A DNA stretch of 64,000 nucleotides from Asticcacaulis tiandongensis (GTDB lineage Bacteria > Pseudomonadota > Alphaproteobacteria > Caulobacterales > Caulobacteraceae), in the NCBI RefSeq assembly GCF_006475605.1, contig NZ_SSBC01000010.1, forward strand, positions 930,001 to 994,000, in the 5' to 3' direction. Of this stretch, positions 1-64,000 are shown in pieces (position 1 is the first letter of the stretch; every line of letters starts with the position of its first letter). Under the pieces are notes generated by a model. That model did no database searches and was not told the origin of the DNA. It worked only from the letters and a program-made list of their open reading frames with translations. A program made the translations under genes and the position numbers.

Positions 1-626
1 ACCAGATTTTCCGGTAGAGCGCCACAGTTGACGGCAACAAAAGGCTTACCCGCACGTTCGCTTGAGCCCTGAATGGCGCGCGCGATCAGTTCCTTACCGA
101 CCCCGCTTTCCCCTAGGATCAATACCGGAATATTCGACTTCGCCGCTCGTTCCCCCAGACGCCGCACCATCATCATGGTGCCCGAAGTGCCCACCAGATC
201 GTCAAAACCGATGCGGTTGGTCGCCTGCTTCTTGAGCCGTGTCACTTCCTTGCTCAGATCACCCATCTGCAAGGCATTGCGCACACTGACCAGAATACGT
301 TCGGGCGATGCGGGCTTGACGAAGAAATCCTGCGCCCCGGCCTGCATGGCCTTAACCACCGTGTCGATGCCGCCATTGCCAGTCAGCACCACCACCGGCG
401 TTCGAATACCTGCCGCACGTATATCTTTCAGCGTATCGATGCCTGACTGACCCGGCATCACCAGATCGAGAATAACCGCATCAATCCCTGAGGTTGTCGA
501 CAGCCGCTCAAAGGCTTCCGGCCCGTTTTCCGTATGCAGGACATAGAACCCCTCACGCTCCAGCACAGCCTGTATCAGCCGCCTTTGCGTCGGATCATCG
601 TCACAGATCAGGATTGTCTTCGCCAT
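1..626 (-). CDS. Sigma-54-dependent response regulator, NtrC family (3' end outside window)
   Basis: Translating the minus strand from the ATG at 626 gives a receiver domain (acidic pocket DDD at residues 9-11, phospho-acceptor Asp54 in VILDLVMPG, Lys in FVKPA). A linker follows, then the start of a sigma-54 AAA+ domain with Walker A GESGVGKE and the family signature [11 protein letters not shown]. The frame runs off the window edge, so the GAFTGA loop, the rest of the ATPase and any Fis-type HTH are not visible. The family is phosphorylated by a histidine kinase and activates RpoN promoters. No partner kinase is adjacent in the window. A GGTGGG tract precedes the ATG. The family is certain; the target genes are unknown. 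Confidence 0.93.
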
Positions 627-723
627 TTGCCCACCATCTCAATATCGGCCTATTTTGAGACAGCTTTAGGCGAATGAAGTGAAAATCCGGTGTAGAGTAA
701 TGGTTAATGTCCCGTTTCCGAAC

Positions 724-776
724 GCAGGGCCTCAGGCCCTGCACCCGTTTGCCCCGAGGCAGATAACACTTGCCAT
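724..776 (+). repeat. Intergenic repeat, family B copy 1
   Basis: A 19-nt dyad (724-742, arms GCAGGGCCT/AGGCCCTGC) is followed by ACCCG, a TTGCCCCGAGG block and an ending in TGCCAT. The same order of blocks occurs at 10688, 10802 (reverse) and 34501. It lies between the response regulator and the GH27 gene. Confidence 0.7.
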
Positions 777-781
777 CCCTT

Positions 782-843
782 CTCCTCCCTATGCGCAAGC
801 ATGGGGAGGTGGATTTTTTGCGTATGCAAAAAAGACGGAGGGG
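782..843 (+). repeat. Two-hairpin intergenic repeat, family C copy 1
   Basis: Hairpin 1 pairs 785-794 with 799-808 around a GCAA tetraloop. After GGTGGA, hairpin 2 pairs TTTTTTGC (814-821) with GCAAAAAA (826-833). The copy ends in GACGGAGGGG. It sits just after the GH27 stop, reading antisense to that gene. Five related copies in the window keep hairpin 1 and the 3' end but have unrelated second stems. Confidence 0.75.
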
Positions 844-860
844 TACTTCAGCCTCAGCCC

Positions 861-2072
861 CTACAACTTCTTAGGCGTAAGGCGCACCATGATCACCCCA
901 TGCGAGGCCACCGTACCGCCATAGCTTCCGGCGACATTCCTTGTCACCTTCTTCGACCACAGGTCTTTCACCTCGGCCTTCAGGCCCGCGGGCAGATTAA
1001 GCTGTTCCCACGTCACGCGCATGTCTTTTGCTTCGGCTGAACGGTTGAACAACACCACCGCATAGTCACCGCCCTTTAACGGACGCGCCCATATCTCCAG
1101 ATCGCCGTCCTTGTGGATACGACGGCCCTGAACCCCCAGCACATCCTGATCAACGGCAATGACGTCCTTATTGGTCAGGATACGCAGCGTGTCGGCATCC
1201 ATATTGGCCATGTCATTACCGGCAATCAGCGGCGCGGCCAGAATGGCCCACAGACTGAAATGCGATTCATATTCGGTGACCGTCATGCCGCCATTGCCGA
1301 CCTCAAGCATGTCAGGGTCATTCCAGCGATTCGGGCCGGAATAGCGCCACAGTTCGACCTGCTTATCGAGGATATTGGTCATGCCGATCGAATGGCCCTG
1401 CTGCCCTTCCCAGGCATCAAAGATATCACCGGTCGTGCGCCACATATGTCCCGCCTTATGCGCCCAGGCGGACGGGTTGTTGTCACCCCACTCACAGATA
1501 CTCAGCACAATGTCCCGTCCCGACGCCCTCAGCGCCTTGGCCATGATCGTATAGGCCGCCTCGGCATTGCGCGTGCCGGTATAGCACCAGTCATATTTCA
1601 GATAATCGACGCCCCATTCGGCATATTGCCGCGCATCCTGAAACTCATAACCCGCACTGCCCGGACGACCGGCGCAGGTCAGGACACCGGCATCGGAATA
1701 AAGCCCGAACTTCAGCCCCTTTGAATGCACATAATCGACCAGCGACTTGATCCCCGAAGGGAAACGCACCGGATCGGCCTGAATGTTGCCCTTTTCATCA
1801 CGATGGCTCTGCCAGCAATCGTCAATGACAATATACTGATAACCGGCGTCCTTCAGTCCCGAAGAAGCCATGGCATCAGCCTGCTTGCGGATCAGTTCCT
1901 CGCTGATATCGCATTTATATTTGTTCCATGAATTCCAGCCCATCGGCGGCGCCGATGCCAGATCGGGCTTCGGGGCCTCAAGCTTCAGGCTTTCATGCGC
2001 CACCGCACTCCCCGCCAGCCCCTGCCCCAGCAGGAGCACACCGGCAGCCAATCCCGCAAACAAAGATTTCAT
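861..2072 (-). CDS. Secreted alpha-galactosidase, glycoside hydrolase family 27
   Basis: A 403-residue protein with a Sec signal peptide (about residues 1-25, cleavage after AVA) and a GH27 barrel. The motifs seen are PPMGWNSWN near residue 43, the nucleophile Asp161 in YLKYDWC, the probable acid/base Asp216 in WRTTGDI, and RWNDPDML further on. A C-terminal beta domain follows. The family cleaves terminal alpha-galactosides from galactomannan, raffinose-type sugars or glycoconjugates, here probably in the periplasm or outside the cell. I chose the ATG at 2072 because GGAGG lies 5 nt upstream; an in-frame TTG at 2084 is less likely. It is a single gene with no sugar transporter beside it. Confidence 0.93.
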   Translation of the reverse strand: MKSLFAGLAAGVLLLGQGLAGSAVAHESLKLEAPKPDLASAPPMGWNSWNKYKCDISEELIRKQADAMASSGLKDAGYQYIVIDDCWQSHRDEKGNIQADPVRFPSGIKSLVDYVHSKGLKFGLYSDAGVLTCAGRPGSAGYEFQDARQYAEWGVDYLKYDWCYTGTRNAEAAYTIMAKALRASGRDIVLSICEWGDNNPSAWAHKAGHMWRTTGDIFDAWEGQQGHSIGMTNILDKQVELWRYSGPNRWNDPDMLEVGNGGMTVTEYESHFSLWAILAAPLIAGNDMANMDADTLRILTNKDVIAVDQDVLGVQGRRIHKDGDLEIWARPLKGGDYAVVLFNRSAEAKDMRVTWEQLNLPAGLKAEVKDLWSKKVTRNVAGSYGGTVASHGVIMVRLTPKKL

Positions 2073-2146
2073 CGCTTCCTCCAATTATATGATCATTGAA
2101 GGTGAATAATTATATCAATTTTATTTAATGCAAGTCTTTTTATGCC

Positions 2147-2917
2147 CTAACGGCAGAAATGATACAGCACGATCCCCGACGTCGTCGCCACATTAAGACT
2201 GTCAAATCCCCCACTCATCTCAATGCGCACCGTCTCACATTCGGCCATAACCGCCTTAGAAAGCCCCGGCCCCTCGGCCCCCATCAGCACCGCACAGCGC
2301 TCAGGTACCTCGACCTCATCAAGCCGCTGCCGCCCCGCCGGACTAAGCGCAAACGCCGCAAGCCCCAGACGCCGCAACGTCCCCGTCACATCACTGACCC
2401 GAAAATGCGGCACCTCCAGAACGCCCCCGACGCTGACGCGAATGGCCTTGCGATAGAGCGGATCACATGAGGTCTCATCAAGCACCACCGCATCCACCCC
2501 AAAGGCCGCCGCATTGCGCATCAGGCCGCCCATATTGTCCGTATTACTGATACCACACAGCACCAGAACCCGTGCCGCGCCTGTACCGACACACGCCTCT
2601 AATGTCGATGGCGGCAGATAGCGCCCCAGCGCCAGATAACCCCGATGAATAGGAAAACCGGCAATCTCATCCATCATCCCTTGCGCCACCACATAGACCG
2701 GCACCTCCACAGACAGGGCCGACACATCCAGCCCCTTCAACCGCTCAGGCGTGGTGAGCACACTGACTGTCTGCGCCAGTGACGACGCGAACAACCGCTC
2801 CAGCACCACCTTGCCCTCGGCCATAAACAGGCCTTCCCGCCCACTCAGGTCACGGTCTTTGACATCTTGGTAAAGCCTTAGCCGCGCATCAGAAGAATCA
2901 TTAATGTCAATAATCAT
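2147..2917 (-). CDS. TrmH/SpoU-family RNA 2'-O-methyltransferase
   Basis: 256 residues with an N-terminal substrate-binding part and a C-terminal SPOUT knot. The knot motifs are all visible: NTDNMGGLMRNAAAFG (motif 1 with the catalytic Arg), LMGAEGPGLS (motif 2) and the SLNVATTSGIVLY-type motif 3. The family transfers methyl from S-adenosylmethionine to ribose 2'-OH in rRNA or tRNA; the modified nucleotide cannot be told from sequence. The gene is divergent from puuA1, with which it shares a 118-nt intergenic region. Confidence 0.88.
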   Translation of the reverse strand: MIIDINDSSDARLRLYQDVKDRDLSGREGLFMAEGKVVLERLFASSLAQTVSVLTTPERLKGLDVSALSVEVPVYVVAQGMMDEIAGFPIHRGYLALGRYLPPSTLEACVGTGAARVLVLCGISNTDNMGGLMRNAAAFGVDAVVLDETSCDPLYRKAIRVSVGGVLEVPHFRVSDVTGTLRRLGLAAFALSPAGRQRLDEVEVPERCAVLMGAEGPGLSKAVMAECETVRIEMSGGFDSLNVATTSGIVLYHFCR

Positions 2918-2952
2918 GTGACAGAACCTACCACAAAAGCCGCGCCCCCGCC

Positions 2953-2962
2953 TGTGATCACA
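2953..2962. promoter_or_regulatory. Candidate GntR operator 1 (TGTGATCACA)
   Basis: A perfect 10-bp palindrome 73 nt before the puuA1 start. The core GTGATCAC recurs at 10677, 14994 and 22170, each time upstream of a polyamine gene. I saw no copy elsewhere in the window. That a GntR regulator binds it is inferred. Confidence 0.6.
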
Positions 2963-3035
2963 TATCCGTGGGGGGACTTGGAAAAACGGGCAGACAAGGT
3001 CATGATCAGCGAAACAGCCCTAAAAGCAGGTTCTT

Positions 3036-4439
3036 ATGAAATCGAAATCCAAACGTCCGCAAACCGGTTTTTCCCAACGCGGCGCCACGGATATCACCTC
3101 GGCGTCCGAATGGCTCGCCCAGCAGAATATCGAAGAAATTGAATGTATGGTCGCTGACCTTGCGGGGGTGGCGCGCGGCAAGATCATGCCGGTGCGCAAA
3201 TTCCAGACCGCAAGCTATATGAACCTGCCCCTGTCGATCTTCTATCAGACCATTACCGGCGACTTCCCCGATCTCGAAGGCATTGTCGGCACGGTGCAAT
3301 CCGATACCGATATCTTCCTAAAGCCCGATTTCAACACCCTCGCCGTAGTCCCTTGGGCGACCGACCCCACGGCTCAGGTCATCCATGACGCCTTCCACCC
3401 CGATGGCCGTCCGGTCGAGGAAAGCCCGCGTCAGGTCTTGCGCCGCGTCCTGTCCTTCTACCATGAAAAGGGCTGGAAACCGGTTGTCGCCCCCGAGCTT
3501 GAATTTTATCTGGTCGAAAAGAACATCGACCCCGACTATGCGCTCAAACCGCCCGTAGGTCGCTCAGGCCGCCCCGAAACCGGCCGTCAGGGTTATTCGA
3601 TTTCGGCGGTTAATGAATTTGATGACCTCTTTGAGGACATGTACGAATACTCAAAAGCCCAAGGCCTTGAGATCGACACCCTGATTCATGAATCCGGCGT
3701 CGCCCAGATGGAAATCAACCTGCGCCACGGCGACCCGCTCGAACTCGCCGATCAGGTCTTCATGTTCAAACGCACCATCAAGGAAACCGCGCTCGAACAC
3801 GACATCTACGCCACCTTCATGGCCAAGCCGATGGCGCTGGAACCCGGTTCCGCCATGCACATCCACCAGTCGATCGTCGATATGCAAACCGGCCTCAACC
3901 TGTTTTCCGATCCGAAAACCGGCGAAGAAACCGCGCTGTTCGCCTCGTTTATCGCCGGTCAGCAAACCTATCTGCCGGCCGCTACCGCGATGCTGGCTCC
4001 CTATGTCAACTCCTACCGCCGCCTGTCCAAGGGGTCTGGCGCACCGGTTAATACGCATTGGGGCTATGATAACCGCACCGCAGGCCTGCGTGTGCCCCCC
4101 TCGGACGCCGAAAACCGCCGTCTGGAAAACCGCATCCCGTCGTCTGACGCCAACCCCTACCTGGCCATAGCCGCGGCACTGGCCTGCGGCTATCTTGGCA
4201 TGACACAGGGCCTCAAGCCTCTGCCGCCGGTGGACACCGACGCCTCGAACGACCCGTCCGCCGACCTGCCCTATTCACTCATTCAGGCCGTCATCAAGCT
4301 GGAACGCTGCGAAGAACTGGCCGAGCTCTTAGGCCCCGCCTTCGTCACGGCCTACACCCGCGTCAAGCAGCAGGAATATGAAACCTTCATGCGCACCATC
4401 AGCCCGTGGGAGCGCGAATTCCTTCTTCTGAACGTGTGA
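3036..4439 (+). CDS. puuA: Gamma-glutamylpolyamine synthetase, glutamine synthetase family (PuuA-type), copy 1
   Basis: 467 residues. A GS beta-grasp domain covers about residues 20-120 (VADLAGVARGKIMP) and the GS catalytic domain covers the rest. Metal and ATP motifs include APELEFYL, a GVAQMEINL block, SAMHIHQS and NRTAGLRVP followed by ENRIPSSDANPYLA. The family attaches glutamate to an amine with ATP; with PuuB directly downstream, putrescine or a related polyamine is the expected substrate. It differs from true GlnA in lacking the adenylylation-loop context. The ATG has a weak AGG 5 nt upstream. A GTGATCAC palindrome precedes it. A second, diverged copy lies at 16283-17677. Confidence 0.88.
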   Translation: MKSKSKRPQTGFSQRGATDITSASEWLAQQNIEEIECMVADLAGVARGKIMPVRKFQTASYMNLPLSIFYQTITGDFPDLEGIVGTVQSDTDIFLKPDFNTLAVVPWATDPTAQVIHDAFHPDGRPVEESPRQVLRRVLSFYHEKGWKPVVAPELEFYLVEKNIDPDYALKPPVGRSGRPETGRQGYSISAVNEFDDLFEDMYEYSKAQGLEIDTLIHESGVAQMEINLRHGDPLELADQVFMFKRTIKETALEHDIYATFMAKPMALEPGSAMHIHQSIVDMQTGLNLFSDPKTGEETALFASFIAGQQTYLPAATAMLAPYVNSYRRLSKGSGAPVNTHWGYDNRTAGLRVPPSDAENRRLENRIPSSDANPYLAIAAALACGYLGMTQGLKPLPPVDTDASNDPSADLPYSLIQAVIKLERCEELAELLGPAFVTAYTRVKQQEYETFMRTISPWEREFLLLNV

Positions 4440-4447
4440 CCGGCCGT

Positions 4448-4486
4448 CCCCCTCTCCCCGTGGGGGAGAGGGTCGGGGTGAGGGGC
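4448..4486 (+). repeat. Short REP element, family A copy 1
   Basis: CCCTCTCCCC (4450-4459) pairs with GGGGAGAGGG (4463-4472), followed by a TCGGGGTGAGGGG tail. It lies between puuA1 and puuB, so it may stabilise or process the shared transcript. The other copy, at 19104-19140, lies inside a coding sequence. Confidence 0.75.
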
Positions 4487-4507
4487 CAGAACTGAACGCG
4501 AGAAAAC

Positions 4508-5788
4508 ATGACCCGCCTTGAAAACACAGGCCATCCACCAGACTCCTATTACGCCGCCACAACCGCGCTTCACGCATATCCGCCGCTCGAAGGCGACGCC
4601 CATACCGATGTCGCCATTATTGGTGGCGGCTTTACCGGTCTTGGGGCGGCACTTGAACTGGCGCAGCAGGGCCACTCTGTTACCCTGCTCGAAGCCGCAA
4701 CGCTTGGCTCAGGGGCCACAGGCCGTAACGGCGGTCAGGTACATATCGGCCAGCGCCTCGACCCTGAAACCCTGACGGCGCAAATGGGGGCCGATGCCGC
4801 ACGGCAGTTGTGGGACATGGCCATGGATGCCCGCGCCCACCTGCAATCCCTGCTCGACAGCGGTATTGATGCCGACTTCCGTCCGGGCATCCTCCATAGC
4901 TGGCACAAGCCCAAATTCGCCGCCGAAGACCGCGCCTATGCCGACTTCATCCACGACCACTATGGCTACGACCAGATCAGGCTGCTGAACAAAACCGAGA
5001 TCGCCAACGAACTTGGCACCCCTGTCTATCATGGCGGTATTTATGACGGCGGCGGTGGGCATCTGCACCCGCTGAAACTGGCGCTCGGCATGGCCCGAAA
5101 AGCACACTCTGCCGGTGCCCGCCTGCATGAACACAGCCCTGTGCAATCCATTACCCGCACCAAAAGCAGCATCGTCCTGACCACCCCTTCGGGTCACCTG
5201 ACAGCGCAAAAACTCCTGATCTGCGGTAACGGCTATATGCAGGGACTGGACAGCGATATTGACCGCCACGTCCTGCCGATCAACAATTTCATCCTTGTCA
5301 CCGCCCCGCTCGATGATCCCGCCATCCTGCCCAACCATTATGCCGCCGCAGACTCGCGTTTTGTCGTCCACTACTGGCGTAAAACCCCCGACAACCGCCT
5401 CCTGTTCGGCGGTGGCGAAAACTACAGCCCCCGCTTTCCCGACGACATTAAGGGTTTCGTCCGCAAACACATGCTGAAAATCTATCCTCAGCTTGAACGC
5501 ACCCCCATCGACTATGGCTGGGGCGGGACACTGGCCATCACCTTGAGCCGCGCCCCCTTTGTCCGCGAACTGGAAAAAGACGTCTTCGTCAGCGCCGGCT
5601 ATTCCGGTCAGGGCGTGGCTCTGGCCCCTTATTTCGGTAAACTTCTGGCCCGCGCCGCTATGGGCGACCCTAAGGATATCGACCTTTTGTCACGCCTGCC
5701 GGTTCCAGCCTTCTTTGGCGGCAAACTTTTACGCTGGCCCCTTCAGGTCGCGGGGCTCAGCTATTACGCCCTGCGCGACCGCTTCTGA
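4508..5788 (+). CDS. puuB: FAD-dependent gamma-glutamylputrescine oxidase (PuuB-like, DAO family)
   Basis: 426 residues. The N-terminal Rossmann FAD motif is visible as VAIIGGGFTGLGAALELAQQG with the acidic LLEA end near residue 60, followed by the DAO-family GATGRNGGQV block. A C-terminal FAD contact reads AGYSGQGVALAPYFGK. In the Puu pathway this enzyme oxidises gamma-glutamylputrescine to the gamma-glutamylaminobutyraldehyde, releasing ammonia and hydrogen peroxide. It lies 68 nt behind puuA1 with a REP hairpin between them and is probably in the same transcription unit. The exact substrate is inferred from the neighbours. Confidence 0.87.
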   Translation: MTRLENTGHPPDSYYAATTALHAYPPLEGDAHTDVAIIGGGFTGLGAALELAQQGHSVTLLEAATLGSGATGRNGGQVHIGQRLDPETLTAQMGADAARQLWDMAMDARAHLQSLLDSGIDADFRPGILHSWHKPKFAAEDRAYADFIHDHYGYDQIRLLNKTEIANELGTPVYHGGIYDGGGGHLHPLKLALGMARKAHSAGARLHEHSPVQSITRTKSSIVLTTPSGHLTAQKLLICGNGYMQGLDSDIDRHVLPINNFILVTAPLDDPAILPNHYAAADSRFVVHYWRKTPDNRLLFGGGENYSPRFPDDIKGFVRKHMLKIYPQLERTPIDYGWGGTLAITLSRAPFVRELEKDVFVSAGYSGQGVALAPYFGKLLARAAMGDPKDIDLLSRLPVPAFFGGKLLRWPLQVAGLSYYALRDRF

Positions 5789-6535
5789 TTATTTCCAGAA
5801 CTGGAACTTGTCATAGGCACGAAACGCCGTCGACAAATCGAGATTAAACACTTCCGCAAAGCCGTACATCAGCGCGAATATATAGCGGAAGCCAAAGAAG
5901 AAAATCACCACCACCAGCACCAGCGTGATCAGCGGTATCCGCTCAAGTTTCTCGGCCATGCCGCGCAGTGGCTGCGGCAATAGCGGCGTAATCACGCCAT
6001 AGCCATCAAGGCCGGGTAAGGGCAACATATTCAGCACAAAGGCCATGAAGTGGAAAAAGGCCAGCAGGATAACCGCATCCCCCAGAAGGCTTTCCGGCTT
6101 ATCGGCATAGATCGCATGTCCCCACGCATAAAACAAAAAGGCCAACACCAGTGTCACCACAGGCCCCGCCAATGATACCAAAGACTGCTGCCAGCGTTGG
6201 CGGATCAGATCAGGCCGGATCAACACCGCTGCACCGGGTAAGGCAATTCCGCCGATGGCCAGAATGATGATCGGCAGGATGATGCTCATTGGGCCATTGA
6301 TATAGGCGACCGGATCGAGCCCCAGATAGTTGCGTTGCTCAATCGTATGATCGCCAAACCGCCAGGCGCTGTAGGCATGTCCGAACTCATGCAAGCACAG
6401 GCCCACGACCCAGCCTAGAAGCACAAAGGCAAAGGTCGCAATGGACGCATATTCAGGCGCATAGATCAGACTTGCGCCCGTCAGGGCAAAAGCACCCAGA
6501 AGCAAAACGAAATTAAGGCTCAGACCATTTTTCAT
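5789..6535 (-). CDS. Site-2 protease-like membrane metalloprotease (M50 family)
   Basis: 248 residues, with about six hydrophobic segments. The zinc motif HEFGH lies in LCLHEFGHAYSAWRFGD near residue 50, and the second metal motif is NMLPLPGLDGYG near residue 180. Both are typical of the small, PDZ-less M50 proteases of unknown substrate. It converges on puuB with no gap: its stop codon begins at the base after the puuB stop. It has no visible link with polyamine metabolism. GGGAGG lies unusually close to the ATG (1 nt). Confidence 0.88.
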   Translation of the reverse strand: MKNGLSLNFVLLLGAFALTGASLIYAPEYASIATFAFVLLGWVVGLCLHEFGHAYSAWRFGDHTIEQRNYLGLDPVAYINGPMSIILPIIILAIGGIALPGAAVLIRPDLIRQRWQQSLVSLAGPVVTLVLAFLFYAWGHAIYADKPESLLGDAVILLAFFHFMAFVLNMLPLPGLDGYGVITPLLPQPLRGMAEKLERIPLITLVLVVVIFFFGFRYIFALMYGFAEVFNLDLSTAFRAYDKFQFWK

Positions 6536-6666
6536 GCCTCCCGATTATCGCTTCAAAACATAATGGGGAAGGTGAATTATTTAAAACTGATGCAATTTCT
6601 TCAAATGCTGAAATCCATCCGGCTCAGACCATCGTACTTGTTTGTAACAATTCATAAGAGGGTACG

Positions 6667-7461
6667 ATGCGTTTTCACATTTTCATACCGGTACTGCTCT
6701 CTGCCTTTTTGACCGCCTGCGTCAGCGCCCCGACACCGGTCAACACAACCCTGACCACGATTGAAAACCTCAAAGACACAAAAACCGGACGGACGACGAC
6801 CCGTACCTATAGCGAGACTATGGCGCTCAATAATGTCACGCGGGTCTATCTTCACCCCACACAACTCGTGACTGACGAAAACGCGCGCTATACCCTGACC
6901 GAAAACGAACGGGCGCTTGTGCTTGCCGAAGTCGAGGCACAGCTGTGTTTCGAACTGGCCGAGCGCTATGAAATGGTCACAGATGTCGCCCAAAGCGACG
7001 CCGAGGTCCGCTCTGCTGTCATCTGGTTTGAACCGACCGGCACAGTCGGCTCCGGTGCTGCGGCGGTGGCCAATTTCTTCATCCCAGGCCCCATAGGCCT
7101 GCGCCTGCCCGGCACCCTGGGCGGACTTGGGGCCGAAGCGGAAATGCTGCAACAGGACAAACAGATCGGCGCCATTGTCTGGGTACGTCAGGCTCAGGCG
7201 CTCGGCACCGATACGCCGTCACTGTCACGTCTGGGGGATGCCCTGCAATTTGCCGAACCCTTCGGCGACGATGCAGCGGCGGCCATGTCCCCTGATCCTT
7301 TGCCCCAGAAACGCACCTACACCAAAGACACCGATCCCTGCCTGAAATATGGCGGCCGTATCAATGAGACGGGCTTCATCATCGACCGCATTACCGGCCT
7401 CTATGTCCCCTCCAGCCGTCCAACACCCTCCCCGGCGACAGCCCCTGCCGATCCGAACTAA
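6667..7461 (+). CDS. Outer-membrane-type lipoprotein, DUF3313-like
   Basis: 264 residues. A lipoprotein signal ends in the lipobox LTAC at about residue 18. The mature part contains RVYLHPTQLV and a stretch ending in AVIWFEP that resemble DUF3313 lipoproteins; this assignment is from memory of the family and is moderate. It is followed by a Gly/Ala/Pro-rich middle (residues 125-160) and a Pro/Ser/Thr-rich tail with two more Cys residues. No enzymatic motif is visible. It has its own terminator (7491-7529) and a GAGGG ribosome site 4 nt upstream, so it is monocistronic. Confidence 0.7.
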   Translation: MRFHIFIPVLLSAFLTACVSAPTPVNTTLTTIENLKDTKTGRTTTRTYSETMALNNVTRVYLHPTQLVTDENARYTLTENERALVLAEVEAQLCFELAERYEMVTDVAQSDAEVRSAVIWFEPTGTVGSGAAAVANFFIPGPIGLRLPGTLGGLGAEAEMLQQDKQIGAIVWVRQAQALGTDTPSLSRLGDALQFAEPFGDDAAAAMSPDPLPQKRTYTKDTDPCLKYGGRINETGFIIDRITGLYVPSSRPTPSPATAPADPN

Positions 7462-7490
7462 AACACCGCTTGGCATTCAATTTTCAATGC

Positions 7491-7529
7491 AAAAAAGCAG
7501 CGCCTAATGTGTCTATGCGTTGCTTTTTT
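7491..7529 (+). terminator. Intrinsic terminator, can work in both directions
   Basis: AAAAAAGCAGCGC (7491-7503) pairs with GCGTTGCTTTTTT (7517-7529) with one G-U pair. It lies 30 nt after the lipoprotein stop. Confidence 0.85.
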
Positions 7530-7696
7530 CTGCACGACTCTGCCTGCCTCAAAGCGCGCGCCCTCTATCGCCCAAAAATTGCACAATGTGCATTTTCCAC
7601 CCCGCTTAATCATATAGAAACAATTTTGGGTAGAATGTCACCATTGTCACAGACAAGCTGATAATGGATCAGGCACTCGCTCAGAAGGAGTTGGAT

Positions 7697-8209
7697 ATGA
7701 AGCTTATTGGTATTTCCGCAGCTGCATTTACTGTTTTTACACTCATTGGCACAAATGCAAGTGCTCAAACCCATCAACAATATGTTTACCAGCAATATAC
7801 ACCTTATACATCACACTATCTATACACATCAACTTACAATCCATACTATGTTCAGGTCCCCGCAACACCTGTTAGCTATGTAACGCAAGTGACGCATGTG
7901 AGTCCAGTTACTGTGTATAATCAGGCACCAATCTCAACTCACATTGTGCCCTCTGCAACTATTGCAGCCTACTCAGCACCCGTTCAAGTAGCACCCGCGC
8001 CAGTAGTTCATACGCGTGCCATTCCTGCTCAGGCAGCCCCCCAAGCTGTTACTGTTCAGACGTCTCCCGTTCAAACCGCTCCTGTTTTGGCTACTCAGGT
8101 TTTAGCGCCGGTCGCGTCTGTGCCCGTACACGTTGCGCCTGCACCTGTCATACAATCACACATCATTCCCGTAACCGTTGTACACGTGCCATTTTACGCA
8201 CGTTATTGA
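7697..8209 (+). CDS. Secreted low-complexity Val/Ala/Pro/Gln/Tyr-rich protein
   Basis: 170 residues starting at the ATG with GGAG 6 nt upstream. A clear Sec signal peptide (residues 1-23, ending ASAQ) is followed by a Tyr/Gln/Thr-rich stretch. Degenerate repeats of the type APVxxAPAPVxxxxIPV then continue to the end, which reads FYARY. There are no Cys and no recognisable domain. The signal peptide resembles that of the next gene (MKLIGISAAAF against MKFSGVSAAAL), so the two look like paralogs that diverged in the repeat part. Base composition is more AT-rich than the flanking metabolic genes. A surface, matrix or stalk-type structural role is possible but not shown. Confidence 0.72.
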   Translation: MKLIGISAAAFTVFTLIGTNASAQTHQQYVYQQYTPYTSHYLYTSTYNPYYVQVPATPVSYVTQVTHVSPVTVYNQAPISTHIVPSATIAAYSAPVQVAPAPVVHTRAIPAQAAPQAVTVQTSPVQTAPVLATQVLAPVASVPVHVAPAPVIQSHIIPVTVVHVPFYARY

Positions 8210-8284
8210 GCATTGAGGCCCTTAAGATGACGGGCCGCAAACATCAACTTAAGCGCTTCGTAAAACTCAGATAGTTTCGAAGCA

Positions 8285-8339
8285 CTAAGCGAAACAATCG
8301 CTTAGAACGCATTCCGATCCATTCAGATTGGAATGCGTT
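8285..8339 (+). promoter_or_regulatory. Pair of stem-loops in the leader of the secreted repeat protein
   Basis: CTAAGCG (8285-8291) pairs with CGCTTAG (8299-8305). Directly after it, 8306-8319 pairs with 8326-8339 (14 bp with one G-U, 6-nt loop). No T-run follows, so it is not a simple terminator. The second stem ends 23 nt before the next ATG. Confidence 0.5.
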
Positions 8340-8362
8340 GATTAAATCAAAAGGCGTTAGAC

Positions 8363-9148
8363 ATGAAATTTTCAGGTGTATCCGCAGCCGCGTTAAGCAC
8401 ATTTGTGTTTTGCGCCTCAACTGCAACCGCACAAGACTATCCGCAGCAAGCATATGCAATGCCGGGCTATGCACCCCCTACGCCACAGTCTGCACCGCCA
8501 CAATATATTACGCCCCAACACTATCCCCAGGCCTTGATGTCACCCGTACATCAGTCTGAACTTCCCCCTATGGCTCCGGCTCCCACATATTACGGCACCA
8601 ACCCCGCCCCTACTCATTCTTATGCGCCACCTGTCCATGCACAGTCATATGCAGCACCGGTCCATACCGCGCCAACCCATGCTCAGCCATATGCAGCGCC
8701 GGTCCATACCGCACCAACCTATGCTCAGCCATATGCAGCGCCGGTCCATACCGCACCAACCTATGCTCAGCCATATGCAGCGCCCGCTTACGTTACGACT
8801 TATCCCGTCGCGCCCCCGCACTCATATACGCTTGCCATCATACAGGCTCCAGCGACGGTATCGGCACCTACAGTCAGAAAGCTTTCAAAACGTGAGCGGG
8901 AAGACAGCATTAAACGGTGCAATTTCGCCGATGATTCCATTGGCCATGCTCTGAACAGCTACTCGCAGCTCTTGCATAAGCAACTGCCTTACGATTCAGC
9001 GAAGCATTACGAAAATCAAATGCAGGCGCAGACATACAATCTTAGAAATCATATTCGTTCCATCAAACACAGTGGCAATTCGGAAATTTGCGAATATGAA
9101 AGTGATATGGCCCTGAAGATTATCCACGCCATCTATCAATACAGATGA
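8363..9148 (+). CDS. Secreted protein with 14-residue tandem repeats and a small C-terminal domain
   Basis: 261 residues. A signal peptide (residues 1-24, cut near TATAQ) leads into a Pro/Tyr/Gln-rich region. Three near-perfect 14-residue repeats of the type YAAPVHTAPTYAQP follow (residues about 95-140), and then a non-repetitive, charged C-terminal part from about residue 172 (KLSKREREDSIKRC). That part has two Cys about 60 residues apart, which could form a disulfide, and looks like a small folded helical domain. The signal peptide resembles that of the gene just upstream. I recognise no family. The repeats resemble cell-surface or adhesive structural proteins, but this is only an analogy. 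Confidence 0.75.
   Translation: MKFSGVSAAALSTFVFCASTATAQDYPQQAYAMPGYAPPTPQSAPPQYITPQHYPQALMSPVHQSELPPMAPAPTYYGTNPAPTHSYAPPVHAQSYAAPVHTAPTHAQPYAAPVHTAPTYAQPYAAPVHTAPTYAQPYAAPAYVTTYPVAPPHSYTLAIIQAPATVSAPTVRKLSKREREDSIKRCNFADDSIGHALNSYSQLLHKQLPYDSAKHYENQMQAQTYNLRNHIRSIKHSGNSEICEYESDMALKIIHAIYQYR
8646..8783 (+). repeat. In-frame 42-bp tandem repeat, about 3.3 copies
   Basis: CATATGCAG recurs at 8646, 8688, 8730 and 8772, an exact 42-nt period, with only a few substitutions between units. It encodes the 14-residue protein repeat and so could change copy number without breaking the frame. Confidence 0.9.
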
Positions 9149-9154
9149 ACACAC

Positions 9155-9189
9155 TAAAAAATGGGAGCGATAAACGCTCCCATTTTTTA
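9155..9189 (+). terminator. Intrinsic terminator
   Basis: AAAAAATGGGAGCG (9156-9169) pairs with CGCTCCCATTTTTT (9175-9188) around a 5-nt loop. It can end both the secreted protein gene and, on the minus strand, spuC. Confidence 0.9.
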
Positions 9190-9200
9190 TTCAGTATCGC

Positions 9201-10595
9201 CTAAAGCGCCCGCAAAATCGGTTCTGCCTCATCAAGCGATAGCCTGATCGTATCGACAATGCGGTCGATCTCAGCCTCGGTGATGATCAGCGGCGGACAC
9301 ATGACGATGGAATCGCGGATACCGCGCACCATCAGACCGTTCTTAATGCAGATATCCCGCACCACAGGCCCGGCATGCCCTTCTTCGCCTTTAAATCGCT
9401 TATTTGTGCCTTTTTCGGCAATTATTTCAACCGCCCCAATCAGGCCCAGAGACCGCGCCTCGCCCACCAGCGGATGATCATCCAGACGCTTCAGCGCGGC
9501 CTTCAGATAAGGGCCGGTGACGTCGCGCGTGCGCTCCACAAGTCCTTCTCTTTCAAGGATTTCGATATTGCGCAACGCTACCGCGGCACAGGTCGGATGC
9601 CCCGAATAGGTATAGCCATGGACGAAGTCGCCACCCTTTTCGACCAAAACATCAACGATTGATTTTGACACTCCAACCGCCGAAATCGGCAGGTAGCCCG
9701 AGGATAAGCCCTTAGCCATGGCAATCAGGTCAGGCTTGATGCCGTAATGCTGGTGACCGAACCATTCCCCCAGTCGTCCGAAGCCGTTGATAACCTCATC
9801 ACATATAAGCAGAATACCGTATTTGTGGCACAAAGCCTCAACCTTCGGCCAATAGGAGTCAGGGGGGATAATTACCCCACCGGCCCCTTGTATCGGCTCA
9901 CCGATAAAGGCCGCGACCTTGCGCGGGCCAACCATAAGGATGCGGTCCTCGATATCCTGAACACAAGCTTCAACAAAGCTTTCCGGATTACAGCCGAACC
10001 CCTCACCGAACAGATAGGGCTGGCGCACATGCTCAATACCCGCAATCGGCAATCCGCCTTGCGCGTGCATAAAGCTCATCCCCCCCAAAGACGCGCCTGC
10101 CACCGTTGACCCGTGATAGGCATTACGCCGACTGATGAAAACCTTGCGTTCCGGCTCTCCCTTCAGCGTCCAGTAATGCCGCACCAGCCGGAATATGGTA
10201 TCATTGGCCTCCGAGCCCGACGAATTAAAGAACACATGCGTCAGATCAGGATTACCGATCTGCATTTTCTCAGCAATCTTCGCCGCCAGCCTGACGGCTG
10301 GTTCCGTCGCCGTTTTAAAAAACGTATTATAATAAGGCAGTTCCAGCATCTGCTGATAGGCGACCTCGGCCAGTTCCGACCGGCCATAGCCAACATTGAC
10401 GCACCATAGACCGGCCATGCCATCCAGCAACTTATTCCCGTCAATGTCAGTGATCGTAGAACCTTCGGCGTGGACAATAATCCGGCTGCCACCCAGGTCA
10501 TGAAGCACCTTATAATCGGCCTGCGCCGGTAAATGGTGCGCCAGATCAAGCCGCTTGAGTTCATCGGCATTGTGGTTTTTCAGGGCATCAGGCAT
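9201..10595 (-). CDS. spuC: Putrescine/polyamine-pyruvate aminotransferase (SpuC-like, class III)
   Basis: 464 residues of the class III PLP aminotransferase fold. The motifs seen are the N-terminal DGMAGLWCVNVGYGR, SSGSEANDT for the PLP phosphate, ICDEVINGFGR for the ring nitrogen, and the Schiff-base Lys in LIAMAKGLSSGYLP. The GLWCVNVGYGR start is typical of the omega-transaminase/SpuC group, which transfers the amino group of putrescine to pyruvate and gives 4-aminobutanal. It follows the pot transporter genes but has its own leader with a GTGATCAC site. I chose the ATG at 10595 (CCGGAG 9 nt upstream) over the in-frame TTG at 10604. Confidence 0.88.
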   Translation of the reverse strand: MPDALKNHNADELKRLDLAHHLPAQADYKVLHDLGGSRIIVHAEGSTITDIDGNKLLDGMAGLWCVNVGYGRSELAEVAYQQMLELPYYNTFFKTATEPAVRLAAKIAEKMQIGNPDLTHVFFNSSGSEANDTIFRLVRHYWTLKGEPERKVFISRRNAYHGSTVAGASLGGMSFMHAQGGLPIAGIEHVRQPYLFGEGFGCNPESFVEACVQDIEDRILMVGPRKVAAFIGEPIQGAGGVIIPPDSYWPKVEALCHKYGILLICDEVINGFGRLGEWFGHQHYGIKPDLIAMAKGLSSGYLPISAVGVSKSIVDVLVEKGGDFVHGYTYSGHPTCAAVALRNIEILEREGLVERTRDVTGPYLKAALKRLDDHPLVGEARSLGLIGAVEIIAEKGTNKRFKGEEGHAGPVVRDICIKNGLMVRGIRDSIVMCPPLIITEAEIDRIVDTIRLSLDEAEPILRAL

Positions 10596-10674
10596 AGCGC
10601 GCAACTCCGGTGCGGATCAAACTTATACCCGCACTATAGCCGCTGACTTTAGCCTCCGATACGACTTCGCAAAA

Positions 10675-10686
10675 TTGTGATCACAA
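10675..10686. promoter_or_regulatory. Candidate GntR operator 2 (TTGTGATCACAA)
   Basis: A perfect 12-bp palindrome 79 nt before the spuC ATG, directly next to the inverted family B repeat pair. It is the longest symmetric copy of the four GTGATCAC sites. Confidence 0.62.
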
Positions 10687-10687
10687 G

Positions 10688-10802
10688 GCAGGGGCGCGGC
10701 CCCTGCACCCGTCAGGGCCGAGCCAGACGTCTCCTGCCATTTCAATGGTCGATACCACATACCTCGGGGCAATTGGGTGCAGGGCCTGAGGCCCTGCCCC
10801 TG
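10688..10802. repeat. Inverted pair of family B repeats (copies 2 and 3)
   Basis: Copy 2 (10688-10739, plus orientation) and copy 3 (10743-10802, minus orientation) meet tail to tail at CCATTTCAATGG. Each carries a 19-nt dyad (10688-10706 and 10779-10797). The pair fills the space between the potG stop and operator 2 and could fold as one long hairpin. Confidence 0.72.
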
Positions 10803-11951
10803 CTAACTCAATAGGGCCGCTACAGACGTCGCATTAAAGGCCAGCCACACCTTTTCATCCCAGGTGAAATCTTCCTGATCCCAGCGCGTAAGATTTGACC
10901 GTAACACCTTGACCATACGGCCGGAATTCAACTCAACCTCATAAACCGTCTCCGAGCCCAGATAGGTCATCAGACGGATCGTGCCTTCGGCTATATTAAA
11001 GCCTTCGGGGGCATCTTCCATTTTCGCAGGCTTGGCGTCGTATTTGTGAATCTCTATTTTCTCAGGCCGCAGGGCTGCCCAGACGGTCGCGCCTGTCCCG
11101 CCGGTGACCCCGTGATCAAGGTAGATATCGCCGATTTCTTTTGAGCGAATAATGGCATGTGCCGGTTCATCAACCGCCAGCGTGCCTTCAAACATATTCA
11201 CGCTTCCGATGAAGTCCGCGACAAAGCGCGAATTGGGGAATTCATACAGATCAAACGGCGTCGCCACCTGCTGCAATATCCCGCGATGCATAACCGCACA
11301 GCGCGTAGCCATGGCCAGAGCCTCATCCTGATCGTGGGTGACCATGATAAAGGTAATCCCCACCTTCTCCTGAAGCAGCGCCAGTTCGGTACGCATGGCG
11401 TCCCTCAGTTTGGCATCCAGCGCTGACAAAGGCTCGTCGAGCAGCAGCACACGCGGTTTTTTGACCAATGCCCGTGCCAGCGCCACACGTTGCCGCTGGC
11501 CGCCGGACATCTGATCCGGCATCCGCTCACCAAACCCGCCAAGCTTGACAAGTTCCAGCGCCTCAGTAGCCCGCTGCAAACGTTCGGACTTACCGACACC
11601 GTCCATTTTCAGGCCATAGGCGACATTCTCCAGCACGCTCATATGCGGAAAAACGGCATAGGACTGAAAGACCATATTGACTGGCCGCTTGTTGGGCGGC
11701 GTCAGGGAAACGTCCTTTTCGTCAATATATATCCTGCCTTCGGACGGCATTTCAAAACCGGCCAGCATGCGCAACAAGGTGGTCTTTCCGCATCCCGACG
11801 GGCCAAGCAAAGAGAAAAACTCTCCCTCCTTGATCTCAAGCGAGACGTTATCGACCGCAGTGTTCTTGCCAAAATGCTTTGAGACGTTCTCAAAACGAAT
11901 AATGGTCTTATCGCTTAAGGGTGCCGAAATATCAGTCATGAGTTGGCTCAC
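10803..11951 (-). CDS. potG: Polyamine ABC transporter ATPase (PotG/PotA)
   Basis: 382 residues. The ABC domain carries Walker A GPSGCGKTT, the Q-loop in MVFQSYAVFPHMSV, signature MSGGQRQRVALARAL, Walker B RVLLLDEPLSALD and the switch His in MVTHDQDEA. A C-terminal TOBE regulatory domain follows from about residue 280, as is usual for PotA/PotG. The GTG start at 11951 overlaps the potI stop (GTGA) and has GGAGG 7 nt upstream, so translation is probably coupled to potI. Together with potI, potH and potF it predicts ATP-driven putrescine or spermidine import. Confidence 0.92.
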   Translation of the reverse strand: MSQLMTDISAPLSDKTIIRFENVSKHFGKNTAVDNVSLEIKEGEFFSLLGPSGCGKTTLLRMLAGFEMPSEGRIYIDEKDVSLTPPNKRPVNMVFQSYAVFPHMSVLENVAYGLKMDGVGKSERLQRATEALELVKLGGFGERMPDQMSGGQRQRVALARALVKKPRVLLLDEPLSALDAKLRDAMRTELALLQEKVGITFIMVTHDQDEALAMATRCAVMHRGILQQVATPFDLYEFPNSRFVADFIGSVNMFEGTLAVDEPAHAIIRSKEIGDIYLDHGVTGGTGATVWAALRPEKIEIHKYDAKPAKMEDAPEGFNIAEGTIRLMTYLGSETVYEVELNSGRMVKVLRSNLTRWDQEDFTWDEKVWLAFNATSVAALLS

Positions 11952-12826
11952 TTTTTGGCCTCCCCGCCGCCGTGTCCGGCGGTCAGGGCGCTGGAACCCT
12001 GCACCTTAAGCGCAAGGAAGGTCAGAAGAACAGTAACGACAATCAGTATGGTCGAGGCCGCATTGACCTCAGGCGTCACCGAGAAGCGCACCATCGAATA
12101 AATCTTCACCGGGAAGGTCACCGTGTCCGGCCCCGCCGTGAAGAAGGTGATGACGAAATCATCGAGCGACAGGGTAAAGGCCAGAAGTGCTCCGGCAATC
12201 AGCGACGGCTTGATATGTGGCAACAGCACGTCAATCAGGGTGCGCCATTCCGACGCCCCAAGGTCTTTTGCCGCCTCCTCCAGCTCGCGGTTAAAGCCCG
12301 CAAGCCTTGCGCGCACCACCACCGCCACAAACGGGAAACAGAACGAGACGTGGGCAATGATAATGGCCCCCAGATTGAACGGCCACATCAGCCCCTGCGG
12401 CCAGGGCAGAACCTTGGCGAAGAACACCAGCATTCCGACGCCCATACAGATTTCCGGCACGACAATCGGAATAGCCATACCGGCATGAAAAGCCGTCTTG
12501 CCGGGAAAGCGGAAGCGCCACAGGACAATGGCCGCCATCGCCCCGACAATCACCGATATAATGGTGGCAAACAGGGCGATGACCATCGAATTGGTAAAGG
12601 CCTGAATGAGGCTTTCATTATTCAGCGCCCGCTCATAATATTTGAACGTAAACCCTTGCCACACAACGTTTCGGCGCGAGTCATTAAAGCTGAAAACCAT
12701 CAGGCTGATAAGCGGCACATAGAGGAACAGGGTCACCCCGATCAGCCACACCTGCATCGGCCAGCGACGCAGATATTCCAGTGGGCCGGGTGGTATTTTT
12801 CTCGGTTTCACACTAATCTCGCTCAT
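11948..12826 (-). CDS. potI: Polyamine ABC transporter permease (PotI/PotC)
   Basis: 292 residues with six predicted membrane helices. The EAA loop, which contacts the ATPase, reads EEAAKDLGASEWRTLIDVLLPHIKPSL (given here as a family motif, residues about 190-215). PotC/PotI proteins share the FSLDDFVITFF-like end of helix 5, seen as TLSLDDFVITFFTAG. Both ends overlap the neighbours by 4 nt, which indicates a tight operon potH-potI-potG. Confidence 0.92.
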   Translation of the reverse strand: MSEISVKPRKIPPGPLEYLRRWPMQVWLIGVTLFLYVPLISLMVFSFNDSRRNVVWQGFTFKYYERALNNESLIQAFTNSMVIALFATIISVIVGAMAAIVLWRFRFPGKTAFHAGMAIPIVVPEICMGVGMLVFFAKVLPWPQGLMWPFNLGAIIIAHVSFCFPFVAVVVRARLAGFNRELEEAAKDLGASEWRTLIDVLLPHIKPSLIAGALLAFTLSLDDFVITFFTAGPDTVTFPVKIYSMVRFSVTPEVNAASTILIVVTVLLTFLALKVQGSSALTAGHGGGEAKK

Positions 12827-13734
12827 GCCGCCCCCCGCTTTCTTGCCGACCGGTCAAGCAGGCCCTGAAGCGCAATCCCGATAAAGGTCAGATAAACCAG
12901 CAAGAACGCCAGCGCCGCCCCGAACGGCCAGTTATTGGCCCGCTTGAACTGCGATTCGATGACATTGGCGATCATCTGCGAATCCGTCCCGCCCAGCAGA
13001 TCAGGCGTCAGATAGGCCCCAAGCGCAGGAATAAAGGTGATCAGAATCCCCGAAGCAATGCCTGCCCCCGCCAGTGGCACCACCACGGAAAACAGGGTGC
13101 GGATATGCCCTGCCCCCAAATCCAGCGACGCCTCCAGCAACGAGCGATCAAGCCGGTCGAGCGTCGAATAAAGCGGCAGGATCATGAACGGCAGATGCAC
13201 GTACACAAGCCCCACAACCACCGCAAAATTATTATACAGAAGGTTCAGCGGCGTAAAATCACCCAAGGGGGCCAGCCCGATCAGGGTCATGAATCCTGAA
13301 GCATTTTCCCACAAAAAACGGTAACTCTGATTGATATAGCCTTCGGTGCGCAACACCGCTATCAGGGCATAGGTGCGGATCAGAAGGTTCGTCCAGAACG
13401 GCAACATGACCAGCAAAAGCATCCACGGCTTCCACTTGTCGGGCGCAAAGGTAATGGCCAGCGCCACGGGAAACCCTATCACCACACACAAAAAAGTGGT
13501 GAGCGCCGCGACCCAGATCGATTTGGCAAAAATACCGAGATAAAGCGGTTCTAACGCCTTGGCATAGTTCGACCAGGTGCCTGTAAAGGCAATGTCAATC
13601 AGCCCCCTGTTTTCACCGAAGGAATAGAGCCAGACTATGCCTAAGGGCACAAAGAAGAACAGCACAAGCCACACAAGCGGCGCGCTGAACATAGCGGCAA
13701 AAATGCCCTTGGACTGACGCCAGCTTTGCTCCAT
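12823..13734 (-). CDS. potH: Polyamine ABC transporter permease (PotH/PotB)
   Basis: 303 residues with six membrane segments and a typical binding-protein-dependent permease EAA loop (LLEASLDLGAGHIRTLFSVVVP). The N-terminal helix and the periplasmic loop with WSNYAKALEPLYLGIF fit PotB/PotH. It overlaps potI by ATGA. A strong hairpin (13763-13788) separates it from potF1, a common way to make more binding protein than membrane components. Confidence 0.92.
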   Translation of the reverse strand: MEQSWRQSKGIFAAMFSAPLVWLVLFFFVPLGIVWLYSFGENRGLIDIAFTGTWSNYAKALEPLYLGIFAKSIWVAALTTFLCVVIGFPVALAITFAPDKWKPWMLLLVMLPFWTNLLIRTYALIAVLRTEGYINQSYRFLWENASGFMTLIGLAPLGDFTPLNLLYNNFAVVVGLVYVHLPFMILPLYSTLDRLDRSLLEASLDLGAGHIRTLFSVVVPLAGAGIASGILITFIPALGAYLTPDLLGGTDSQMIANVIESQFKRANNWPFGAALAFLLVYLTFIGIALQGLLDRSARKRGAA

Positions 13735-13762
13735 GCGGCTATCCCCTACCGTTAATCAAAAG

Positions 13763-13788
13763 GGCGTTGCGGTGGTGGCCGCAACGCC
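13763..13788 (-). terminator. Intercistronic hairpin between potF1 and potH
   Basis: GGCGTTGCGG (13763-13772) pairs with CCGCAACGCC (13779-13788). On the transcribed minus strand it is followed by CTTTTG, so it may act as a partial terminator or an mRNA-stabilising stem. Confidence 0.65.
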
Positions 13789-13794
13789 TGCATT

Positions 13795-14898
13795 TTAAGA
13801 CGCCTTCACGCGTGTGATAGCATCTTCATAGGCCTGCGCCAGTTCAAGCCCTTCAAAATCGGCATATTCGCACTTCGCCAGATCGGATTCCGGTGGGAAA
13901 ATGATCGGATTATTCTTGTAGCTATCGGGCATAAGCGCCTTGGCGGCCGCATTGGGGGTCGGGAACAGGATTTTCTCGTAAATCTTCTTACCGGCCTCAG
14001 GATCAAGCATGTAGTTGATAAACTGGTGCGCGTTATCCGGGCGCGGCGCATCCTTAGGAATACACCAGGTATCCGAGTTGAATTGCGAACCTTCCTTAGG
14101 GATGATGAAATCAATGTCATCGTCTTCAAGCTTGGCCTGAGCAATGTCACCATTATATTCCATCACCACATCGACATCACCGGCCAGCAGCATGTCCTGC
14201 CCGTCATCTTCGTGGAAAGCCTTGATGTTCGGCTTTTGCTTGATGAGCATGGCCGCGACCTGATTGATGATTTCCGGCGTGATGCCGTTGACGCTATGGC
14301 CCAGATACTTGGCCCCGAGACGGATTAGGTCACCAGATTCCGACAGAAGCGCGATCTTGCCTTTGAACTGATCGGAATCGAACAGGTATTTCCATGAATC
14401 CGGCACCAGACCGTTTGGCATTTTCGATTTGCGATAGCCAATCCCCAACAGCAACCAGGTATAGGCCACCGAATATTTCCCGCCCGGATCATAGGTCGGA
14501 TTAAGGAAGGCTGGCTCAAGATTCTTGCGGTTAGGCAGTTTTGAGTGATCCAGTTCAAGCAGCAGACCGGCCTGAGACAGGCGGGTCACAAAATCATTGG
14601 ACGGCACCACCACATCAAAGCCGGAATTGCCGGTCTTAAGCTTGGCAAACAGTTCGTCATTGGTGGCAAAAATCGACATGTTGACGTTGATACCCGTCAG
14701 ATCCTTGAAATCTGACAGGGTCGTTTCACCGATATAGGTATCCCAGTTATAAAAATTCAGGCGCTTTTCTTCGCCATTATCGCCCACCTCAGCGGTTTTC
14801 GAGCAGGCCGCAAGCCCCCCAAAACTGATGCCGATAGCGGCAGCCCCCATCCCCTGTAACAAAGACCGACGCGAAGCTCTGTGGCGTGAAGAACTCAT
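13795..14898 (-). CDS. potF: Putrescine/spermidine-binding lipoprotein, copy 1 (PotF/PotD-like)
   Basis: 367 residues of solute-binding protein family 1. The N-terminus has a twin-arginine motif (SRRSLLQ) followed by a hydrophobic stretch and a lipobox ending in LAAC near residue 32, so it looks like a Tat-exported lipoprotein rather than a soluble periplasmic protein. The polyamine pocket signature LNFYNWDTYIG follows, then FDVVVPSNDFVTRL and VAYTWLLLGIGYRKSK. AGGAG lies 7 nt before the ATG. It heads the pot operon and is a close paralog of the gene at 15104. Which polyamine each copy prefers cannot be read from sequence. Confidence 0.92.
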   Translation of the reverse strand: MSSSRHRASRRSLLQGMGAAAIGISFGGLAACSKTAEVGDNGEEKRLNFYNWDTYIGETTLSDFKDLTGINVNMSIFATNDELFAKLKTGNSGFDVVVPSNDFVTRLSQAGLLLELDHSKLPNRKNLEPAFLNPTYDPGGKYSVAYTWLLLGIGYRKSKMPNGLVPDSWKYLFDSDQFKGKIALLSESGDLIRLGAKYLGHSVNGITPEIINQVAAMLIKQKPNIKAFHEDDGQDMLLAGDVDVVMEYNGDIAQAKLEDDDIDFIIPKEGSQFNSDTWCIPKDAPRPDNAHQFINYMLDPEAGKKIYEKILFPTPNAAAKALMPDSYKNNPIIFPPESDLAKCEYADFEGLELAQAYEDAITRVKAS

Positions 14899-14991
14899 AT
14901 TCTATCTCCTCAGTTTTCCGGACGACCTGAACCTGCCGTCATCAATGTGTTAACAGGAGGAGAATACGCTATGACCGATGCGTCAAGCCCA

Positions 14992-15003
14992 AAGTGATCA
15001 CAA
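14992..15003. promoter_or_regulatory. Candidate GntR operator 3 (core GTGATCAC)
   Basis: AAGTGATCACAA, symmetric over the central 8 bp, 93 nt upstream of the potF1 ATG. Confidence 0.55.
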
Positions 15004-15050
15004 TCCCGCCATAATCCGAAAAGACTGATGTACGGCATCTAGACACCGCA

Positions 15051-15079
15051 CAAAAAACACCGGGAGTTGCCCCCCGGTG
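15051..15079 (-). terminator. Intrinsic terminator after potF2
   Basis: On the minus strand CACCGGG (15079-15073) pairs with CCCGGTG (15064-15058), followed by TTTTTTG. It ends the puuC-to-potF2 operon before the potF1 promoter region. Confidence 0.85.
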
Positions 15080-15103
15080 CTTCTGTAATCTTTTTGCCCG
15101 TGA

Positions 15104-16207
15104 TTAAGCGGCTTTTACGCGGGTAATGGCATCTTCATATAATTGCGCCATTTCCTGACCTTCAAAGTCGGCATATTCGCATTTCGCCAGATCAGCCTGA
15201 GACGGGAAGATAATCGGTGAGTTGCGATAGCTGTCGGGCATGAGCGCCTTAGCCGCCAGATTAGGCGTCGGATACAGAATGGTCTCAAAGATGTGCTTGC
15301 TGGCTTCAGGATCAAGAATATAGTTGATGAACTGATGCGCATTATCCGGACGCGGCGCATCCACCGGAATGGCAAGGGTATCTGCGTTGAACTGCGACCC
15401 TTCCTTGGGGATGACGAACTCGATGTCGTCGTCCTCAAGCTTGGCCTGAGCAATATCGCCGTTAAACTCCATAACCACGTCAATATCACCGGCCAGCAGG
15501 CGATCCTGCCCGTCGTCGGCGTGGAAAGAGCCAATATTCGGCTTTTGCTTAATCAGCAAATCCTCAACCTGCTTGACGATTTCCGGCGTAATGGCGTTGA
15601 CGCTATGGCCGAGATATTTAGCCCCGAGACGAATGAGGTCACCGGCTTCGGACAACAGCGCGATACGGCCTTTAAACATGTCGGAGTCATAGAGATACTT
15701 CCACGAGTCCGGCACAAAGCCCGCTGGCATTTTCGACTTACGATAGCCAATCCCTAACAAAAGCCAGGCATAGGCGACCGAATATTTCGCGCCACGGTCA
15801 TAGGCCGGATCCTGAAACGTTGGATCAAGATTTTTGAGATTCGGCAGCTTGGAATGATCCAGTTCCTGCAACAGGCCTGCCTGAGACAGACGCGTGACAA
15901 AATCATTAGACGGCACGACGACATCAAAACCGGAATTGCCCGATCTCAGCTTGGCAAACAGTTCATCATTGGTGGCAAAGACCGACATATTGACGGTGAT
16001 ACCGCTGGCGGTTTTGAAATCCGACAGGGTCGTATCGCCGATATAGGTGTCCCAGTTATAGAAATTGAGCCGCTGCTCCTCACCGTTCTCGCCAACCTTG
16101 GCACCACCCGAACAGGCCTGAAGCCCGCCAAAGCTGATACCCACCGCCGCAGCGCCCAGACCTTGCAGTATTGAACGGCGCGAAGCCTTGTTACGGTAAG
16201 CCACCAT
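15104..16207 (-). CDS. potF: Putrescine/spermidine-binding lipoprotein, copy 2 (PotF/PotD-like)
   Basis: 367 residues from the ATG at 16207, which has AAGGAG 6 nt upstream; an earlier in-frame start would lack this. It has the same design as potF1: twin-arginine ASRRSILQ, a lipobox LQAC, LNFYNWDTYIG, FDVVVPSNDFVTRL and a shared tail (CEYADFEG...LYEDAITRVKA). The two proteins align end to end without gaps that I can see, so this is a tandem duplication. Differences cluster in the second half (for example ADTLAIPVDAP against SDTWCIPKDAP), which could alter ligand choice. It is the last gene of the catabolic operon. Confidence 0.92.
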   Translation of the reverse strand: MVAYRNKASRRSILQGLGAAAVGISFGGLQACSGGAKVGENGEEQRLNFYNWDTYIGDTTLSDFKTASGITVNMSVFATNDELFAKLRSGNSGFDVVVPSNDFVTRLSQAGLLQELDHSKLPNLKNLDPTFQDPAYDRGAKYSVAYAWLLLGIGYRKSKMPAGFVPDSWKYLYDSDMFKGRIALLSEAGDLIRLGAKYLGHSVNAITPEIVKQVEDLLIKQKPNIGSFHADDGQDRLLAGDIDVVMEFNGDIAQAKLEDDDIEFVIPKEGSQFNADTLAIPVDAPRPDNAHQFINYILDPEASKHIFETILYPTPNLAAKALMPDSYRNSPIIFPSQADLAKCEYADFEGQEMAQLYEDAITRVKAA

Positions 16208-16282
16208 AGCCAATCTCCTTATAAAACAACGCAAAACAAACGCGCCTTATAGCCAGACCCGCCCTCTCACAGCAACCCCCGA

Positions 16283-17677
16283 TCAGGCATTACGCAAATA
16301 CCAATCATAATCGAGTTCCGTAACTTCTTCATAAAAACGCGCCTGCTCGGTGCGCTTGACCGACACATACATGTCGACAAAACGCTCCCCCAGATAGTCA
16401 CGCAAGACTTTGGAATTACTTAGGTAATCCACTGCCGCAAACCAGTTGGTTGGCAGGATCGCGCCAGATTCCGCCGCCGCCGCATAGCCATTGCCCACCA
16501 CCGCCGGGCCGGGATCAATCTTTTGCGCAATACCGTGATGTGCCGCTGCCAATATAGCCGCCAGCACCAGATAGGGGTTGGCATCCGCCCCTGCCACACG
16601 ATGCTCGACATGACGCGTATGGGCTGGCCCCGCCGTCACGCGTAAGGACACGGTGCGGTTATTTACCCCCCATGTCAGCCCAACCGGTGCATAGGAGTTG
16701 GCTTTGAAGCGTTTGAAACTGTTGGCATTGGGTGCCAGTATGCCCATGACATCTGCCAGATGCGCCTTCATACCGCCGATCATTTGTTTCAGCATGTCTG
16801 AGCCTTGCGGATCATCCGACGCGCAGAGGTTGTTACCGTCTTTGTCAGCGACACTGATATGCACATGGAAGCCCGAACCGGCGCGATCGGCCCAGGGCTT
16901 GGCCATAAAGGTCGCCTCGATACCATGCGACAGCGCAACCCCCTTGGCCAGACGCTTGTACATCACCGCATCATCTGCCGCCCTTAAGGCATCGGGCTTA
17001 TGGCTGAGTGTCAGTTCCACCTGACCGGGGGCAAATTCGGATATCGCCCCCTCAAGCGGGATATTCTGCGCATCAGCCGTCTCCCACAGGTCACGGAAAA
17101 AGGCCCCGTGCTGCTCGATTTCCGGCAAGCCATAGACCTGAGTGCCCTTAGGCGATTGTCCCGTGTTAAAGGTCGCCGCCGGTCGCAACTGCCCTTCAGG
17201 CCCGCGCTCAAGGTCGATCAGGTAATACTCCAACTCACACGCCACCACCGGCGTCAGGCCATCGGCCTCATAGCGCTCAAGCACCCGTTGCAGCACATGG
17301 CGCGGATCAAGGTCGTTGGGCGTTCCATCCAGTTCATACATCGACAGCATGACTTGCCCGACGTCATCGCCTAACCAGGGCGCAGGCACCAGTGTGCCGG
17401 GAACCGGACGGCAGACACGGTCGGCGTCGCCATCCTCCCACACAAGGCCCGTATCTTCGCAATCGGCCCCCAACGTATCGACCACCAGCACCGACCCCGG
17501 CAGGAAGCGTCCGTATTTATAGATCGGCAAAAGCTCATGCCGACGCAGCCGCTTGCCACGCGGCACACCGGTCATCGAGGTGAACAATATCTCGAAATAA
17601 TTGATGTGCGGATGCGCCGCCAGAAAGGTCTCGGCTTCAGCAATATCAGCAACCATAGGATGGGACGGCAGGGTCAT
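16283..17677 (-). CDS. puuA: Gamma-glutamylpolyamine synthetase, glutamine synthetase family, copy 2
   Basis: 464 residues. The N-terminal GS domain (EILFTSMTGVPRGKRL) and catalytic domain are complete, with VACELEYYL, APGQVELTLSHK, AGSGFHVHIS and a final HVEHRVAGADANPYLVLAA. It differs widely from copy 1 (SAMHIHQS is replaced by SGFHVHIS; the ENRIPSSDANPYL block by VEHRVAGADANPYL), so the copies probably serve different amines. The ribosome site AGGAGG, 10 nt before the ATG, is supplied by the arm of a family C repeat. It lies in the operon puuC-gabD-aminotransferase-puuA2-potF2. Confidence 0.87.
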   Translation of the reverse strand: MTLPSHPMVADIAEAETFLAAHPHINYFEILFTSMTGVPRGKRLRRHELLPIYKYGRFLPGSVLVVDTLGADCEDTGLVWEDGDADRVCRPVPGTLVPAPWLGDDVGQVMLSMYELDGTPNDLDPRHVLQRVLERYEADGLTPVVACELEYYLIDLERGPEGQLRPAATFNTGQSPKGTQVYGLPEIEQHGAFFRDLWETADAQNIPLEGAISEFAPGQVELTLSHKPDALRAADDAVMYKRLAKGVALSHGIEATFMAKPWADRAGSGFHVHISVADKDGNNLCASDDPQGSDMLKQMIGGMKAHLADVMGILAPNANSFKRFKANSYAPVGLTWGVNNRTVSLRVTAGPAHTRHVEHRVAGADANPYLVLAAILAAAHHGIAQKIDPGPAVVGNGYAAAAESGAILPTNWFAAVDYLSNSKVLRDYLGERFVDMYVSVKRTEQARFYEEVTELDYDWYLRNA

Positions 17678-17690
17678 CTTATTTTTTCCT

Positions 17691-17744
17691 CCTCCCCTGT
17701 ATACGGGGGAGGTGTCTTCGAAGTTTACGAGAAGACGGAGGGGG
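17691..17744 (+). repeat. Two-hairpin intergenic repeat, family C copy 2
   Basis: Hairpin 1 covers 17691-17712 (CCTCCCC...GGGGAGG with a self-complementary centre). Hairpin 2 pairs GTCTTC with GAAGAC (17714-17735). The end is ACGGAGGGG. Read on the minus strand, the hairpin 1 arm GGGGAGGAGG provides the puuA2 ribosome-binding site. Confidence 0.75.
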
Positions 17745-17761
17745 CAATCCCACCGCCTGAC

Positions 17762-19171
17762 TTATATATTCAACGCTTTATATTCTTTTACAAAGCCCTC
17801 AACTGCCGCCACAAGCCGGTCCGTGGCTTCATAGGACGTCTTGGGGGAAATCAGCATCATATTGTGAAATGGCGCAATCAGCACGCCTTTGTTGATCAGA
17901 TACAGATGAAAGGCAGGTAACAAGGCCCCCTCAAGATGTGGACGCATCTCAGCAGCATTACGCGGTGTCGGCGACGCAAAAACAAGTTCGGCCCGTGCAC
18001 CGACATGCACCACGCTCCAGTCGACACCCTGCCGCGCAATCACCTCACGCAAACCGTCAACGAGATATGTCGCCCCCGCCTGCATATAGTCATAGGCCTC
18101 TGGCGTCATGACCTCGGTCAGCATGGCTTCCATACCGGCGATGGCCAGCGCGTTGCCGGATAATGTCGTACCAATACCCGATGAGCCTGCGCCGATTTCC
18201 GCCTGAGCGGCATCCATACGTGCCGCCACTTCCGCCGACACCCCCCAGACCGCGGCGGGGACGCCTCCGGCAATGGCCTTGCCCACCGTCAGAATATCGG
18301 CCCTCAAACCATGTTCACGCACATAACCACCAAAGCCTGAGGACAGGGTATGGGTCTCATCATAGACCAGTAGCGTACCGGTCTCATCGCATAAGGCCCG
18401 CAATGCCTGATGATACCCCTCATCGGGCAGGATCATCCCGCAGTTGGTCATCACCGGCTCAAGCAGCACACAGGCCACCTCGCCGCGTTTCAATGCCGCA
18501 CTCATCGCCGGAAGATCATTAAACGGCACAACCACCGTACTTTGCGTCAGATCCGTGACCTGCCCGATCAAGCCCTTTTTAGCGGTCGCCTGCCCGTCCT
18601 TCAGCACCACAAAGGCGTCATCGACCATGCCATGATAACAGCCATCGATGATCAGGATTTTCCGGCGTTTGGTAATGGCTCGCGCCCAGCGGATTACCGC
18701 ACGGTTGGCGTCCGAGGCCGTGGTCGCACATTGCCACAGCGGCAGGCCGAACCTTTCTGTCAATAGTTGACCGACACGTAATGACCTGACCGTCGGCAAC
18801 ATAAACCCGACGCCATTCAGCGCCTGATCGGCAATGGCACGTTGCAGTTCCTCCCGCCCGTGGCCGAACATTGACGGCGTATCGCCCAGACAGAAATCGT
18901 CATAGGCATGGCCATCGACATCCCACAGGGTCGCCTCTTTGGCCCGTTCGGCAAACAAGGGCACAGGCGACGACCAGTCCCCCATCCAGTGCATGGGCAC
19001 CCCACCGCGCCAAACCGCCGAAGACGCCTGCGCCAACTCAAGCGTCCTTGGGTGCGCAGCCTCAAATATAGCGATTTGCCTTGCCAGAAATGCCGCTATC
19101 TCTCCCTCTCCCCCACGGGGAGAGGGCTGGGGTGAGGGGGACGCTGCAAATACCGAAGGCAAAACACTCAT
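17762..19171 (-). CDS. Class III aminotransferase of the polyamine operon (glutamate-1-semialdehyde aminomutase-like)
   Basis: 469 residues with the class III PLP fold: TTASDANRAVIRWARA at the phosphate site, VYDETHTLSSGFGG (Asp to the PLP ring nitrogen) and the Lys in ILTVGKAIAGGVPAAVWG. It is closest in feel to the GSA-aminomutase branch, but its place between a semialdehyde dehydrogenase and puuA2 suggests an amine or 4-aminobutyrate substrate. The ATG overlaps the gabD stop (ATGA), while only a poor GGCGG precedes it. Codons 11-23 are a REP element read in frame (SPSPQPSPRGGEG), an insertion that does not look like native protein. Its precise reaction is unknown. Confidence 0.8.
   Translation of the reverse strand: MSVLPSVFAASPSPQPSPRGGEGEIAAFLARQIAIFEAAHPRTLELAQASSAVWRGGVPMHWMGDWSSPVPLFAERAKEATLWDVDGHAYDDFCLGDTPSMFGHGREELQRAIADQALNGVGFMLPTVRSLRVGQLLTERFGLPLWQCATTASDANRAVIRWARAITKRRKILIIDGCYHGMVDDAFVVLKDGQATAKKGLIGQVTDLTQSTVVVPFNDLPAMSAALKRGEVACVLLEPVMTNCGMILPDEGYHQALRALCDETGTLLVYDETHTLSSGFGGYVREHGLRADILTVGKAIAGGVPAAVWGVSAEVAARMDAAQAEIGAGSSGIGTTLSGNALAIAGMEAMLTEVMTPEAYDYMQAGATYLVDGLREVIARQGVDWSVVHVGARAELVFASPTPRNAAEMRPHLEGALLPAFHLYLINKGVLIAPFHNMMLISPKTSYEATDRLVAAVEGFVKEYKALNI
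19104..19140 (+). repeat. Short REP element, family A copy 2, inside a coding sequence
   Basis: CCCTCTCCCC...GGGGAGAGGG followed by CTGGGGTGAGGGG, nearly identical to 4448-4486. It is read in frame as residues 11-23 of the aminotransferase. Confidence 0.8.
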
Positions 19172-20622
19172 CCGCCAATGCCCGCGAAACTAAGATATTT
19201 GATCTCGGTATATTCCTCCAGCCCCTCGACCGCACCCTCGCGGCCGATGCCCGACTCCTTGATGCCACCAAAGGGGGCGACCTCGGTTGACATGACCCCG
19301 TCATTGACGCCGATCATACCGGCCTCAAGCTGCGCCCCAACACGCCAGGCCCGCGACAGATCCTGCGTAAACAGATAGGCCGCCAGTCCAAAAGGCGTAT
19401 CATTCGCGAGACTTATGCCGTCATCTTCAGACTCAAACTTATAAATCGCCGCCACCGGCCCGAAGATTTCCTCATCAAACAGCGTCATGTCGCGCGTGCA
19501 ATCGCTCAGCACCGTCGCCGGATAAAACAGATCACCGACAGACTGCGCCACAGTGCCCCCCAGCCTGACCGTTGCACCTTTAGCCACTGCATCGGCCACC
19601 AGACGCTCGACCTTATCAATAGCCTTTTGATTGATCAGCGCCCCAATACCTGAACTTTCGTCCCAGCCCAGTGCCACCTTAAGCTTTGATGCCGCTTCGG
19701 TAAAACGCTCGACAAAGCGGTCATAGATACCGGCCTGCACCAGCAGACGGTTGGCGCAGACACAGGTCTGACCCGAATTACGGAACTTCGACAGGATCGC
19801 CGCAGGCACAGCAATATCAAGGTCCGCATCATCAAAGACCACCAACGGTGCATTGCCCCCCAGTTCCAGCGATATCTTCTTTACTGTCCCCGCACACTGC
19901 GCATAAAGCCCCTTACCGACCGGCGTAGAACCTGTGAAGGAAAACTTCTTCACGCGCTCATCGCTCGTCAATACATCTCCGACCGGTTTGGCTTTGGTGG
20001 TGGTTATCAGGCCGATTACCCCTTCCGGCACACCAGCCTTTAGCGCCAGATTCTTCAGGGCAATGGCACAGAGCGGCGTCTCTTCTGAAGGCTTAACCAC
20101 CGCCGTACAGCCCGCCGCCAGCGCCGGCCCCAGTTTCCGCGTCAACATTGACAATGGAAAATTCCACGGCGTGATCGCCCCCACCACACCGATGGGCTGA
20201 CGAATGGTCACCAGTTGCTTGTCCTCAGCCACCGCCGGAATGGTGCGGCCATAGGATCGCTTGCCTTCCTCGGCGAACCATTCAATGAAACCGGCCGCAT
20301 AGGCGACCTCGCCCCGCGCTTCGGTGATAGCCCGCCCCTGCTCCAGCGCCACCAATAGCCCGAGATCGGCCTGATGCGCCATCAATAGATGGTTCCAGTG
20401 TTTAAGGACCGTCGCCCGTTCCTTTGCGGTCTTTTTAGCCCATGCCTGAAAGGCCTTATGGGCAGCATCGACCGCCGCTTTTGTTTCCGCCTCGCCCTGT
20501 TCGCGGACATAGGCTAAAACCTTACCGTTGGATGGATTATAAACCGGAAAAGCTAAATATTCAGGTTTGGTTAGGGATATATCCTGACCTAAAATCTCAA
20601 TGAGCGCGGGCGTCAGTTTCAT
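19168..20622 (-). CDS. gabD: Succinate-semialdehyde dehydrogenase (GabD-like)
   Basis: 484 residues of the NAD(P)-dependent aldehyde dehydrogenase family. The motifs are ITPWNFPLSMLTRKLGPALAAGC (substrate/cofactor), FTGSTPVGK, the general base Glu in SLELGGNAP, the catalytic Cys in NSGQTCVCANR and the C-terminal EEIFGPVAAIYKF and GGIKESGIGREG. The NSGQTCVCANR block and overall layout match succinate-semialdehyde dehydrogenases, which make succinate from the last intermediate of putrescine/GABA breakdown. It starts 10 nt after puuC and overlaps the following aminotransferase by ATGA. Confidence 0.88.
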   Translation of the reverse strand: MKLTPALIEILGQDISLTKPEYLAFPVYNPSNGKVLAYVREQGEAETKAAVDAAHKAFQAWAKKTAKERATVLKHWNHLLMAHQADLGLLVALEQGRAITEARGEVAYAAGFIEWFAEEGKRSYGRTIPAVAEDKQLVTIRQPIGVVGAITPWNFPLSMLTRKLGPALAAGCTAVVKPSEETPLCAIALKNLALKAGVPEGVIGLITTTKAKPVGDVLTSDERVKKFSFTGSTPVGKGLYAQCAGTVKKISLELGGNAPLVVFDDADLDIAVPAAILSKFRNSGQTCVCANRLLVQAGIYDRFVERFTEAASKLKVALGWDESSGIGALINQKAIDKVERLVADAVAKGATVRLGGTVAQSVGDLFYPATVLSDCTRDMTLFDEEIFGPVAAIYKFESEDDGISLANDTPFGLAAYLFTQDLSRAWRVGAQLEAGMIGVNDGVMSTEVAPFGGIKESGIGREGAVEGLEEYTEIKYLSFAGIGG

Positions 20623-20632
20623 GATTGTAACC

Positions 20633-22144
20633 CTAGGGCTGAAAGCTGATGGAAACAGACTTCATATCGGCATATTTATACATCGCATGCAGCGATCGGT
20701 CACGGCCAAAACCGGATTGCTTGAAGCCGCCAAACGGCAAGGTAATGTCGCAGCTGTCCCAGCCATTGATCCACACCAGACCGGCCCGCAATGTCTTTGC
20801 CGCGCGCATGGCCCGATTGAGATCGGACGTCCAAGCCCCCGCCGCCAGACCATAGACCGTGTCATTGGCCAGCCTGAAAGCTTCGGCCTCGTCCTTAAAC
20901 GTCAGCACCGACAACACCGGCCCGAACACCTCTTCGCGGGCCAGAATATTGTCAGGTGCGATATTATCGAGCAGGCTTGGCTCGACATAAAACCCGCCAC
21001 TCTCAGCTCGCGCCCGTCCGCCCCCAAGACGTAACCGCGCCCCATCGACCTGCCCTTTTTCGATATAGGAAAGCGCCGTCTGCATCTGCTTTTCGGAGAT
21101 CATCGCCCCGAACTGCGTCTCGGGATCATAGGGGTCACCAACCTTTATGCCCTTGGCGATCTCGATGACGCGATTGACGAAATCGTCACGGATGCTTTCC
21201 TCGACAAACAGACGCGACGCCGCCGTACAGACCTGCCCCTGATTATAAAATACGCCCCAGGCGGCATTTTGCGCTGCGGCTTCAAGGTCTGGCGCATCGG
21301 CAAAAACGATCTGCGGCGACTTCCCCCCCAGTTCCAGCGACACGCGCTTGAGGTTGGAATCGGCAGAGGCCCGCATCAGCATCCGCCCGACCGGTCCCGA
21401 CCCCGTAAAGGCGATCATATCCACATCCATATTTCGTGCCAGTGCGTCACCTGCCTCGGTGCCCAGCCCCGTCACCACATTAAACACACCAGCGGGCACA
21501 CCGGCCTCAACCGCCAGTGCCGCCGTATAAAGCGCTGTCAGGCTTGAATTCTCCGCAGGCTTGAGCACCACCGAATTACCCATGGCCAGAGCGGGTGCCA
21601 CCTTCCACATGGCCATATGCAGCGGGAAGTTCCACGGCACAATCGCCCCGATGATCCCCAAAGGCTCATGTACCGCATAGGAAAACCGGCTTTCTGGCGA
21701 CGGGCCGACCTCGCCATATATCTTATCGAGCGCTTCGGCATAGTAACGCGCCGACTGGATGGCCAGAGGGATATCGACGGCGCGGGCATCGCGGATCGGC
21801 TTACCGGTATCGAGCACCTCCAGAAGCGCCAGATTTTCCGCATGCTCCGTCATCAGATCGGCCAGACGATGCAGTATTTTCTTCTTTTCCTTCGGTGCCT
21901 TAAAACGCCAGCGGCCATCCTCAAACGCCGCCCGCCCCGACCGCACCGCTCTATCGACATCACCGGCCCCAAAGGCCGCAATCCGGTTGATGAGCGTGCC
22001 ATCACGCGGCGCGATATTATCAAAGGTCTTGCCGGATTTAGCCGCCATCCACTGCCCGTCCACGAAGCCTTGTGACGGGATGAATATCTGCCCCAGCGCG
22101 GCGACGACGCCTGCCTTGTCTCTGGCTGCAATGAGTGGGGTCAT
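20633..22144 (-). CDS. puuC: Gamma-glutamyl-gamma-aminobutyraldehyde dehydrogenase (PuuC-like)
   Basis: 503 residues from the ATG at 22144; a GTG at 22177 lies inside the operator palindrome and is unlikely. Aldehyde dehydrogenase motifs are complete: VPWNFPLHMAMWKVAPALAMGN, FTGSGPVGRMLM, the base Glu in SLELGGKSP, the catalytic Cys in NQGQVCTAASR and the tail PFGGFKQSGFGRDRSLHAM. The SGFGRDRSLHA ending is typical of PuuC-type enzymes, which oxidise gamma-glutamylaminobutyraldehyde. It is the first structural gene behind gntR, with a GTGATCAC operator 24 nt before the start. Confidence 0.88.
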   Translation of the reverse strand: MTPLIAARDKAGVVAALGQIFIPSQGFVDGQWMAAKSGKTFDNIAPRDGTLINRIAAFGAGDVDRAVRSGRAAFEDGRWRFKAPKEKKKILHRLADLMTEHAENLALLEVLDTGKPIRDARAVDIPLAIQSARYYAEALDKIYGEVGPSPESRFSYAVHEPLGIIGAIVPWNFPLHMAMWKVAPALAMGNSVVLKPAENSSLTALYTAALAVEAGVPAGVFNVVTGLGTEAGDALARNMDVDMIAFTGSGPVGRMLMRASADSNLKRVSLELGGKSPQIVFADAPDLEAAAQNAAWGVFYNQGQVCTAASRLFVEESIRDDFVNRVIEIAKGIKVGDPYDPETQFGAMISEKQMQTALSYIEKGQVDGARLRLGGGRARAESGGFYVEPSLLDNIAPDNILAREEVFGPVLSVLTFKDEAEAFRLANDTVYGLAAGAWTSDLNRAMRAAKTLRAGLVWINGWDSCDITLPFGGFKQSGFGRDRSLHAMYKYADMKSVSISFQP

Positions 22145-22168
22145 GGTGCCTGATCTCGCTGTCAAAAC

Positions 22169-22178
22169 TGTGATCACA
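22169..22178. promoter_or_regulatory. Candidate GntR operator 4 (TGTGATCACA)
   Basis: A perfect 10-bp palindrome between gntR and puuC, with a further TGTGA half-site at 22182. Its closeness to the puuC start (24 nt) suits repression. Confidence 0.62.
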
Positions 22179-22217
22179 AACTGTGACCCGCCGCCCCGCT
22201 TGTCAAGGTCAGGATGC

Positions 22218-22904
22218 TCAACTCAGCGTGACCTCTGCCTCGCTCTTAAGCGCTTCCATCATCAGTTCCATGCCTTCATGCACGTCTTCGGACATATGCC
22301 GACGCACCGCTTCGGCGTCTCCGCGCTCAAAGGCCGCGATCAGTTCCAGATGGTGATCCTGCGGCAGTTGTACGGCATTTAACCGACCAAACACGGCACG
22401 CATAAAGGGGCCTGACTGAAGCCAAAGCGAACGCGCCATATCAAGGAACAGGTCCGCCTCAGCCAGCCTGTAGATATGAAAATGGAAGGCATGATTGGCC
22501 TGCATATAGCCATCGACATCGCCTTCAGCCAGGGCCGCCATAAGCTGGGCATCGTCGCTCTTAAGCTGGGCGATTATGTCTGGCGTTATATGCGCCACCG
22601 CCCGATAGGCCAGTTCAGGCTCCACCCACTGGCGCGCCAGCATCAACTGCTGAAGCCTGTTTTCCGACAAGGACGGTACCCTGAGACGCTTGTTTGAAGG
22701 TTGTAACTCAAGGGCTTTTTGCGCGATCAGGCGACGCACGGCTTCGCGTACAGGCATGGCGCTGACGCCCAACTGATGCGCAAGAGTACGCAGTGACACC
22801 GACTTCCCCGGTGCAAAGCGTCCCTGAATCAGGGCCTCGGCCAAACTTTCGTAAACCTGATCATGAACCGAAGGCTCTTCCATGCTGACTGTCGAAAGGC
22901 TCAA
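22218..22904 (-). CDS. GntR-family transcriptional regulator, FCD (FadR-type) subfamily
   Basis: About 228 residues. The N-terminal winged helix carries VSLRTLAHQLGVSAMPVREAVRRLIAQKAL. An all-helical FCD ligand domain follows, with metal-type residues (ANHAFHFHIY, then DHHLELIAAFERGDAEAVRRHMSEDVH). The start is uncertain: a TTG at 22904 has AGGAG 6 nt upstream, whereas the ATG at 22883 has none; I use the TTG. It lies at the head of the catabolic operon, and four GTGATCAC palindromes in this locus are its likely operators. The effector is probably a polyamine or a breakdown product. Both statements are inferred. Confidence 0.85.
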   Translation of the reverse strand: MSLSTVSMEEPSVHDQVYESLAEALIQGRFAPGKSVSLRTLAHQLGVSAMPVREAVRRLIAQKALELQPSNKRLRVPSLSENRLQQLMLARQWVEPELAYRAVAHITPDIIAQLKSDDAQLMAALAEGDVDGYMQANHAFHFHIYRLAEADLFLDMARSLWLQSGPFMRAVFGRLNAVQLPQDHHLELIAAFERGDAEAVRRHMSEDVHEGMELMMEALKSEAEVTLS

Positions 22905-22986
22905 GCCCTGCTCCTGTATTCCTGAGCCGTCATATAAGCACCTATGACCCGCCCCTGCAAATACCCAAGGACACAGCTCAACAGAA

Positions 22987-23469
22987 TTACATGGCCTTAA
23001 GCATATAGACGGCGCTGTCACCATAGGGCGCAAGCTTTTGTGTCATGTCCTGCACGGCAGGCTCAAAACCAAACCGCCCCCAGAAACCGGCTGTCCCATA
23101 GACCGACACCAGCGACGCGCTTTCATAATCTGCGGCAATCCCAAGCAGATACCGAACCGCTGCCTGAGCCTGACCACCCCGCGCTTCGGGCAGGATAGCG
23201 ACATCGTGGATATAATAGTCGTCCGCCTCAGGCGCGATTTGCCCTAGCAGGCTATCCAGCGCTGGCGGCTGAAAGCGTTTAATGGGATGGGACAGGGCAT
23301 AGCCCACAACTCGCCCGCCCGTCTCAAGCACCAGACATCCCTTGGGAAACAAACTCAACCGCTCGGCAAAGATTTCGCGCCGCTCCGGCAGGCTTTCGTG
23401 CGCCACCGCCGCTACCTCAAACGCCGCGTCAATATCTTTGAGCCCCATCTGCCGCCAATGGGTTGTCAT
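22987..23469 (-). CDS. GNAT-family N-acetyltransferase
   Basis: 160 residues from the ATG at 23469, with GGAG 9 nt upstream. The acetyl-CoA fold is visible as YIHDVAILPEARGGQAQAAVRYLL (beta4 plus the pyrophosphate loop, here R-GGQAQA rather than the strict Q/RxxGxG/A), and it ends in the usual FGFEPAVQDM beta strand. It lies 83 nt before gntR on the same strand, so polyamine acetylation is conceivable, but the domain is more like general GNAT proteins of unknown substrate. Confidence 0.8.
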   Translation of the reverse strand: MTTHWRQMGLKDIDAAFEVAAVAHESLPERREIFAERLSLFPKGCLVLETGGRVVGYALSHPIKRFQPPALDSLLGQIAPEADDYYIHDVAILPEARGGQAQAAVRYLLGIAADYESASLVSVYGTAGFWGRFGFEPAVQDMTQKLAPYGDSAVYMLKAM

Positions 23470-23634
23470 GACTTGAGTCTCCGGGCACGAAATAAAGCCC
23501 CTATTTACGCCCTGCAATGGGGCGAAACAACGCCCAAGCGGGCGTCGGCGACCGTTCGCCGCCCTCGCGGAGCGGCGAGTGAACAGCGCGTCTCACTTGA
23601 GACGTGCCACGAGCATAAGCGTGAGCGGAAAATA

Positions 23635-23721
23635 TGGTGCGGGCGGCCGGACTCGAACCGGCACGGGATCACTCCCGACGGATTTTAAGTCCGTTGCGTC
23701 TACCGATTCCGCCACGCCCGC
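23635..23721 (-). tRNA. tRNA-Leu, anticodon TAA
   Basis: On the minus strand the 87-nt sequence folds as a class II tRNA. The acceptor arms are GCGGGCG/CGCCCGC, the D-arm contains GGTAGACGC, the anticodon loop is CTTAAAA (anticodon TAA), a long variable arm (CGGGAGTGATCCCG) is present, and the T-loop is GGTTCGAGTCC. CCA is encoded (23635-23637). Confidence 0.95.
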
Positions 23722-23786
23722 TTAAAACCGGAGGCCCTTATAGCCGCCGCCTTTATCCGCGTCGAGAGCGTTTTCTGATTGCCCAC

Positions 23787-25202
23787 CTATTTGTTCGTCG
23801 GCTGAAAGCGGACGCGGCTATTGGCCATAAGCCAGACGGTCGACACCCACGCCGCCACGTTCTGATCAAGCTTTTTCGCCTCTATGCGTTCCATCGTGTC
23901 ATCCGCCGTGTGATGGACATCAAAATAGTCATAGCCGTTCTGCCTGAGGTTAAACACCGGCACCCCTTTGACATTGAGCGGCCCCGTATCCGGCCCGCCG
24001 CCGGTTGAAGGGTCCTTATCGATGTGCACCCCCAGCGGCATCAACACTTCACTTAAGGCTTTGACAAAGGCCGGATCATCCCCCACCGGCAAGCGCAAGG
24101 CATAGATGACATCGGCCCCGAAATCCGATTCGGCGGCGGCAACATGTTTTGATAACTCATGCCCTTCCGCATAGGCATTCGCGCCCGTAAGCCCCTTATC
24201 GTCCGGTTGCGAAACCTCTTCCGCCCCCCAGAAGATCAGACGTATCGTCCGCTCAGGCCGTAACCCGCTATCAATAATCAGTTTAGCCGCCGCATAGGTC
24301 ACCGCCATGCCTGCCCCGTCATCGACAGCACCGGTCCCCAGATCCCAGCTGTCGATATGACCGCCTATCAGGATGACCTCATCGGGATATTTACTCCCTT
24401 TGATTTCGGCGATGACATTTTGCGACTGACCTTCGCCCCGAAACACCGGACGCGACACAAGCCTGAGCCTTACCGGCCCCGCCTTGCCTTCGCGCTGAAG
24501 CTTAAGGATGCGGCCAAACTGTTCGGCATCGGGTGGCGATATGGCCAGCGCCGCAATACCTTCGTCCCCAAGCCAGCGCGTCGCCCCTGTATGAGCAAAG
24601 CGGTGATCTTCGGTGCCCAACGACCGGATGACATAGCCCGCTGCACCCCGCTCACGCGCCATATCCGGCCCGTGACGTCTGAAACTACCCGCCCCGACAC
24701 TATAGCCGACACCGGTCTGCGTGCGCGGCGTCGGTTGCAGGATAACGACAATCTTGCCCTTAAGGTCACCCATATAATCGACAAAGCCTTGCCAAGTCTC
24801 AAACAGTGCCGCCTCGCCCTCAACCCCTTCGGGCGGCGTAGCACCTGAGCCCCCCAGTGCCGTTACCGCCATCGATTGGGCAAAGGGGCCAATGATCTCA
24901 AGCTTTTCCTCTCCGCGTTCCCAGATTTGCAGCGGAAAGGTTTGCAGTCGGACATTTTCAAACCCCTGCCGCATAAGTTCATTGACCGCCCATGAGGATG
25001 CGTTGCGCTCAGACTCAGACCCTGCCGGACGCGCCCCAAAGCGCGTCGTCAGGTCTTCGACAAAGCGATAAGAGTCATTAGCCGTCAACGCCGCATCCCT
25101 GAGGCTCGCGGCCTGTTGCGTGACACCTGCGGGTTGGGCCAGCACCATCGGTGCCGCCACAGACAACAGGGCGACCATAGCCCAGACGGGAACACGTTTC
25201 AC
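23787..25202 (-). CDS. Secreted M28-family zinc aminopeptidase/carboxypeptidase
   Basis: 471 residues with a signal peptide (cut near VLAQ, residue 23). It has an inserted protease-associated-type region in the middle (residues about 110-250) and the M28 metal core: His-Asp in GGHIDSWDLGTGAVDDGAGM, the Glu pair in FWGAEEVS, the Asp in AAESDFGAD and the His in DYFDVHHTADDT. The closest general type is the carboxypeptidase Q-like group. The GTG start overlaps the stop of the cinA-like gene (GTGA), so they form a two-gene operon without an obvious functional tie. Confidence 0.9.
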   Translation of the reverse strand: MKRVPVWAMVALLSVAAPMVLAQPAGVTQQAASLRDAALTANDSYRFVEDLTTRFGARPAGSESERNASSWAVNELMRQGFENVRLQTFPLQIWERGEEKLEIIGPFAQSMAVTALGGSGATPPEGVEGEAALFETWQGFVDYMGDLKGKIVVILQPTPRTQTGVGYSVGAGSFRRHGPDMARERGAAGYVIRSLGTEDHRFAHTGATRWLGDEGIAALAISPPDAEQFGRILKLQREGKAGPVRLRLVSRPVFRGEGQSQNVIAEIKGSKYPDEVILIGGHIDSWDLGTGAVDDGAGMAVTYAAAKLIIDSGLRPERTIRLIFWGAEEVSQPDDKGLTGANAYAEGHELSKHVAAAESDFGADVIYALRLPVGDDPAFVKALSEVLMPLGVHIDKDPSTGGGPDTGPLNVKGVPVFNLRQNGYDYFDVHHTADDTMERIEAKKLDQNVAAWVSTVWLMANSRVRFQPTNK

Positions 25203-25999
25203 GCAACCAACTCCTCAAACCTTGCCTCAGGAAACCGTTGCTTTGCCGTGTTTACCACCTCAGGCAGACCGGCGATCAGGGCGTCGGTCGCCGCATCAAG
25301 CTGCGCCTTGTCGCGCCCGCGTATCACCAGTTGCGTGCCAAATTCATCCGGGAAAATACCGAACGGATAGCTGCCGAGCGACAGATCGGGCCAGGCCTGA
25401 TTGACCTCGGACAATATATCCGCCGCCAGACTTTCCGGAACATAGGTCGCCTTGATCGTGCGTGACAGAACCTTGCGCCCCTGACGCAAACGCGGTGCCA
25501 CATCATTGAGCATACCGGCCATGATGCGCGGCACACCGGCCATGACAAACACATTACCCAGCTGAAACCCCGGTGCCCCTGATACCGGATTAAGGATCAG
25601 TGACGCGCCTTCAGGGATACGCGCCATGCGGCGGCTGTTGGGATTAAGCAAACTCGCGTCCCCGCCATAGCGTTCCAGCAGGATATCTAGCGCATCCTGT
25701 CGCTCATTGATCGGCACACCAAAGGCCGCCGCCACACAGTCAGCGGTAATGTCGTCATGGGTCGGCCCGATACCACCGGTGGTAAAGACATAATCATATT
25801 GATGCCGCACCTCATTAAGCGTGCGGACAATCTGGGCCTGCGTATCGCCAATCACCCGCACCTCGGTCAGATCGACACCAATGGCATTGAGAAACTTCGC
25901 TATGGTATTGATATTGCTGTCGGCGGTACGTCCTGACAGGATTTCGTCACCAATAATGACAATTGCGGCTGTCGGATCGGATTGATCATTGACCGGCAC
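25199..25999 (-). CDS. CinA-type molybdopterin-binding-domain protein (competence/damage-inducible A N-domain)
   Basis: 266 residues starting at a GTG with AAGGAG 8 nt upstream. It contains one MoCF_biosynth domain: AAIVIIGDEILSGRTADSN at the start, TTGGIGPTHDDITADCVAAAFG in the middle and the VFVMAGVPRIM strand. The C-terminal deamidase (PncC) domain of full CinA is absent, as in many short alphaproteobacterial homologs. The family hydrolyses ADP-ribose or related nucleotides in some members; the role here is open. Confidence 0.85.
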   Translation of the reverse strand: MPVNDQSDPTAAIVIIGDEILSGRTADSNINTIAKFLNAIGVDLTEVRVIGDTQAQIVRTLNEVRHQYDYVFTTGGIGPTHDDITADCVAAAFGVPINERQDALDILLERYGGDASLLNPNSRRMARIPEGASLILNPVSGAPGFQLGNVFVMAGVPRIMAGMLNDVAPRLRQGRKVLSRTIKATYVPESLAADILSEVNQAWPDLSLGSYPFGIFPDEFGTQLVIRGRDKAQLDAATDALIAGLPEVVNTAKQRFPEARFEELVA

Positions 26000-26047
26000 A
26001 GGCAGAGCTCCTTATGGCTGATATCCCAACATGAGGACGGATCAGGC

Positions 26048-26749
26048 ATGATGATTATGAATGGGCTTATCAAAGGCCGTTTGCAATCAAGATACAAACG
26101 ATTTTTCGCCGACATTGACTTAAGTTCCGGCGAAACCGTTACCGCCCACTGCCCTAATCCCGGCAAGATGATGGGCCTGCTTGAAACCGGCACTGAGGCG
26201 CTGGTCACGCACATCAATGATCCGCTTAAAAAGCTGCAATACCGCCTCGAAGCGCTTAAGGAAAACGGCGTCTGGGTCGGCGTCAATACCCAATGGCCCA
26301 ACCGCCTGATCGGTAAGGCCATTCATGACGGGCTGATCACCGAACTTGACGGCTACGAAACAGTACGCCCCGAAGTGAAATACGGACTTAATTCGCGCAT
26401 TGATTTTTTGGCCACCGCCCATGCACTTCGGCCCGATGCCTATATTGAGGTCAAGAACGTCCACCTGTCACGCACAGAGGGTCTGGCCGAATTTCCCGAT
26501 TGCGTCACCACGCGCGGCGCAAAGCACCTGCATGAACTGGCGGAGATGGTGTCTGCCGGTTACCGCGCCGTGGTTGTCTTCTGCGTCCAGCGCGATGACT
26601 GTCAGCGCTTTGATGTCGCCGCTGATCTTGATGGTAAATTTGCCGAAGCCTATCGCACTGCCCGCGCCCACGGTGTAGAGATCATCGCCCTAGGCTTCGG
26701 GTTTTCGGAACAGGGCCTGACCTTCAGCCATCGCCTTGAGGTTCTGTAA
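26048..26749 (+). CDS. sfsA: Sugar fermentation stimulation protein homolog SfsA
   Basis: 233 residues from the ATG at 26048, where the protein starts MMIMNGLIKGRLQSRYKRF as usual for SfsA. Family marks are the CPNPGKMMGLL loop, the RPEVKYGLNSRIDFL and YIEVKNVHL strands of a nuclease-like (PD-(D/E)xK) core, and the final GFGFSEQGLTFSHRL. E. coli SfsA binds DNA non-specifically; its function is poorly known. The last 60 nt overlap the 3' end of the convergent MprF-like gene. Confidence 0.9.
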   Translation: MMIMNGLIKGRLQSRYKRFFADIDLSSGETVTAHCPNPGKMMGLLETGTEALVTHINDPLKKLQYRLEALKENGVWVGVNTQWPNRLIGKAIHDGLITELDGYETVRPEVKYGLNSRIDFLATAHALRPDAYIEVKNVHLSRTEGLAEFPDCVTTRGAKHLHELAEMVSAGYRAVVVFCVQRDDCQRFDVAADLDGKFAEAYRTARAHGVEIIALGFGFSEQGLTFSHRLEVL

Positions 26750-28411
26750 ATTAAGGTTCTGTAGCAGGCGCGTGTCCACACGATCGGGATCACCGCGACT
26801 CCCCAGAACCACCACGGCCCCCAGCGCCCGCATCAGGGCCGCTTCGGAACCACGCACCGCCACATAGGACGGCCGCCACTGCGGTTTGAACTTTTCCTTA
26901 TAGGCGCGCAGACCATCGAAATTATAGACCTCGCTGCCATAGGTATAGATCAGGCTGGCAATGCGGTGCCAGGGGGTACTGACCGGCTTGCCGCCGCGCT
27001 CCCCGCCAAATCCCCCCAGCGGCGTCATACCCAGACTGAAATAGCGATAGCCTTCGTCACGCGCATGAAAGATCAGGCGCAAAAACAGATATTCCATAAT
27101 GCTCGGCGGGGATGCCGGATCGTAGCGCATCAGGTCAATGCCCAGTACAGACTTATCGACCGTTGGCCACAAATTGGCAAAGGCCATAATTTCCCCGTCT
27201 ATACGGATGACGGCAACCGGCGTCATTTTAATATAATCGGCATCGAAAAAGCCCATGGAAAAGCCTTTTTCCTTCGCGCTTTTTTCCTTTAGCCATCCAT
27301 CGGAGATGACCTTAAGACGCGGCATGTGCGCGGCCACCTCGTCGGGTGACAATACACCGAAATCCACATGCTCAAATTTGCGCCATATCTGCCGGAAGGT
27401 GTAGCCCTTCTTGCCCGCCAGATCGAAATTCTGAGCATCCACCAGCGCTTCTTCGCCAATCTTGTAGGGCCGCAACCCCAGATCAAGCATCAGCGGCAAT
27501 TCGGACGCATCAATATGATAAAAAGACAGCCGCGCTCCGGCCAGCGAGGCCATTTCGCGCAATCGCCAGCACAGGCGCTCGCCTTCGGCCACCGCCCCGA
27601 CTGGCGCACCGACAACCACCCATTGCCGACCGGAAACGCCATACATGACAAAGGCCGTGCGCGCCTCGTTCCACAGAATATGCTTGTCACCGGTTAGCGC
27701 CAGCCATACCGCCGGATCAGAAGACACCGAAGCCACCAGACGGATATCCGCCAGATCGGTTTCATCGGGCAATCCGGGAATGGCGCGCGCAATACCAAAC
27801 AGGCGATAAAGCGCAAACATCAGCACCGTCAGGCCAATAATCGCCAGACCACGTAAAAACCGTGACACACTGGCCTCATAGGCGAAGTCCTGCCACAGAT
27901 CATGCGCGTAAGTCACGGTTTCATAGGCATAAAACCCACCAACCGCGATGCAGATCAAAACCCCTGCACCGATTATAAGCCACAGAGGTTTGATGTTCAT
28001 GCTCAGAAGCGTCGAACGACGTGCAAAGGCCCGCTTACAAGGTAACAAAATAAGCGCACAGACGATCATGAAGACCGCCATACCGACCGCCCATTCACGC
28101 GTCAGCGAGACCACGGCCCCCGCCAGCAACAGCCCCAGCGCCATATACCAGGCTGTATCGATCCGCTCCCACAGGCCCCGGGCAACAAAGATCAGCAACA
28201 CCCCGTTGACGACACCAGCGGCATGAGACAACTCGACCAGTTCCAGCGGAAACCAGCGCTTGATAAACGGTAAGGCCTGAGGATTGATCGGCGCCAGCAC
28301 CGACACCAGAAGCATTCCGCCCGCCACCAGCATCAATAAGGCCAGCACCTTGGGCACCAGAAGTATCAGGGACTCGGCAATAATTTGCCGCGTGTCGGCG
28401 CGATGCTTCAT
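26690..28411 (-). CDS. MprF-like membrane protein with DUF2156 (lysylphosphatidylglycerol synthase-type) domain
   Basis: 573 residues, against about 840-870 in full MprF. Six membrane helices cover residues 15-220. The cytosolic GNAT-like DUF2156 domain follows, with VVGAPVGAVAEGERLCWRL, FSLGMTPLGGFG and YNFDGLRAYKEKFKPQWRPSYVA. The synthase half and its short membrane anchor are present, but most of the N-terminal flippase half is missing. The family transfers Lys or Ala from aminoacyl-tRNA to phosphatidylglycerol and so lowers the surface charge. The tail (LQNLNLQNLKAMAEGQALF) lies in the overlap with sfsA. AGGAAG lies 7 nt before the ATG. Confidence 0.83.
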   Translation of the reverse strand: MKHRADTRQIIAESLILLVPKVLALLMLVAGGMLLVSVLAPINPQALPFIKRWFPLELVELSHAAGVVNGVLLIFVARGLWERIDTAWYMALGLLLAGAVVSLTREWAVGMAVFMIVCALILLPCKRAFARRSTLLSMNIKPLWLIIGAGVLICIAVGGFYAYETVTYAHDLWQDFAYEASVSRFLRGLAIIGLTVLMFALYRLFGIARAIPGLPDETDLADIRLVASVSSDPAVWLALTGDKHILWNEARTAFVMYGVSGRQWVVVGAPVGAVAEGERLCWRLREMASLAGARLSFYHIDASELPLMLDLGLRPYKIGEEALVDAQNFDLAGKKGYTFRQIWRKFEHVDFGVLSPDEVAAHMPRLKVISDGWLKEKSAKEKGFSMGFFDADYIKMTPVAVIRIDGEIMAFANLWPTVDKSVLGIDLMRYDPASPPSIMEYLFLRLIFHARDEGYRYFSLGMTPLGGFGGERGGKPVSTPWHRIASLIYTYGSEVYNFDGLRAYKEKFKPQWRPSYVAVRGSEAALMRALGAVVVLGSRGDPDRVDTRLLQNLNLQNLKAMAEGQALFRKPEA

Positions 28412-28497
28412 GGATGGACTTCCTGCGTGAATCTGAGCGATTTTACACGCCTTTTGATCCGCTCAAAAGGCCTAACCCGCCTTTACACAGCTAAAAC

Positions 28498-29274
28498 CTA
28501 ACCGGCCTTGGCGCACCAGCTATCGCTAATTTCAAGCTGCATACATAGACGCTTCGCCTGCGCGTCATTCTCCACAGGGCCAAGGCGCAAACGTACGACC
28601 GTCGCCCCGGATGCCAATGTCACCGGCTGCATGACCGGTTTCAGGCGCTCCATATCAGGGTAACGCGCCTGAAGTCCCTGCCAGGCCTGTTGCGCCCGGG
28701 CCTCGGAGCTGAACGAGCCGATCTGAATGGTCTTGAACGCCTGTACCGGCATAACTGCCTGAGCGGGCTTCTCAACCGCCTGATTAACCGCCTGAGTACC
28801 GGCCAGAACCTGAGCCGCCCCAGAAGCAGAAGCAGAAGCAGAAGCAGAAGCAGAAGCAGAAGCCGCAGTAGTCGGCGCAGAAGCCGTACGCAACTCGGCC
28901 TCAAGCCCGGTATCCAGTACCGTATCGGCATCGGGGCGCGGCATATCCAACGGATTCACTATGCGAATGAGTTCGGTTGTACGCTGAGCGGCGGGGGGCA
29001 CCTCCCCCTTGCGGGCCATATCAAGGGCCATATCGACGACTGTCAGGCCTGCCGTTTTCAGCACCTCAGTCTTTGCCGGCGCCGCCAGAGGCACGTCTTC
29101 GGTTTGCACCGCAATATCTTTGGGCTTTTCTTCGATCTCTATTTCCGTTAAACGCTCTGCCAGATTCTGGAAGAACCGGCCGTCATCAGTGGCTGCCCCG
29201 CAACCGCTCAGGCTGAGGGCCATCAGACAAAGCCCCAGCTTGCGGATCAGGGAAATGGAAATATACGAGCGCAT
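28498..29274 (-). CDS. SPOR-domain lipoprotein
   Basis: 258 residues. A lipobox (LSLSGC) near residue 25 anchors it to a membrane. A long linker then carries a seven-fold Ala-Ser repeat (around residue 140), and the C-terminal SPOR domain (residues 180-258) starts FKTIQIGSFSSEARAQQAWQGL and contains VVRLRLGPVENDAQAKRLC. SPOR domains bind denuded septal peptidoglycan, so a role in division or cell-wall remodelling is likely. AAGGTG lies 5 nt before the ATG. Two CtrA-like half sites lie 33-52 nt upstream of the start. Confidence 0.87.
   Translation of the reverse strand: MRSYISISLIRKLGLCLMALSLSGCGAATDDGRFFQNLAERLTEIEIEEKPKDIAVQTEDVPLAAPAKTEVLKTAGLTVVDMALDMARKGEVPPAAQRTTELIRIVNPLDMPRPDADTVLDTGLEAELRTASAPTTAASASASASASASASGAAQVLAGTQAVNQAVEKPAQAVMPVQAFKTIQIGSFSSEARAQQAWQGLQARYPDMERLKPVMQPVTLASGATVVRLRLGPVENDAQAKRLCMQLEISDSWCAKAG
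28821..28862. repeat. Hexanucleotide microsatellite (CAGAAG)7 in the SPOR lipoprotein gene
   Basis: Seven perfect copies of CAGAAG, which encode seven Ala-Ser pairs on the minus strand. Slippage would alter linker length by two residues per step without a frameshift. Confidence 0.95.
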
Positions 29275-29331
29275 AGGGACACCTTATCACATGCCGTATA
29301 AATTCCTGGTTAGGAAAAATGGTTAACCCGT

Positions 29332-30201
29332 ATGCTTAAGCCTGTACCTTCATCTGTCACAACACCTGACCGCTTGCGTGAACTGGCGGCCTTGCGTCAG
29401 CGGATCACCCTTTGGCGCTCTGAGGGGCAGCGGATTGGCTTTGTGCCGACCATGGGGGCCCTGCACGCAGGCCATCTGGCGCTGGTGAAACACGCCAGAT
29501 CCTTAAGCGACAAGGTGGTTGTGTCGATCTTTGTCAATCCGTTGCAATTTGCCCCGCATGAGGATTTCGATCGCTATCCGCGCCGTGAAGACGCCGATTC
29601 CGCCCTGCTGGCCGAAGCCGGTGCTGATCTTGTCTGGCTGCCGACCTCAGAGTTAATGTACCCCAAAGGCTTTGCCACAAAGATAGAGTTAACCGGACCC
29701 GCCGAAGGGCTTGAGACCGATTTCCGTCCGCAATTCTTCGGCGGCGTGGCCACCGTGGTCACCAAGCTGTTCAATCAGGTAACCCCCGACATCGCCGTGT
29801 TTGGTGAAAAAGACTATCAGCAGCTTAAGGTCGTTCAGACCTTTACCCGCGATCTCGATATGCCGCTTGAGGTCATTGGGCTGCCGACTATTCGCGAATC
29901 CGACGGTCTGGCCCTGTCGTCACGCAACGCCTACCTCAGTGCCGAAGAACGCGACACCGCCGCTAAATTACACGCCGAACTGCATGCCATCGCCGAAACG
30001 GTACAGGCTGGTGGTGACGCCGACGCCTCCATTGAACGGGCCAAAATCCGCCTTGAGGCCGCAGGCTTTGGCCCCATCGACTATATTGCCCTGCGCGACG
30101 CCGACAGTCTGGCCCCGCCCTCTGCTGACAGTCGCGCCTTGCGTTTGCTGGCCGCCGCATGGCTCGGCAAGACGCGCCTGATCGACAATATCGCGGTTTA
30201 G
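29332..30201 (+). CDS. panC: Pantothenate synthetase
   Basis: 289 residues. The nucleotidyltransferase motifs are VPTMGALHAGHLALV (HIGH-type), the pantoate site SIFVNPLQFAPHEDFDRYPR, VFGEKDYQQLKVV and IRESDGLALSSRN (KMSKS equivalent). The enzyme joins pantoate and beta-alanine with ATP in coenzyme A synthesis. No panB is adjacent. No strong ribosome site is seen; the ATG at 29332 gives the family's usual N-terminus plus about 20 residues. It converges on the chitinase gene with a 4-nt overlap. Confidence 0.95.
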   Translation: MLKPVPSSVTTPDRLRELAALRQRITLWRSEGQRIGFVPTMGALHAGHLALVKHARSLSDKVVVSIFVNPLQFAPHEDFDRYPRREDADSALLAEAGADLVWLPTSELMYPKGFATKIELTGPAEGLETDFRPQFFGGVATVVTKLFNQVTPDIAVFGEKDYQQLKVVQTFTRDLDMPLEVIGLPTIRESDGLALSSRNAYLSAEERDTAAKLHAELHAIAETVQAGGDADASIERAKIRLEAAGFGPIDYIALRDADSLAPPSADSRALRLLAAAWLGKTRLIDNIAV

Positions 30202-31247
30202 TCTGTCGTCTTTTCCATAGCCTCATTCAGCGTCCGGATCAGGCGATGATCCTCTGTGTCCTGCGATATTTCCCAGACCATGATCCCGGCCCCTTCGCGC
30301 ACCCCGAGTTCGGCCTTTTTTCTCAGGGTCTCAAGGCCGTTATAGGTGATGTAGTCGCATCCGGCGCACCGCGTCCCCCAGACATCCTTATCAAATACCG
30401 CCTCGCCATACTCCGCCAGCAAATCCCTGAAATTATATCCGGCACGGTACTGGCCATAGCCATAGCCGTAAAACGGCACCCCCAGAACCAGCCGCTCTTG
30501 CGGCACACCCCGCGCCCGCCACAGGGCCATGTCCGTCACCGCCTGCGCATAGGGGGAATGCTCATCCCCCGCCTGCCCCCAGCCTGGGCCAATCGCGTCA
30601 TAGGACATGACATTGACCAGATCAAAATAGGGAATGGAGGACACAGGGATCATGCCGCCTTCGTATGAGGCGGTGGCACAGGTCAGAAGCTTGCCGCGCG
30701 CCTTAAGCTCACGACTGAGTTCGGCTATAAAGGGCGTGTAATTACCTGCCGCATCAATCTCAGTCAGCAGCACGCCTTCGATGTCGACATCCAGCCCGTC
30801 AAGGCCATAGCGATCCACCAGCGCCAACAGGTTTTTCACCACAACACCACGGTTTTCGGGCTTCAGTAATTCTGCCCAGTTGCCTGAACATTCAGGAATG
30901 ACGCCCCCGCCCAGCGACACCAGTATCCGATTGCCATTGTCATGCGCCTTAGACACCGCTGCGCGAAAATCTGCGTCCGTCACTGCCTGACCGGTATGGT
31001 CATTCATACAGGCAAACCGGTCGCCGGCCATAACCGCGCCATCTGCCACCGGATTAACAAAGGAAACGTTCAGATGGGTATATTGCCTCAGGTCGGCCTG
31101 CGCCATGACGCGCCCCATACCCTTGAAGGCAGGGACATAGCCAATCGCTACCACTCGTTCGGCCTGTGCAACACCCACGCTACCCACCGATAAGGCCGCC
31201 GCAAGAGCCATGGCCACCCCGAATTTATTTGGTATTATTTTGGTCAT
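30198..31247 (-). CDS. Secreted glycoside hydrolase family 18 protein (chitinase-like)
   Basis: 349 residues with a signal peptide (cut near AQAE, residue 29). The GH18 barrel shows the SLGG strand (RILVSLGGG), the catalytic DGLDVDIEG (DxxDxDxE with Glu), the MSYD motif and a final GIMVWEISQDTED. The catalytic Glu is kept, so it should be active on chitin, chitooligosaccharides or N-glycan cores. Two nearby Cys (TRCAGCDY) may form a small disulfide loop. AGGGG lies 7 nt before the ATG. There is no chitin-binding module. Confidence 0.9.
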   Translation of the reverse strand: MTKIIPNKFGVAMALAAALSVGSVGVAQAERVVAIGYVPAFKGMGRVMAQADLRQYTHLNVSFVNPVADGAVMAGDRFACMNDHTGQAVTDADFRAAVSKAHDNGNRILVSLGGGVIPECSGNWAELLKPENRGVVVKNLLALVDRYGLDGLDVDIEGVLLTEIDAAGNYTPFIAELSRELKARGKLLTCATASYEGGMIPVSSIPYFDLVNVMSYDAIGPGWGQAGDEHSPYAQAVTDMALWRARGVPQERLVLGVPFYGYGYGQYRAGYNFRDLLAEYGEAVFDKDVWGTRCAGCDYITYNGLETLRKKAELGVREGAGIMVWEISQDTEDHRLIRTLNEAMEKTTD

Positions 31248-31378
31248 TATTTTCCCCTATTTTTAATTACCAATAAAATACCTTTTAAATCAAGCCATGG
31301 CAATCCCTGAATACCGTCGGATTTAGTCTGTAATCCCAATGTCCTATCCATTTCAGACCTGTGGATAATTTTTGCACT

Positions 31379-31395
31379 CCCCCTGAATAGGGGGG
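31379..31395 (+). promoter_or_regulatory. GC-rich hairpin in the leader between chitinase and secreted-protein genes
   Basis: CCCCC (31379-31383) can pair with the GGGGGG run (31390-31395) around TGAATA. The 294-nt divergent region also holds AT-rich sequence next to the chitinase start. No other clear signal is seen. Confidence 0.35.
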
Positions 31396-31541
31396 CGTTT
31401 ATTGCCCTGAGCCGTGTTATGATCACAGTTCTTATTGTAATTTGAGTCTAGTCGGAAATGGCACGCCTCTCCTCCGCAGGAAGTCAACGTCCCTTTTCTT
31501 TCCTGTAGAAACCAACAAAACAAAAAACCCGAAGGCACACC

Positions 31542-32018
31542 ATGAAGACCCTTTTCAGACTGTTTGTCAGCGCCCTGTTCCTGACTCTCGCTCCCTTTGC
31601 CGCTCAGGCGCAGGAAAGCAGCCTGCTGGCCAAGGATAAGCCGATCGATGATCCGGCCAATATTCCCGCTACCTCCATGTACCTGATGCTGGTGTCCTAC
31701 AGCTGTCAGGAAGTGGCCGGTGTTGAAAACTACACCGAGATCAAAAAGCTGACCCACAACCTGACAAGCACCATCATGCAGGACGAGGCCAAGGCCGATG
31801 AATTTGTCAACATGATCGAAGGCATGGCCAAGGAAAGCTGCCCGGACACCAAGACCTGCTGGCGCGATTTCAATGACCTGCCCGCCACCGCTACCCGCGA
31901 GCAAGGTGAGGAAACCTGCCTGACCAATATCAATAACGGCCTGACCCTGATGGGCAAGCAGATGGAAAACCTGCTGGCCAGTGCCGGCGTGACCTCATCG
32001 TCTGCCGCTCCGAACTAA
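31542..32018 (+). CDS. Small secreted protein of unknown function
   Basis: 158 residues. A signal peptide (residues 1-23, ending AQAQ) precedes a mostly helical mature part with four Cys (SYSCQEV, ESCPDTKTCW, EETCL) that could form two disulfides. It ends in a Ser/Ala-rich tail. I recognise no family. GAAGG lies 6 nt before the ATG, and an intrinsic terminator follows directly, so the gene stands alone. Confidence 0.75.
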   Translation: MKTLFRLFVSALFLTLAPFAAQAQESSLLAKDKPIDDPANIPATSMYLMLVSYSCQEVAGVENYTEIKKLTHNLTSTIMQDEAKADEFVNMIEGMAKESCPDTKTCWRDFNDLPATATREQGEETCLTNINNGLTLMGKQMENLLASAGVTSSSAAPN

Positions 32019-32042
32019 AACAAGCGTTTGATCGACCTAAAC

Positions 32043-32077
32043 AAAAGGACGCCCGTAACCACAGGCGTCCTTTTTTA
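32043..32077. terminator. Bidirectional intrinsic terminator
   Basis: AAAAGGACGCC pairs with GGCGTCCTTTTTT across a 10-nt loop. It lies between the convergent secreted-protein and patatin genes and overlaps the last codon of the latter. Confidence 0.9.
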
Positions 32078-34012
32078 TTTGTCTTTCTTGCTGCGTGGCT
32101 TAACCGGTTTTTTGAACCCGTATCTGAGCTTCTCAGGGCGCGGCGTGGTGATAAAACTATCGTCCGGCGTAAAGGCCGGAATATTGGGGTGCAGGCTCAC
32201 CCCCCGCTTGCGTAGCTTGGTTACCGGACACTCAAGCCGCGACAGACTGTCGACCGTCGTCTGATAGCCGTTTTCCACAGCCTCGTCATAGGCATGCCAG
32301 TCGCGTATCTCGACGCCTTGCGGCTCTGGGATGATCAACAGGTCACTGGCGCGGCGGCTCTGCTCAAGCTCTGCGGTGGTGGTAATGGTCGCCGAGCGCA
32401 TCAGGATCGAGACAATCGGCGGCCCCTTGCGCCAGTTACCCGTCGCAAACCAGGTCGGCAGATTCTTAGGCACCTTGATTGATTTCGGATCAATTCCCTT
32501 GGCGCGCGTGACATCGACCCCGACCACCGTCCCCAGATGGGTGTTACGCATCATCAGGGCCGGAAATGAGCGCATAACCGCTCCGTCCACCAGCACCTGA
32601 CCGTCCTCGACGACGGGGGGCATGACACCGGGAAGTGAAATCGATGCCCTCAGTGCGCGTGCCAGAGAGCCGGTTTTATGCACCTTCACCGTGCCGCTGG
32701 TCAGGTTCGACGACAGACAGAAAAACGGCAGTGGCAAATCCTCGATCAGCGCCTCACCAAAATAGATTTTCAGCCGCTCATCCACCTTTTTGCCACCGGT
32801 CAGGGCGATAAAGGGAAAGGTCACATCATCCAGCGGTGACGACTCAACAAAGGCCTTACGGATATTGTCGTCAATCTGCGCCTCGCTCCATTCGTGCGCC
32901 ACGCATGCCGCAACAATCGCCCCCATCGAGGAACCGCAGACAAAATCAATCGGCACATGGGCTTCGCGTAGGGCCTGAACCGCGCCGATATGCGAAAAAG
33001 CCCGCGCCCCGCCGCCGGAAAACACCAGCCCGACACTGTGACCGGTAATAATCCGCGCCAGACGTGCCATATCGACACCATTGCGCTCAGCGACATGGAA
33101 CCAGCGCGCCGGTTTATAGCGGTCGATCCAGTCTATCGTGCGGGCAATCTGCTTGTGCATCCGCCCCAGTTCATCCGGCGCTTCGCTCTGGATCAGCACC
33201 AGATCAGGCGACCGCAAAAGCCCCAGCGGATCAAGCCCCTGCGACGCTTCCAGACTGAGCGTCTCCGCCGACAAAGCCCCGGCCTCTTCCGGTGTGCGCT
33301 GGCTATGGACGCGAGCATCCCCGACCCAGAAGGTATGATCGACCTGACGCGAACTGAGTTGCCGCCAGTGATGCTCATCTTTTTCCGCAATATAGAACAC
33401 ATAGTCGTGTGAGGCTTCGGCTTCGGAGAAGACCTCCACCGCCGAGCCGTGGAAAAAGCTGTCGAAGATACAGACCTGATAGCCTAGCAGATTGATGGCA
33501 TTGACGATCCCGTCAACCAGCGGCCTGACCGCATAGTCATTCAGGGCAAAGAAGGCAAAAACATTGGGCGTATTGTGCCGCCGCCCCTGTGATGCCACCG
33601 ATGAGCGCGCCCTCAGGATCATCTGCTGAGACAACAGTAAAAGCACATCCGGCGCCGTGGCTATAGCTTCAAGAAACGCCGCCTTAGGCAGCACCATCAA
33701 CTCACAGTCACGTAAGGCAATGACGGTCGAAGCGTGCGGCGTACCGGCAATCAGGGACATCTCACCGGCGGGTTCACCCGGCTTTATGATGCCGATAAGC
33801 TGAAGGCCGGCCTGATCCTCATCGTGACGGAACACCCCTAGCCGTCCGGCATTGAGCAGATAGAACTGATCGGACTCCTCGCCTTCGGAAAACAGCCGTG
33901 TCCCGCCGGTAAGGGTGATCCAGCTCGCGTCCTTCAGCCCCGCTGAGGTATTGAACAGCTTTGCCAGTGCGGCATCGAGTGTTTTCGGCGAATCGTCCTG
34001 AGGTGCGGTCAT
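32075..34012 (-). CDS. Patatin-like phospholipase with N-terminal cyclic-nucleotide-binding domain (NTE-type)
   Basis: 645 residues. A CAP-type nucleotide-binding domain covers about 25-150 (RLFSEGEESDQFYLLNAGRLGVF and GEPAGEMSLIAGTPHASTVIAL). A middle region of about 170 residues follows. The patatin domain starts near residue 330 with the oxyanion motif SGGGARAFSHIG, the nucleophile Ser in GSSMG, and the dyad Asp in LVDGAV. Domain order matches bacterial and animal NTE/PNPLA6-type lysophospholipases, in which cNMP binding is suspected to regulate lipase activity. The Arg of the phosphate cassette typical of true cAMP binders is not evident, so ligand binding is unsure. Confidence 0.9.
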   Translation of the reverse strand: MTAPQDDSPKTLDAALAKLFNTSAGLKDASWITLTGGTRLFSEGEESDQFYLLNAGRLGVFRHDEDQAGLQLIGIIKPGEPAGEMSLIAGTPHASTVIALRDCELMVLPKAAFLEAIATAPDVLLLLSQQMILRARSSVASQGRRHNTPNVFAFFALNDYAVRPLVDGIVNAINLLGYQVCIFDSFFHGSAVEVFSEAEASHDYVFYIAEKDEHHWRQLSSRQVDHTFWVGDARVHSQRTPEEAGALSAETLSLEASQGLDPLGLLRSPDLVLIQSEAPDELGRMHKQIARTIDWIDRYKPARWFHVAERNGVDMARLARIITGHSVGLVFSGGGARAFSHIGAVQALREAHVPIDFVCGSSMGAIVAACVAHEWSEAQIDDNIRKAFVESSPLDDVTFPFIALTGGKKVDERLKIYFGEALIEDLPLPFFCLSSNLTSGTVKVHKTGSLARALRASISLPGVMPPVVEDGQVLVDGAVMRSFPALMMRNTHLGTVVGVDVTRAKGIDPKSIKVPKNLPTWFATGNWRKGPPIVSILMRSATITTTAELEQSRRASDLLIIPEPQGVEIRDWHAYDEAVENGYQTTVDSLSRLECPVTKLRKRGVSLHPNIPAFTPDDSFITTPRPEKLRYGFKKPVKPRSKKDK

Positions 34013-34104
34013 CTATGCTGATCTAATGGAGGGAGCATTACGCAAGGCTTGTGACGTCGCGGGATTTCTGTACAAGGAGCATCACAGACTTAAGGTAGGC
34101 GTAA

Positions 34105-34500
34105 ATGGTACATCTGGTCAAACTCTGCGTCGGTGTCGAGGCGATAGAAGACTTGCTTGACTGGGAGCGCGGTCACGACACGCGCGTCATCCATACGCGC
34201 CAGACGCCCAAACGCGCAGACGAGCTATTGAACGGCGGCTCACTTTACTGGGTCATAAAGGGCGTCATTCAGGCACGTCGTGAGATTGTGCGCATTGATA
34301 CGCTTGAGGGCGATCCCCCCCAATGCCTGATCACCCTGTCCACCCGTCACATTCCGACCCAACCTCAGCCGCGCCGTGCTTTTCAGGGCTGGCGGTATCT
34401 TGAACTTAAGGATGCGCCGCGCGACCTGCCTCAGGGCGATGACGGCGCGGCCCTGCCCCCAGAGCTGGTCGCCGCCCTCAGAGACGCCGGTGCCTGGTAG
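34105..34500 (+). CDS. DUF1489 family protein
   Basis: 131 residues with the conserved features I associate with DUF1489: the N-terminal VHLVKLCVGVEAIEDL, the centre GGSLYWVIKGVIQARREI, and RRAFQGWRYLELKDAPRDL before the end. It is a small cytosolic alphaproteobacterial family of unknown function. A family B repeat begins immediately after the stop codon. Confidence 0.85.
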   Translation: MVHLVKLCVGVEAIEDLLDWERGHDTRVIHTRQTPKRADELLNGGSLYWVIKGVIQARREIVRIDTLEGDPPQCLITLSTRHIPTQPQPRRAFQGWRYLELKDAPRDLPQGDDGAALPPELVAALRDAGAW

Positions 34501-34560
34501 CAGGGGCAGGGGCGCAGCCCCTGCACCCGATTGCCCCGAGGTGTGTGGCATCTTCCATCG
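34501..34560 (+). repeat. Intergenic repeat, family B copy 4
   Basis: The dyad at 34506-34524 (GCAGGGGC/GCCCCTGC) is followed by ACCCGATTGCCCCGAGG and a TGTGTGGCATC...CCAT tail. It begins at the base after the DUF1489 stop. Confidence 0.75.
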
Positions 34561-34599
34561 CTACATTCAACAGTCGGGGTATCTAACGGCCTGTAATAT

Positions 34600-35316
34600 C
34601 TAGGCCGAAATCAGCAAGCTGAAGACCGCCCCGCTTTCGGGATGGTTTTTAAGCTCCACACGCCCGCCCAGCAAGGCCATGATCTGTTCGGCAATGCTTA
34701 ACCCAAGACCCGTTCCGGCGGTTTGCTGATCCTGTTTTTTCAGGCGCGTATATTTCGAGAAGATAGCGCGCATCTTGTCCTCAGGCACACCCGGCCCGTG
34801 GTCGCGGACATGGACAAACACACCGGCTTCATTGACGCCATAGTCTATATCGACCACCGGCGCAGTCCCCGTGTGCTTAAGGGCGTTTTCAATAATCAGT
34901 CCGATGACGCGGCTTAACAACATGCCATCGGTCATAAAACTATCCCCCCCAAGATTATGCAGGCGAATATCCCCTCGATCCTTGAGCGGCCCCAGACGCG
35001 TGATCGAATCACGAATAAGCGGGGTCAGGTGCGTCAGTTCAGGCCGCGGCGCCACGGCCCCGCTTTCCAGCTTGGCCATATCAAGAATATTGGTGATGAA
35101 CTTATCGAGCCGGTAAGCCTCGGAAAGCGCCGAAGAAATAAGCGTGCGACGCTTTTCTTCGCTCAGCTTGGCCTCAAGCAGCGTGCACACTTCCAATGAC
35201 CCGATAATGGTGGCCAGCGGCGTTTTCAGGTCATGAGATACAGTTGATAGCATTTGGCGGTACAGGGTTTCTTTAATCAGGTCGGACGAAGCATCATCCA
35301 TTGTCGTCACTCTCAT
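34600..35316 (-). CDS. Soluble sensor histidine kinase core (no sensor domain), KdpD-like
   Basis: 238 residues. A HisKA dimerisation helix with the phospho-His in STVSHDLKTPLATIIGSLE starts near residue 22. HATPase_c follows, with the N-box IGLIIENALKHT, G1 VRDHGPGVPE and G2 TGLGLSIAEQIM. There is no membrane segment and no input domain, so the signal must come from a partner. The sequence is most like the kinase end of KdpD. It is the last gene of the two-component island, 132 nt after the helical protein at 35449. Confidence 0.88.
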   Translation of the reverse strand: MRVTTMDDASSDLIKETLYRQMLSTVSHDLKTPLATIIGSLEVCTLLEAKLSEEKRRTLISSALSEAYRLDKFITNILDMAKLESGAVAPRPELTHLTPLIRDSITRLGPLKDRGDIRLHNLGGDSFMTDGMLLSRVIGLIIENALKHTGTAPVVDIDYGVNEAGVFVHVRDHGPGVPEDKMRAIFSKYTRLKKQDQQTAGTGLGLSIAEQIMALLGGRVELKNHPESGAVFSLLISA

Positions 35317-35448
35317 GTTTCATACCCCGGTAAGCGGTCTGAGCAGCGACTCGGATGGACCCGTCAGGTACTTAGAAAAAATCCTAACTCCCGTCAGACA
35401 AAAGCACAGTGCCTGAGCCATACGCCGTAAGTAAGGCATTGATAAAAA

Positions 35449-35823
35449 TTACGCGAACCAGACCTCGGCTGCCACGATCAGACGCTCCAGGCGAATAGAT
35501 ATCTGACGCAGTTCCTCATTCAGGACACCCTGCTCCGGCGGCGCGGCTTGCGCGCTCTCGTCCCCCAGCCTGAGAAAATCATGCAGGGTCTGCTCTATCC
35601 GCTGGCGCACCTCTTTCAGTGTCTCCAGCACATCCTCAGACAGCGCTTTTTCGCTGTCATCATAGCCCTCAGCCAGAGCCTGAAGACGTGCGATATCCGC
35701 CCTTAAATCCTCGCGCAGCAGCCCCGCCTCGGAGCGACTGAGCAGGCGCATGGCCTCAGGTTTTAAATCACGAATAGCCTCAGCGACCGCTGAGGCGTCG
35801 GGAAAATTCTGTTCCTGAAGCAT
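35449..35823 (-). CDS. Small helical protein within the two-component island
   Basis: 124 residues from the ATG at 35823 (GGAG 6 nt upstream). It is almost wholly alpha-helical and charged, with heptad-like runs (LREDLRADIARLQALAEG, LKEVRQRIEQTLHDFLRL, LNEELRQISIRLERLIVAAEVWF). It has no His phosphotransfer signature that I can identify and no membrane segment. Being 49 nt behind a hybrid kinase and before a free kinase, it may be a phosphotransfer or scaffold protein, but no family is recognised. Confidence 0.6.
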   Translation of the reverse strand: MLQEQNFPDASAVAEAIRDLKPEAMRLLSRSEAGLLREDLRADIARLQALAEGYDDSEKALSEDVLETLKEVRQRIEQTLHDFLRLGDESAQAAPPEQGVLNEELRQISIRLERLIVAAEVWFA

Positions 35824-35872
35824 AAAAGTCTCCGTCTCCGCCTGTTTATCTATGACGACCAGCTTACTGTTA

Positions 35873-37462
35873 TCAGGCCTCCGGAGCAACGGCTTCGCTT
35901 ATCTCCCTGAGCTTGCGGGCCAGCAAATCCGGTTGAATGGGTTTGGACATATAATCATCCATCCCCGCCTCAAGACAGCGCTCACGATCACCGGCCAGCG
36001 CATGGGCCGTAACACCAATGATCCTGTGATAAAAGCCCTTTTCGGCCTCCAGCGCCCTGAGGCGGCGCGTCGTCTCATAGCCATCCATATCAAACATCTG
36101 CACATCCATCAGAACCGCATGATACGGGGTGTCGCGACTGGCTACGCGCGCCAGCGCCTCGGCACCGGATTCGACCGCATCGGCCTCATAGCCCATATCC
36201 TCAAGCATCAGGGTGGCGACCATAATATTGGGCTCATAGTCTTCAACAATCAGTACCACCGGTGCCGGCCCCTCCTGCATCCGCGCCAGTGGCGACAGTT
36301 CGCCTACATTTTCCGGCGCAGCCAAAGGCAGGCTCAGACGTACCGTAAAGATCGATCCGGCCCCTTCCTGACTTTCGACTTCAATGCTTCCGCCCATGCT
36401 TTCCGTCAGGGCGCGCGCAATCGACAACCCAAGCCCCGAACCGCCAAAACGCCGCGTGATGGACGCATCAGCCTGCGTAAACTTGTCAAAAATAACCCGA
36501 CGTTTTTCTTCTGCTATGCCTATGCCCGTATCGCGAACCGTAAAGGTCAGCTCAATCCGCTCCCCGGCCGGTCGCGCCTCGCCGATCAGCTCTATTTCCC
36601 CCGCTGAGGTAAACTTCAGGGCATTAGAGATCAGGTTCATGATAATCTGCTGCAATCGCGTGCGATCGCCACTCACCGATACCCGGCCTATATTATCGAT
36701 AACATTGAAATAGACGCCCTTGCGCTCAATGCCCTGGGCAAACATCAACTGGATGTCGGACAGGATACTCGCCGGATTAAAGGTGACGCTTTCAAACTCT
36801 ATCCGGTTATCCTCGATGCGGCTGATATCCAGAAGATCATTGATCAGCCGCAGCAATAACTGCCCGTTGGTACGCAGGGTTTCGACAATCCGCACCTGCT
36901 CATCATTCAGCGGCGATCGGATCAGCACATCGGCCAGCCCCGTCACCACATTAAGCGGCGTGCGGATTTCATGACTCATGGTCGTCAGGAAGTCGGTCTT
37001 GGCCTGAGATGCCGCCTCGGCCTTTTCCTTGGCCGCCTGAAGCTCCTGCTTCTGGTGCTCATTTTCCCTGAGCAGGCGTTCCTTGACATAGGCCGCCTGC
37101 ATAACCGCTGGCAGCAGATCGAAATAGGTCTGGTTGACGTCCTTGACGGCATAGTCCGCCGCCCCCAGATGCATGGCCTCAAGGGCAATGCGTTCGTCGC
37201 CACCTGCCGTCAGTATAATCACCGGTGGCGGCTTAGGCAGTTCCCGTATCAGCGGTAAAAGCTCAAGCCCGTTCATGCCCGGCAGATTATAATCCAGCAG
37301 AATAAGCTGATAATTCTTGTGTTTCAGGCGCTCAAAGCCGTCCTCAGCTGTCGCCGCCAGATCGACCTCAAGTCCGTGACGCTGCATCCGCTTTTGCAAA
37401 AGCCGACCGAGCGCCTCATCATCCTCAACATAGAGAATATATTTCAGCGGTATATCCGGCAT
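35873..37462 (-). CDS. Hybrid signalling protein: receiver - histidine kinase - receiver
   Basis: 529 residues. REC1 (residues 8-125) has the acceptor Asp in LILLDYNLPGMNG but KD in place of the usual KP (AVKDVN). A short coiled coil leads to HisKA (TTMSHEIRTPLNVVTG) and HATPase_c (MNLISNALKFT, DTGIGI, GSGLGLSIARAL). REC2 (from about residue 400) has VLMDVQMFDMDG and SKPIQP. There is no membrane anchor. The protein can receive a phosphate on REC1 and pass one on from REC2, so it is built for a multistep relay. AAGGG lies 6 nt before the ATG, which is 3 nt after the stop of the upstream regulator. Confidence 0.9.
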   Translation of the reverse strand: MPDIPLKYILYVEDDEALGRLLQKRMQRHGLEVDLAATAEDGFERLKHKNYQLILLDYNLPGMNGLELLPLIRELPKPPPVIILTAGGDERIALEAMHLGAADYAVKDVNQTYFDLLPAVMQAAYVKERLLRENEHQKQELQAAKEKAEAASQAKTDFLTTMSHEIRTPLNVVTGLADVLIRSPLNDEQVRIVETLRTNGQLLLRLINDLLDISRIEDNRIEFESVTFNPASILSDIQLMFAQGIERKGVYFNVIDNIGRVSVSGDRTRLQQIIMNLISNALKFTSAGEIELIGEARPAGERIELTFTVRDTGIGIAEEKRRVIFDKFTQADASITRRFGGSGLGLSIARALTESMGGSIEVESQEGAGSIFTVRLSLPLAAPENVGELSPLARMQEGPAPVVLIVEDYEPNIMVATLMLEDMGYEADAVESGAEALARVASRDTPYHAVLMDVQMFDMDGYETTRRLRALEAEKGFYHRIIGVTAHALAGDRERCLEAGMDDYMSKPIQPDLLARKLREISEAVAPEA

Positions 37463-37465
37463 AAA

Positions 37466-37915
37466 CTACCCTTTTGCGCTGTGTGGCACCTTGACCACCG
37501 CCAGCATCAGCCCCAGCTTGCGGATGGCGTCGGAAAAACTGTCATATTCCACGGGCTTGGTAATGTAGACATTGCACCCCAGCTCATAACAGCGGTCAAT
37601 TTCACGCGGATTGTCCGTTGTCGTGAGGACAATAACCGGTATGGCGCGTGTCGCCGGATCGGTTTTGATGCGGCGCAGGATTTCATAACCGTCGATATTT
37701 GGCAAATTAAGATCAAGCAGCACAAGGGTCTTGTCGTGCTGATCCTTGGTCATGCCGCGATGAAAGAAATAATCGATCGCCTTGGCCCCATCATCGAAAT
37801 GGATGACCGGATTGCCGATACCGGCCCGCTCAAGGTTCTTTCGGATCAGACGCGCATGACCTTCGTCGTCTTCGATCATGACCATCGTGAACTGTTCGTT
37901 GAACATGCCTATCAT
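37466..37915 (-). CDS. Single-domain response regulator (Rcp1-like)
   Basis: 149 residues, a lone receiver domain: acidic pocket MIEDDEG, acceptor Asp in LVLLDLNLPNIDGYEIL, VLTTTDNPREI and the Lys in YITKPVEYDSF. The VEYDSF end and the ERAG insert are typical of the Rcp1 class that serves PAS- or phytochrome-type kinases. It overlaps the stop of the kinase upstream (ATGA) and is separated by 3 nt from the hybrid protein downstream, so the three are translated together. Confidence 0.93.
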   Translation of the reverse strand: MIGMFNEQFTMVMIEDDEGHARLIRKNLERAGIGNPVIHFDDGAKAIDYFFHRGMTKDQHDKTLVLLDLNLPNIDGYEILRRIKTDPATRAIPVIVLTTTDNPREIDRCYELGCNVYITKPVEYDSFSDAIRKLGLMLAVVKVPHSAKG

Positions 37916-39783
37916 ATACGCGTACCTTCTGTTGCCGCGTCAACTGTCCCGTCGGGAGACATGTCCGTCTCCGTTTCTGCCGTTTCGATACGTTTCGGCA
38001 GGCGGAAGTGAAAGCGTGTGCCCTCATCGACAGCGGATTCAAACCATATGCCACCCGAAAGCCGCCTCAGGGTTGCCTTGACATAGGCCATACCCAGTCC
38101 AAGGCCGGTTACCCCTTCGGTATTTCGGGCACGGCGGAATATTTCAAAAATCTTTGTCCGGTCAGCCTCATCAATGCCGCGACCATTATCGGCAAAGGTG
38201 AAGACATAAGACCCTGAGGTTTCGCGCCAGCTGACCTCAATGCGCCCCGGCACATCCGGCCTCAGATACTTAACAGCATTATCCAGCAGATTGCCGAATA
38301 TCTGCTCAAGCGCCAGCGCATCGGTCACCAGCACCGGCAAAGGCTGGCAAATAACCTCAATCTGCTTTTGCGTAATATCATAGCCCAGCGCCCCCTTGCA
38401 CTTGTCAAAGACGGCCTGCGCATCGACTTCACTGAGGCGGAACACACGACGTCCAATACGCGACAGATCGAGTATGCCCTTGGTCAGGCTGTCCATGCGC
38501 TCAACCCCCTTGGCGATGAAACCGAGCGCTTCGGGGATATCTGTGTCCAGGGTAAAATTAAGCCGCTTGATATCTTCGGGCGGTATCTTGTCCGCATGCA
38601 GGCGCACCAGATCGCTGACCTCTTTTACCGACAATTCCAGTTCGCGCGAAAACCCTTTGAGATTAACCAGAGGCGACCGAAGATCGTGCGATGTAATATA
38701 GGTAAAGGTCTCAAGCTCGCCATTCAGTTGCCTGAGTTCTTCCTCATGTTCTTTCTGTTCCGTAATATCGGCATGGGTGCCAACCAGCAGCTTCATAGCG
38801 CTGAAATCGTCGCCGACGCCGACACCCCGCGCCAGTATCCAGATATAGTGTCCGTTCCTGTGGCGCATGCGGAAAACCGAATTATAGCTGTCGGTATCTC
38901 CCTCAACATAGCGGCGAATATCCGACAAGGCGCCATCCCGGTCTTCAGGGTGCAGATGATCCTGATAGTTGCGGAAACTGCTCTCGAATTCGTAGTCTTT
39001 ATACCCCAGAAGCGCCTTATAGCCCGGCGAACAATACAGGGTCTCATTGACGAAATTATATTCGAACAGGCCATCATTGATGCCCTCAATGACCTCACGA
39101 TAGCGCTTTTCGGCCTGCTCATGCTTAAGGACGGATTTCTCATACCGGCCTTCCAGATTGACAATCGTCAGCGTGCCCATCAGCAGAATGCCGATAATCA
39201 CGACATTACCAATAACAATCGTATAGATAAAATTGCTGCGCTCATCATGTTTGACAGCAATCTGTTTACGTACCTCAATCAGCCGTTTGACGATGCTGGT
39301 TTCCATCATGCGGCGCAACTGATCCATTTCGGCGCGTTGCCGGTCGAGATCAGCCATTGAAACGCGGGTGCGCGGATTGACGGTCTTGTTTTCCACCTGA
39401 TCATCAAGCACCTTACGAAAAGTACGGATGCGGTCCAGCCAGGCATAGACCTCACGCGCCGCCCCTTCATCGCGGAAGGTGTGATTACGCAGGATGGTAA
39501 TATCGGCATTCAACATATTACGCGCCGACTGATAGGGCTGAACGAAGCTTTTATCACCGGAAATAAGGTAACCGCGCACACTGGTCTCCATATCCACCAG
39601 ATCCATCAGAACCACGCGGCTCTGGCGTATGACTTCGTATTGATAAAGCGCGTAATCATTCAGCTTTTGAATGCGTTCATAATGCTGATAGACGATGACG
39701 GAAAAACCGGCCATGGCAAACGACAACACGGCAAACATTGCCATGTATATGTATTTGCCCCTCAACCATAAAGGCCTCTCCAT
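37912..39783 (-). CDS. Membrane sensor histidine kinase with CHASE3 and PAS domains
   Basis: 623 residues. Two membrane helices (about 14-33 and 185-210) flank a periplasmic CHASE3 domain with the hallmark VLMDLVDMETSVRGYLISGD. A PAS domain covers about 235-345 (ending GTHADITEQKEHEEEL). The HisKA helix with TYITSHDLRSPLVNLKGFS and HATPase_c (FGNLLDNAVKYL, FADNGRGID, GLGLGMAYVKATL) follow. HisKA/HATPase of this type, paired with an Rcp1-like regulator, is typical of the phytochrome-like kinase group, but no chromophore domain is present. It is the first gene of the island and its probable signal input. Confidence 0.92.
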   Translation of the reverse strand: MERPLWLRGKYIYMAMFAVLSFAMAGFSVIVYQHYERIQKLNDYALYQYEVIRQSRVVLMDLVDMETSVRGYLISGDKSFVQPYQSARNMLNADITILRNHTFRDEGAAREVYAWLDRIRTFRKVLDDQVENKTVNPRTRVSMADLDRQRAEMDQLRRMMETSIVKRLIEVRKQIAVKHDERSNFIYTIVIGNVVIIGILLMGTLTIVNLEGRYEKSVLKHEQAEKRYREVIEGINDGLFEYNFVNETLYCSPGYKALLGYKDYEFESSFRNYQDHLHPEDRDGALSDIRRYVEGDTDSYNSVFRMRHRNGHYIWILARGVGVGDDFSAMKLLVGTHADITEQKEHEEELRQLNGELETFTYITSHDLRSPLVNLKGFSRELELSVKEVSDLVRLHADKIPPEDIKRLNFTLDTDIPEALGFIAKGVERMDSLTKGILDLSRIGRRVFRLSEVDAQAVFDKCKGALGYDITQKQIEVICQPLPVLVTDALALEQIFGNLLDNAVKYLRPDVPGRIEVSWRETSGSYVFTFADNGRGIDEADRTKIFEIFRRARNTEGVTGLGLGMAYVKATLRRLSGGIWFESAVDEGTRFHFRLPKRIETAETETDMSPDGTVDAATEGTRI

Positions 39784-39906
39784 AAATACCCCAATTCGCC
39801 CATATCTGGCCGCCCCGATCCGGAGGCCACAGTTACTGACTGGTTTTCAGAACTATGACCTCCGGCAAATCAGCAAGTCTAGTTTTTTTAAAGCACTCTT
39901 TTAATT

Positions 39907-40050
39907 TTAAGGCTTGGCCTCTTCGGCTGCACCTTCAACCGCTTCGCCGCCCGCCTGAACATCCTGACCAAATCCGGAGATAGTGTTGCACGCAGTTACC
40001 GAATAACCGAGCGCCATAATCAGGAACAGTTTGGTAATTGTAGAGCGCAT
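39907..40050 (-). CDS. Entericidin-type small lipoprotein
   Basis: 47 residues read by hand from the ATG at 40050 with AAGGTG 4 nt upstream. A short signal with lipobox VTAC (Cys21) leads to the entericidin A/B signature CNTISGFGQDVQAGGEAVEGAAEE. In E. coli the EcnA/EcnB pair is a lipoprotein antidote/toxin system induced in stationary phase; alphaproteobacteria usually carry a single copy with a general envelope-stress link. It is monocistronic. Only one member is seen here, so a toxin-antitoxin role is not supported. Confidence 0.85.
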   Translation of the reverse strand: MRSTITKLFLIMALGYSVTACNTISGFGQDVQAGGEAVEGAAEEAKP

Positions 40051-40209
40051 GATGCACCTTTTATAATCTGGTTTATAACCTGGCAGAGCCTATCTCCGCC
40101 TGATACAAAAGGTGCAATAAAACCGGTAATGGGGCTATAAGACCCTCAAACACGCCCCGTAAAAAAACCATAAGGCTCAATGCCTTTATTAAGGCAGCGC
40201 CGAGACACT

Positions 40210-40683
40210 TTATGCCTTGGCGGCGGGATGCGGCTCATCTTCCCGACGTGCCCGTTTCCGGGCATGCCTGTCTGAGGTCATAAGCCCCTGTCTGAAAGCG
40301 CCCGCCACTTTTGCCGTGCTGCTCAGGGCGCTTGAAACCACCTGCTGGCCGGGCACTGTGGTGGCGGTACGCAGCAGATCATTAAAGGCCTGCATCAGGG
40401 TGCGACGCAGATGATTGAGCGCCCATACCACAGCCACCGCAATTAATATTATACCCACTGAGACAAACAATACCGCGCTCAGATCACTCAGGCCCGACAC
40501 GACCATCAGCCTGTAGCCCAGCCATAAGATGGCAAACAGCAGCAAGGCCAGCGCACTGGCAGCAAACATCATTAGCCCCACCAGACCGGCGAGTGCGCCC
40601 AGCACCTTCACAATATGCGTGCGTGAAGATTTCAGATGATGTCTTGTGAGCAAAAGCTCAATGAGGCTACCGGCAATAGACAT
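40210..40683 (-). CDS. YqjE-like membrane protein (DUF1469/holin-superfamily type)
   Basis: 157 residues with two adjacent membrane helices (about 25-52 and 65-90) and a basic tail (RHARKRARREDEPH). It follows the yqjD-like gene at 84 nt, the same pairing as yqjD-yqjE in E. coli. Domain databases often label this family as phage holin superfamily, but there is no phage gene nearby. It probably sits in the inner membrane with its basic tail in the cytoplasm. Confidence 0.68.
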   Translation of the reverse strand: MSIAGSLIELLLTRHHLKSSRTHIVKVLGALAGLVGLMMFAASALALLLFAILWLGYRLMVVSGLSDLSAVLFVSVGIILIAVAVVWALNHLRRTLMQAFNDLLRTATTVPGQQVVSSALSSTAKVAGAFRQGLMTSDRHARKRARREDEPHPAAKA

Positions 40684-40770
40684 GATGCTTCCTTACAGGC
40701 TTTCAGGCAAAGAAAAAGGCGGCGGCACAGGGGACCACCGCCGCCTCTTGATTTGGTCACGTCCGGATTA

Positions 40771-41070
40771 ACGACGCAGCAAATACCCAAGAACTACACC
40801 GGCCCCAAGCGCCACAAGGGTTGAACGCACTGGGTTATCATGAACTTCGCGGTTCAGACGATCCGAGGCATGGCCTACGCGTTCCGAGGCACCGTCAAAT
40901 AGATGGCGGACCTTGGCACCGGCTTCATTGGCACGGTCACTCAGATCATCGACCACATGGCGCGCTTCTTCACCAGCGCGGTCCAGCGATCTGTCAAGCT
41001 TGGAACGGACATCGTGTTCAGCCAGAGCCTTGGTTACACCGGCAGCGGCTTTGGTAGCGGAAGATAACAT
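40771..41070 (-). CDS. ElaB/YqjD/DUF883-like membrane-anchored protein
   Basis: About 99 residues from the ATG at 41070, with AGGAGA 5 nt upstream. A long amphipathic helical region (SKLDRSLDRAGEEARHVVDDLSDRANEAGAK split by short turns) leads to DNPVRSTLVALGAGVVLGYLLRR, a C-terminal glycine-zipper membrane anchor. In E. coli YqjD anchors ribosomes to the membrane in stationary phase; the same function here is inferred. A much longer open frame continues upstream through a G-rich inverted repeat and is not coding in style. Confidence 0.78.
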
Positions 41071-41107
41071 CGAATTCTCCTGATTGCGGCTAGGAACCAA
41101 AACGGGG

Positions 41108-41238
41108 TCACATCCGCAAAGGTCATGGGGCGGGGGGGGGGATGTCTGACACGGAAGACTGTGTGGACTGTCACGGAAAAGCGCTGGGGGGGGTGCGTCT
41201 TTTCCGAAATCCGTGTCAGATGACCGCTGCGGATGTGA
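41108..41238. other. Nested inverted repeat with a 10-G and an 8-G run
   Basis: Four stacked paired segments: 41108-41117/41229-41238, 41121-41126/41220-41225, 41145-41155/41210-41220 and 41174-41181/41199-41206. The G runs are 41132-41141 (10 G) and 41186-41193 (8 G). It is in the untranslated region 38-168 nt before the yqjD-like start. Confidence 0.8.
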
Positions 41239-41322
41239 TGACTTCAAGCTATCCTCGCCATAAGAAGGATGCGATGTGAGGCCGGTCAGGCAAATATAAA
41301 GGCTTGATAAATGTCGCTATAT

Positions 41323-42576
41323 TTAACTTGTTGACGCTTGGGAAACCGGTGGTTTCACAAGCTCCGATTCCGCTGAAATCAAACCGTTTTCCCGCGCCAC
41401 CAGTGTCGGCACCAATATCTGGCCCGTTACATTGGTTGCGGTGCGCACCATATCAATAATCCGGTCAATCGCCGCCAGAAGGGCGATCCCCTCAAGCGGC
41501 AGATTCGCCGCCGCCAGCGTCAGGGTCAGCATAACCGTCGCCACTCCCGGCACCCCTGCGGTCGCCAGTGACCCCAGCACCGACGCCAGGGCAATAGTGA
41601 CATAATGGGCGGTCGTCAGTTCAATGCCAAAATAGTTAGCGACAAAAATCGCCGATATGGCCGGATAGATTGCGCCGCAACCATCCATCTTCATATTGGC
41701 CCCCAGCGGCAGGGCAAAACCGGCATAGGCCGGATCAAGCTTCAACCGGTTAATCGCCGCATTCAGCGACACCGGCAGGGTACCAATGCTTGAGCAGGTG
41801 AAAAATGCCGTCTGCTGCGCCTCAAACACTCCTTTGAAAAAGCCAGAGACCCTGAGTCCGTGCGCCTTAAGCAGCAAAGGATAGACGACAAAGACATGGA
41901 TCAGACACGCCAGATAAACCGCGCCGATAAACCCCAGAAGCGGCCTGAGGCTTTCCAGCCCGTAACTGGCCACCACCGCGGCAATCAGGCCAAACACCCC
42001 GAACGGCGTCAGCCAGATCACCCAGCGTGTCAGGGTAAACATAAGCTGGCTCGCCTGATCGACGAGGCGACGCAAATCAGACGCCTTGTCCCCTAGCGCA
42101 CTCAAGCCTGCCCCGATCAGAAGTGCTACAAAAACAATGCTCAGTACCTTCGCCTCGGCAAAGGACTGAAAGATGTTAGCAGGCACAATGCCGGTCAGAA
42201 CCTCCGAAACCGATGGAATGTCTCTGGGCTTTACATCCGCCAGCGGCAGACCGCTCAGGCCCTGCCCAGGTTGCAGCCAGCCGCCAATGGCAAACCCCAG
42301 CCCGACCGCCAGAACCGAGGTAATGACAAACCAGCCGAGCGTCATCCCCCCAAGCTTTAGCGCCTTACCACCCGACGCCGTATCCCCTAGTCGGGCAATA
42401 CTCGCCGCAATCGTGAAAAACACCAGTGGCACGACCAGCAGCCGTATCAGGCGGATAAAGATATCGCCAATCGGCGTGACAAACGGCAGGGCCGCTTCAC
42501 CGAACCCCAGCCCGACTGCCGTGCCCAGAACAAAACCGATAAGGACGCGTAACCAGAAAGGAACAGATTTCAGCAT
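41323..42576 (-). CDS. Dicarboxylate/amino acid:cation symporter (DAACS family)
   Basis: 417 residues with about eight membrane helices. The two re-entrant hairpins show TAFFTCSSIGTLPVSL (serine-rich HP1) and GVPGVATVMLTL (HP2). The substrate-site helix reads GANMKMDGCGAIYPAISAIFVANYFG, with the NMDG-type motif present as NMKMDG. The family takes up glutamate, aspartate or C4-dicarboxylates with Na+ or H+; the substrate is not decidable here. AAGG lies 7 nt before the ATG. Confidence 0.9.
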   Translation of the reverse strand: MLKSVPFWLRVLIGFVLGTAVGLGFGEAALPFVTPIGDIFIRLIRLLVVPLVFFTIAASIARLGDTASGGKALKLGGMTLGWFVITSVLAVGLGFAIGGWLQPGQGLSGLPLADVKPRDIPSVSEVLTGIVPANIFQSFAEAKVLSIVFVALLIGAGLSALGDKASDLRRLVDQASQLMFTLTRWVIWLTPFGVFGLIAAVVASYGLESLRPLLGFIGAVYLACLIHVFVVYPLLLKAHGLRVSGFFKGVFEAQQTAFFTCSSIGTLPVSLNAAINRLKLDPAYAGFALPLGANMKMDGCGAIYPAISAIFVANYFGIELTTAHYVTIALASVLGSLATAGVPGVATVMLTLTLAAANLPLEGIALLAAIDRIIDMVRTATNVTGQILVPTLVARENGLISAESELVKPPVSQASTS

Positions 42577-42654
42577 GGGACGACCTTGTAAGAATAGCCG
42601 GGCACCATAGTCCCCTGCCCTGATGGATCAAGGCAGGATTTTTAAACCCTGAGT

Positions 42655-43737
42655 TCAGATATTGGCCTCCGTGCCAACCGCCTGCGATATATGGGTAAAA
42701 CCATCCGCCTTAAGGCGCTCAACCAGATCATACTTGATGTGGGTCACCAGGCCCGGCCCCTTATAAACCAGTGCCGAATAGAGTTGCACCGCCGACGCAC
42801 CCGCCCTGATCTTGGCATAGGCATCCGCGCCACTGGCAATACCGCCGGCCCCGATAAGCTTCAGACGCCCCTTGGCGACCTGATGGGCAATGCGTAGGGC
42901 CGCTGTCGATAATGAAAACAACGGCGCACCGGACAATCCGCCGGTTTCCTTGGCATAGAGCGATTGCAGGCTTAAGGGTCGCTCAATGGTCGTATTCGAG
43001 ACGATCACGGCATCGAGACCATGTGTCACTGCCGATTCGATCGTATCGATGATTTCCGCTTCGCTGAGATCCGGTGCGATCTTGAGAAAGACCGGATAGT
43101 TGTGACCGGTAGCCTTATAAAGATCGGCACGTGTCGCGGCAATCTGCGCCAGAAGCTCATCGAGATGCGACCGCCCCTGCAGCGCCCTCAGGCCGGGCGT
43201 ATTGGGCGAAGAAATATTGACCGTAAAATAGGAACTCAGCCCCCACAGGCGCTTAAGGCCAGTGACATAATCGGCCATACGGTCGCTGGCGTCCTTATTG
43301 GCCCCGATATTGGCGCCGATAACAAAGCTTCGGCTGCGACCGGAATAGCGCATCAGATGCGCGGCAAAGACCTCAAGCCCCTTATTGTTAAAGCCCATAC
43401 GGTTGATGACCGCCTCATCCTTGCTCAGGCGAAACAGTCGCGGACGCGGGTTACCGGCCTGCGGCAAAGGCGTCACGGTTCCACATTCGACAAAGCCGAA
43501 ACCGGCGCGGCACATGGCGTCAGGGGCCTCGGCGTTCTTATCAAATCCGGCGGCCAGACCAATGGCGTTCGGCAAATGCAGATTGCCGCCCTCAAACGGA
43601 ATATCGACGCTCAGTTCCAGCGGATTATAGGCATTGCGCGGCCCTAATCCCGCCTTTAGCAGGGCAATGGTCGTCGCATGGGCGTCCTCGGCATCCAGAA
43701 CATGCAAGGCCTTTGTCGCCGCCAGATAAAAGTCCAT
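42655..43737 (-). CDS. pyrD: Dihydroorotate dehydrogenase (quinone), class 2
   Basis: 360 residues with the class 2 N-terminal helix region for membrane quinones. The FMN barrel carries LPNAIGLAAGFDKNAEAPDAM, VECGTVTPLPQAGNPRPRLFRL, NRMGFNNKG and the catalytic Ser region TVNISSPNTPGLRALQG. VSNTTIERP and IGAGGIASGADAYAKIRAGASAVQLYSALVYKGPG close the phosphate site. It makes orotate in pyrimidine synthesis. AAGGAAG lies 4 nt upstream. It is followed in the same direction, after 78 nt, by the symporter gene. Confidence 0.96.
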   Translation of the reverse strand: MDFYLAATKALHVLDAEDAHATTIALLKAGLGPRNAYNPLELSVDIPFEGGNLHLPNAIGLAAGFDKNAEAPDAMCRAGFGFVECGTVTPLPQAGNPRPRLFRLSKDEAVINRMGFNNKGLEVFAAHLMRYSGRSRSFVIGANIGANKDASDRMADYVTGLKRLWGLSSYFTVNISSPNTPGLRALQGRSHLDELLAQIAATRADLYKATGHNYPVFLKIAPDLSEAEIIDTIESAVTHGLDAVIVSNTTIERPLSLQSLYAKETGGLSGAPLFSLSTAALRIAHQVAKGRLKLIGAGGIASGADAYAKIRAGASAVQLYSALVYKGPGLVTHIKYDLVERLKADGFTHISQAVGTEANI

Positions 43738-43791
43738 CTTACTTCCTTCAAAGCATTATACGGAAACGATCCCTGCGTTTCCGCGTCAGCC

Positions 43792-44295
43792 CTATGCCCC
43801 TATCAGATCACGCGGGCTGAACAGGCCGTCATATTGCGCCCGTCCGGCGGCATCAATGTCAAAAAGCGTCGCCGTCGCCGTCGGATAACCGGCGCGTATC
43901 TTATCCATATCGACAATCGACGCCGAAGCCTCAACCATATAGTCCAGAATAAGGTATTGCACTGCCGGATTATGCCCGACCACCAGTATGGTGTCGCCAG
44001 CCGCCTCATGGGCTTCGATAATATCCCGAAGGCCATAGGAATCGGCATCGAACATGTCTTTCCGGATATCCGCTTCGATGTCGCCCAGCACCGATTGCAC
44101 GGCCCTGAATGTACCCTGTGTGCGCGCGGCTTGTGACACCAGCGCATAGTCAGGTTTTACACCATAGCTTTTAAGCGCCTCGGCCACGGCTTTGGCTTCA
44201 GCCACGCCCCTTTCGGCCAGTGCACGGTCGAAATCCTCGCCCGATTCGGCTTCCTTTTCCGCCTTGCCGTGGCGCATGACAATCAGTCGTTTCAT
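43792..44295 (-). CDS. SixA-type histidine phosphatase
   Basis: 167 residues from the ATG at 44295 (CAGGG 8 nt upstream). The RHG motif is MRHGKAEKE, with a second catalytic His in VVGHNPAVQYL. Length and layout fit the small SixA branch of the histidine phosphatase superfamily, which in E. coli dephosphorylates the ArcB/NPr phosphohistidine. The target here is unknown; the cluster of phosphorelay proteins at 34.6-39.8 kb is suggestive but not adjacent. Confidence 0.85.
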   Translation of the reverse strand: MKRLIVMRHGKAEKEAESGEDFDRALAERGVAEAKAVAEALKSYGVKPDYALVSQAARTQGTFRAVQSVLGDIEADIRKDMFDADSYGLRDIIEAHEAAGDTILVVGHNPAVQYLILDYMVEASASIVDMDKIRAGYPTATATLFDIDAAGRAQYDGLFSPRDLIGA

Positions 44296-44358
44296 AGCGT
44301 CGACCCTGTAAAAGTCTGTGTTCTGTCTTGCGACATATGGCCACAAGTTTGTTTTTTC

Positions 44359-45129
44359 TCAAGCCATATCGGTGTTTTCAACGCGGCTTATACCCTCAAA
44401 ATTAGCCGCCGGTGTCGGGGCCTTTACCCCCAGTACATCCCGCAATTCATCAATGACTGAAACTGCCGCCCCCCTGACCGGCACCCTGACCGAACGGCGG
44501 CAGGCTTCGATAAGAATCAGCCCCCCCGGATAGGGCCATATTTTCGGCGCCCAGTTTTCAAACATCTGCGCCCAGCGCAACATAGAGCGCATCGGCGGCA
44601 CATAGAGCGCATGTGACCAGGCGACCGGCTCAAGTTCGGCATTGCGCAATATGGCCTCAAGCTGCGAACGGGAAAACGGCTGGCCGTGCCCGAAGGGCGT
44701 GCGCTCGGCATGGGTCCACAGACCGCCGCGCGCGACCACGGCCAATATCATGCGGCCATTGGGCGCCATAAGCCGTGACGCTTCACACAAAAGCCCTGAA
44801 GCATTCGAGGCTTCCTCAAGGCTGTGCATCAGGAAAAGACGATCAAACAGGCCTGACGGGAACGGTGTATTATATTCGTCCACCAGTACCGTACGCGACT
44901 TAAGCTCTTCCGGCCATATCTCGGCCCCTTGCGCCGCCGGCATGGCCGAAATCACCCGCCGCGCGGTATTGAACATATCGAGAAACGGCGTGGTATAGCC
45001 CAGCCCCAGCACATCAAGCCCCGCCACATCTGGCCAGGCCTCACTGAGTTTTCGGCTTACCATGGACTGCACCACACGCCCTTCGGGAGTGGTATAGAAC
45101 AGACCTAAATCTTCTACGGGGCGACGCAA
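44359..45129 (-). CDS. Class I SAM-dependent methyltransferase-like protein
   Basis: 256 residues. The Rossmann core is recognisable from VLGLGYTTPFLDMFNTA (a worn GxGxG), LPFPSGLFDRLFLMHSLEE-type motif II (seen as NTPFPSGLFDRLFLMHSLEE) and APNGRMILAVVARG. The weak glycine loop leaves SAM binding likely but not certain. The family is widespread beside gloB in alphaproteobacteria, and here the two are divergent with a 65-nt gap. The start is a TTG with GGATGG 6 nt upstream; no ATG fits until residue 23. Confidence 0.8.
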   Translation of the reverse strand: MRRPVEDLGLFYTTPEGRVVQSMVSRKLSEAWPDVAGLDVLGLGYTTPFLDMFNTARRVISAMPAAQGAEIWPEELKSRTVLVDEYNTPFPSGLFDRLFLMHSLEEASNASGLLCEASRLMAPNGRMILAVVARGGLWTHAERTPFGHGQPFSRSQLEAILRNAELEPVAWSHALYVPPMRSMLRWAQMFENWAPKIWPYPGGLILIEACRRSVRVPVRGAAVSVIDELRDVLGVKAPTPAANFEGISRVENTDMA

Positions 45130-45194
45130 ATCTGACCATCCGGACTATAAACAGGCATCAACTACCTATAATAATAGGGCATATTTCCGGCCAT

Positions 45195-45968
45195 ATGAGT
45201 GAAATCCGCGTGATGAGCCTGCAAATCCACCCGTTCCCCGCCCGTACAGACAATTACGGCTTCCTCATCCGCGACGCGCTGAGCGGTAGGGTCGCCTGTA
45301 TCGACACACCGGATACCACGCCCGAAGCCACCGGCCTGATTGCAGTGATCGAGAACAGCTTTGGCAAACTGGATTATATCCTCAACACTCACTGGCACCC
45401 CGATCACGCCGGTGGCAACGCCGCCCTCAAGGCCCGCTTTGGCGCCGAAATTTTTGGCCCGTCCGAAGTCGCCCGCGTGGCCCCGCTCGATCAGTTCCTG
45501 TCCGGCGGCGACCAGTTCCGGCTGGGGGAAACCGTATTTGATATTATTGACCTCGGCGGACATACGCTTGGCCATATCGGCTATGTCAGCACGGACAATA
45601 AGCTGGCCTTTATCGGAGACTGCCTGTTTCCGCTGGGCTGCGGGCGTCTGTTTGAAGGCACGCCTGAACAGATGTGGCAGAGCCTGACCCGCCTCATGGC
45701 GCTTGACCCGGACACACAGCTTTACTGCGCCCACGAATATGCGCTGTCGAACCTGAAATTTGCCGAAAGCCTGGGCGTTGATGCCGTGCTTAATGTGGCC
45801 GGTGACCGCATCCGGAACCTGAGGGCCGCTGGTCAGCCCACCGTCCCCACGCGCCTGGGTGATGAGATCGCCGCTAATCCATTCCTGCGCTTTCCGCTTC
45901 TGGAAAATGATCCGGCCCGTCAGGCACAGCGCTTTGGCGAACTTCGCGCCGCCAAGGATAATTTTTAG
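45195..45968 (+). CDS. gloB: Hydroxyacylglutathione hydrolase (glyoxalase II)
   Basis: 257 residues with the metallo-beta-lactamase fold. Metal ligands are THWHPDHAGG (HxHxDH), the His in GGHTLGHIGY, the Asp in FIGDCLFPLGCGRLFEG and the His in YCAHEYALSNLKFA. The GCGRLFEGTPEQMWQSL block is specific for glyoxalase II, which hydrolyses S-lactoylglutathione to lactate and glutathione in methylglyoxal detoxification. No gloA is in the window. Confidence 0.94.
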   Translation: MSEIRVMSLQIHPFPARTDNYGFLIRDALSGRVACIDTPDTTPEATGLIAVIENSFGKLDYILNTHWHPDHAGGNAALKARFGAEIFGPSEVARVAPLDQFLSGGDQFRLGETVFDIIDLGGHTLGHIGYVSTDNKLAFIGDCLFPLGCGRLFEGTPEQMWQSLTRLMALDPDTQLYCAHEYALSNLKFAESLGVDAVLNVAGDRIRNLRAAGQPTVPTRLGDEIAANPFLRFPLLENDPARQAQRFGELRAAKDNF

Positions 45969-45970
45969 CC

Positions 45971-46783
45971 TTACTTACCCGAGGTCAGCAGTTTCGCGAC
46001 GCGTTTCGACGACGGACGGCCGCCCCAACCGCGATGGATATCGAGCTTGACCACCAGCGTATTGCCTTCGATGCGCGCACCGGGCGGACGACCTTGCGTC
46101 AGACGCACCTCCTGCACCGGCTCAAGCAGCTTACGCCCTTCACGGCTGGAGGAAACCTCGATCATGGCATCCGCCGTCACCGTGGCGGCATCGGCAAACA
46201 GATATTCCACACCGGGCGTATCAATATCACCTTCAAAGCGGATCAGGCGCTTGAAAGAGCCGGAAACGCGCTTGGAGGTCCGCACCATATGCTGAAAAAG
46301 CTGCGACGGCGAAATATGGCCGGGTTCAAAGGCGTCCGCCTGACCGGTCATGGCCACCGGATCACCGGTAGGGCGATCCTTGGAAAACAGGATCATCCCG
46401 CCCCAGCGGGTCGCCTTAAGGACAGGCTCCCCCATATCGTTTTTAAAGATAACGTCACCCATCGGGCCGGGTGTCGGCGTTAAGGCCCAGACCTCGTCTT
46501 CGCCATCGAACTGAATAAGCGGATTGCGCTGACTGCGGTCAAAGACGAAGCTTGCGCCGCGATCCGTGCTGAACCGGGCGACCGGTGGGGCTGAACGGTT
46601 GCGTCCGTCATTGGCCATCTGACCGGTCAGGGATTCGCGTAAGGTACGCGCCCCCTGCCCAAAGGCCATATCCGCAAAGGACAGGCTAAAGGCAGCGACG
46701 ATCAGGCATAATAATGCCACATACCGCCCCTCTGCCGCCCTGTTTTCCGCAGTCTTTACCAATGTCAAACCGAAGTACGTCAT
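45971..46783 (-). CDS. Secreted or membrane-anchored protein of unknown function (DUF4908-like)
   Basis: 270 residues from the ATG at 46783; a GTG at 46792 is possible. An unusually long N-terminal leader precedes a hydrophobic segment (residues about 20-42, ending FADMAFGQGA) that could be a signal peptide. The mature part is beta-rich (FSTDRGASFVFDRS, VWALTPTPGPMGDVIF, RLIRFEGDIDTPGVEYLFADAATV) and resembles the caulobacterial family that I recall as DUF4908; this is a tentative assignment. No catalytic motif is seen. It converges on gloB with 2 nt between the stops. Confidence 0.65.
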   Translation of the reverse strand: MTYFGLTLVKTAENRAAEGRYVALLCLIVAAFSLSFADMAFGQGARTLRESLTGQMANDGRNRSAPPVARFSTDRGASFVFDRSQRNPLIQFDGEDEVWALTPTPGPMGDVIFKNDMGEPVLKATRWGGMILFSKDRPTGDPVAMTGQADAFEPGHISPSQLFQHMVRTSKRVSGSFKRLIRFEGDIDTPGVEYLFADAATVTADAMIEVSSSREGRKLLEPVQEVRLTQGRPPGARIEGNTLVVKLDIHRGWGGRPSSKRVAKLLTSGK

Positions 46784-46911
46784 CAAAGGCACTGATAGGC
46801 ATTGAAAGGGGCGGATTTAAGACAAACATTAATTTTCATACAGGTGCGTCCGCTTTGCAACACAGGGGTTTGCGCCTAAGCAAAACCTGTGCCGCAAAGC
46901 GTTTTGACCTC

Positions 46912-47637
46912 TTAACTGGCCATATGCTGACCGCCGTTGACGGCAATGGTCGCGCCGGTAATGAAGCTGCCCATATCGGACGCCAGAAACGCCACAATCT
47001 CGGCCACTTCTTCAGGGGTCCCCAGACGGCCAACCGGAATACCGGCGACGATCTTCTCAAGCACCGCCGGATTGATGGCGCTGACCATTTCGGTCGAGGT
47101 ATAGCCAGGAGCCACGCAGTTGACCGTAATCCCCTTAGCCGCCGACTCAAGCGCCAGTGCCTTGGTGAAGCCGATCACACCGGCCTTGGCGGTCGAATAG
47201 TTTGACTGACCGGCCTGCCCTTTTTGCCCGTTGATCGACGAGATATTGATGATGCGGCCATAGCTGCGCTCACGCATGCCCTCGATGACCTGACGGGTCA
47301 TGTTGAACATGGAATCCAGATTGGTGTGGATGACGTCCTGCCATTGGGTCTGGCTCATCTTATGGAAAAAGCCGTCACGTGTGATACCGGCATTATTGAC
47401 CAGAACCTCGACGGGGCCGAGCGCAGCCTCAACCTCAGCCACAGCCCGCTGACAATCCTCAAATTCGGCCACAGAGCCTTTGACAACAAATACGCCCAGT
47501 TCGTCGGCGACCTTGCGCGCGTTTTCCTCATTGCCCGCGTAACCGGCGGCGACCTTAAAACCGGCATCGACCAGACGCTTTGAGATGGCCTTACCAATAC
47601 CGCGCGTACCGCCGGTCACAAATGCTACTCTCGACAT
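46912..47637 (-). CDS. phaB: Acetoacetyl-CoA reductase
   Basis: 241 residues of the short-chain dehydrogenase family. The motifs are VTGGTRGIGKAIS (cofactor loop), LVNNAGITRDGFFHKM, the catalytic Ser/Tyr/Lys in NISSINGQKGQAGQSNYSTAKAG and the tail GATIAVNGGQHMA. NAGITRDGFFHKM and INGQKGQAGQ are hallmarks of NADPH-dependent PhaB, which reduces acetoacetyl-CoA to (R)-3-hydroxybutyryl-CoA for PHB synthesis. It follows phaA in the same direction. AAGGA lies 8 nt before the ATG. Confidence 0.95.
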   Translation of the reverse strand: MSRVAFVTGGTRGIGKAISKRLVDAGFKVAAGYAGNEENARKVADELGVFVVKGSVAEFEDCQRAVAEVEAALGPVEVLVNNAGITRDGFFHKMSQTQWQDVIHTNLDSMFNMTRQVIEGMRERSYGRIINISSINGQKGQAGQSNYSTAKAGVIGFTKALALESAAKGITVNCVAPGYTSTEMVSAINPAVLEKIVAGIPVGRLGTPEEVAEIVAFLASDMGSFITGATIAVNGGQHMAS

Positions 47638-47786
47638 TATAATTATCCTTTAGCTTCCTATGCCTGCCTGTAAGTCGTCATGGCGAGGCGAAAATGATTA
47701 GCTGCCGAGAACAGGAGCGGAGCGTACACAAGGTACGTGAGCACCGGCTCACAGGCAGATGATTATTTGCAGTCCGCCAGGGCGGC
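47638..47786. other. phaA-phaB spacer with an inverted repeat
   Basis: The spacer contains TGCCTGCCTGT near 47660 and a complementary ACAGGCAG near 47750, enclosing a GC-rich stretch with GCGTACACAAGGTACGTGAGC. The long-range pairing may form an mRNA stem between the two genes. There is no T-run and no gene. Confidence 0.4.
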
Positions 47787-48992
47787 TTACCCGACTGTTT
47801 CAACGGTCAGGGCGACACCCATCCCACCACCAATGCACAGGGTCGCAAGGCCTTTAAGCGGCTTGCCTGCCTCTGCGGCACGACGGTTCAGCTCATAAAC
47901 CAGCGTCGTCAGGATACGCGCGCCCGAAGCGCCAATCGGGTGACCGATGGCAATGGCGCCGCCATTGACATTGACCTTCGACGTATCAAGCCCAAGTTCC
48001 TTGACGACACACAGCGCCTGAGCGGCAAAGGCTTCGTTGGATTCCACCAGATCAAGGTCACCAACCGACCAACCTGCCTTTTCCAGCGCCTTTTTCGATG
48101 CCGGCACAGGCCCTGTGCCCATGACTGCCGGATCAACACCGGCATTGGCCCAGGACACGATGCGCGCCAGCGGCTTCAGGCCGCGCTTTTGCGCCTCATC
48201 CGCCGACATCAGCACCAGCACCGCTGCCCCATCATTAAGCCCCGAAGCATTGGCCGCCGTGACGGTACCGTCCTTGATAAAGGCAGGCTTAAGTCCCGAC
48301 ACGCCTTCAACGGTTGCGCCATGACGGATGAATTCGTCCTTATCGACCACAGTGTCGCCCTTGCGGCCCTTAATGGTCACCGGTGCGATTTCGTCATCGA
48401 ACTTACCGGCCTTTTGCGCGGTTTCGGCCTTGTTCTGCGAAGCGACGGCGAACTCGTCCTGTGCCTGACGGGAAATCTCCCATTTGGCAGCGATATTTTC
48501 TGCCGTCTGGCCCATGTGATAATTATTGAAGCTGTCCCACAGACCATCCTTGATCATGGTGTCAACAAAGCTGACATCACCGAACTTCTGCCCGCCACGC
48601 AGATAGGCGGCATGCACGGCCTGAGACATGCTTTCCTGACCACCGGCGATCACCACATTGGAATCGCCCAGCGCAATCTGCTGAGCCCCAAGCGCCACAG
48701 CCCTAAGTCCCGAGCCACAGATCTGGTTAAGGCTCCAGGCTGGTGTTTCCTGCGCCAGACCCGCCCTGATGGATGCCTGACGCGCCGGCCCCTGCCCCTG
48801 AGCGGCCTGAAGCACCTGCCCAAGAATCACTTCATCAACGTCTGAGGCCTTAAGGCCCGAACGCTCAAGCGCCGCCTTGATGACATGCGCGCCCAGTTCC
48901 GCACCCGAAAGGCTCGATAAGCTGCCTAAAAACGATCCTACCGGCGTACGCGCTGCCGCTACGATCACCACGTCAGATACAGACTTGGTCAT
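47787..48992 (-). CDS. phaA: Acetyl-CoA C-acetyltransferase (beta-ketothiolase)
   Basis: 401 residues of the thiolase family. The acylated Cys lies in [21 protein letters not shown] (about residue 90), and the C-terminal catalytic pair is in [19 protein letters not shown] (His) and [14 protein letters not shown] (Cys). It condenses two acetyl-CoA into acetoacetyl-CoA, the first step of PHB synthesis, and is paired with phaB 149 nt downstream. GAGG lies 7 nt before the ATG. The polymerase gene phaC is not in this window. Confidence 0.95.
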
Positions 48993-49448
48993 GAAATTTC
49001 CTCTAATCCTATAAAATCGCGCTCAAGCAGCGAAGCGGTGGCGCATAAAAAAATATCCCTCAGGCAGCCCCGACCTTTGTGCGGCAGGTGATACCTGACA
49101 CCGAACCTGCCCCAAAGGATTCCCCAAGTCACCAGCCAAATGCATCTGTCACGCGACGGTAACGCCAATTTGAGTGTCTTATTGTTGCAGGCTCCGTGTC
49201 ATCACGCCGGATTTACCTTTTTGTGCGGCTGCACAAACTATTGCACTTGAACATTTATCTAAAAAGCCATCTATTTATCAAAAGACTTTGCGGTAAAGGC
49301 ACAATTTACCCTTCACCCCTTTAAGGCCCGCACGCGGTGCATTTCAGGCATGTGAACAGAATTAAGACGCCGATCTTTCGGCAGTGCGCAATGTTTTTTA
49401 TTGCGCAATAATTTCGGCATAGTGCCGGGCAGGAGACAAGGGATTACA
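48993..49448. promoter_or_regulatory. Divergent phaA-phaR control region (456 nt, no gene)
   Basis: It contains TTGTGC/GCACAA around GGCT at 49221-49236 followed by TTGCAC, and a perfect 14-bp palindrome TTATTGCGCAATAA at 49398-49411 with another TGCGCA at 49385. PhaR proteins are known to bind TGC...GCA-rich sites, so these are candidate operators for phaR autoregulation. No promoter hexamers are clear. Confidence 0.5.
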
Positions 49449-50087
49449 ATGACCGAAGCCAAAACCAAATCCAAACGCGGCGAAAACGATAAGGTCGTAA
49501 TCAAGAAATATGCGAACCGGAGGCTCTATAATACCGCCACCAGTTCCTATGTGACCCTTGATAATCTGTCTGAAATGGTGCGTCAGAACGTCGATTTTGT
49601 GGTCTTTGATGCCAAGAGCGGCGATGATATCACCCGTGGCGTTCTGGCTCAGATCATCTTCGAAGAAGAAAGCCGCGGCCAGAATCTTCTGCCGATCCAG
49701 TTCCTGCGCCAGCTCATCAGCTTTTACGGCGACTCGATGCAAACCCTCCTGCCGACCTATCTTGAAATGTCTCTGGATGGCTTCACCAAACAACAGGAGC
49801 GTTTCCGCTCACAGTTTCCCAATACGTTCGGTGTCACGCCTAACCTTGGCTTCTTCGATGAACAGGTAACACAAAATCTGGCGATGTTTGACCGCGCCAT
49901 GCGCATGTTCTCGCCGTTCAATTTCGCGGGCCTCGCCCCTGAAGCGACACAAGCCGCCTCATCACCTGCCGAAGCCCCCGCGCCTGCCGCCCCGACCCCT
50001 TCGGCCAATGGCGATCAGGTCTCGGAACTGCGTGACCAGATCGAAGCCATGAAACAGCAGCTCGATCAGCTGGCAAAAAAATCCTGA
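49449..50087 (+). CDS. phaR: Polyhydroxyalkanoate synthesis repressor PhaR
   Basis: 212 residues from the ATG at 49449 with AAGGG 6 nt upstream. The PHB/PHA accumulation regulator DNA-binding domain is the start (VVIKKYANRRLYNTATSSYVTLDNLSEMV). The PHB-binding repeat region follows (ILFEEESRGQN-like, seen as IIFEEESRGQNLLPIQFLRQLISFYGDSMQ). The tail is an Ala/Pro-rich linker and a short coiled coil (LRDQIEAMKQQLDQLAKK). PhaR represses phasin and its own gene until it binds nascent PHB granules. It is divergent from phaA-phaB. Confidence 0.95.
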   Translation: MTEAKTKSKRGENDKVVIKKYANRRLYNTATSSYVTLDNLSEMVRQNVDFVVFDAKSGDDITRGVLAQIIFEEESRGQNLLPIQFLRQLISFYGDSMQTLLPTYLEMSLDGFTKQQERFRSQFPNTFGVTPNLGFFDEQVTQNLAMFDRAMRMFSPFNFAGLAPEATQAASSPAEAPAPAAPTPSANGDQVSELRDQIEAMKQQLDQLAKKS

Positions 50088-50096
50088 TCCTTCATA

Positions 50097-50148
50097 CTCC
50101 CCTGGCTATGCCGGGGGAGGTGCCTGAGCACAGCGAAGGCGGAGGGGG
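50097..50148 (+). repeat. Two-hairpin intergenic repeat, family C copy 3
   Basis: Hairpin 1 is CTCCCCTGG paired with CCGGGGGAG (9 bp with one wobble). Hairpin 2 pairs GCCT with AGGC. The end is GGAGGGGG. It starts 9 nt after the phaR stop and may act as its transcript end. Confidence 0.75.
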
Positions 50149-50200
50149 CATCTTTCTTAACCCCCTGTCATACCGGCGCACTTTTTGCAGCCACCCGTCT

Positions 50201-50455
50201 ATGACGAAGCGACCGTACCCGAATGCAACACTTCCTGTGCCCTCAGGACCCGTCATCGATCACGAAATTCCGCCGACACGGAATTACAAAGATGCGGCCT
50301 ATGTTGTCCAGCTTATGGGCGAAAGCGAAAAGCGCGGCCTCAGGGGCGGACGCAATATGCTGGATGCGGCAAAAACGACCTATATGCGGGCGGAATTTTC
50401 CGGCACATTCGACCGCCGCCCTCACCCAGGCCGCCTGACACGTCAAAAAATATAA
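50201..50455 (+). CDS. Small conserved-looking protein of unknown function
   Basis: 84 residues. The N-terminus is Pro-rich (MTKRPYPNATLPVPSGP), followed by a helical part (YKDAAYVVQLMGESEKRGLRGG, DAAKTTYMRAEFSG) and a basic end. There is no signal peptide, and no ribosome site is evident before the ATG. The amino acid pattern looks like real protein and not like an antisense shadow, but I recognise no family. Confidence 0.45.
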   Translation: MTKRPYPNATLPVPSGPVIDHEIPPTRNYKDAAYVVQLMGESEKRGLRGGRNMLDAAKTTYMRAEFSGTFDRRPHPGRLTRQKI

Positions 50456-50542
50456 TAAATACAAATACCAACAGGCTAAACACAGCCTTAACCACGCGGC
50501 ACAGGACTTGCAGCCCTCCACGTATCTGATGCGGAGTCTGTT

Positions 50543-50620
50543 ATGTCGCTTGTTTACCCGTTTATGTTGAAAACTTTTGACGTCCTGCTGGTGGCAACCA
50601 TCTTCACCCTGTTCGCTTGA
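50543..50620 (+). CDS. Possible 25-residue hydrophobic small protein
   Basis: ATG with GGAG 6 nt upstream, then 25 codons to TGA. The peptide (MSLVYPFMLKTFDVLLVATI plus FTLFA) is one membrane-spanning length with almost no charge. Its ribosome site is better than that of the gene before it. Without a homolog search it remains a candidate small membrane protein. Confidence 0.4.
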   Translation: MSLVYPFMLKTFDVLLVATIFTLFA

Positions 50621-50631
50621 GCCGGCAAACC

Positions 50632-51153
50632 TTACCCCACCCCGAAATCGCGCCGTGCGGTAATAATGGTAACAATAAAGCCCGCCAGCACATCCAGAAG
50701 CGTCATCATGGTCAGCAGGAAAAACACTGATGTCCCAAATGGGCGCAGCAGCAAAAACTCGACCAGACAGACAATAAACAGAACCATTGAAAACGAATGG
50801 TTGACGATGGCTACCTGATCCGACGATGTCGATTTCAGCAGTTCAAAAAACAGCATGAAAAGACCAACAAGGATAATCACATCCCCGACGCTTATGATCC
50901 ACTGCGTCCCCGCGCTGGGCATAGGGATCGTAAACCAGGGCTGCGTAAGGCCATTATAGGCGCTGTTGGGGTCACCACCGATCAGCGAAATGAATGCCAG
51001 AATATTATAGACCAGAACCGGTATCGCCAGTAACGGAAAGGCCGTCAGCGGACTGGTCTGTCTGGGTGTCGTTGTCGCCATAGTGTTTCCCGCCCCCATC
51101 ATATGGTGAGTCATTAACGCGTTTTTCTCTTCCTGACTAGGTTTACGCGCCAT
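50632..51153 (-). CDS. Four-helix membrane protein of unknown function
   Basis: 173 residues from the ATG at 51153, which has GGAGGG 3-4 nt upstream; a later ATG at 51081 is also possible. A hydrophilic N-terminus (KPSQEEKNALMTHHMM) leads to four membrane helices (about 38-60, 83-105, 117-135 and 140-165). I recognise no family. It is 39 nt behind a polyprenyl-phosphate-type glycosyltransferase in the same direction, so a link with lipid-linked sugar handling is possible but unproven. Confidence 0.72.
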   Translation of the reverse strand: MARKPSQEEKNALMTHHMMGAGNTMATTTPRQTSPLTAFPLLAIPVLVYNILAFISLIGGDPNSAYNGLTQPWFTIPMPSAGTQWIISVGDVIILVGLFMLFFELLKSTSSDQVAIVNHSFSMVLFIVCLVEFLLLRPFGTSVFFLLTMMTLLDVLAGFIVTIITARRDFGVG

Positions 51154-51191
51154 ACCCCCTCCGTATTTCAAATCCCCTCAGACTTGGCCCC

Positions 51192-51923
51192 TCAGACTTC
51201 AGTCGTGCTTCCCGGATTGCGGTAGCGCCGATTAAGCCACATAACCCCCGGCAGATCCGTCAAGGCCTCAAGCAAGCGTCCGATATTAGTATATTTCGAC
51301 TGACCTGTCGTGCGCAAACGATCTTCGACAGGCTGAAACAGTGTCAGGAAACCCTCACGGGTCACAAGCGCCGGCATATAGCGGTGCATATTGTCGAAAT
51401 AGGGCAACCGCAGGAACACATGACGACGGATCGCCTTGATGCCGCAGCCCGTATCATTGGAACCGTCATTCAGCATCGATTTGCGGATATTATTGGCCCA
51501 GCGCGACGCCAGACGCTTGGATTGGTTGTCCTGACGGTTACGGCGCTCACCGGCGACCATACCGACCTCAGGCGCGGATGCCTCAAGCACCGTCGTCACT
51601 TTCAGCACATCCGCCGCCGGATTTTGCCCGTCCCCATCCAGCATGGCAATGATGTCACCGCGCGCGTTAAGCACGCCGGTACGCACCCCACCGCTTTTGC
51701 CGGTATTGCTCTGATGGCGTATAATCCTCAGACGGGGCAGCTCGGCCCGCACGGCCTGTAACCGCTCAAGGGTGGCGTCACGGCTCTTATCGTCAACAAA
51801 GATGATTTCATACTGATCCGACCCGTAGGTTCCGGCAAAAACCGTATCAATCTCACGGGCAACCTGTACCGCCGCACCCTCTTCGTTATTGACAGCTACG
51901 ACGACAGAGACGACTAAGGACAT
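51192..51923 (-). CDS. Family 2 glycosyltransferase, dolichol/undecaprenyl-phosphate sugar transferase type
   Basis: 243 residues from the ATG at 51923. The GT-A fold shows VVSVVVAVNNEEGAAVQV, IIFVDDKSRDAT, RHQSNTGKSGGVRTG and the metal motif AMLDGDGQNPA. The later NDTGCGIKAIRR and HRYMPALVTREGF blocks are typical of DPM1/ArnC-like enzymes, which load a sugar onto a polyprenyl phosphate. It has no C-terminal membrane helices. It lies divergent from a GT39 membrane transferase that could use such a lipid donor. No good ribosome site is seen. Confidence 0.87.
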   Translation of the reverse strand: MSLVVSVVVAVNNEEGAAVQVAREIDTVFAGTYGSDQYEIIFVDDKSRDATLERLQAVRAELPRLRIIRHQSNTGKSGGVRTGVLNARGDIIAMLDGDGQNPAADVLKVTTVLEASAPEVGMVAGERRNRQDNQSKRLASRWANNIRKSMLNDGSNDTGCGIKAIRRHVFLRLPYFDNMHRYMPALVTREGFLTLFQPVEDRLRTTGQSKYTNIGRLLEALTDLPGVMWLNRRYRNPGSTTEV

Positions 51924-52067
51924 AGGAGATAACCCGTTCACGATCAGGCGCAGACTCGCGCACTCTAACAAGCGGGCCTCTTAACACTTTTGTACCATAG
52001 CGTAAACACACGCATCATCTGCGCGGACTTACGCCCACACCGCTTTTACCGTCGGGAACTGCACGCC

Positions 52068-53750
52068 ATGTCGCAACGCCTTTTGCAAGCCGCCACCACC
52101 GGTCTGAGAGGCCCGTTTATAGCGGCCATACTGGCATTCCTTGTCGGCCTGCCCTGCGCCATGATTATTCCGCCGCTAGATCGCGACGAATCACGCTTCG
52201 TGCAGGCCAGCACCCAGATGCTGGAAACAGGCGACTTCATCAATATCAGCTATCAGGACGACCCGCGTCACAAAAAACCCGTGGGCATTCACTGGCTTCA
52301 GGCCGCCAGCGCGTCCCTCACCTCTGCCGAAGGTGCACGCGATGTGCTGGCCTATCGCTGGCCGTCCTTGCTGGGGGCGGCGCTTGCTGCCTTTGCCCTG
52401 ACGTGGGGGGCGGGACACCTGTTTGATAACCGGCGCGGCCTCAAGGCAGGCATTATTTTCGGTGTCAGCTTCCTTCTGTCCACCGAAGCCTTCATCGCCA
52501 AGACCGACGCGGTTCAGGCGGGCCTGATTACCCTGTCGATGGTGGCACTGGCCATCATCTATACGCGCTGGAAAAGCCTGCCGCCTGATGCCGAAAAACC
52601 GAAAATTTTCAAAGAAAAACTTATTTTCTGGGTGGCTTTGGCAGGCACCATTCTCATCAAGGGCCCCATTGGGCCTATGGTCTTTGCCGCCTGCGCCCTG
52701 ACGCTTCTGGCATGGGATGCGCAGGCGAAAAACGGCAATGCCCGTTGGTTCAAACATCTCGGCTGGAGCTGGGGCATTTTACTGGTCATCCTGCTGGTTG
52801 GGCCGTGGGCCATTGCCATTACCATTGCGACTGATGGCAGCTTCTGGAAGACCTCGATCGGTGACGATCTGGCCCCCAAACTGATTAGCGGCGACGAAGG
52901 CCACTTCGCCTGGCCCGGCACCCACACGCTTTTGCTGCCGCTGCTGTTCTTCCCCGGCAGCTTCCTGTTAGGGGGCGCCTTACAAACAGCCCTGTCACGC
53001 TTCAGGGAACCCGCCATCCGTTTTGCCATCTGCTGGTTCCTGCCCGCGTTTCTGGTCTTCGAATTGTCGCCGACCAAGCTGGTGCACTATCCCCTGCCGA
53101 CCTACGGCGGGTTAGCCCTCCTCGCCGCCGTCAGCCTGTCCATGCCGCTGAAAACCTGGGCCAAGGTGATGAATACGGTTCTCGGTCTGTTTGGTGGTGC
53201 GCTCATCAGCCTGATCGTCATTTACGGCCTCAGTGAATTTGGCAGCACAGGTGCTGCCCCGCTCGTGTCACTCACCGTGGCCTCAAGCCTGCTGGTCAGT
53301 GGTCTGGGGGCGTTCTTCCTCTGGCGTCACCACAAACGCACAGGCCTTCTGTGCTTGCTAGGGGCTGGTATTGCCGCACACCTGTGCTTTGTCACCACCC
53401 TGTCGCAGCTTAAGCCTTTGTGGGTGACGCAATCGCTCGAACAGGCCCTGATCGACACACGCCTTGATCCGCGTCAGGGCCTGCATCCCGGCCCTGTGGC
53501 CATACTCGGATACGAAGAACCAAGCTTCGTCTTCGCCATGGGCACCAAGACCGAACTGGCAGAAACCGTGCCCGAAGCCATCGCCGCCCTGAAGCAGAAC
53601 CGTCCGGTCTATGTCGAATCACGCTTTGAAGAAGACTTCCGCGCCGCCCTGCACGCAGGCCGCATCAGCGCGCGCCGTGTGACCACCGTCGAAGGCCACA
53701 ATTATTCCAACGGCAAGGCCGTCAAAATAACCCTCTATCAGTCACAATAA
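52068..53750 (+). CDS. Family 39 membrane glycosyltransferase (ArnT-like)
   Basis: 560 residues from the ATG at 52068. It has about 11-12 membrane helices. The first periplasmic loop has the catalytic-type acidic pair in IPPLDRDESRFVQASTQML, as in ArnT and other GT39/GT83 enzymes (DEP/DE motif). DDPRHKKPVGIHWLQAA follows, as in lipid A glycosyltransferases. The C-terminal part is a soluble periplasmic segment. It probably transfers a sugar from a polyprenyl phosphate to an envelope glycolipid; the sugar is unknown. Divergent from the donor-forming GT2. Confidence 0.88.
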   Translation: MSQRLLQAATTGLRGPFIAAILAFLVGLPCAMIIPPLDRDESRFVQASTQMLETGDFINISYQDDPRHKKPVGIHWLQAASASLTSAEGARDVLAYRWPSLLGAALAAFALTWGAGHLFDNRRGLKAGIIFGVSFLLSTEAFIAKTDAVQAGLITLSMVALAIIYTRWKSLPPDAEKPKIFKEKLIFWVALAGTILIKGPIGPMVFAACALTLLAWDAQAKNGNARWFKHLGWSWGILLVILLVGPWAIAITIATDGSFWKTSIGDDLAPKLISGDEGHFAWPGTHTLLLPLLFFPGSFLLGGALQTALSRFREPAIRFAICWFLPAFLVFELSPTKLVHYPLPTYGGLALLAAVSLSMPLKTWAKVMNTVLGLFGGALISLIVIYGLSEFGSTGAAPLVSLTVASSLLVSGLGAFFLWRHHKRTGLLCLLGAGIAAHLCFVTTLSQLKPLWVTQSLEQALIDTRLDPRQGLHPGPVAILGYEEPSFVFAMGTKTELAETVPEAIAALKQNRPVYVESRFEEDFRAALHAGRISARRVTTVEGHNYSNGKAVKITLYQSQ

Positions 53751-53776
53751 AAAAGGGGGCCAAAAGCCCCCCTTTG
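53750..53776. terminator. Bidirectional intrinsic terminator
   Basis: GGGGGC (53755-53760) pairs with GCCCCCC around CAAAA. Run T on the minus strand (TTTTTTATTG) makes it strongest for the glycosyltransferase at 53781, and it also closes the GT39 gene. Confidence 0.88.
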
Positions 53777-53780
53777 AACT

Positions 53781-54791
53781 CTATTTAATAACGGCTTCGA
53801 CCGTCGCATCTTCGTCTTCCTTAAGACGCGGACGCGCCGCCGCCCGCAACACCGATACACCGAGAATAACCGGACTGAGCACGGCAACATAGGCTTTGCG
53901 CCACAGCCCCTTCGCCCGCTTACGGAAATAATAGTTCAGCCCATGCCCTTTATTAAGCTCGACAAAAATCGGCTCAACGCGTGAGGTATGGCCTTCGTGG
54001 ATGACGTGGGCATGGGGATGGAACAGCACCTCTCCGCCCTGTTCACGCACCCGCCAGCACAGATCGACATCCTCGACATGCAGGAAGAAACTGGTGTCAA
54101 AGCCTTCCATCCGCAGGAAATCCGCGCGTGACATCAGGAAACAGGCACCGGACACGGTTTTCACCGGCACAGGTGCCTCTGGTACCGGCTGATCCTCAAG
54201 ATGTATCTCAAACTTTTTCAGCGCCGGAACGACGCGCGACAGACGCGTCAGGGATACCAGCGTTGTAAATGGCGTCACCTCGCCCCGCCGTGCGCCGCGC
54301 TGCTCGGTCAGGTCGGTATTCAGCACTCTTGCCCCGACCAGACACGGATGCGTGGCTTTTGCTGCTGTCCGCATCATCCCCTCAACGGCCCCGTCACACA
54401 GAATAGCGTCAGGATTGAGGAACAGAAGCCAGGGCTGGCTGGCCAGTTGTGCGCCCAGATTGGCCGCACGGGCAAAACCGATATTGCCCTGCCCCTGCAC
54501 CAGCAAGACCCGTTCATCACGCGCCTCAAGCTCATGCAAGGCTTCCGACGTTTGTGCCGAAGACCCGTTATCGACCAGCACCAGTTGACTAACGCTAGGC
54601 TCAGACAGCACCCGCTCGATGCTTTGATAAAGTATGCCGCCGGTATGATAACAGACCATGACCACGCTGACCCCCGACGGTACAGGGGCGGCACGCACCC
54701 GTATATCGGGTGCGTATAATCTCGCCTCATCATCCTCCAGACGGCGTAACTTCAACAGTTCTGCGATAGTCGGGGAGAGAAGTTGTTGCAT
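53781..54791 (-). CDS. Family 2 glycosyltransferase (rhamnosyltransferase-like)
   Basis: 336 residues from the ATG at 54791. GT-A motifs: VVMVCYHTGGILYQSIERVL, LVLVDNGSS, GNIGFARAANLGAQ, the metal site LFLNPDAIL, and the acceptor-side block FDTSFFLHVEDVDLCWRVREQGGEVLFHPHAHVIHEGHTS (given in pieces here as FFLHVEDVDLCWR and HAHVIHEGH). A C-terminal hydrophobic stretch (KAYVAVLSPVILGVSVL) may touch the membrane. The family builds O-antigen or exopolysaccharide chains. It lies 25 nt behind thrS with no ribosome site, so it may be read through from thrS. Confidence 0.87.
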   Translation of the reverse strand: MQQLLSPTIAELLKLRRLEDDEARLYAPDIRVRAAPVPSGVSVVMVCYHTGGILYQSIERVLSEPSVSQLVLVDNGSSAQTSEALHELEARDERVLLVQGQGNIGFARAANLGAQLASQPWLLFLNPDAILCDGAVEGMMRTAAKATHPCLVGARVLNTDLTEQRGARRGEVTPFTTLVSLTRLSRVVPALKKFEIHLEDQPVPEAPVPVKTVSGACFLMSRADFLRMEGFDTSFFLHVEDVDLCWRVREQGGEVLFHPHAHVIHEGHTSRVEPIFVELNKGHGLNYYFRKRAKGLWRKAYVAVLSPVILGVSVLRAAARPRLKEDEDATVEAVIK

Positions 54792-54815
54792 GATCAAAAT
54801 ACTTTATAAAAAAAA

Positions 54816-56744
54816 TTATAAGTCCGGAGGTGCGGCCCCCGTCGTCAATACTCTGACCGCTTCATCAAGCGACAATATACTTTGTCCGTCCTGCCCCAGA
54901 TAACGCAGGGCAACCTCACCGGTTTCAGCCTCTTTTCGGCCTATGACAGCAATAACGGGTACTTTAGCTAAGGAATGCTCACGAATTTTATAATTTATTT
55001 TCTCATTACGCAGGTCGGTGTCAACCCTTATCCCTGCATTACGCAATTTTTGCGCGACCTGTTGCGCATAATCATTAGTATCGGAGGTGATCGGTGCCAC
55101 CATGACCTGCAATGGTGCCAGCCACAGAGGGAATTTACCCGCATAGTTTTCGATAGTTATGCCAATAAAGCGTTCAAATGACCCAAATATGGCACGGTGT
55201 AACATAATTGGCCGGCGACGCGATCCATCCTCGGCGACATATTCAGCACTCAGCCGCTCCGGCAGCACCATATCGAGCTGGATCGTCCCACAGGTCCAGG
55301 TACGGCCAATGGCATCGCGCACGATAAACTCAAGCTTTGGCCCGTAGAACGCGCCATCACCCGGAGCGATTCGCGGCTCAACGCCTGCCTTGCGCGACGC
55401 ATCGAGCAGCATGGCCTCTGACTGATCCCACTGTTCATCCGTACCTGCACGCACATCCGGCGCAGGCCGCGTTGAAAGCGCGATTTCATCCACTTCAAAG
55501 CCGAGATCGGCATAGACCTGCTGCGTCAGGGTGACGAAATCGGAAACTTCACTGACCACCTGATCTTCGCGACAGAAAATATGCCCGTCATCCTGCGTAA
55601 AGGCCCGCACGCGCATCAGACCATGCAGAGACCCCGAAGGTTCATAGCGGTGGCAGGAACCAAATTCGCCCATGCGGATCGGCAGTTCGCGGTACGAACG
55701 TAAGCCGACATTGAACACCTGCACGTGGCCGGGGCAGCTCATCGGCTTGACCGCAAGGGTTTCCCCCTCAACGGTTTCACAGACGAACATATTGGCGCGA
55801 TATTTATCCCAGTGACCGGACTTCTGCCAGAAGGTCGAATCGAGCACCTGCGGGGTACGCACCTCGACATAGCCCGCCTTATCCAGCTTACGACGGATAT
55901 AGGCCTCAAGCGTCTGCCACAGCGTCCAGCCCTTCGGGTGCCAGAAGACCATGCCGCGACCTTCTTCCTGCATGTGGAAGAGGTCCATCTGGCGGCCGAT
56001 CTTACGATGGTCGCGCTTTTCGGCTTCCTCGATGCGCGTCAGATAGGCCTGAAGGTCTTCCTCCGATGCCCAGGCCGTGCCGTAGATGCGCTGAAGCTGG
56101 GCATTGTTCTGATCGCCGCGCCAGTAGGCACCGGCCAGCTTGGTGAGCTTGAAGGCCTTGCCGACAAATTTAGATGACGGGAAGTGCGGCCCGCGACACA
56201 GGTCTTTCCAGTTATCGCCATGCCGATAGACGGTGATGGTCTCGGTGCCGGGCAGATCACGGATAATCTCGGCCTTATAGTTTTCGCCAATCGACTCAAA
56301 ATGCGCAATCGCTTCGTTACGATCCCAGACCTCGCGCACGATCTTTTCGTCGCGATCCACAAGCTCCTTCATCTTCTTTTCGATCTTCGGCAGATCATCC
56401 AGACTGAAAGGCTCCGCGCGGGCAAAGTCATAATAGAAGCCGTCCTCGATCGACGGGCCAATGGTGACCTGCGTACCGGGGAAAAGCTCCTGCACGGCCT
56501 GCGCCAGAAGGTGCGCCGCATCGTGGCGGATGACCTCAAGCATTTCCGGCGCATCACGCAACAGGATTTCAATCGTGCCATGGCCTTCAATCGGACGATC
56601 AAGATCATAGAGATCGCCATTCAGGCGGATCATGGCGGCTTTTTTCGCCAGAGATTTCGACAGCCCCTCGGCTATGGTTCGACCTGTGACCCCCTGCTCA
56701 TAGGAACGCACGGCGCCATCGGGAAAGGTCAGGTCGATCATCAT
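54816..56744 (-). CDS. thrS: Threonyl-tRNA synthetase
   Basis: 642 residues with the full domain order: TGS (1-62), the editing/second additional domain with [16 protein letters not shown] and the HxxxH-C site, and the class II core. Motif 1 is near [21 protein letters not shown]; the zinc ligands are in [19 protein letters not shown] and the later His. Motif 2 is [22 protein letters not shown], motif 3 is [19 protein letters not shown], and the anticodon-binding domain is [14 protein letters not shown]. It charges tRNA-Thr. An AT-rich end (ATAATTTTTTTTAT) marks the boundary with the next gene. Confidence 0.97.
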
Positions 56745-56826
56745 GTTTCTCTCGGTTTATTCCGCCCCTACGACAGGCTGGAATGTTGATATTGTTCCTG
56801 CCTGTACGACAGCCAACAAGGGTTTA

Positions 56827-57078
56827 TCAAGTGCGCTCTTGTTCTTTTTCAGGCTTTGGCGGCACCGGATCATAGCCTGAGCCGCCGCCGGGGCGGCACC
56901 GACAGATGCGCTTTACCCCCATCCATGAGCCTTTAAGCGGCCCATGAGTGATCATCGCTTCGGCGGTATATTCCGAACAGGTCGGCAAGAAGCGGCACTG
57001 CTGGCCGATAAACATCGACAGGGTCAGTTTATAGGTGCGCAACGCCCCGCGCACAGTTTTTTCATATACAGAAGCCAT
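56827..57078 (-). CDS. yidD: Membrane protein insertion efficiency factor YidD
   Basis: 83 residues. The YidD pattern is complete: YKLTLSMFIGQQCRFLPTCSEYTAEAMITHGPLKGSWMGVKRICRCRPGGGSGYDPVP contains the conserved Cys cluster CRFLPTCSEY and RICRCRP. The family helps YidC-mediated membrane insertion. It is usually by rnpA/yidC but in many alphaproteobacteria it lies near thrS, as here (82 nt upstream). A Pro/Glu-rich tail follows. Confidence 0.94.
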   Translation of the reverse strand: MASVYEKTVRGALRTYKLTLSMFIGQQCRFLPTCSEYTAEAMITHGPLKGSWMGVKRICRCRPGGGSGYDPVPPKPEKEQERT

Positions 57079-57130
57079 CAGGCCAATAGTATAAAGCCTT
57101 CTCAGCCAAAAACAAAAGGATCATCCCCCC

Positions 57131-57186
57131 TCTCCTCCCTATGCACAAGCATGGGGAGGTGGCACCGCGCAGCGGGGTCGGAGGGG
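57131..57186 (+). repeat. Two-hairpin intergenic repeat, family C copy 4
   Basis: Hairpin 1 (57135-57158) has the same 10-bp stem as copy 1 with an ACAA loop. Hairpin 2 pairs CCGC with GCGG. The end is TCGGAGGGG. Confidence 0.75.
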
Positions 57187-57283
57187 TCTCTCTTGCGGCT
57201 TTCGCCAAAGCCACCCCTTGCGCAGAGCCACCTCAGCCCCATATGGGCCTGCATATAGTACCCGCCTCCCCTGAAAGCGTTCC

Positions 57284-57523
57284 ATGAAAAAACTGCCCGC
57301 CCGCTACATGGCCATCGTCATGCCGTTTCTTTTGTCAGTGATGATGAGCGGGTTGATTTCCATGGTCATGCTGTTGCTGCATGGCGGGGTAACGCCTCAC
57401 CTTATGGCGGACTGGCTTAAGGCCTGGGCCATAGCCTGGGTTATCGCCTTCCCGTCCGTCCTATGCCTTTTGCCCGTTGTCCGCAGACTGGCGACGCTGA
57501 TCGTCGAAACATCCGGACAATAG
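57284..57523 (+). CDS. DUF2798 family small membrane protein
   Basis: 79 residues with two membrane helices (about 8-30 and 44-66). It has the DUF2798 layout: MKKLPARYMAIVMPFLLSVMMSG, WLKAWAIAWVIAFPSVLCLLPVVRRL. The function is unknown. It is followed, convergent, by the acyltransferase gene after 7 nt. Confidence 0.85.
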   Translation: MKKLPARYMAIVMPFLLSVMMSGLISMVMLLLHGGVTPHLMADWLKAWAIAWVIAFPSVLCLLPVVRRLATLIVETSGQ

Positions 57524-57530
57524 CGACCTC

Positions 57531-58622
57531 TTATGCCACGCGTTTCGGCGGCGGACGTAGGGAAATATTCAGGTCCCCGTCATAGGGCGTCGGCTGCCAC
57601 AGATTGATGTCCGGCCCGCCCTGACGCGGTATGATCTGTGCATGGTTCCATCCGCCTTCACGTCGCGCCGTCTGTGCATATTCCCCTAGCTGCGACAACA
57701 GCTGTGCATTGACCATAGACAGACGCACCTTGGCCGCGCCATGCGCCCGCCCGATTTTAATTAAGGCCTCCATCAGCGCAGGCACACCCTCCGGTGCCTC
57801 ATCAAGCGCCACCAGATCAATGATCTCCAGCACAAGCGGCTCAATGGAATTGCCCTTGGCGAATATGGCGGTGGCATAGGCGGTCACCTCATCCTCCGGC
57901 GCATAGGCCAGCATGACCTGAGGAATGGTCAGATCAGGATCTTTCATGCGCCAGCGCTGAACCTGCGGGCTGCGATCAGCCACCAGACGCCCCTGCGCAC
58001 GCATAGCCTGCCAGAATACCTCATAGGCCGGATCAGAAGGATGCAGCGGACGCACCCCGTTTTCAAACGGCACCCGCTCCTTTTTCCATACCTTGCCGGG
58101 CAACAAACGTTCCCCTACCCGACGCGCCAGAGACGGATGATCACTGACGGCCCAGCGCAGCAACCGCCCCTCCAGACAGATTAGCGGATCAAGCACCCAG
58201 GACAGCTTAAGCTCCGCCGTCTCAACAGGGCACGGCTTGAAGCCATATTTCCAGTAAAGCCGATAGGCCAGCGCATTGGCATTCAGCGTATAACAGGTGA
58301 AAAAACCGGGCTCACTCAAAAGCGTATGCAGCAGATGCCGACTTGAGCCGCGCGCTTCAGGGGCGACCACAAGCGAATGTCCGGTCAGTCCGTAATGCGC
58401 CTCATCCCTAAGCCAGAATTTCTGCACCAAAGCGCCTAAAAACCCGCGCACCTCACCGGTAGCATCCGTCAGCACCCAGCCAATCGGTGCCGGCGCGTCT
58501 TTCAGGACAGGATTTTCCATCAACCATCGCCAACCGGCCCGACTGCGCTTTGGCCACCAGACCGACTGCCATAAATCATTGACCGCGCTGATGTCGTTTT
58601 CGGTAAATACACGTATGGGCAT
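57531..58622 (-). CDS. Large GNAT-superfamily acyltransferase-like protein
   Basis: 363 residues. The N-terminal half has a GNAT pattern (RGFLGALVQKFWL, GHSLVVAPEARGSSRHLLHTLL) where the acetyl-CoA loop reads RGSSRHLL. The second half has a repeated fold (VMLAYAPEDEVTAYATAIF, EALIKIGRAHGAAKVRLSMVNAQLLSQLGEYA). It looks like the two-domain acyltransferases associated with polysaccharide or lipid modification, but no substrate can be named. GGGAGG lies 6 nt before the ATG. Confidence 0.75.
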   Translation of the reverse strand: MPIRVFTENDISAVNDLWQSVWWPKRSRAGWRWLMENPVLKDAPAPIGWVLTDATGEVRGFLGALVQKFWLRDEAHYGLTGHSLVVAPEARGSSRHLLHTLLSEPGFFTCYTLNANALAYRLYWKYGFKPCPVETAELKLSWVLDPLICLEGRLLRWAVSDHPSLARRVGERLLPGKVWKKERVPFENGVRPLHPSDPAYEVFWQAMRAQGRLVADRSPQVQRWRMKDPDLTIPQVMLAYAPEDEVTAYATAIFAKGNSIEPLVLEIIDLVALDEAPEGVPALMEALIKIGRAHGAAKVRLSMVNAQLLSQLGEYAQTARREGGWNHAQIIPRQGGPDINLWQPTPYDGDLNISLRPPPKRVA

Positions 58623-58778
58623 TTTGCACCTCCCGTTATACTTTTGCGACTACGCACAAAAATTACAATCAAAAAGGGTATTTAAAACGCAAAACACCTT
58701 TAAATGGAATTAACGCCCCCAAAGGTTGTCTAAAGAAGCGAAAATTAACCATGCCCGGTCGCTATATACCCACCATAT

Positions 58779-58829
58779 CCTTCCCGTTTACGGGGAAGGT
58801 GGCGCGGCGAAGTCCGCGACGGAAAGGGC
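58779..58829 (+). repeat. Two-hairpin intergenic repeat, family C copy 5 (diverged)
   Basis: CCTTCCC pairs with GGGAAGG (58779-58799). Hairpin 2 pairs CGCGG with CCGCG around CGAAGT. The end ACGGAAAGGG is diverged. Confidence 0.65.
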
Positions 58830-58866
58830 TTTTCCTCGCTCAGGACTCTTGTATTAGCCTTAAAAA

Positions 58867-59292
58867 TCAGCGGGCCACCTGCTCCATCGCCTCAACCGTG
58901 GCCTCAAGCGCCAGAAGCGTCGAGGCATGTCTCGCCGGAAAATCCTTCACCGACTGCAAAATAGCAAAATCGGTAAACCGCTCAGGGAAGGCAAAGTCCG
59001 CGCCCTTAAACATCGCCCGCATGGCATCACGGGCGGCCACAACCTCATCACGCGTTGCGCCTATCACCTGCTGACTGAGGATGGCCGCCGCTGCCTGCCC
59101 CAGCGCACAGGCTTCTACGGTTTGCGCAAAACCAGTAAGCACCTCCCCGTCCATCGTCACTTCAACATGGATATGCGACCCGCACAGCTTAGCCGTCCGG
59201 TCGGCGAAACCGTCAAACCGCTCCAGATGCCCGACATGCTGAAGCTGTGTCGTGCGCCTGAGTATCTCCCGCGAATAGAGATCGTCGATCAT
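58867..59292 (-). CDS. NifU/IscU-like iron-sulfur scaffold-family protein
   Basis: 141 residues. The three Fe-S ligands of the scaffold family are visible: Cys in AKLCGSHIHVEV, Cys in TVEACALGQAAAA and the later KDFPARHASTLLALEA (His instead of the third Cys). The family label is clear, but the third position and the low similarity to true IscU make it more like the SufE2/NifU-like branch found in alphaproteobacteria. Its ATG overlaps the SRPBCC stop (TAATG) and GAGG lies 4 nt upstream. Confidence 0.83.
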   Translation of the reverse strand: MIDDLYSREILRRTTQLQHVGHLERFDGFADRTAKLCGSHIHVEVTMDGEVLTGFAQTVEACALGQAAAAILSQQVIGATRDEVVAARDAMRAMFKGADFAFPERFTDFAILQSVKDFPARHASTLLALEATVEAMEQVAR

Positions 59293-59723
59293 TACGCCTC
59301 TGCCCGTGCCTTCAAGGCTTCACAATAGGCCGTGAATCCCTTTTTGAGGAACTTGGCGTAGCGTCGCCCTTCCCGTTCAGACAAAAAGCCGGAAAAGACC
59401 GCCCCAATAGCAAAGGAACAGCCGGTTTTCGACAATTCCTCAAACTCGAAAAACCGGATCAGAGACCCTTCATAAAACTTCTTCGGCACGCCAATATGAA
59501 TATGCGACAGCGGCGACCAGTCAGAGACAAATCCACCGATCTCCCACAGTCCCAAGCCCTCATACTGCTCCTCAAAGCGTACCGGTGCGCCAAAACGCAG
59601 TTCCCCCTCCACAACCTGATGGATTGGACTCCACTGCGTCCAGCCCTTCAGATCAGCCACGATCTCATAGACATCATCCACCGGACGCGAAATGCCGATA
59701 CGCTGTTCAACCTTGAATGCCAT
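59292..59723 (-). CDS. SRPBCC-family (START/polyketide-cyclase-like) lipid-binding protein
   Basis: 143 residues of the helix-grip fold: EQRIGISRPVDDVYEIVADLKGWTQWSP at the start, LRFGAPVRFEEQYEGLGLWEIGGFVSDWSPL in the centre and a long C-terminal helix (FLKKGFTAYCEALKARAEA). It may carry a hydrophobic ligand; none can be named. Its ATG follows the cysS stop directly (TAAATG) and its stop overlaps the scaffold gene, so cysS, this gene and the scaffold gene are one translational unit. Confidence 0.85.
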   Translation of the reverse strand: MAFKVEQRIGISRPVDDVYEIVADLKGWTQWSPIHQVVEGELRFGAPVRFEEQYEGLGLWEIGGFVSDWSPLSHIHIGVPKKFYEGSLIRFFEFEELSKTGCSFAIGAVFSGFLSEREGRRYAKFLKKGFTAYCEALKARAEA

Positions 59724-61172
59724 TTACTTTATCTTCCATGTCGCGCCTTGCGGGCCATCCATGACCTCAACATTAAGCGCGTTCAGTTCGTCACGAATAC
59801 GATCGGCCTCGCCCCAGTTTTTCTCGGCGCGTGCGGTTTTGCGCGCCTCAAGCAAGGCCTCAACCTTGGCCGACAGATCATCGTCCGCCCCGCCCTTGAA
59901 CCAGTCCTCAGGGTCTTGCTGGAGGACCCCCAAAACATTTGCGAGCGACCTCAAAGAATACATGCAAATTGATGCTGCAACTGGTGCAACTTCTTGAGCC
60001 AATTCAGTTCTCTTGACTTCAGAATTTACAAAGTGCTCAACATTTTTTGCCAACTCGAATAATTTAGATTTAGCTAATGGCGTATTGAGATCATCCATCA
60101 ACACTTCCAATGGATTTTCCATTTGATGCGCTTTAAGCGGAACATTTTTATTTCGCAACAAAACACCATAGATGTAATCTAGTTCCTTGCGGCTCTGATC
60201 GAGTAAATCCTTGGTCCAGTTTAACGGGGAACGATAATGGGCGCTCAACAATGCCCAACGCACCACCTCTCCCGGATATTGCTGAATAAGATCATGCACC
60301 AGCAACACATTACCCAGTGACTTGGACATCTTTTCCGCATCCATGGTCAGGAAGCCATTGTGCATCCAGTAACGGGCATAGTCCTCTTCGTGCTTGTGGC
60401 CATGCTGGGCACAGACCCCTTGCGCGATTTCATTTTCATGGTGCGGGAAGATCAGGTCATGCCCGCCACCGTGAATATCAATCGGCAGGCCCAGATTGGC
60501 CTCGATCATCGCCGAGCATTCGATATGCCAGCCCGGACGCCCCTCACCCCACGGACTGTCCCAGCGCGGTTCGCCCTCTTTTGACGGCTTCCACAGTACG
60601 AAATCCTGCGCATTCTTCTTATAGGGGGCCACCTCGACCCGCGCACCGGCAATCATGTCATCGAGAGACCGGTTCGACAGACTGCCATAGGATTTGTAGC
60701 TGGCCACATCGAACAACACATGGCCTTCGGCGGCATAGGCGTGCCCGTTATTAATCAGCGCCCCTATCTGGGAAACAATCGCGTCCATATTGGCCGTCAC
60801 GCGTGGTTCCAGCGTCGGCCGCAACGCGCCTAAGGCCGCCATGTCGGCATTATATATGTCAGCATAGCGATTGGTGATGACGCTGATGTCCACGCCCTCA
60901 TCCATGGCCTTCTGATTTATCTTGTCGTCCACATCGGTGATGTTCCGGGCATAGACGACGTGATCCACGCCATAGATTTCCCGCAGCAGCCGGAACAGCA
61001 CGTCAAACACCACGACGGGCCGCGCATTGCCAATATGGGCATGATTATAGACCGTAGGCCCACAGACATACAGGGTAACCCTTTTCGGGTCACGGGGAAC
61101 GAAGTCGCGCTTTTCGCGCTTTAAGGTGTCCTGGAGCTTTAGTTTCATGATTTTTTTAGGTTGATCTTCCAT
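59724..61172 (-). CDS. cysS: Cysteinyl-tRNA synthetase
   Basis: 482 residues from the ATG at 61172; the family's usual start is the ATG at 61148, and a GTG at 61193 also exists. Class I motifs: CGPTVYNHAHIGNAR (HIGH), the zinc/Cys site GRPGWHIECSAM, HENEIAQGVCAQ and the KMSKS loop DAEKMSKSLGN. A DALR-type helical domain follows. Codons about 320-416 (59925-60185) are strikingly AT-rich (34% GC at 60001-60180 against 58% at 60361-60420), but the frame and motifs stay intact. Confidence 0.96.
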   Translation of the reverse strand: MEDQPKKIMKLKLQDTLKREKRDFVPRDPKRVTLYVCGPTVYNHAHIGNARPVVVFDVLFRLLREIYGVDHVVYARNITDVDDKINQKAMDEGVDISVITNRYADIYNADMAALGALRPTLEPRVTANMDAIVSQIGALINNGHAYAAEGHVLFDVASYKSYGSLSNRSLDDMIAGARVEVAPYKKNAQDFVLWKPSKEGEPRWDSPWGEGRPGWHIECSAMIEANLGLPIDIHGGGHDLIFPHHENEIAQGVCAQHGHKHEEDYARYWMHNGFLTMDAEKMSKSLGNVLLVHDLIQQYPGEVVRWALLSAHYRSPLNWTKDLLDQSRKELDYIYGVLLRNKNVPLKAHQMENPLEVLMDDLNTPLAKSKLFELAKNVEHFVNSEVKRTELAQEVAPVAASICMYSLRSLANVLGVLQQDPEDWFKGGADDDLSAKVEALLEARKTARAEKNWGEADRIRDELNALNVEVMDGPQGATWKIK

Positions 61173-61286
61173 TGCCTTGCCCCATATAGACACTCGACGG
61201 GCATAGCACCATGCTATTTAAGCGAAAACGCGCCTGAAAATTTGATCCACGCATACGGCCCGTGCGTATCATAAGGGGCCACCAAA

Positions 61287-61348
61287 GAGGGATGCCACGC
61301 GTCATTCCGGAACCTTCGTTCCGGCGCTACTCGGCCCTCCGGAGAGAG
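61287..61348 (+). promoter_or_regulatory. Structured folE leader, candidate THF-II (folE motif) riboswitch
   Basis: P1 pairs GAGGG (61287-61291) with CCCTC (61335-61339). Inside, GCG/CGC (61299-61301/61325-61327) and a 7-bp hairpin CCGGAAC-CTTC-GTTCCGG (61307-61324) stack. The GGAGAG ribosome site begins at 61341. Alphaproteobacterial folE genes are known to carry a tetrahydrofolate-II riboswitch, and the placement fits, but I have not matched the consensus. Confidence 0.5.
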
Positions 61349-61358
61349 ATAGTTTTTC

Positions 61359-62021
61359 ATGAGTCAATCTGAAGCCGCAGCCGCCGGAACCGATCCGGTC
61401 ACCAGCCTGCTGAATGCCACCCGTTCCAAAACCTTCGGCGAAACCCTGAACGTCGAACGCCCCTCAAAAGAAGAAGCCATGAATGCTGTGCGCACGCTTC
61501 TGGCATGGGCCGGTGATGACCCCTCACGCGAAGGCCTGATCGACACCCCTAAGCGCGTCGTCGAAGCCTATAGCGAGTGGTTCAACGGCTACACATCCGA
61601 CCCCGCCAAGGAACTGTCGCGTACCTTTGAGGACGTACAGGGCTATGACGACATGGTTCTGCTGCGTCAGATCGATGTCGAATCACACTGCGAACACCAT
61701 ATGGCCCCGTTTCTGGGTAAGGCCTATGTCGCCTACCTGCCGACCGCCAAGGTCGTCGGCATCTCGAAAATCGCCCGCGTCGTTGAAATCTTCTCGAAAC
61801 GCCTGCAAACGCAGGAAACCCTGACCAAGCAGATCGCTGACGCCATCGAAGAATCACTGACCCCATTGGGCGTTGCCGTTTTGATTGATGCTGAACACCA
61901 GTGCATGAGCACCCGTGGCGTGCACCATAAGAACGTTACCACCGTAACGACCCGTTTTACGGGGGCCTTTAAAACCGATCAGGCGTTGCAGGATCGCTTT
62001 CTTCGCTTTTGCCAACCCTGA
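61359..62021 (+). CDS. folE: GTP cyclohydrolase I
   Basis: 220 residues. Family motifs: the zinc Cys in [21 protein letters not shown], the second metal His pair, [22 protein letters not shown], and [27 protein letters not shown] near the end with the remaining Cys and His. It converts GTP to dihydroneopterin triphosphate, the first step of folate and pterin synthesis. It is a single gene with a structured leader. Confidence 0.97.
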
Positions 62022-62173
62022 AAACGCTTAATTTTTTCGCGCAAGCCTTAAAAATCAGGTTTTTTCGCAAATAGTTTTGCATTCATGGCCTTTACAATTG
62101 GCTTTGAGTGGGCATAAATCGCCCATCGAAATTTTTTACCTGTGTCTGCACAGGCACACTAGGGAGTAACAAG

Positions 62174-62611
62174 ATGGGCGCTAAGCTCGGCGGTGGCGGC
62201 GGTGGTCGTTACAATGTGGAACAAAATTCCGATATCAACGTGACACCGTTCGTTGATATCATGCTCGTGCTGCTGATCATCTTCATGGTGTCTGCACCTA
62301 TGGCGACCGTGTCGATCAAACTCGACCTCCCCCCTGCGATTCCGAATCCGGAACAGCAGGAACAACCCAAGGATCCGGTTTTCATCTCCATTCAGGGCAC
62401 CGACGACATCTATATCGGTACCAACAAGACCTCGCTGGCAACCCTTGCGGCTGATCTGACTGTGGCCCTTGAATCCCCGAACCCGCTTGATGAGCGTGTT
62501 CTGGTGCGTGGCGATGCCGACATTGAATATAACGACTTCATGGCTGTTCTGAACGTGCTTCAGGACAACGGCTTCTTCAAGATCGGCCTGATCAACGAAG
62601 ACATTACCTGA
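62174..62611 (+). CDS. exbD: ExbD/TolR-family biopolymer transport protein
   Basis: 145 residues from the ATG at 62174 (AGGGAG 7 nt upstream). A Gly-rich N-terminus leads to one membrane helix with the proton-path Asp in NVTPFVDIMLVLLIIFMV, then the periplasmic domain (PKDPVFISIQGTDDIYIG, ADIEYNDFMAVLNVLQDNGF). It belongs to ExbB/ExbD- or TolQ/TolR-type energy coupling with TonB. No exbB or tonB is next to it, so it is an orphan copy in the window; the partner genes may lie elsewhere. Confidence 0.9.
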   Translation: MGAKLGGGGGGRYNVEQNSDINVTPFVDIMLVLLIIFMVSAPMATVSIKLDLPPAIPNPEQQEQPKDPVFISIQGTDDIYIGTNKTSLATLAADLTVALESPNPLDERVLVRGDADIEYNDFMAVLNVLQDNGFFKIGLINEDIT

Positions 62612-62635
62612 TAAACGGATAAAACCGATTTCAGA

Positions 62636-62669
62636 CACGCCGGAAGTTCACGCTTCCGGCGTGTTTTTT
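62636..62669 (+). terminator. Intrinsic terminator after exbD
   Basis: CACGCCGGAAG (62636-62646) pairs with CTTCCGGCGTG (62653-62663), followed by TTTTTT. It ends 13 nt before the pseudouridine synthase ATG. Confidence 0.93.
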
Positions 62670-62682
62670 GTTATATGAGCGC

Positions 62683-63684
62683 ATGACCTATTCTCCTGAC
62701 GACATCGAAGACATCGAAGACGACCAAACCGGCGAAACCCTGCACTTTGACCTGCCCCCTGATCAGGCAGGTGACCGGCTGGATCGCGCACTGGTGCCGT
62801 TTATCGGCGATATGTCCCGCGCCCGCCTTCAGTCCCTGATCGCAGAAGGCCGCCTGAAGCTTAATGGTGAGCCCATCACTGACGGCAAGCATAAGGCCCG
62901 CGCCGGCAGCTACAGCCTGATGATTCCCGCCCCCGTCTCCGCCTTGCCTGAACCACAGAACCTTGCCCTCACGGTTCTGTACGAAGACGCCCACCTGATC
63001 GTCGTCGATAAACCGGCGGGCATGGCCGCTCATCCGGCCTCAGGGACACCTGACGGCACGCTGGTCAATGCCCTGCTCTATCACTGCGGCGACAGCCTGT
63101 CCGGCATTGGTGGCGTATTGCGTCCTGGCATTGTCCATCGCCTTGACAAGGATACCTCTGGCGTCATGGTCGCCGCCAAGTCCGATCAGGCGCACAAAGG
63201 CCTGAGCGATCTCTTTTCGCGCCACGACATTAAACGCGCCTATGAGGCCTTTGTACGCGGCGTTCCTAAATCAGAATCCGGTACGGTCACCACCCGCCTC
63301 GGCCGCTCCATGCATGACCGCAAGAAAATGGCTGTCCTGCGTCAGGGCGGACGCGAAGCCATTACCCATTACCGCCTGCTGGACGTTTTCGGTGACAAGC
63401 CGGTCGCCTCACACATCCGCTGCACGCTTGAAACCGGCCGCACGCACCAGATCAGGGTGCATATGGCCCATATTGGCGTCCCCTGCCTTGGCGATCCGGT
63501 CTATGGCTCCGGCGCTCCGGTCAGGGCCGTCGCCGACATTATCAAAGACCTGAACTTCACGCGTCAGGCGCTTCACGCCGCACACCTCGGTTTTGTCCAT
63601 CCGGTCACCGGCGAGAAACTGTCCTTCGAGGCCCCCTTCCCCGAAGATATGGCCGCCCTGCACGACGCCCTGCTTGACCTCTGA
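62683..63684 (+). CDS. rluD: RluA/RluD-family pseudouridine synthase
   Basis: 333 residues from the ATG at 62683; the longer frame would begin inside the exbD terminator. An N-terminal S4 domain (DRALVPFIGDMSRARLQSLIAEGRLKLNG) precedes the synthase domain with the catalytic Asp in PGIVHRLDKDTSGVMVAAK, YEAFVRGVP and a closing TGRTHQIRVHMAHIGVP. RluD-type enzymes modify 23S rRNA helix 69; the RluD label is by layout only. This gene next to rpoH is a common alphaproteobacterial order. Confidence 0.92.
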   Translation: MTYSPDDIEDIEDDQTGETLHFDLPPDQAGDRLDRALVPFIGDMSRARLQSLIAEGRLKLNGEPITDGKHKARAGSYSLMIPAPVSALPEPQNLALTVLYEDAHLIVVDKPAGMAAHPASGTPDGTLVNALLYHCGDSLSGIGGVLRPGIVHRLDKDTSGVMVAAKSDQAHKGLSDLFSRHDIKRAYEAFVRGVPKSESGTVTTRLGRSMHDRKKMAVLRQGGREAITHYRLLDVFGDKPVASHIRCTLETGRTHQIRVHMAHIGVPCLGDPVYGSGAPVRAVADIIKDLNFTRQALHAAHLGFVHPVTGEKLSFEAPFPEDMAALHDALLDL

Positions 63685-63689
63685 CCATA

Positions 63690-63734
63690 CTCCCCTAACT
63701 TGTTGGGGGAGATGTCACGAAGTGACAGAGAGGG
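63690..63734 (+). repeat. Two-hairpin intergenic repeat, family C copy 6
   Basis: CTCCCC pairs with GGGGAG (63690-63711). Hairpin 2 is TGTCAC-GAA-GTGACA (63713-63727). The end is GAGAGGG. It follows the rluD stop by 5 nt. Confidence 0.75.
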
Positions 63735-63846
63735 TATATTTTCTTTTCCTGAAGCCCAAATCGTAACACCCACGATTACTAATCTGTGAGTTTAGTATTT
63801 TCTGCCCTTAGAGGGCCTTTATTTTCGTCTAAACCTTCCTACATGG

Positions 63847-63887
63847 AAAAGGTAGGCAATTGAGCGCTCAATTGGACCCACCTTTTT
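63847..63887 (+). promoter_or_regulatory. Terminator-like hairpin in the rpoH leader
   Basis: The perfect 18-bp palindrome CAATTGAGCGCTCAATTG (63857-63874) forms the top. AAAAGGT/ACCTTTT and GG/CC extend the stem below, with one mismatch and a GA bulge, ending in TTTTT. It ends 26 nt before the rpoH ATG. Confidence 0.7.
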
Positions 63888-63913
63888 GGCTGGCGTTTCA
63901 ACAGGGGGTTCTT

Positions 63914-64000
63914 ATGCCCGAAGATAAAACGACACAGGACACTGAAGGGGATACCATGACCAACACAGCTGTTATGAGCTTACCTGCCATGACGTCGCTT
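63914..64000 (+). CDS. rpoH: RNA polymerase sigma-32 factor RpoH (5' end only)
   Basis: Only 29 codons are in the window. The frame starts at ATG 63914 with AGGGGG 5 nt upstream; a second ATG at 63956 has AAGGGG 5 nt upstream and gives a start (MTNTAVMSLPAMTSL) more like alphaproteobacterial RpoH. Identification rests on the gene order rluD-rpoH and this N-terminus, not on a sigma domain, so it is provisional. If right, it directs heat-shock transcription. Confidence 0.6.
   Translation, partial: MPEDKTTQDTEGDTMTNTAVMSLPAMTSL

Follow-up and report, generated by a model that had tools for sequence, protein, structure and literature searches.

The window analysed here, a stretch of 64,000 nucleotides from Asticcacaulis tiandongensis (positions 930001-994000 of its contig), contains close to its right-hand end a terminator-like hairpin located between an rluD-like pseudouridine synthase gene and a downstream gene on the same strand (Table 1). 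The original prediction took this downstream gene, the first in-frame ATG of which is at 63914, to be rpoH, an assignment borne out by its match to TIGR02392 (372.1 bits vs. a cut-off of 323.1). The name rluD is the label given by the earlier reader, and its basis here is the open reading frame together with the motif [KR]TH[QR]IR[VL]H, which we take to be characteristic of rluD-like pseudouridine synthases. This motif is present 5' of rpoH in 21 of the 25 genus loci scanned and was not found upstream of rpoH in the other four (L013, L016, L020 and L023). Between the two genes, the region 63693-63730 contains CTCCCC..GGGGGAGATGTCACGAAGTGACAGAGAGG, which by appearance consists of nested inverted repeats; TGTCACGAAGTGACA, from this same region, occurs as a single copy within the window.

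To place the locus among its relatives, 25 genomes of the genus were sampled, the window's own included, and rpoH was present in all of them. A maximum-likelihood tree inferred from the rpoH coding DNA separates these genomes into three groups, namely clade A, which comprises nine rows (the window's locus L005, L006-L012 and L014; support 99/96), clade B with 11 rows (support 90/88) and clade C with five rows (support 100/100). The best named locus is that of A. endophyticus (L035; 87% identity), in which the 280 bases upstream of the rpoH anchor are identical to those of the genus member L026. In every one of the 25 genomes rpoH is opened by two in-frame ATGs, which suggests an N-terminal extension of the protein or the existence of two RpoH forms. 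In the window a G-rich ribosome-binding site precedes each of these ATGs (63914 and 63956). A strong ribosome-binding site is likewise found at both ATGs in the five clade-A leaders inspected, while that of the second ATG is weak in clade B.

Table 1. Features between the rluD-like gene and the start of rpoH (positions are those of the window).
Feature	Position	Strand	Basis or remark
Pseudouridine synthase gene (rluD-like), 5' of rpoH	62668..63684	+	Open reading frame
Terminator-like hairpin, GCCC-TTAGA-GGGC then CTTTATTTTC	63804..63816	+	Terminator scan; abuts the -35 element
Putative -35 element, CTTTAT	63817..63822	+	Degenerate heat-shock type, without CTTG core
Putative -10 element, CCTACATG, heat-shock type (rpoH promoter corresponding to P2)	63838..63845	+	Genus comparison
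Reported hairpin, arms AAAAGGT/ACCTTTT and T run	63847..63887	+	Folds at -13.6 kcal/mol; found in none of the 24 relatives
Predicted transcription start	about 63851	+	Promoter geometry; 13 nt counted from where the -10 box begins
Perfect palindrome, CAATTGAGCGCTCAATTG	63857..63874	+	One exact genome copy; chance level
Ribosome-binding site of the first ATG, AGGGGG(T)	63903..63909	+	Some predicted folds pair its 3' part with the palindrome's left half
First in-frame rpoH ATG	63914..63916	+	Product would start MPEDKTTQ...; 26 nt 3' of the T run
Second in-frame rpoH ATG	63956..63958	+	MTNTAVM..., preceded by AAGGGG; by eye the Caulobacter start region

As a sequence, the hairpin is largely as the original prediction described it. 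An 18-bp perfect palindrome is indeed flanked by the arms AAAAGGT (63847-63853) and ACCTTTT (63880-63886), and the distance from the T run to the ATG at 63914 is the 26 nt that had been given. The run of five Ts is also present (63883-63887), but it overlaps the right arm, and is largely the right arm itself, instead of following it as had been stated. The segment 63847-63888 folds with an energy of -13.6 kcal/mol and contains one bulge and one mismatch, the palindrome alone accounting for -4.4 kcal/mol. CAATTGAGCGCTCAATTG is the only perfect palindrome of at least 16 bp in the window. In 20 Markov-1 sequences matched to the window in length and dinucleotide transitions, the mean count of perfect palindromes with a length of 18 bp or above is 0.5; the length of the palindrome is thus at chance level and its statistical significance is weak. 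Of 300 shuffles of the 50 nt that follow the -10 box, 2% attain a perfect stem of 7 bp, with no correction applied for choosing the stem post hoc, a figure that may leave scope for selection having acted in the window's species alone.

Directly 5' of the hairpin, at 63817-63845, lies a promoter-like block with the structure CTTTAT-N15-CCTACATG, counterparts of which are found in all 25 genus leaders. The distance between the start of the CTTT element and the -10 box is 21 nt in 19 of these leaders, including that of the window, 22 nt in the five clade-C leaders and, in L013, 17 nt. The -10 box reads CC(T/C)A(A/C)AT in 24 of 25 leaders and CGTACATA in L013, with the candidate inside the promoter-like block picked by hand in the five loci that offer two (L005, L017, L022, L026 and L029), and is separated from the first ATG by 74-83 nt in 19 leaders (76 nt in the window) and by 114-124 nt in six. 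The -35 box is CTTTAT in the window and CTTTTTT, CTTTAT or CTTTTA in the relatives, and the CTTG core is absent from it both in the window and in the genus relatives, unlike in groES and clpB. The groES loci of the genus carry CTTGAC in 25 of 25 cases and CCTA(A/C)CTC in 13 of 25, and the clpB loci carry CTTGTG in all 21 that were correctly read (L172, L175, L177 and L180, with a wrong ORF start, are excluded from this count), 19 of which show CCATATC by eye. The upstream regions of hslV, recovered by motif in 16 of 25 genomes, have a less clear -10 box and were excluded from the promoter evidence. By its sequence, the rpoH -10 box thus appears heat-shock-like and the -35 box degenerate, and because the latter is without CTTG the block is labelled here as promoter-like and not filed as a sigma32 promoter, although we infer that sigma32 probably uses it in the window. 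In Caulobacter crescentus, rpoH is transcribed from a sigma70-dependent promoter, P1, and an autoregulated sigma32-dependent promoter, P2 (PMC3751524).

With a predicted transcription start inside the left arm, the hairpin most likely opens the rpoH message, of which it would make up about the first 37 bases, and would not mark where rluD ends. The original prediction, which reasoned that rpoH transcripts must either pass through the hairpin or start inside it, is therefore probably right on this point, but it overlooked the conserved promoter-like block located immediately upstream. An ATG that overlaps the -10 box was also observed in this region (63843-63863). In the window it opens a six-codon frame that is not preceded by GGAG; in the clade-A relatives it opens MEKEDKS-like frames with a GGAG seven bases upstream, which are in frame with rpoH in L006-L010 and L014 and are closed by stops in L011 and L012.

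Conservation of the promoter-like block does not extend to the hairpin. Over the 50 nt that follow the -10 box, the palindrome of the window is present in 0 of 24 rpoH leaders of the relatives; L025 carries another stem of 7 bp, and the best perfect stems of the other 23 are 3-6 bp long. In the alignment of clade A, made from seven of its nine sequences (without L007 and L012), conservation continues from the -10 box for about a dozen bases and gives way to divergence where the palindrome lies. Among the 25 genomes, the reported hairpin is seen solely in the species of the window. The comparison of leaders in related species had been proposed by the original prediction itself, which named absence of the structure from relatives as one of the results that would speak against it, and this absence is what was found in 24 of 24. 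One leader of the clade shows an insertion of its own: in genome G013 the rpoH leader (L012, 2463-2507, minus strand) is 47 nt longer than that of its sister (124 vs. 77 nt), and the inserted sequence is palindromic, resembles a REP-type mobile palindrome and shows a partial match, scoring below the gathering threshold, to the CI408 family of Brucella sRNAs (E 7.6e-6).

We consider it probable that the hairpin is peculiar to this species and sits at the very beginning of an rpoH message transcribed from a conserved promoter of heat-shock type, which would correspond to the Caulobacter P2, and that it is neither a terminator of rluD nor a conserved regulatory element. In this model, transcription would be driven by the heat-shock-type promoter, the -10 box of which has its last base at 63845 and is separated from the left arm by one base, and would start at about 63851 inside that arm, so that the hairpin would occupy the 5' extremity of the mRNA. 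Folding predicts two alternatives for the left half of the palindrome, closure of the hairpin or pairing with the ribosome-binding site that serves the first ATG, so that it would at most tune the initiation of translation at this ATG. Unconserved and probably the mere 5' end of the rpoH message, the hairpin of the window is by itself of little importance. Its neighbourhood deserves attention nonetheless, the weightier by-product of this analysis being a hairpin with strong covariation that masks the start codon in clade B.

Over a 93-nt span around the first ATG the window's leader has a z of -1.04, with the AUG paired at 0.60 and the ribosome-binding site at 0.64, compared with a mean z of -0.36 (sd 1.13) and pairing of 0.54 and 0.53, respectively, for 50 ORFs of the window (at least 200 aa, first ATG taken as the start, uncurated), of which three lie below z -2.5. 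Three computations of the leader's fold gave z values of -0.76, -1.12 and -1.04. Both the fold energy and the start-site pairing of the leader are ordinary. The suggestion that the hairpin attenuates rpoH or senses temperature is unsupported: no relative has the hairpin, and these two properties are unexceptional. Moreover, the predicted structure depends on the RNA considered. The palindrome hairpin forms with a probability of 0.96 in the nascent RNA 63851-63888, drops to 0.11 at 37°C when the RNA is extended to 63913, where it is outcompeted by pairing of GAGC with the ribosome-binding site, and returns to 0.76 in the RNA 63851-63950 (0.70-0.81 across all temperatures). In the RNA 63851-64000 its probability is 0.00 at 20°C, 0.22 at 37°C and 0.47 at 42°C, and pairing of the ribosome-binding site decreases from 0.99 at 20°C to 0.49 at 42°C. 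RNAs that begin at 63780 or 63730 form no palindrome hairpin at any temperature tried, and pairing of the ribosome-binding site is 0.99-1.00. Because the predicted fold swings with the chosen ends, no thermoswitch can be claimed.

In the sister clade, as judged by sequence comparison, a conserved hairpin does lie over the start codon of rpoH, and it differs in sequence from that of the window. It is found in the 11 clade-B loci (L013, L015, L016, L017, L019, L020, L021, L022, L023, L027 and L028), the leaders of which have z values between -0.8 and -5.3, eight of them at -3.2 or below, and in which the first AUG is paired at 0.98 or more in nine and at 0.64 in L015 and L021. A covariance model built from only two clade-B sequences recovers the other nine (E 1e-19 to 3e-5); it gives no match, even among weaker ones, at the leaders of the other 14 genus members, and nothing in the 30 further loci searched out of a set of 80 (best E 4; default filters). 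The model built from all 11 sequences, when run with stricter filters against 199 genomes of the family, recovers every one of the 11 genomes of clade B, at E 1.7e-12 or better, plus five weak matches (E 6e-4 to 0.016), which were taken as chance, rpoH being absent nearby as judged by one protein motif. No match of the clade-B models was obtained at the window's leader with filters off, nor in its own genome under stricter filters. The hairpin consists of 21 pairs, which are formed in 91.3% of the cells of the model-aligned sequences. Eight of the 21 pairs are changed on both sides, vs. 4.1 in shuffled alignments, and 20 cells show a two-sided change, vs. 6.8, values reached in 0 of 500 shuffles in either case, on an alignment that was fitted to the model and so favours it. 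The number of further standard pair types is unremarkable (16 vs. 14.6; 126 of 500 shuffles as high), and 18-47% are paired once the partners are shifted by 1 to 3 columns. Plain folding of the model-fitted alignment keeps the stem, with seven two-sided pairs, and an earlier alignment made from sequence alone contains three such pairs. Among the papers searched for rpoH leader structures in this group, no report of the clade-B hairpin was found. Between 20 and 47°C the AUG is predicted to be unpaired at 0.04 or less in nine of the 11 leaders, and at 0.35-0.37 in L015 and L021. This near constancy in nine of 11 makes a plain melting thermometer unlikely; it is more likely that the hairpin is opened by a factor, or that the second AUG is used.

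The existence of this hairpin lends some weight to the alternative that survives best, although we still regard it as doubtful, namely that the window's leader is a switch responsive to temperature or to a factor, a divergent version of the masking seen in the sister species. In the cold, the left half of the palindrome would mask the ribosome-binding site, and in the warm the palindrome hairpin would form and free it. The two pairings are mutually exclusive and their balance moves with temperature in the RNA 63851-64000, and in 11 species of the sister clade the first rpoH AUG is covered by a covarying hairpin. Within clade A, the unpaired fraction of the AUG rises between 20 and 47°C from 0.01 to 0.43 in L011 and from 0.00 to 0.35 in L012, two leaders in which the ribosome-binding site can pair with GC(A/G)UAUCUUU near the 5' end. 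However, the fold energy of the window's leader is ordinary, other spans show no such shift, the clade-B models have no match at this leader, and six clade-A leaders (L006-L010 and L014) have z values of 0.0 to +1.0. Furthermore, exchange of partners between clade-A species does not consistently weaken the pairing: the window gives -19.2 with its own partner and -19.8 with that of L006, and L012 gives -13.1 with its own and -14.9 with that of L014. An extension of this idea to the whole genus is put forward only tentatively and with comparable reserve. The rpoH leaders would be start-masking RNA switches, clearly so in the 11 sister species, in which the covarying hairpin with its C-rich loop buries the first of the two in-frame AUGs, and in a diverged, temperature-shifting form in the window, with the palindrome hairpin as the open state. 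If true, RNA-level control would govern how rpoH is translated, or which of two RpoH N-termini is made.

It is still less probable that the hairpin acts as an intrinsic terminator or attenuator, for the rpoH transcript as well as for transcription reading through from rluD or from a promoter farther upstream. Five Ts are located on its 3' side and, as described above, the nascent RNA 63851-63888 is predicted to form the palindrome hairpin. Nevertheless, the stem is weak and interrupted by the bulge and the mismatch, the RNA 63851-63888 folds at -10.4 kcal/mol with part of the U run inside the stem, and the hairpin 63847-63887 was not listed by a terminator scan of 62600-64000. Its position is also difficult to reconcile with such a role, since a terminator 3' of the conserved promoter-like block would silence that very promoter. 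The hairpin is absent from 24 of 24 relatives, and upstream of it lies another terminator-like site. The latter (63804-63816) could be the end of rluD transcription, but the evidence for it is weak, the scan having returned three sites vs. 1.4 expected in shuffles.

Least probable among the readings retained, and very improbable in our estimation, is that the palindrome serves as a DNA operator for a dimeric repressor just 3' of the promoter, in the style of CIRCE at groES. The consensus of the CIRCE/HrcA operator is TTAGCACTC-N9-GAGTGCTAA, and a CIRCE-like repeat precedes groES in 25 of 25 genus loci, with the exact consensus in 18. The palindrome of the window occupies a similar position relative to the -10 box, its half-site TTGAGC presumably resembles sites of LacI-type proteins, and TTGAGCGCTCAA has 14 sites in the genome with at most one mismatch (11 of them with one), vs. 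one for the reversed control pattern. Yet two other exact copies of the 12-bp core lie inside long ORFs, the site is kept in none of the 24 rpoH leaders of relatives checked, and the palindrome differs from CIRCE, the consensus of which was not found at 63857-63874. A dispersed, REP-like palindromic repeat was rejected, as a search of the own genome returned one exact copy and one with three mismatches.

The preferred reading of the hairpin, as the 5' end of an rpoH message, can be set against several known systems. With the CIRCE/HrcA arrangement of groES the window shares an inverted repeat just 3' of a heat-shock-type promoter, but its palindrome is unrelated in sequence and unconserved at rpoH. 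At the groES loci themselves (L115-L139, e.g., L124), the heat-shock-type promoter and the CIRCE-like repeat occur together in 25 of 25, so that positive and negative heat-shock control both appear to be present. A structured leader on an alphaproteobacterial rpoH has a precedent in Bradyrhizobium rpoH1, which carries a ROSE-type RNA thermometer (PMC4167512). The Rfam ROSE model gave no match up to E 5 at the window's rpoH locus and none up to E 1 at 11 relatives (nine of the 11 clade-B loci, L011 and L012). More generally, Rfam yielded no credible match at the window's leader, and neither ROSE nor any other credible match at the nine clade-B leaders scanned. Unlike ROSE, the clade-B hairpin buries the AUG and the first codons and is predicted to remain closed up to 47°C in nine of 11 leaders. 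The leader of E. coli rpoS forms a self-masking hairpin that is opened by small RNAs. Clade B resembles it in that a stable stem, the apical loop of which is rich in C in all 11 leaders, would mask the start of a stress sigma factor; this masking hairpin is not seen in the window. Another close parallel is the P1/P2 region of C. crescentus, with which the genus, like many Caulobacterales loci inspected by eye, shares a CCTAyNT-type heat-shock -10 box 5' of rpoH. The genus departs from it in its CTTTTTT-like -35 box and in its extra in-frame upstream ATG, and the window in addition by its palindrome. Were the rpoH leaders of the genus to exert control at the RNA level, this would contrast with the transcriptional control from P1 and P2 that the literature consulted describes for the family.
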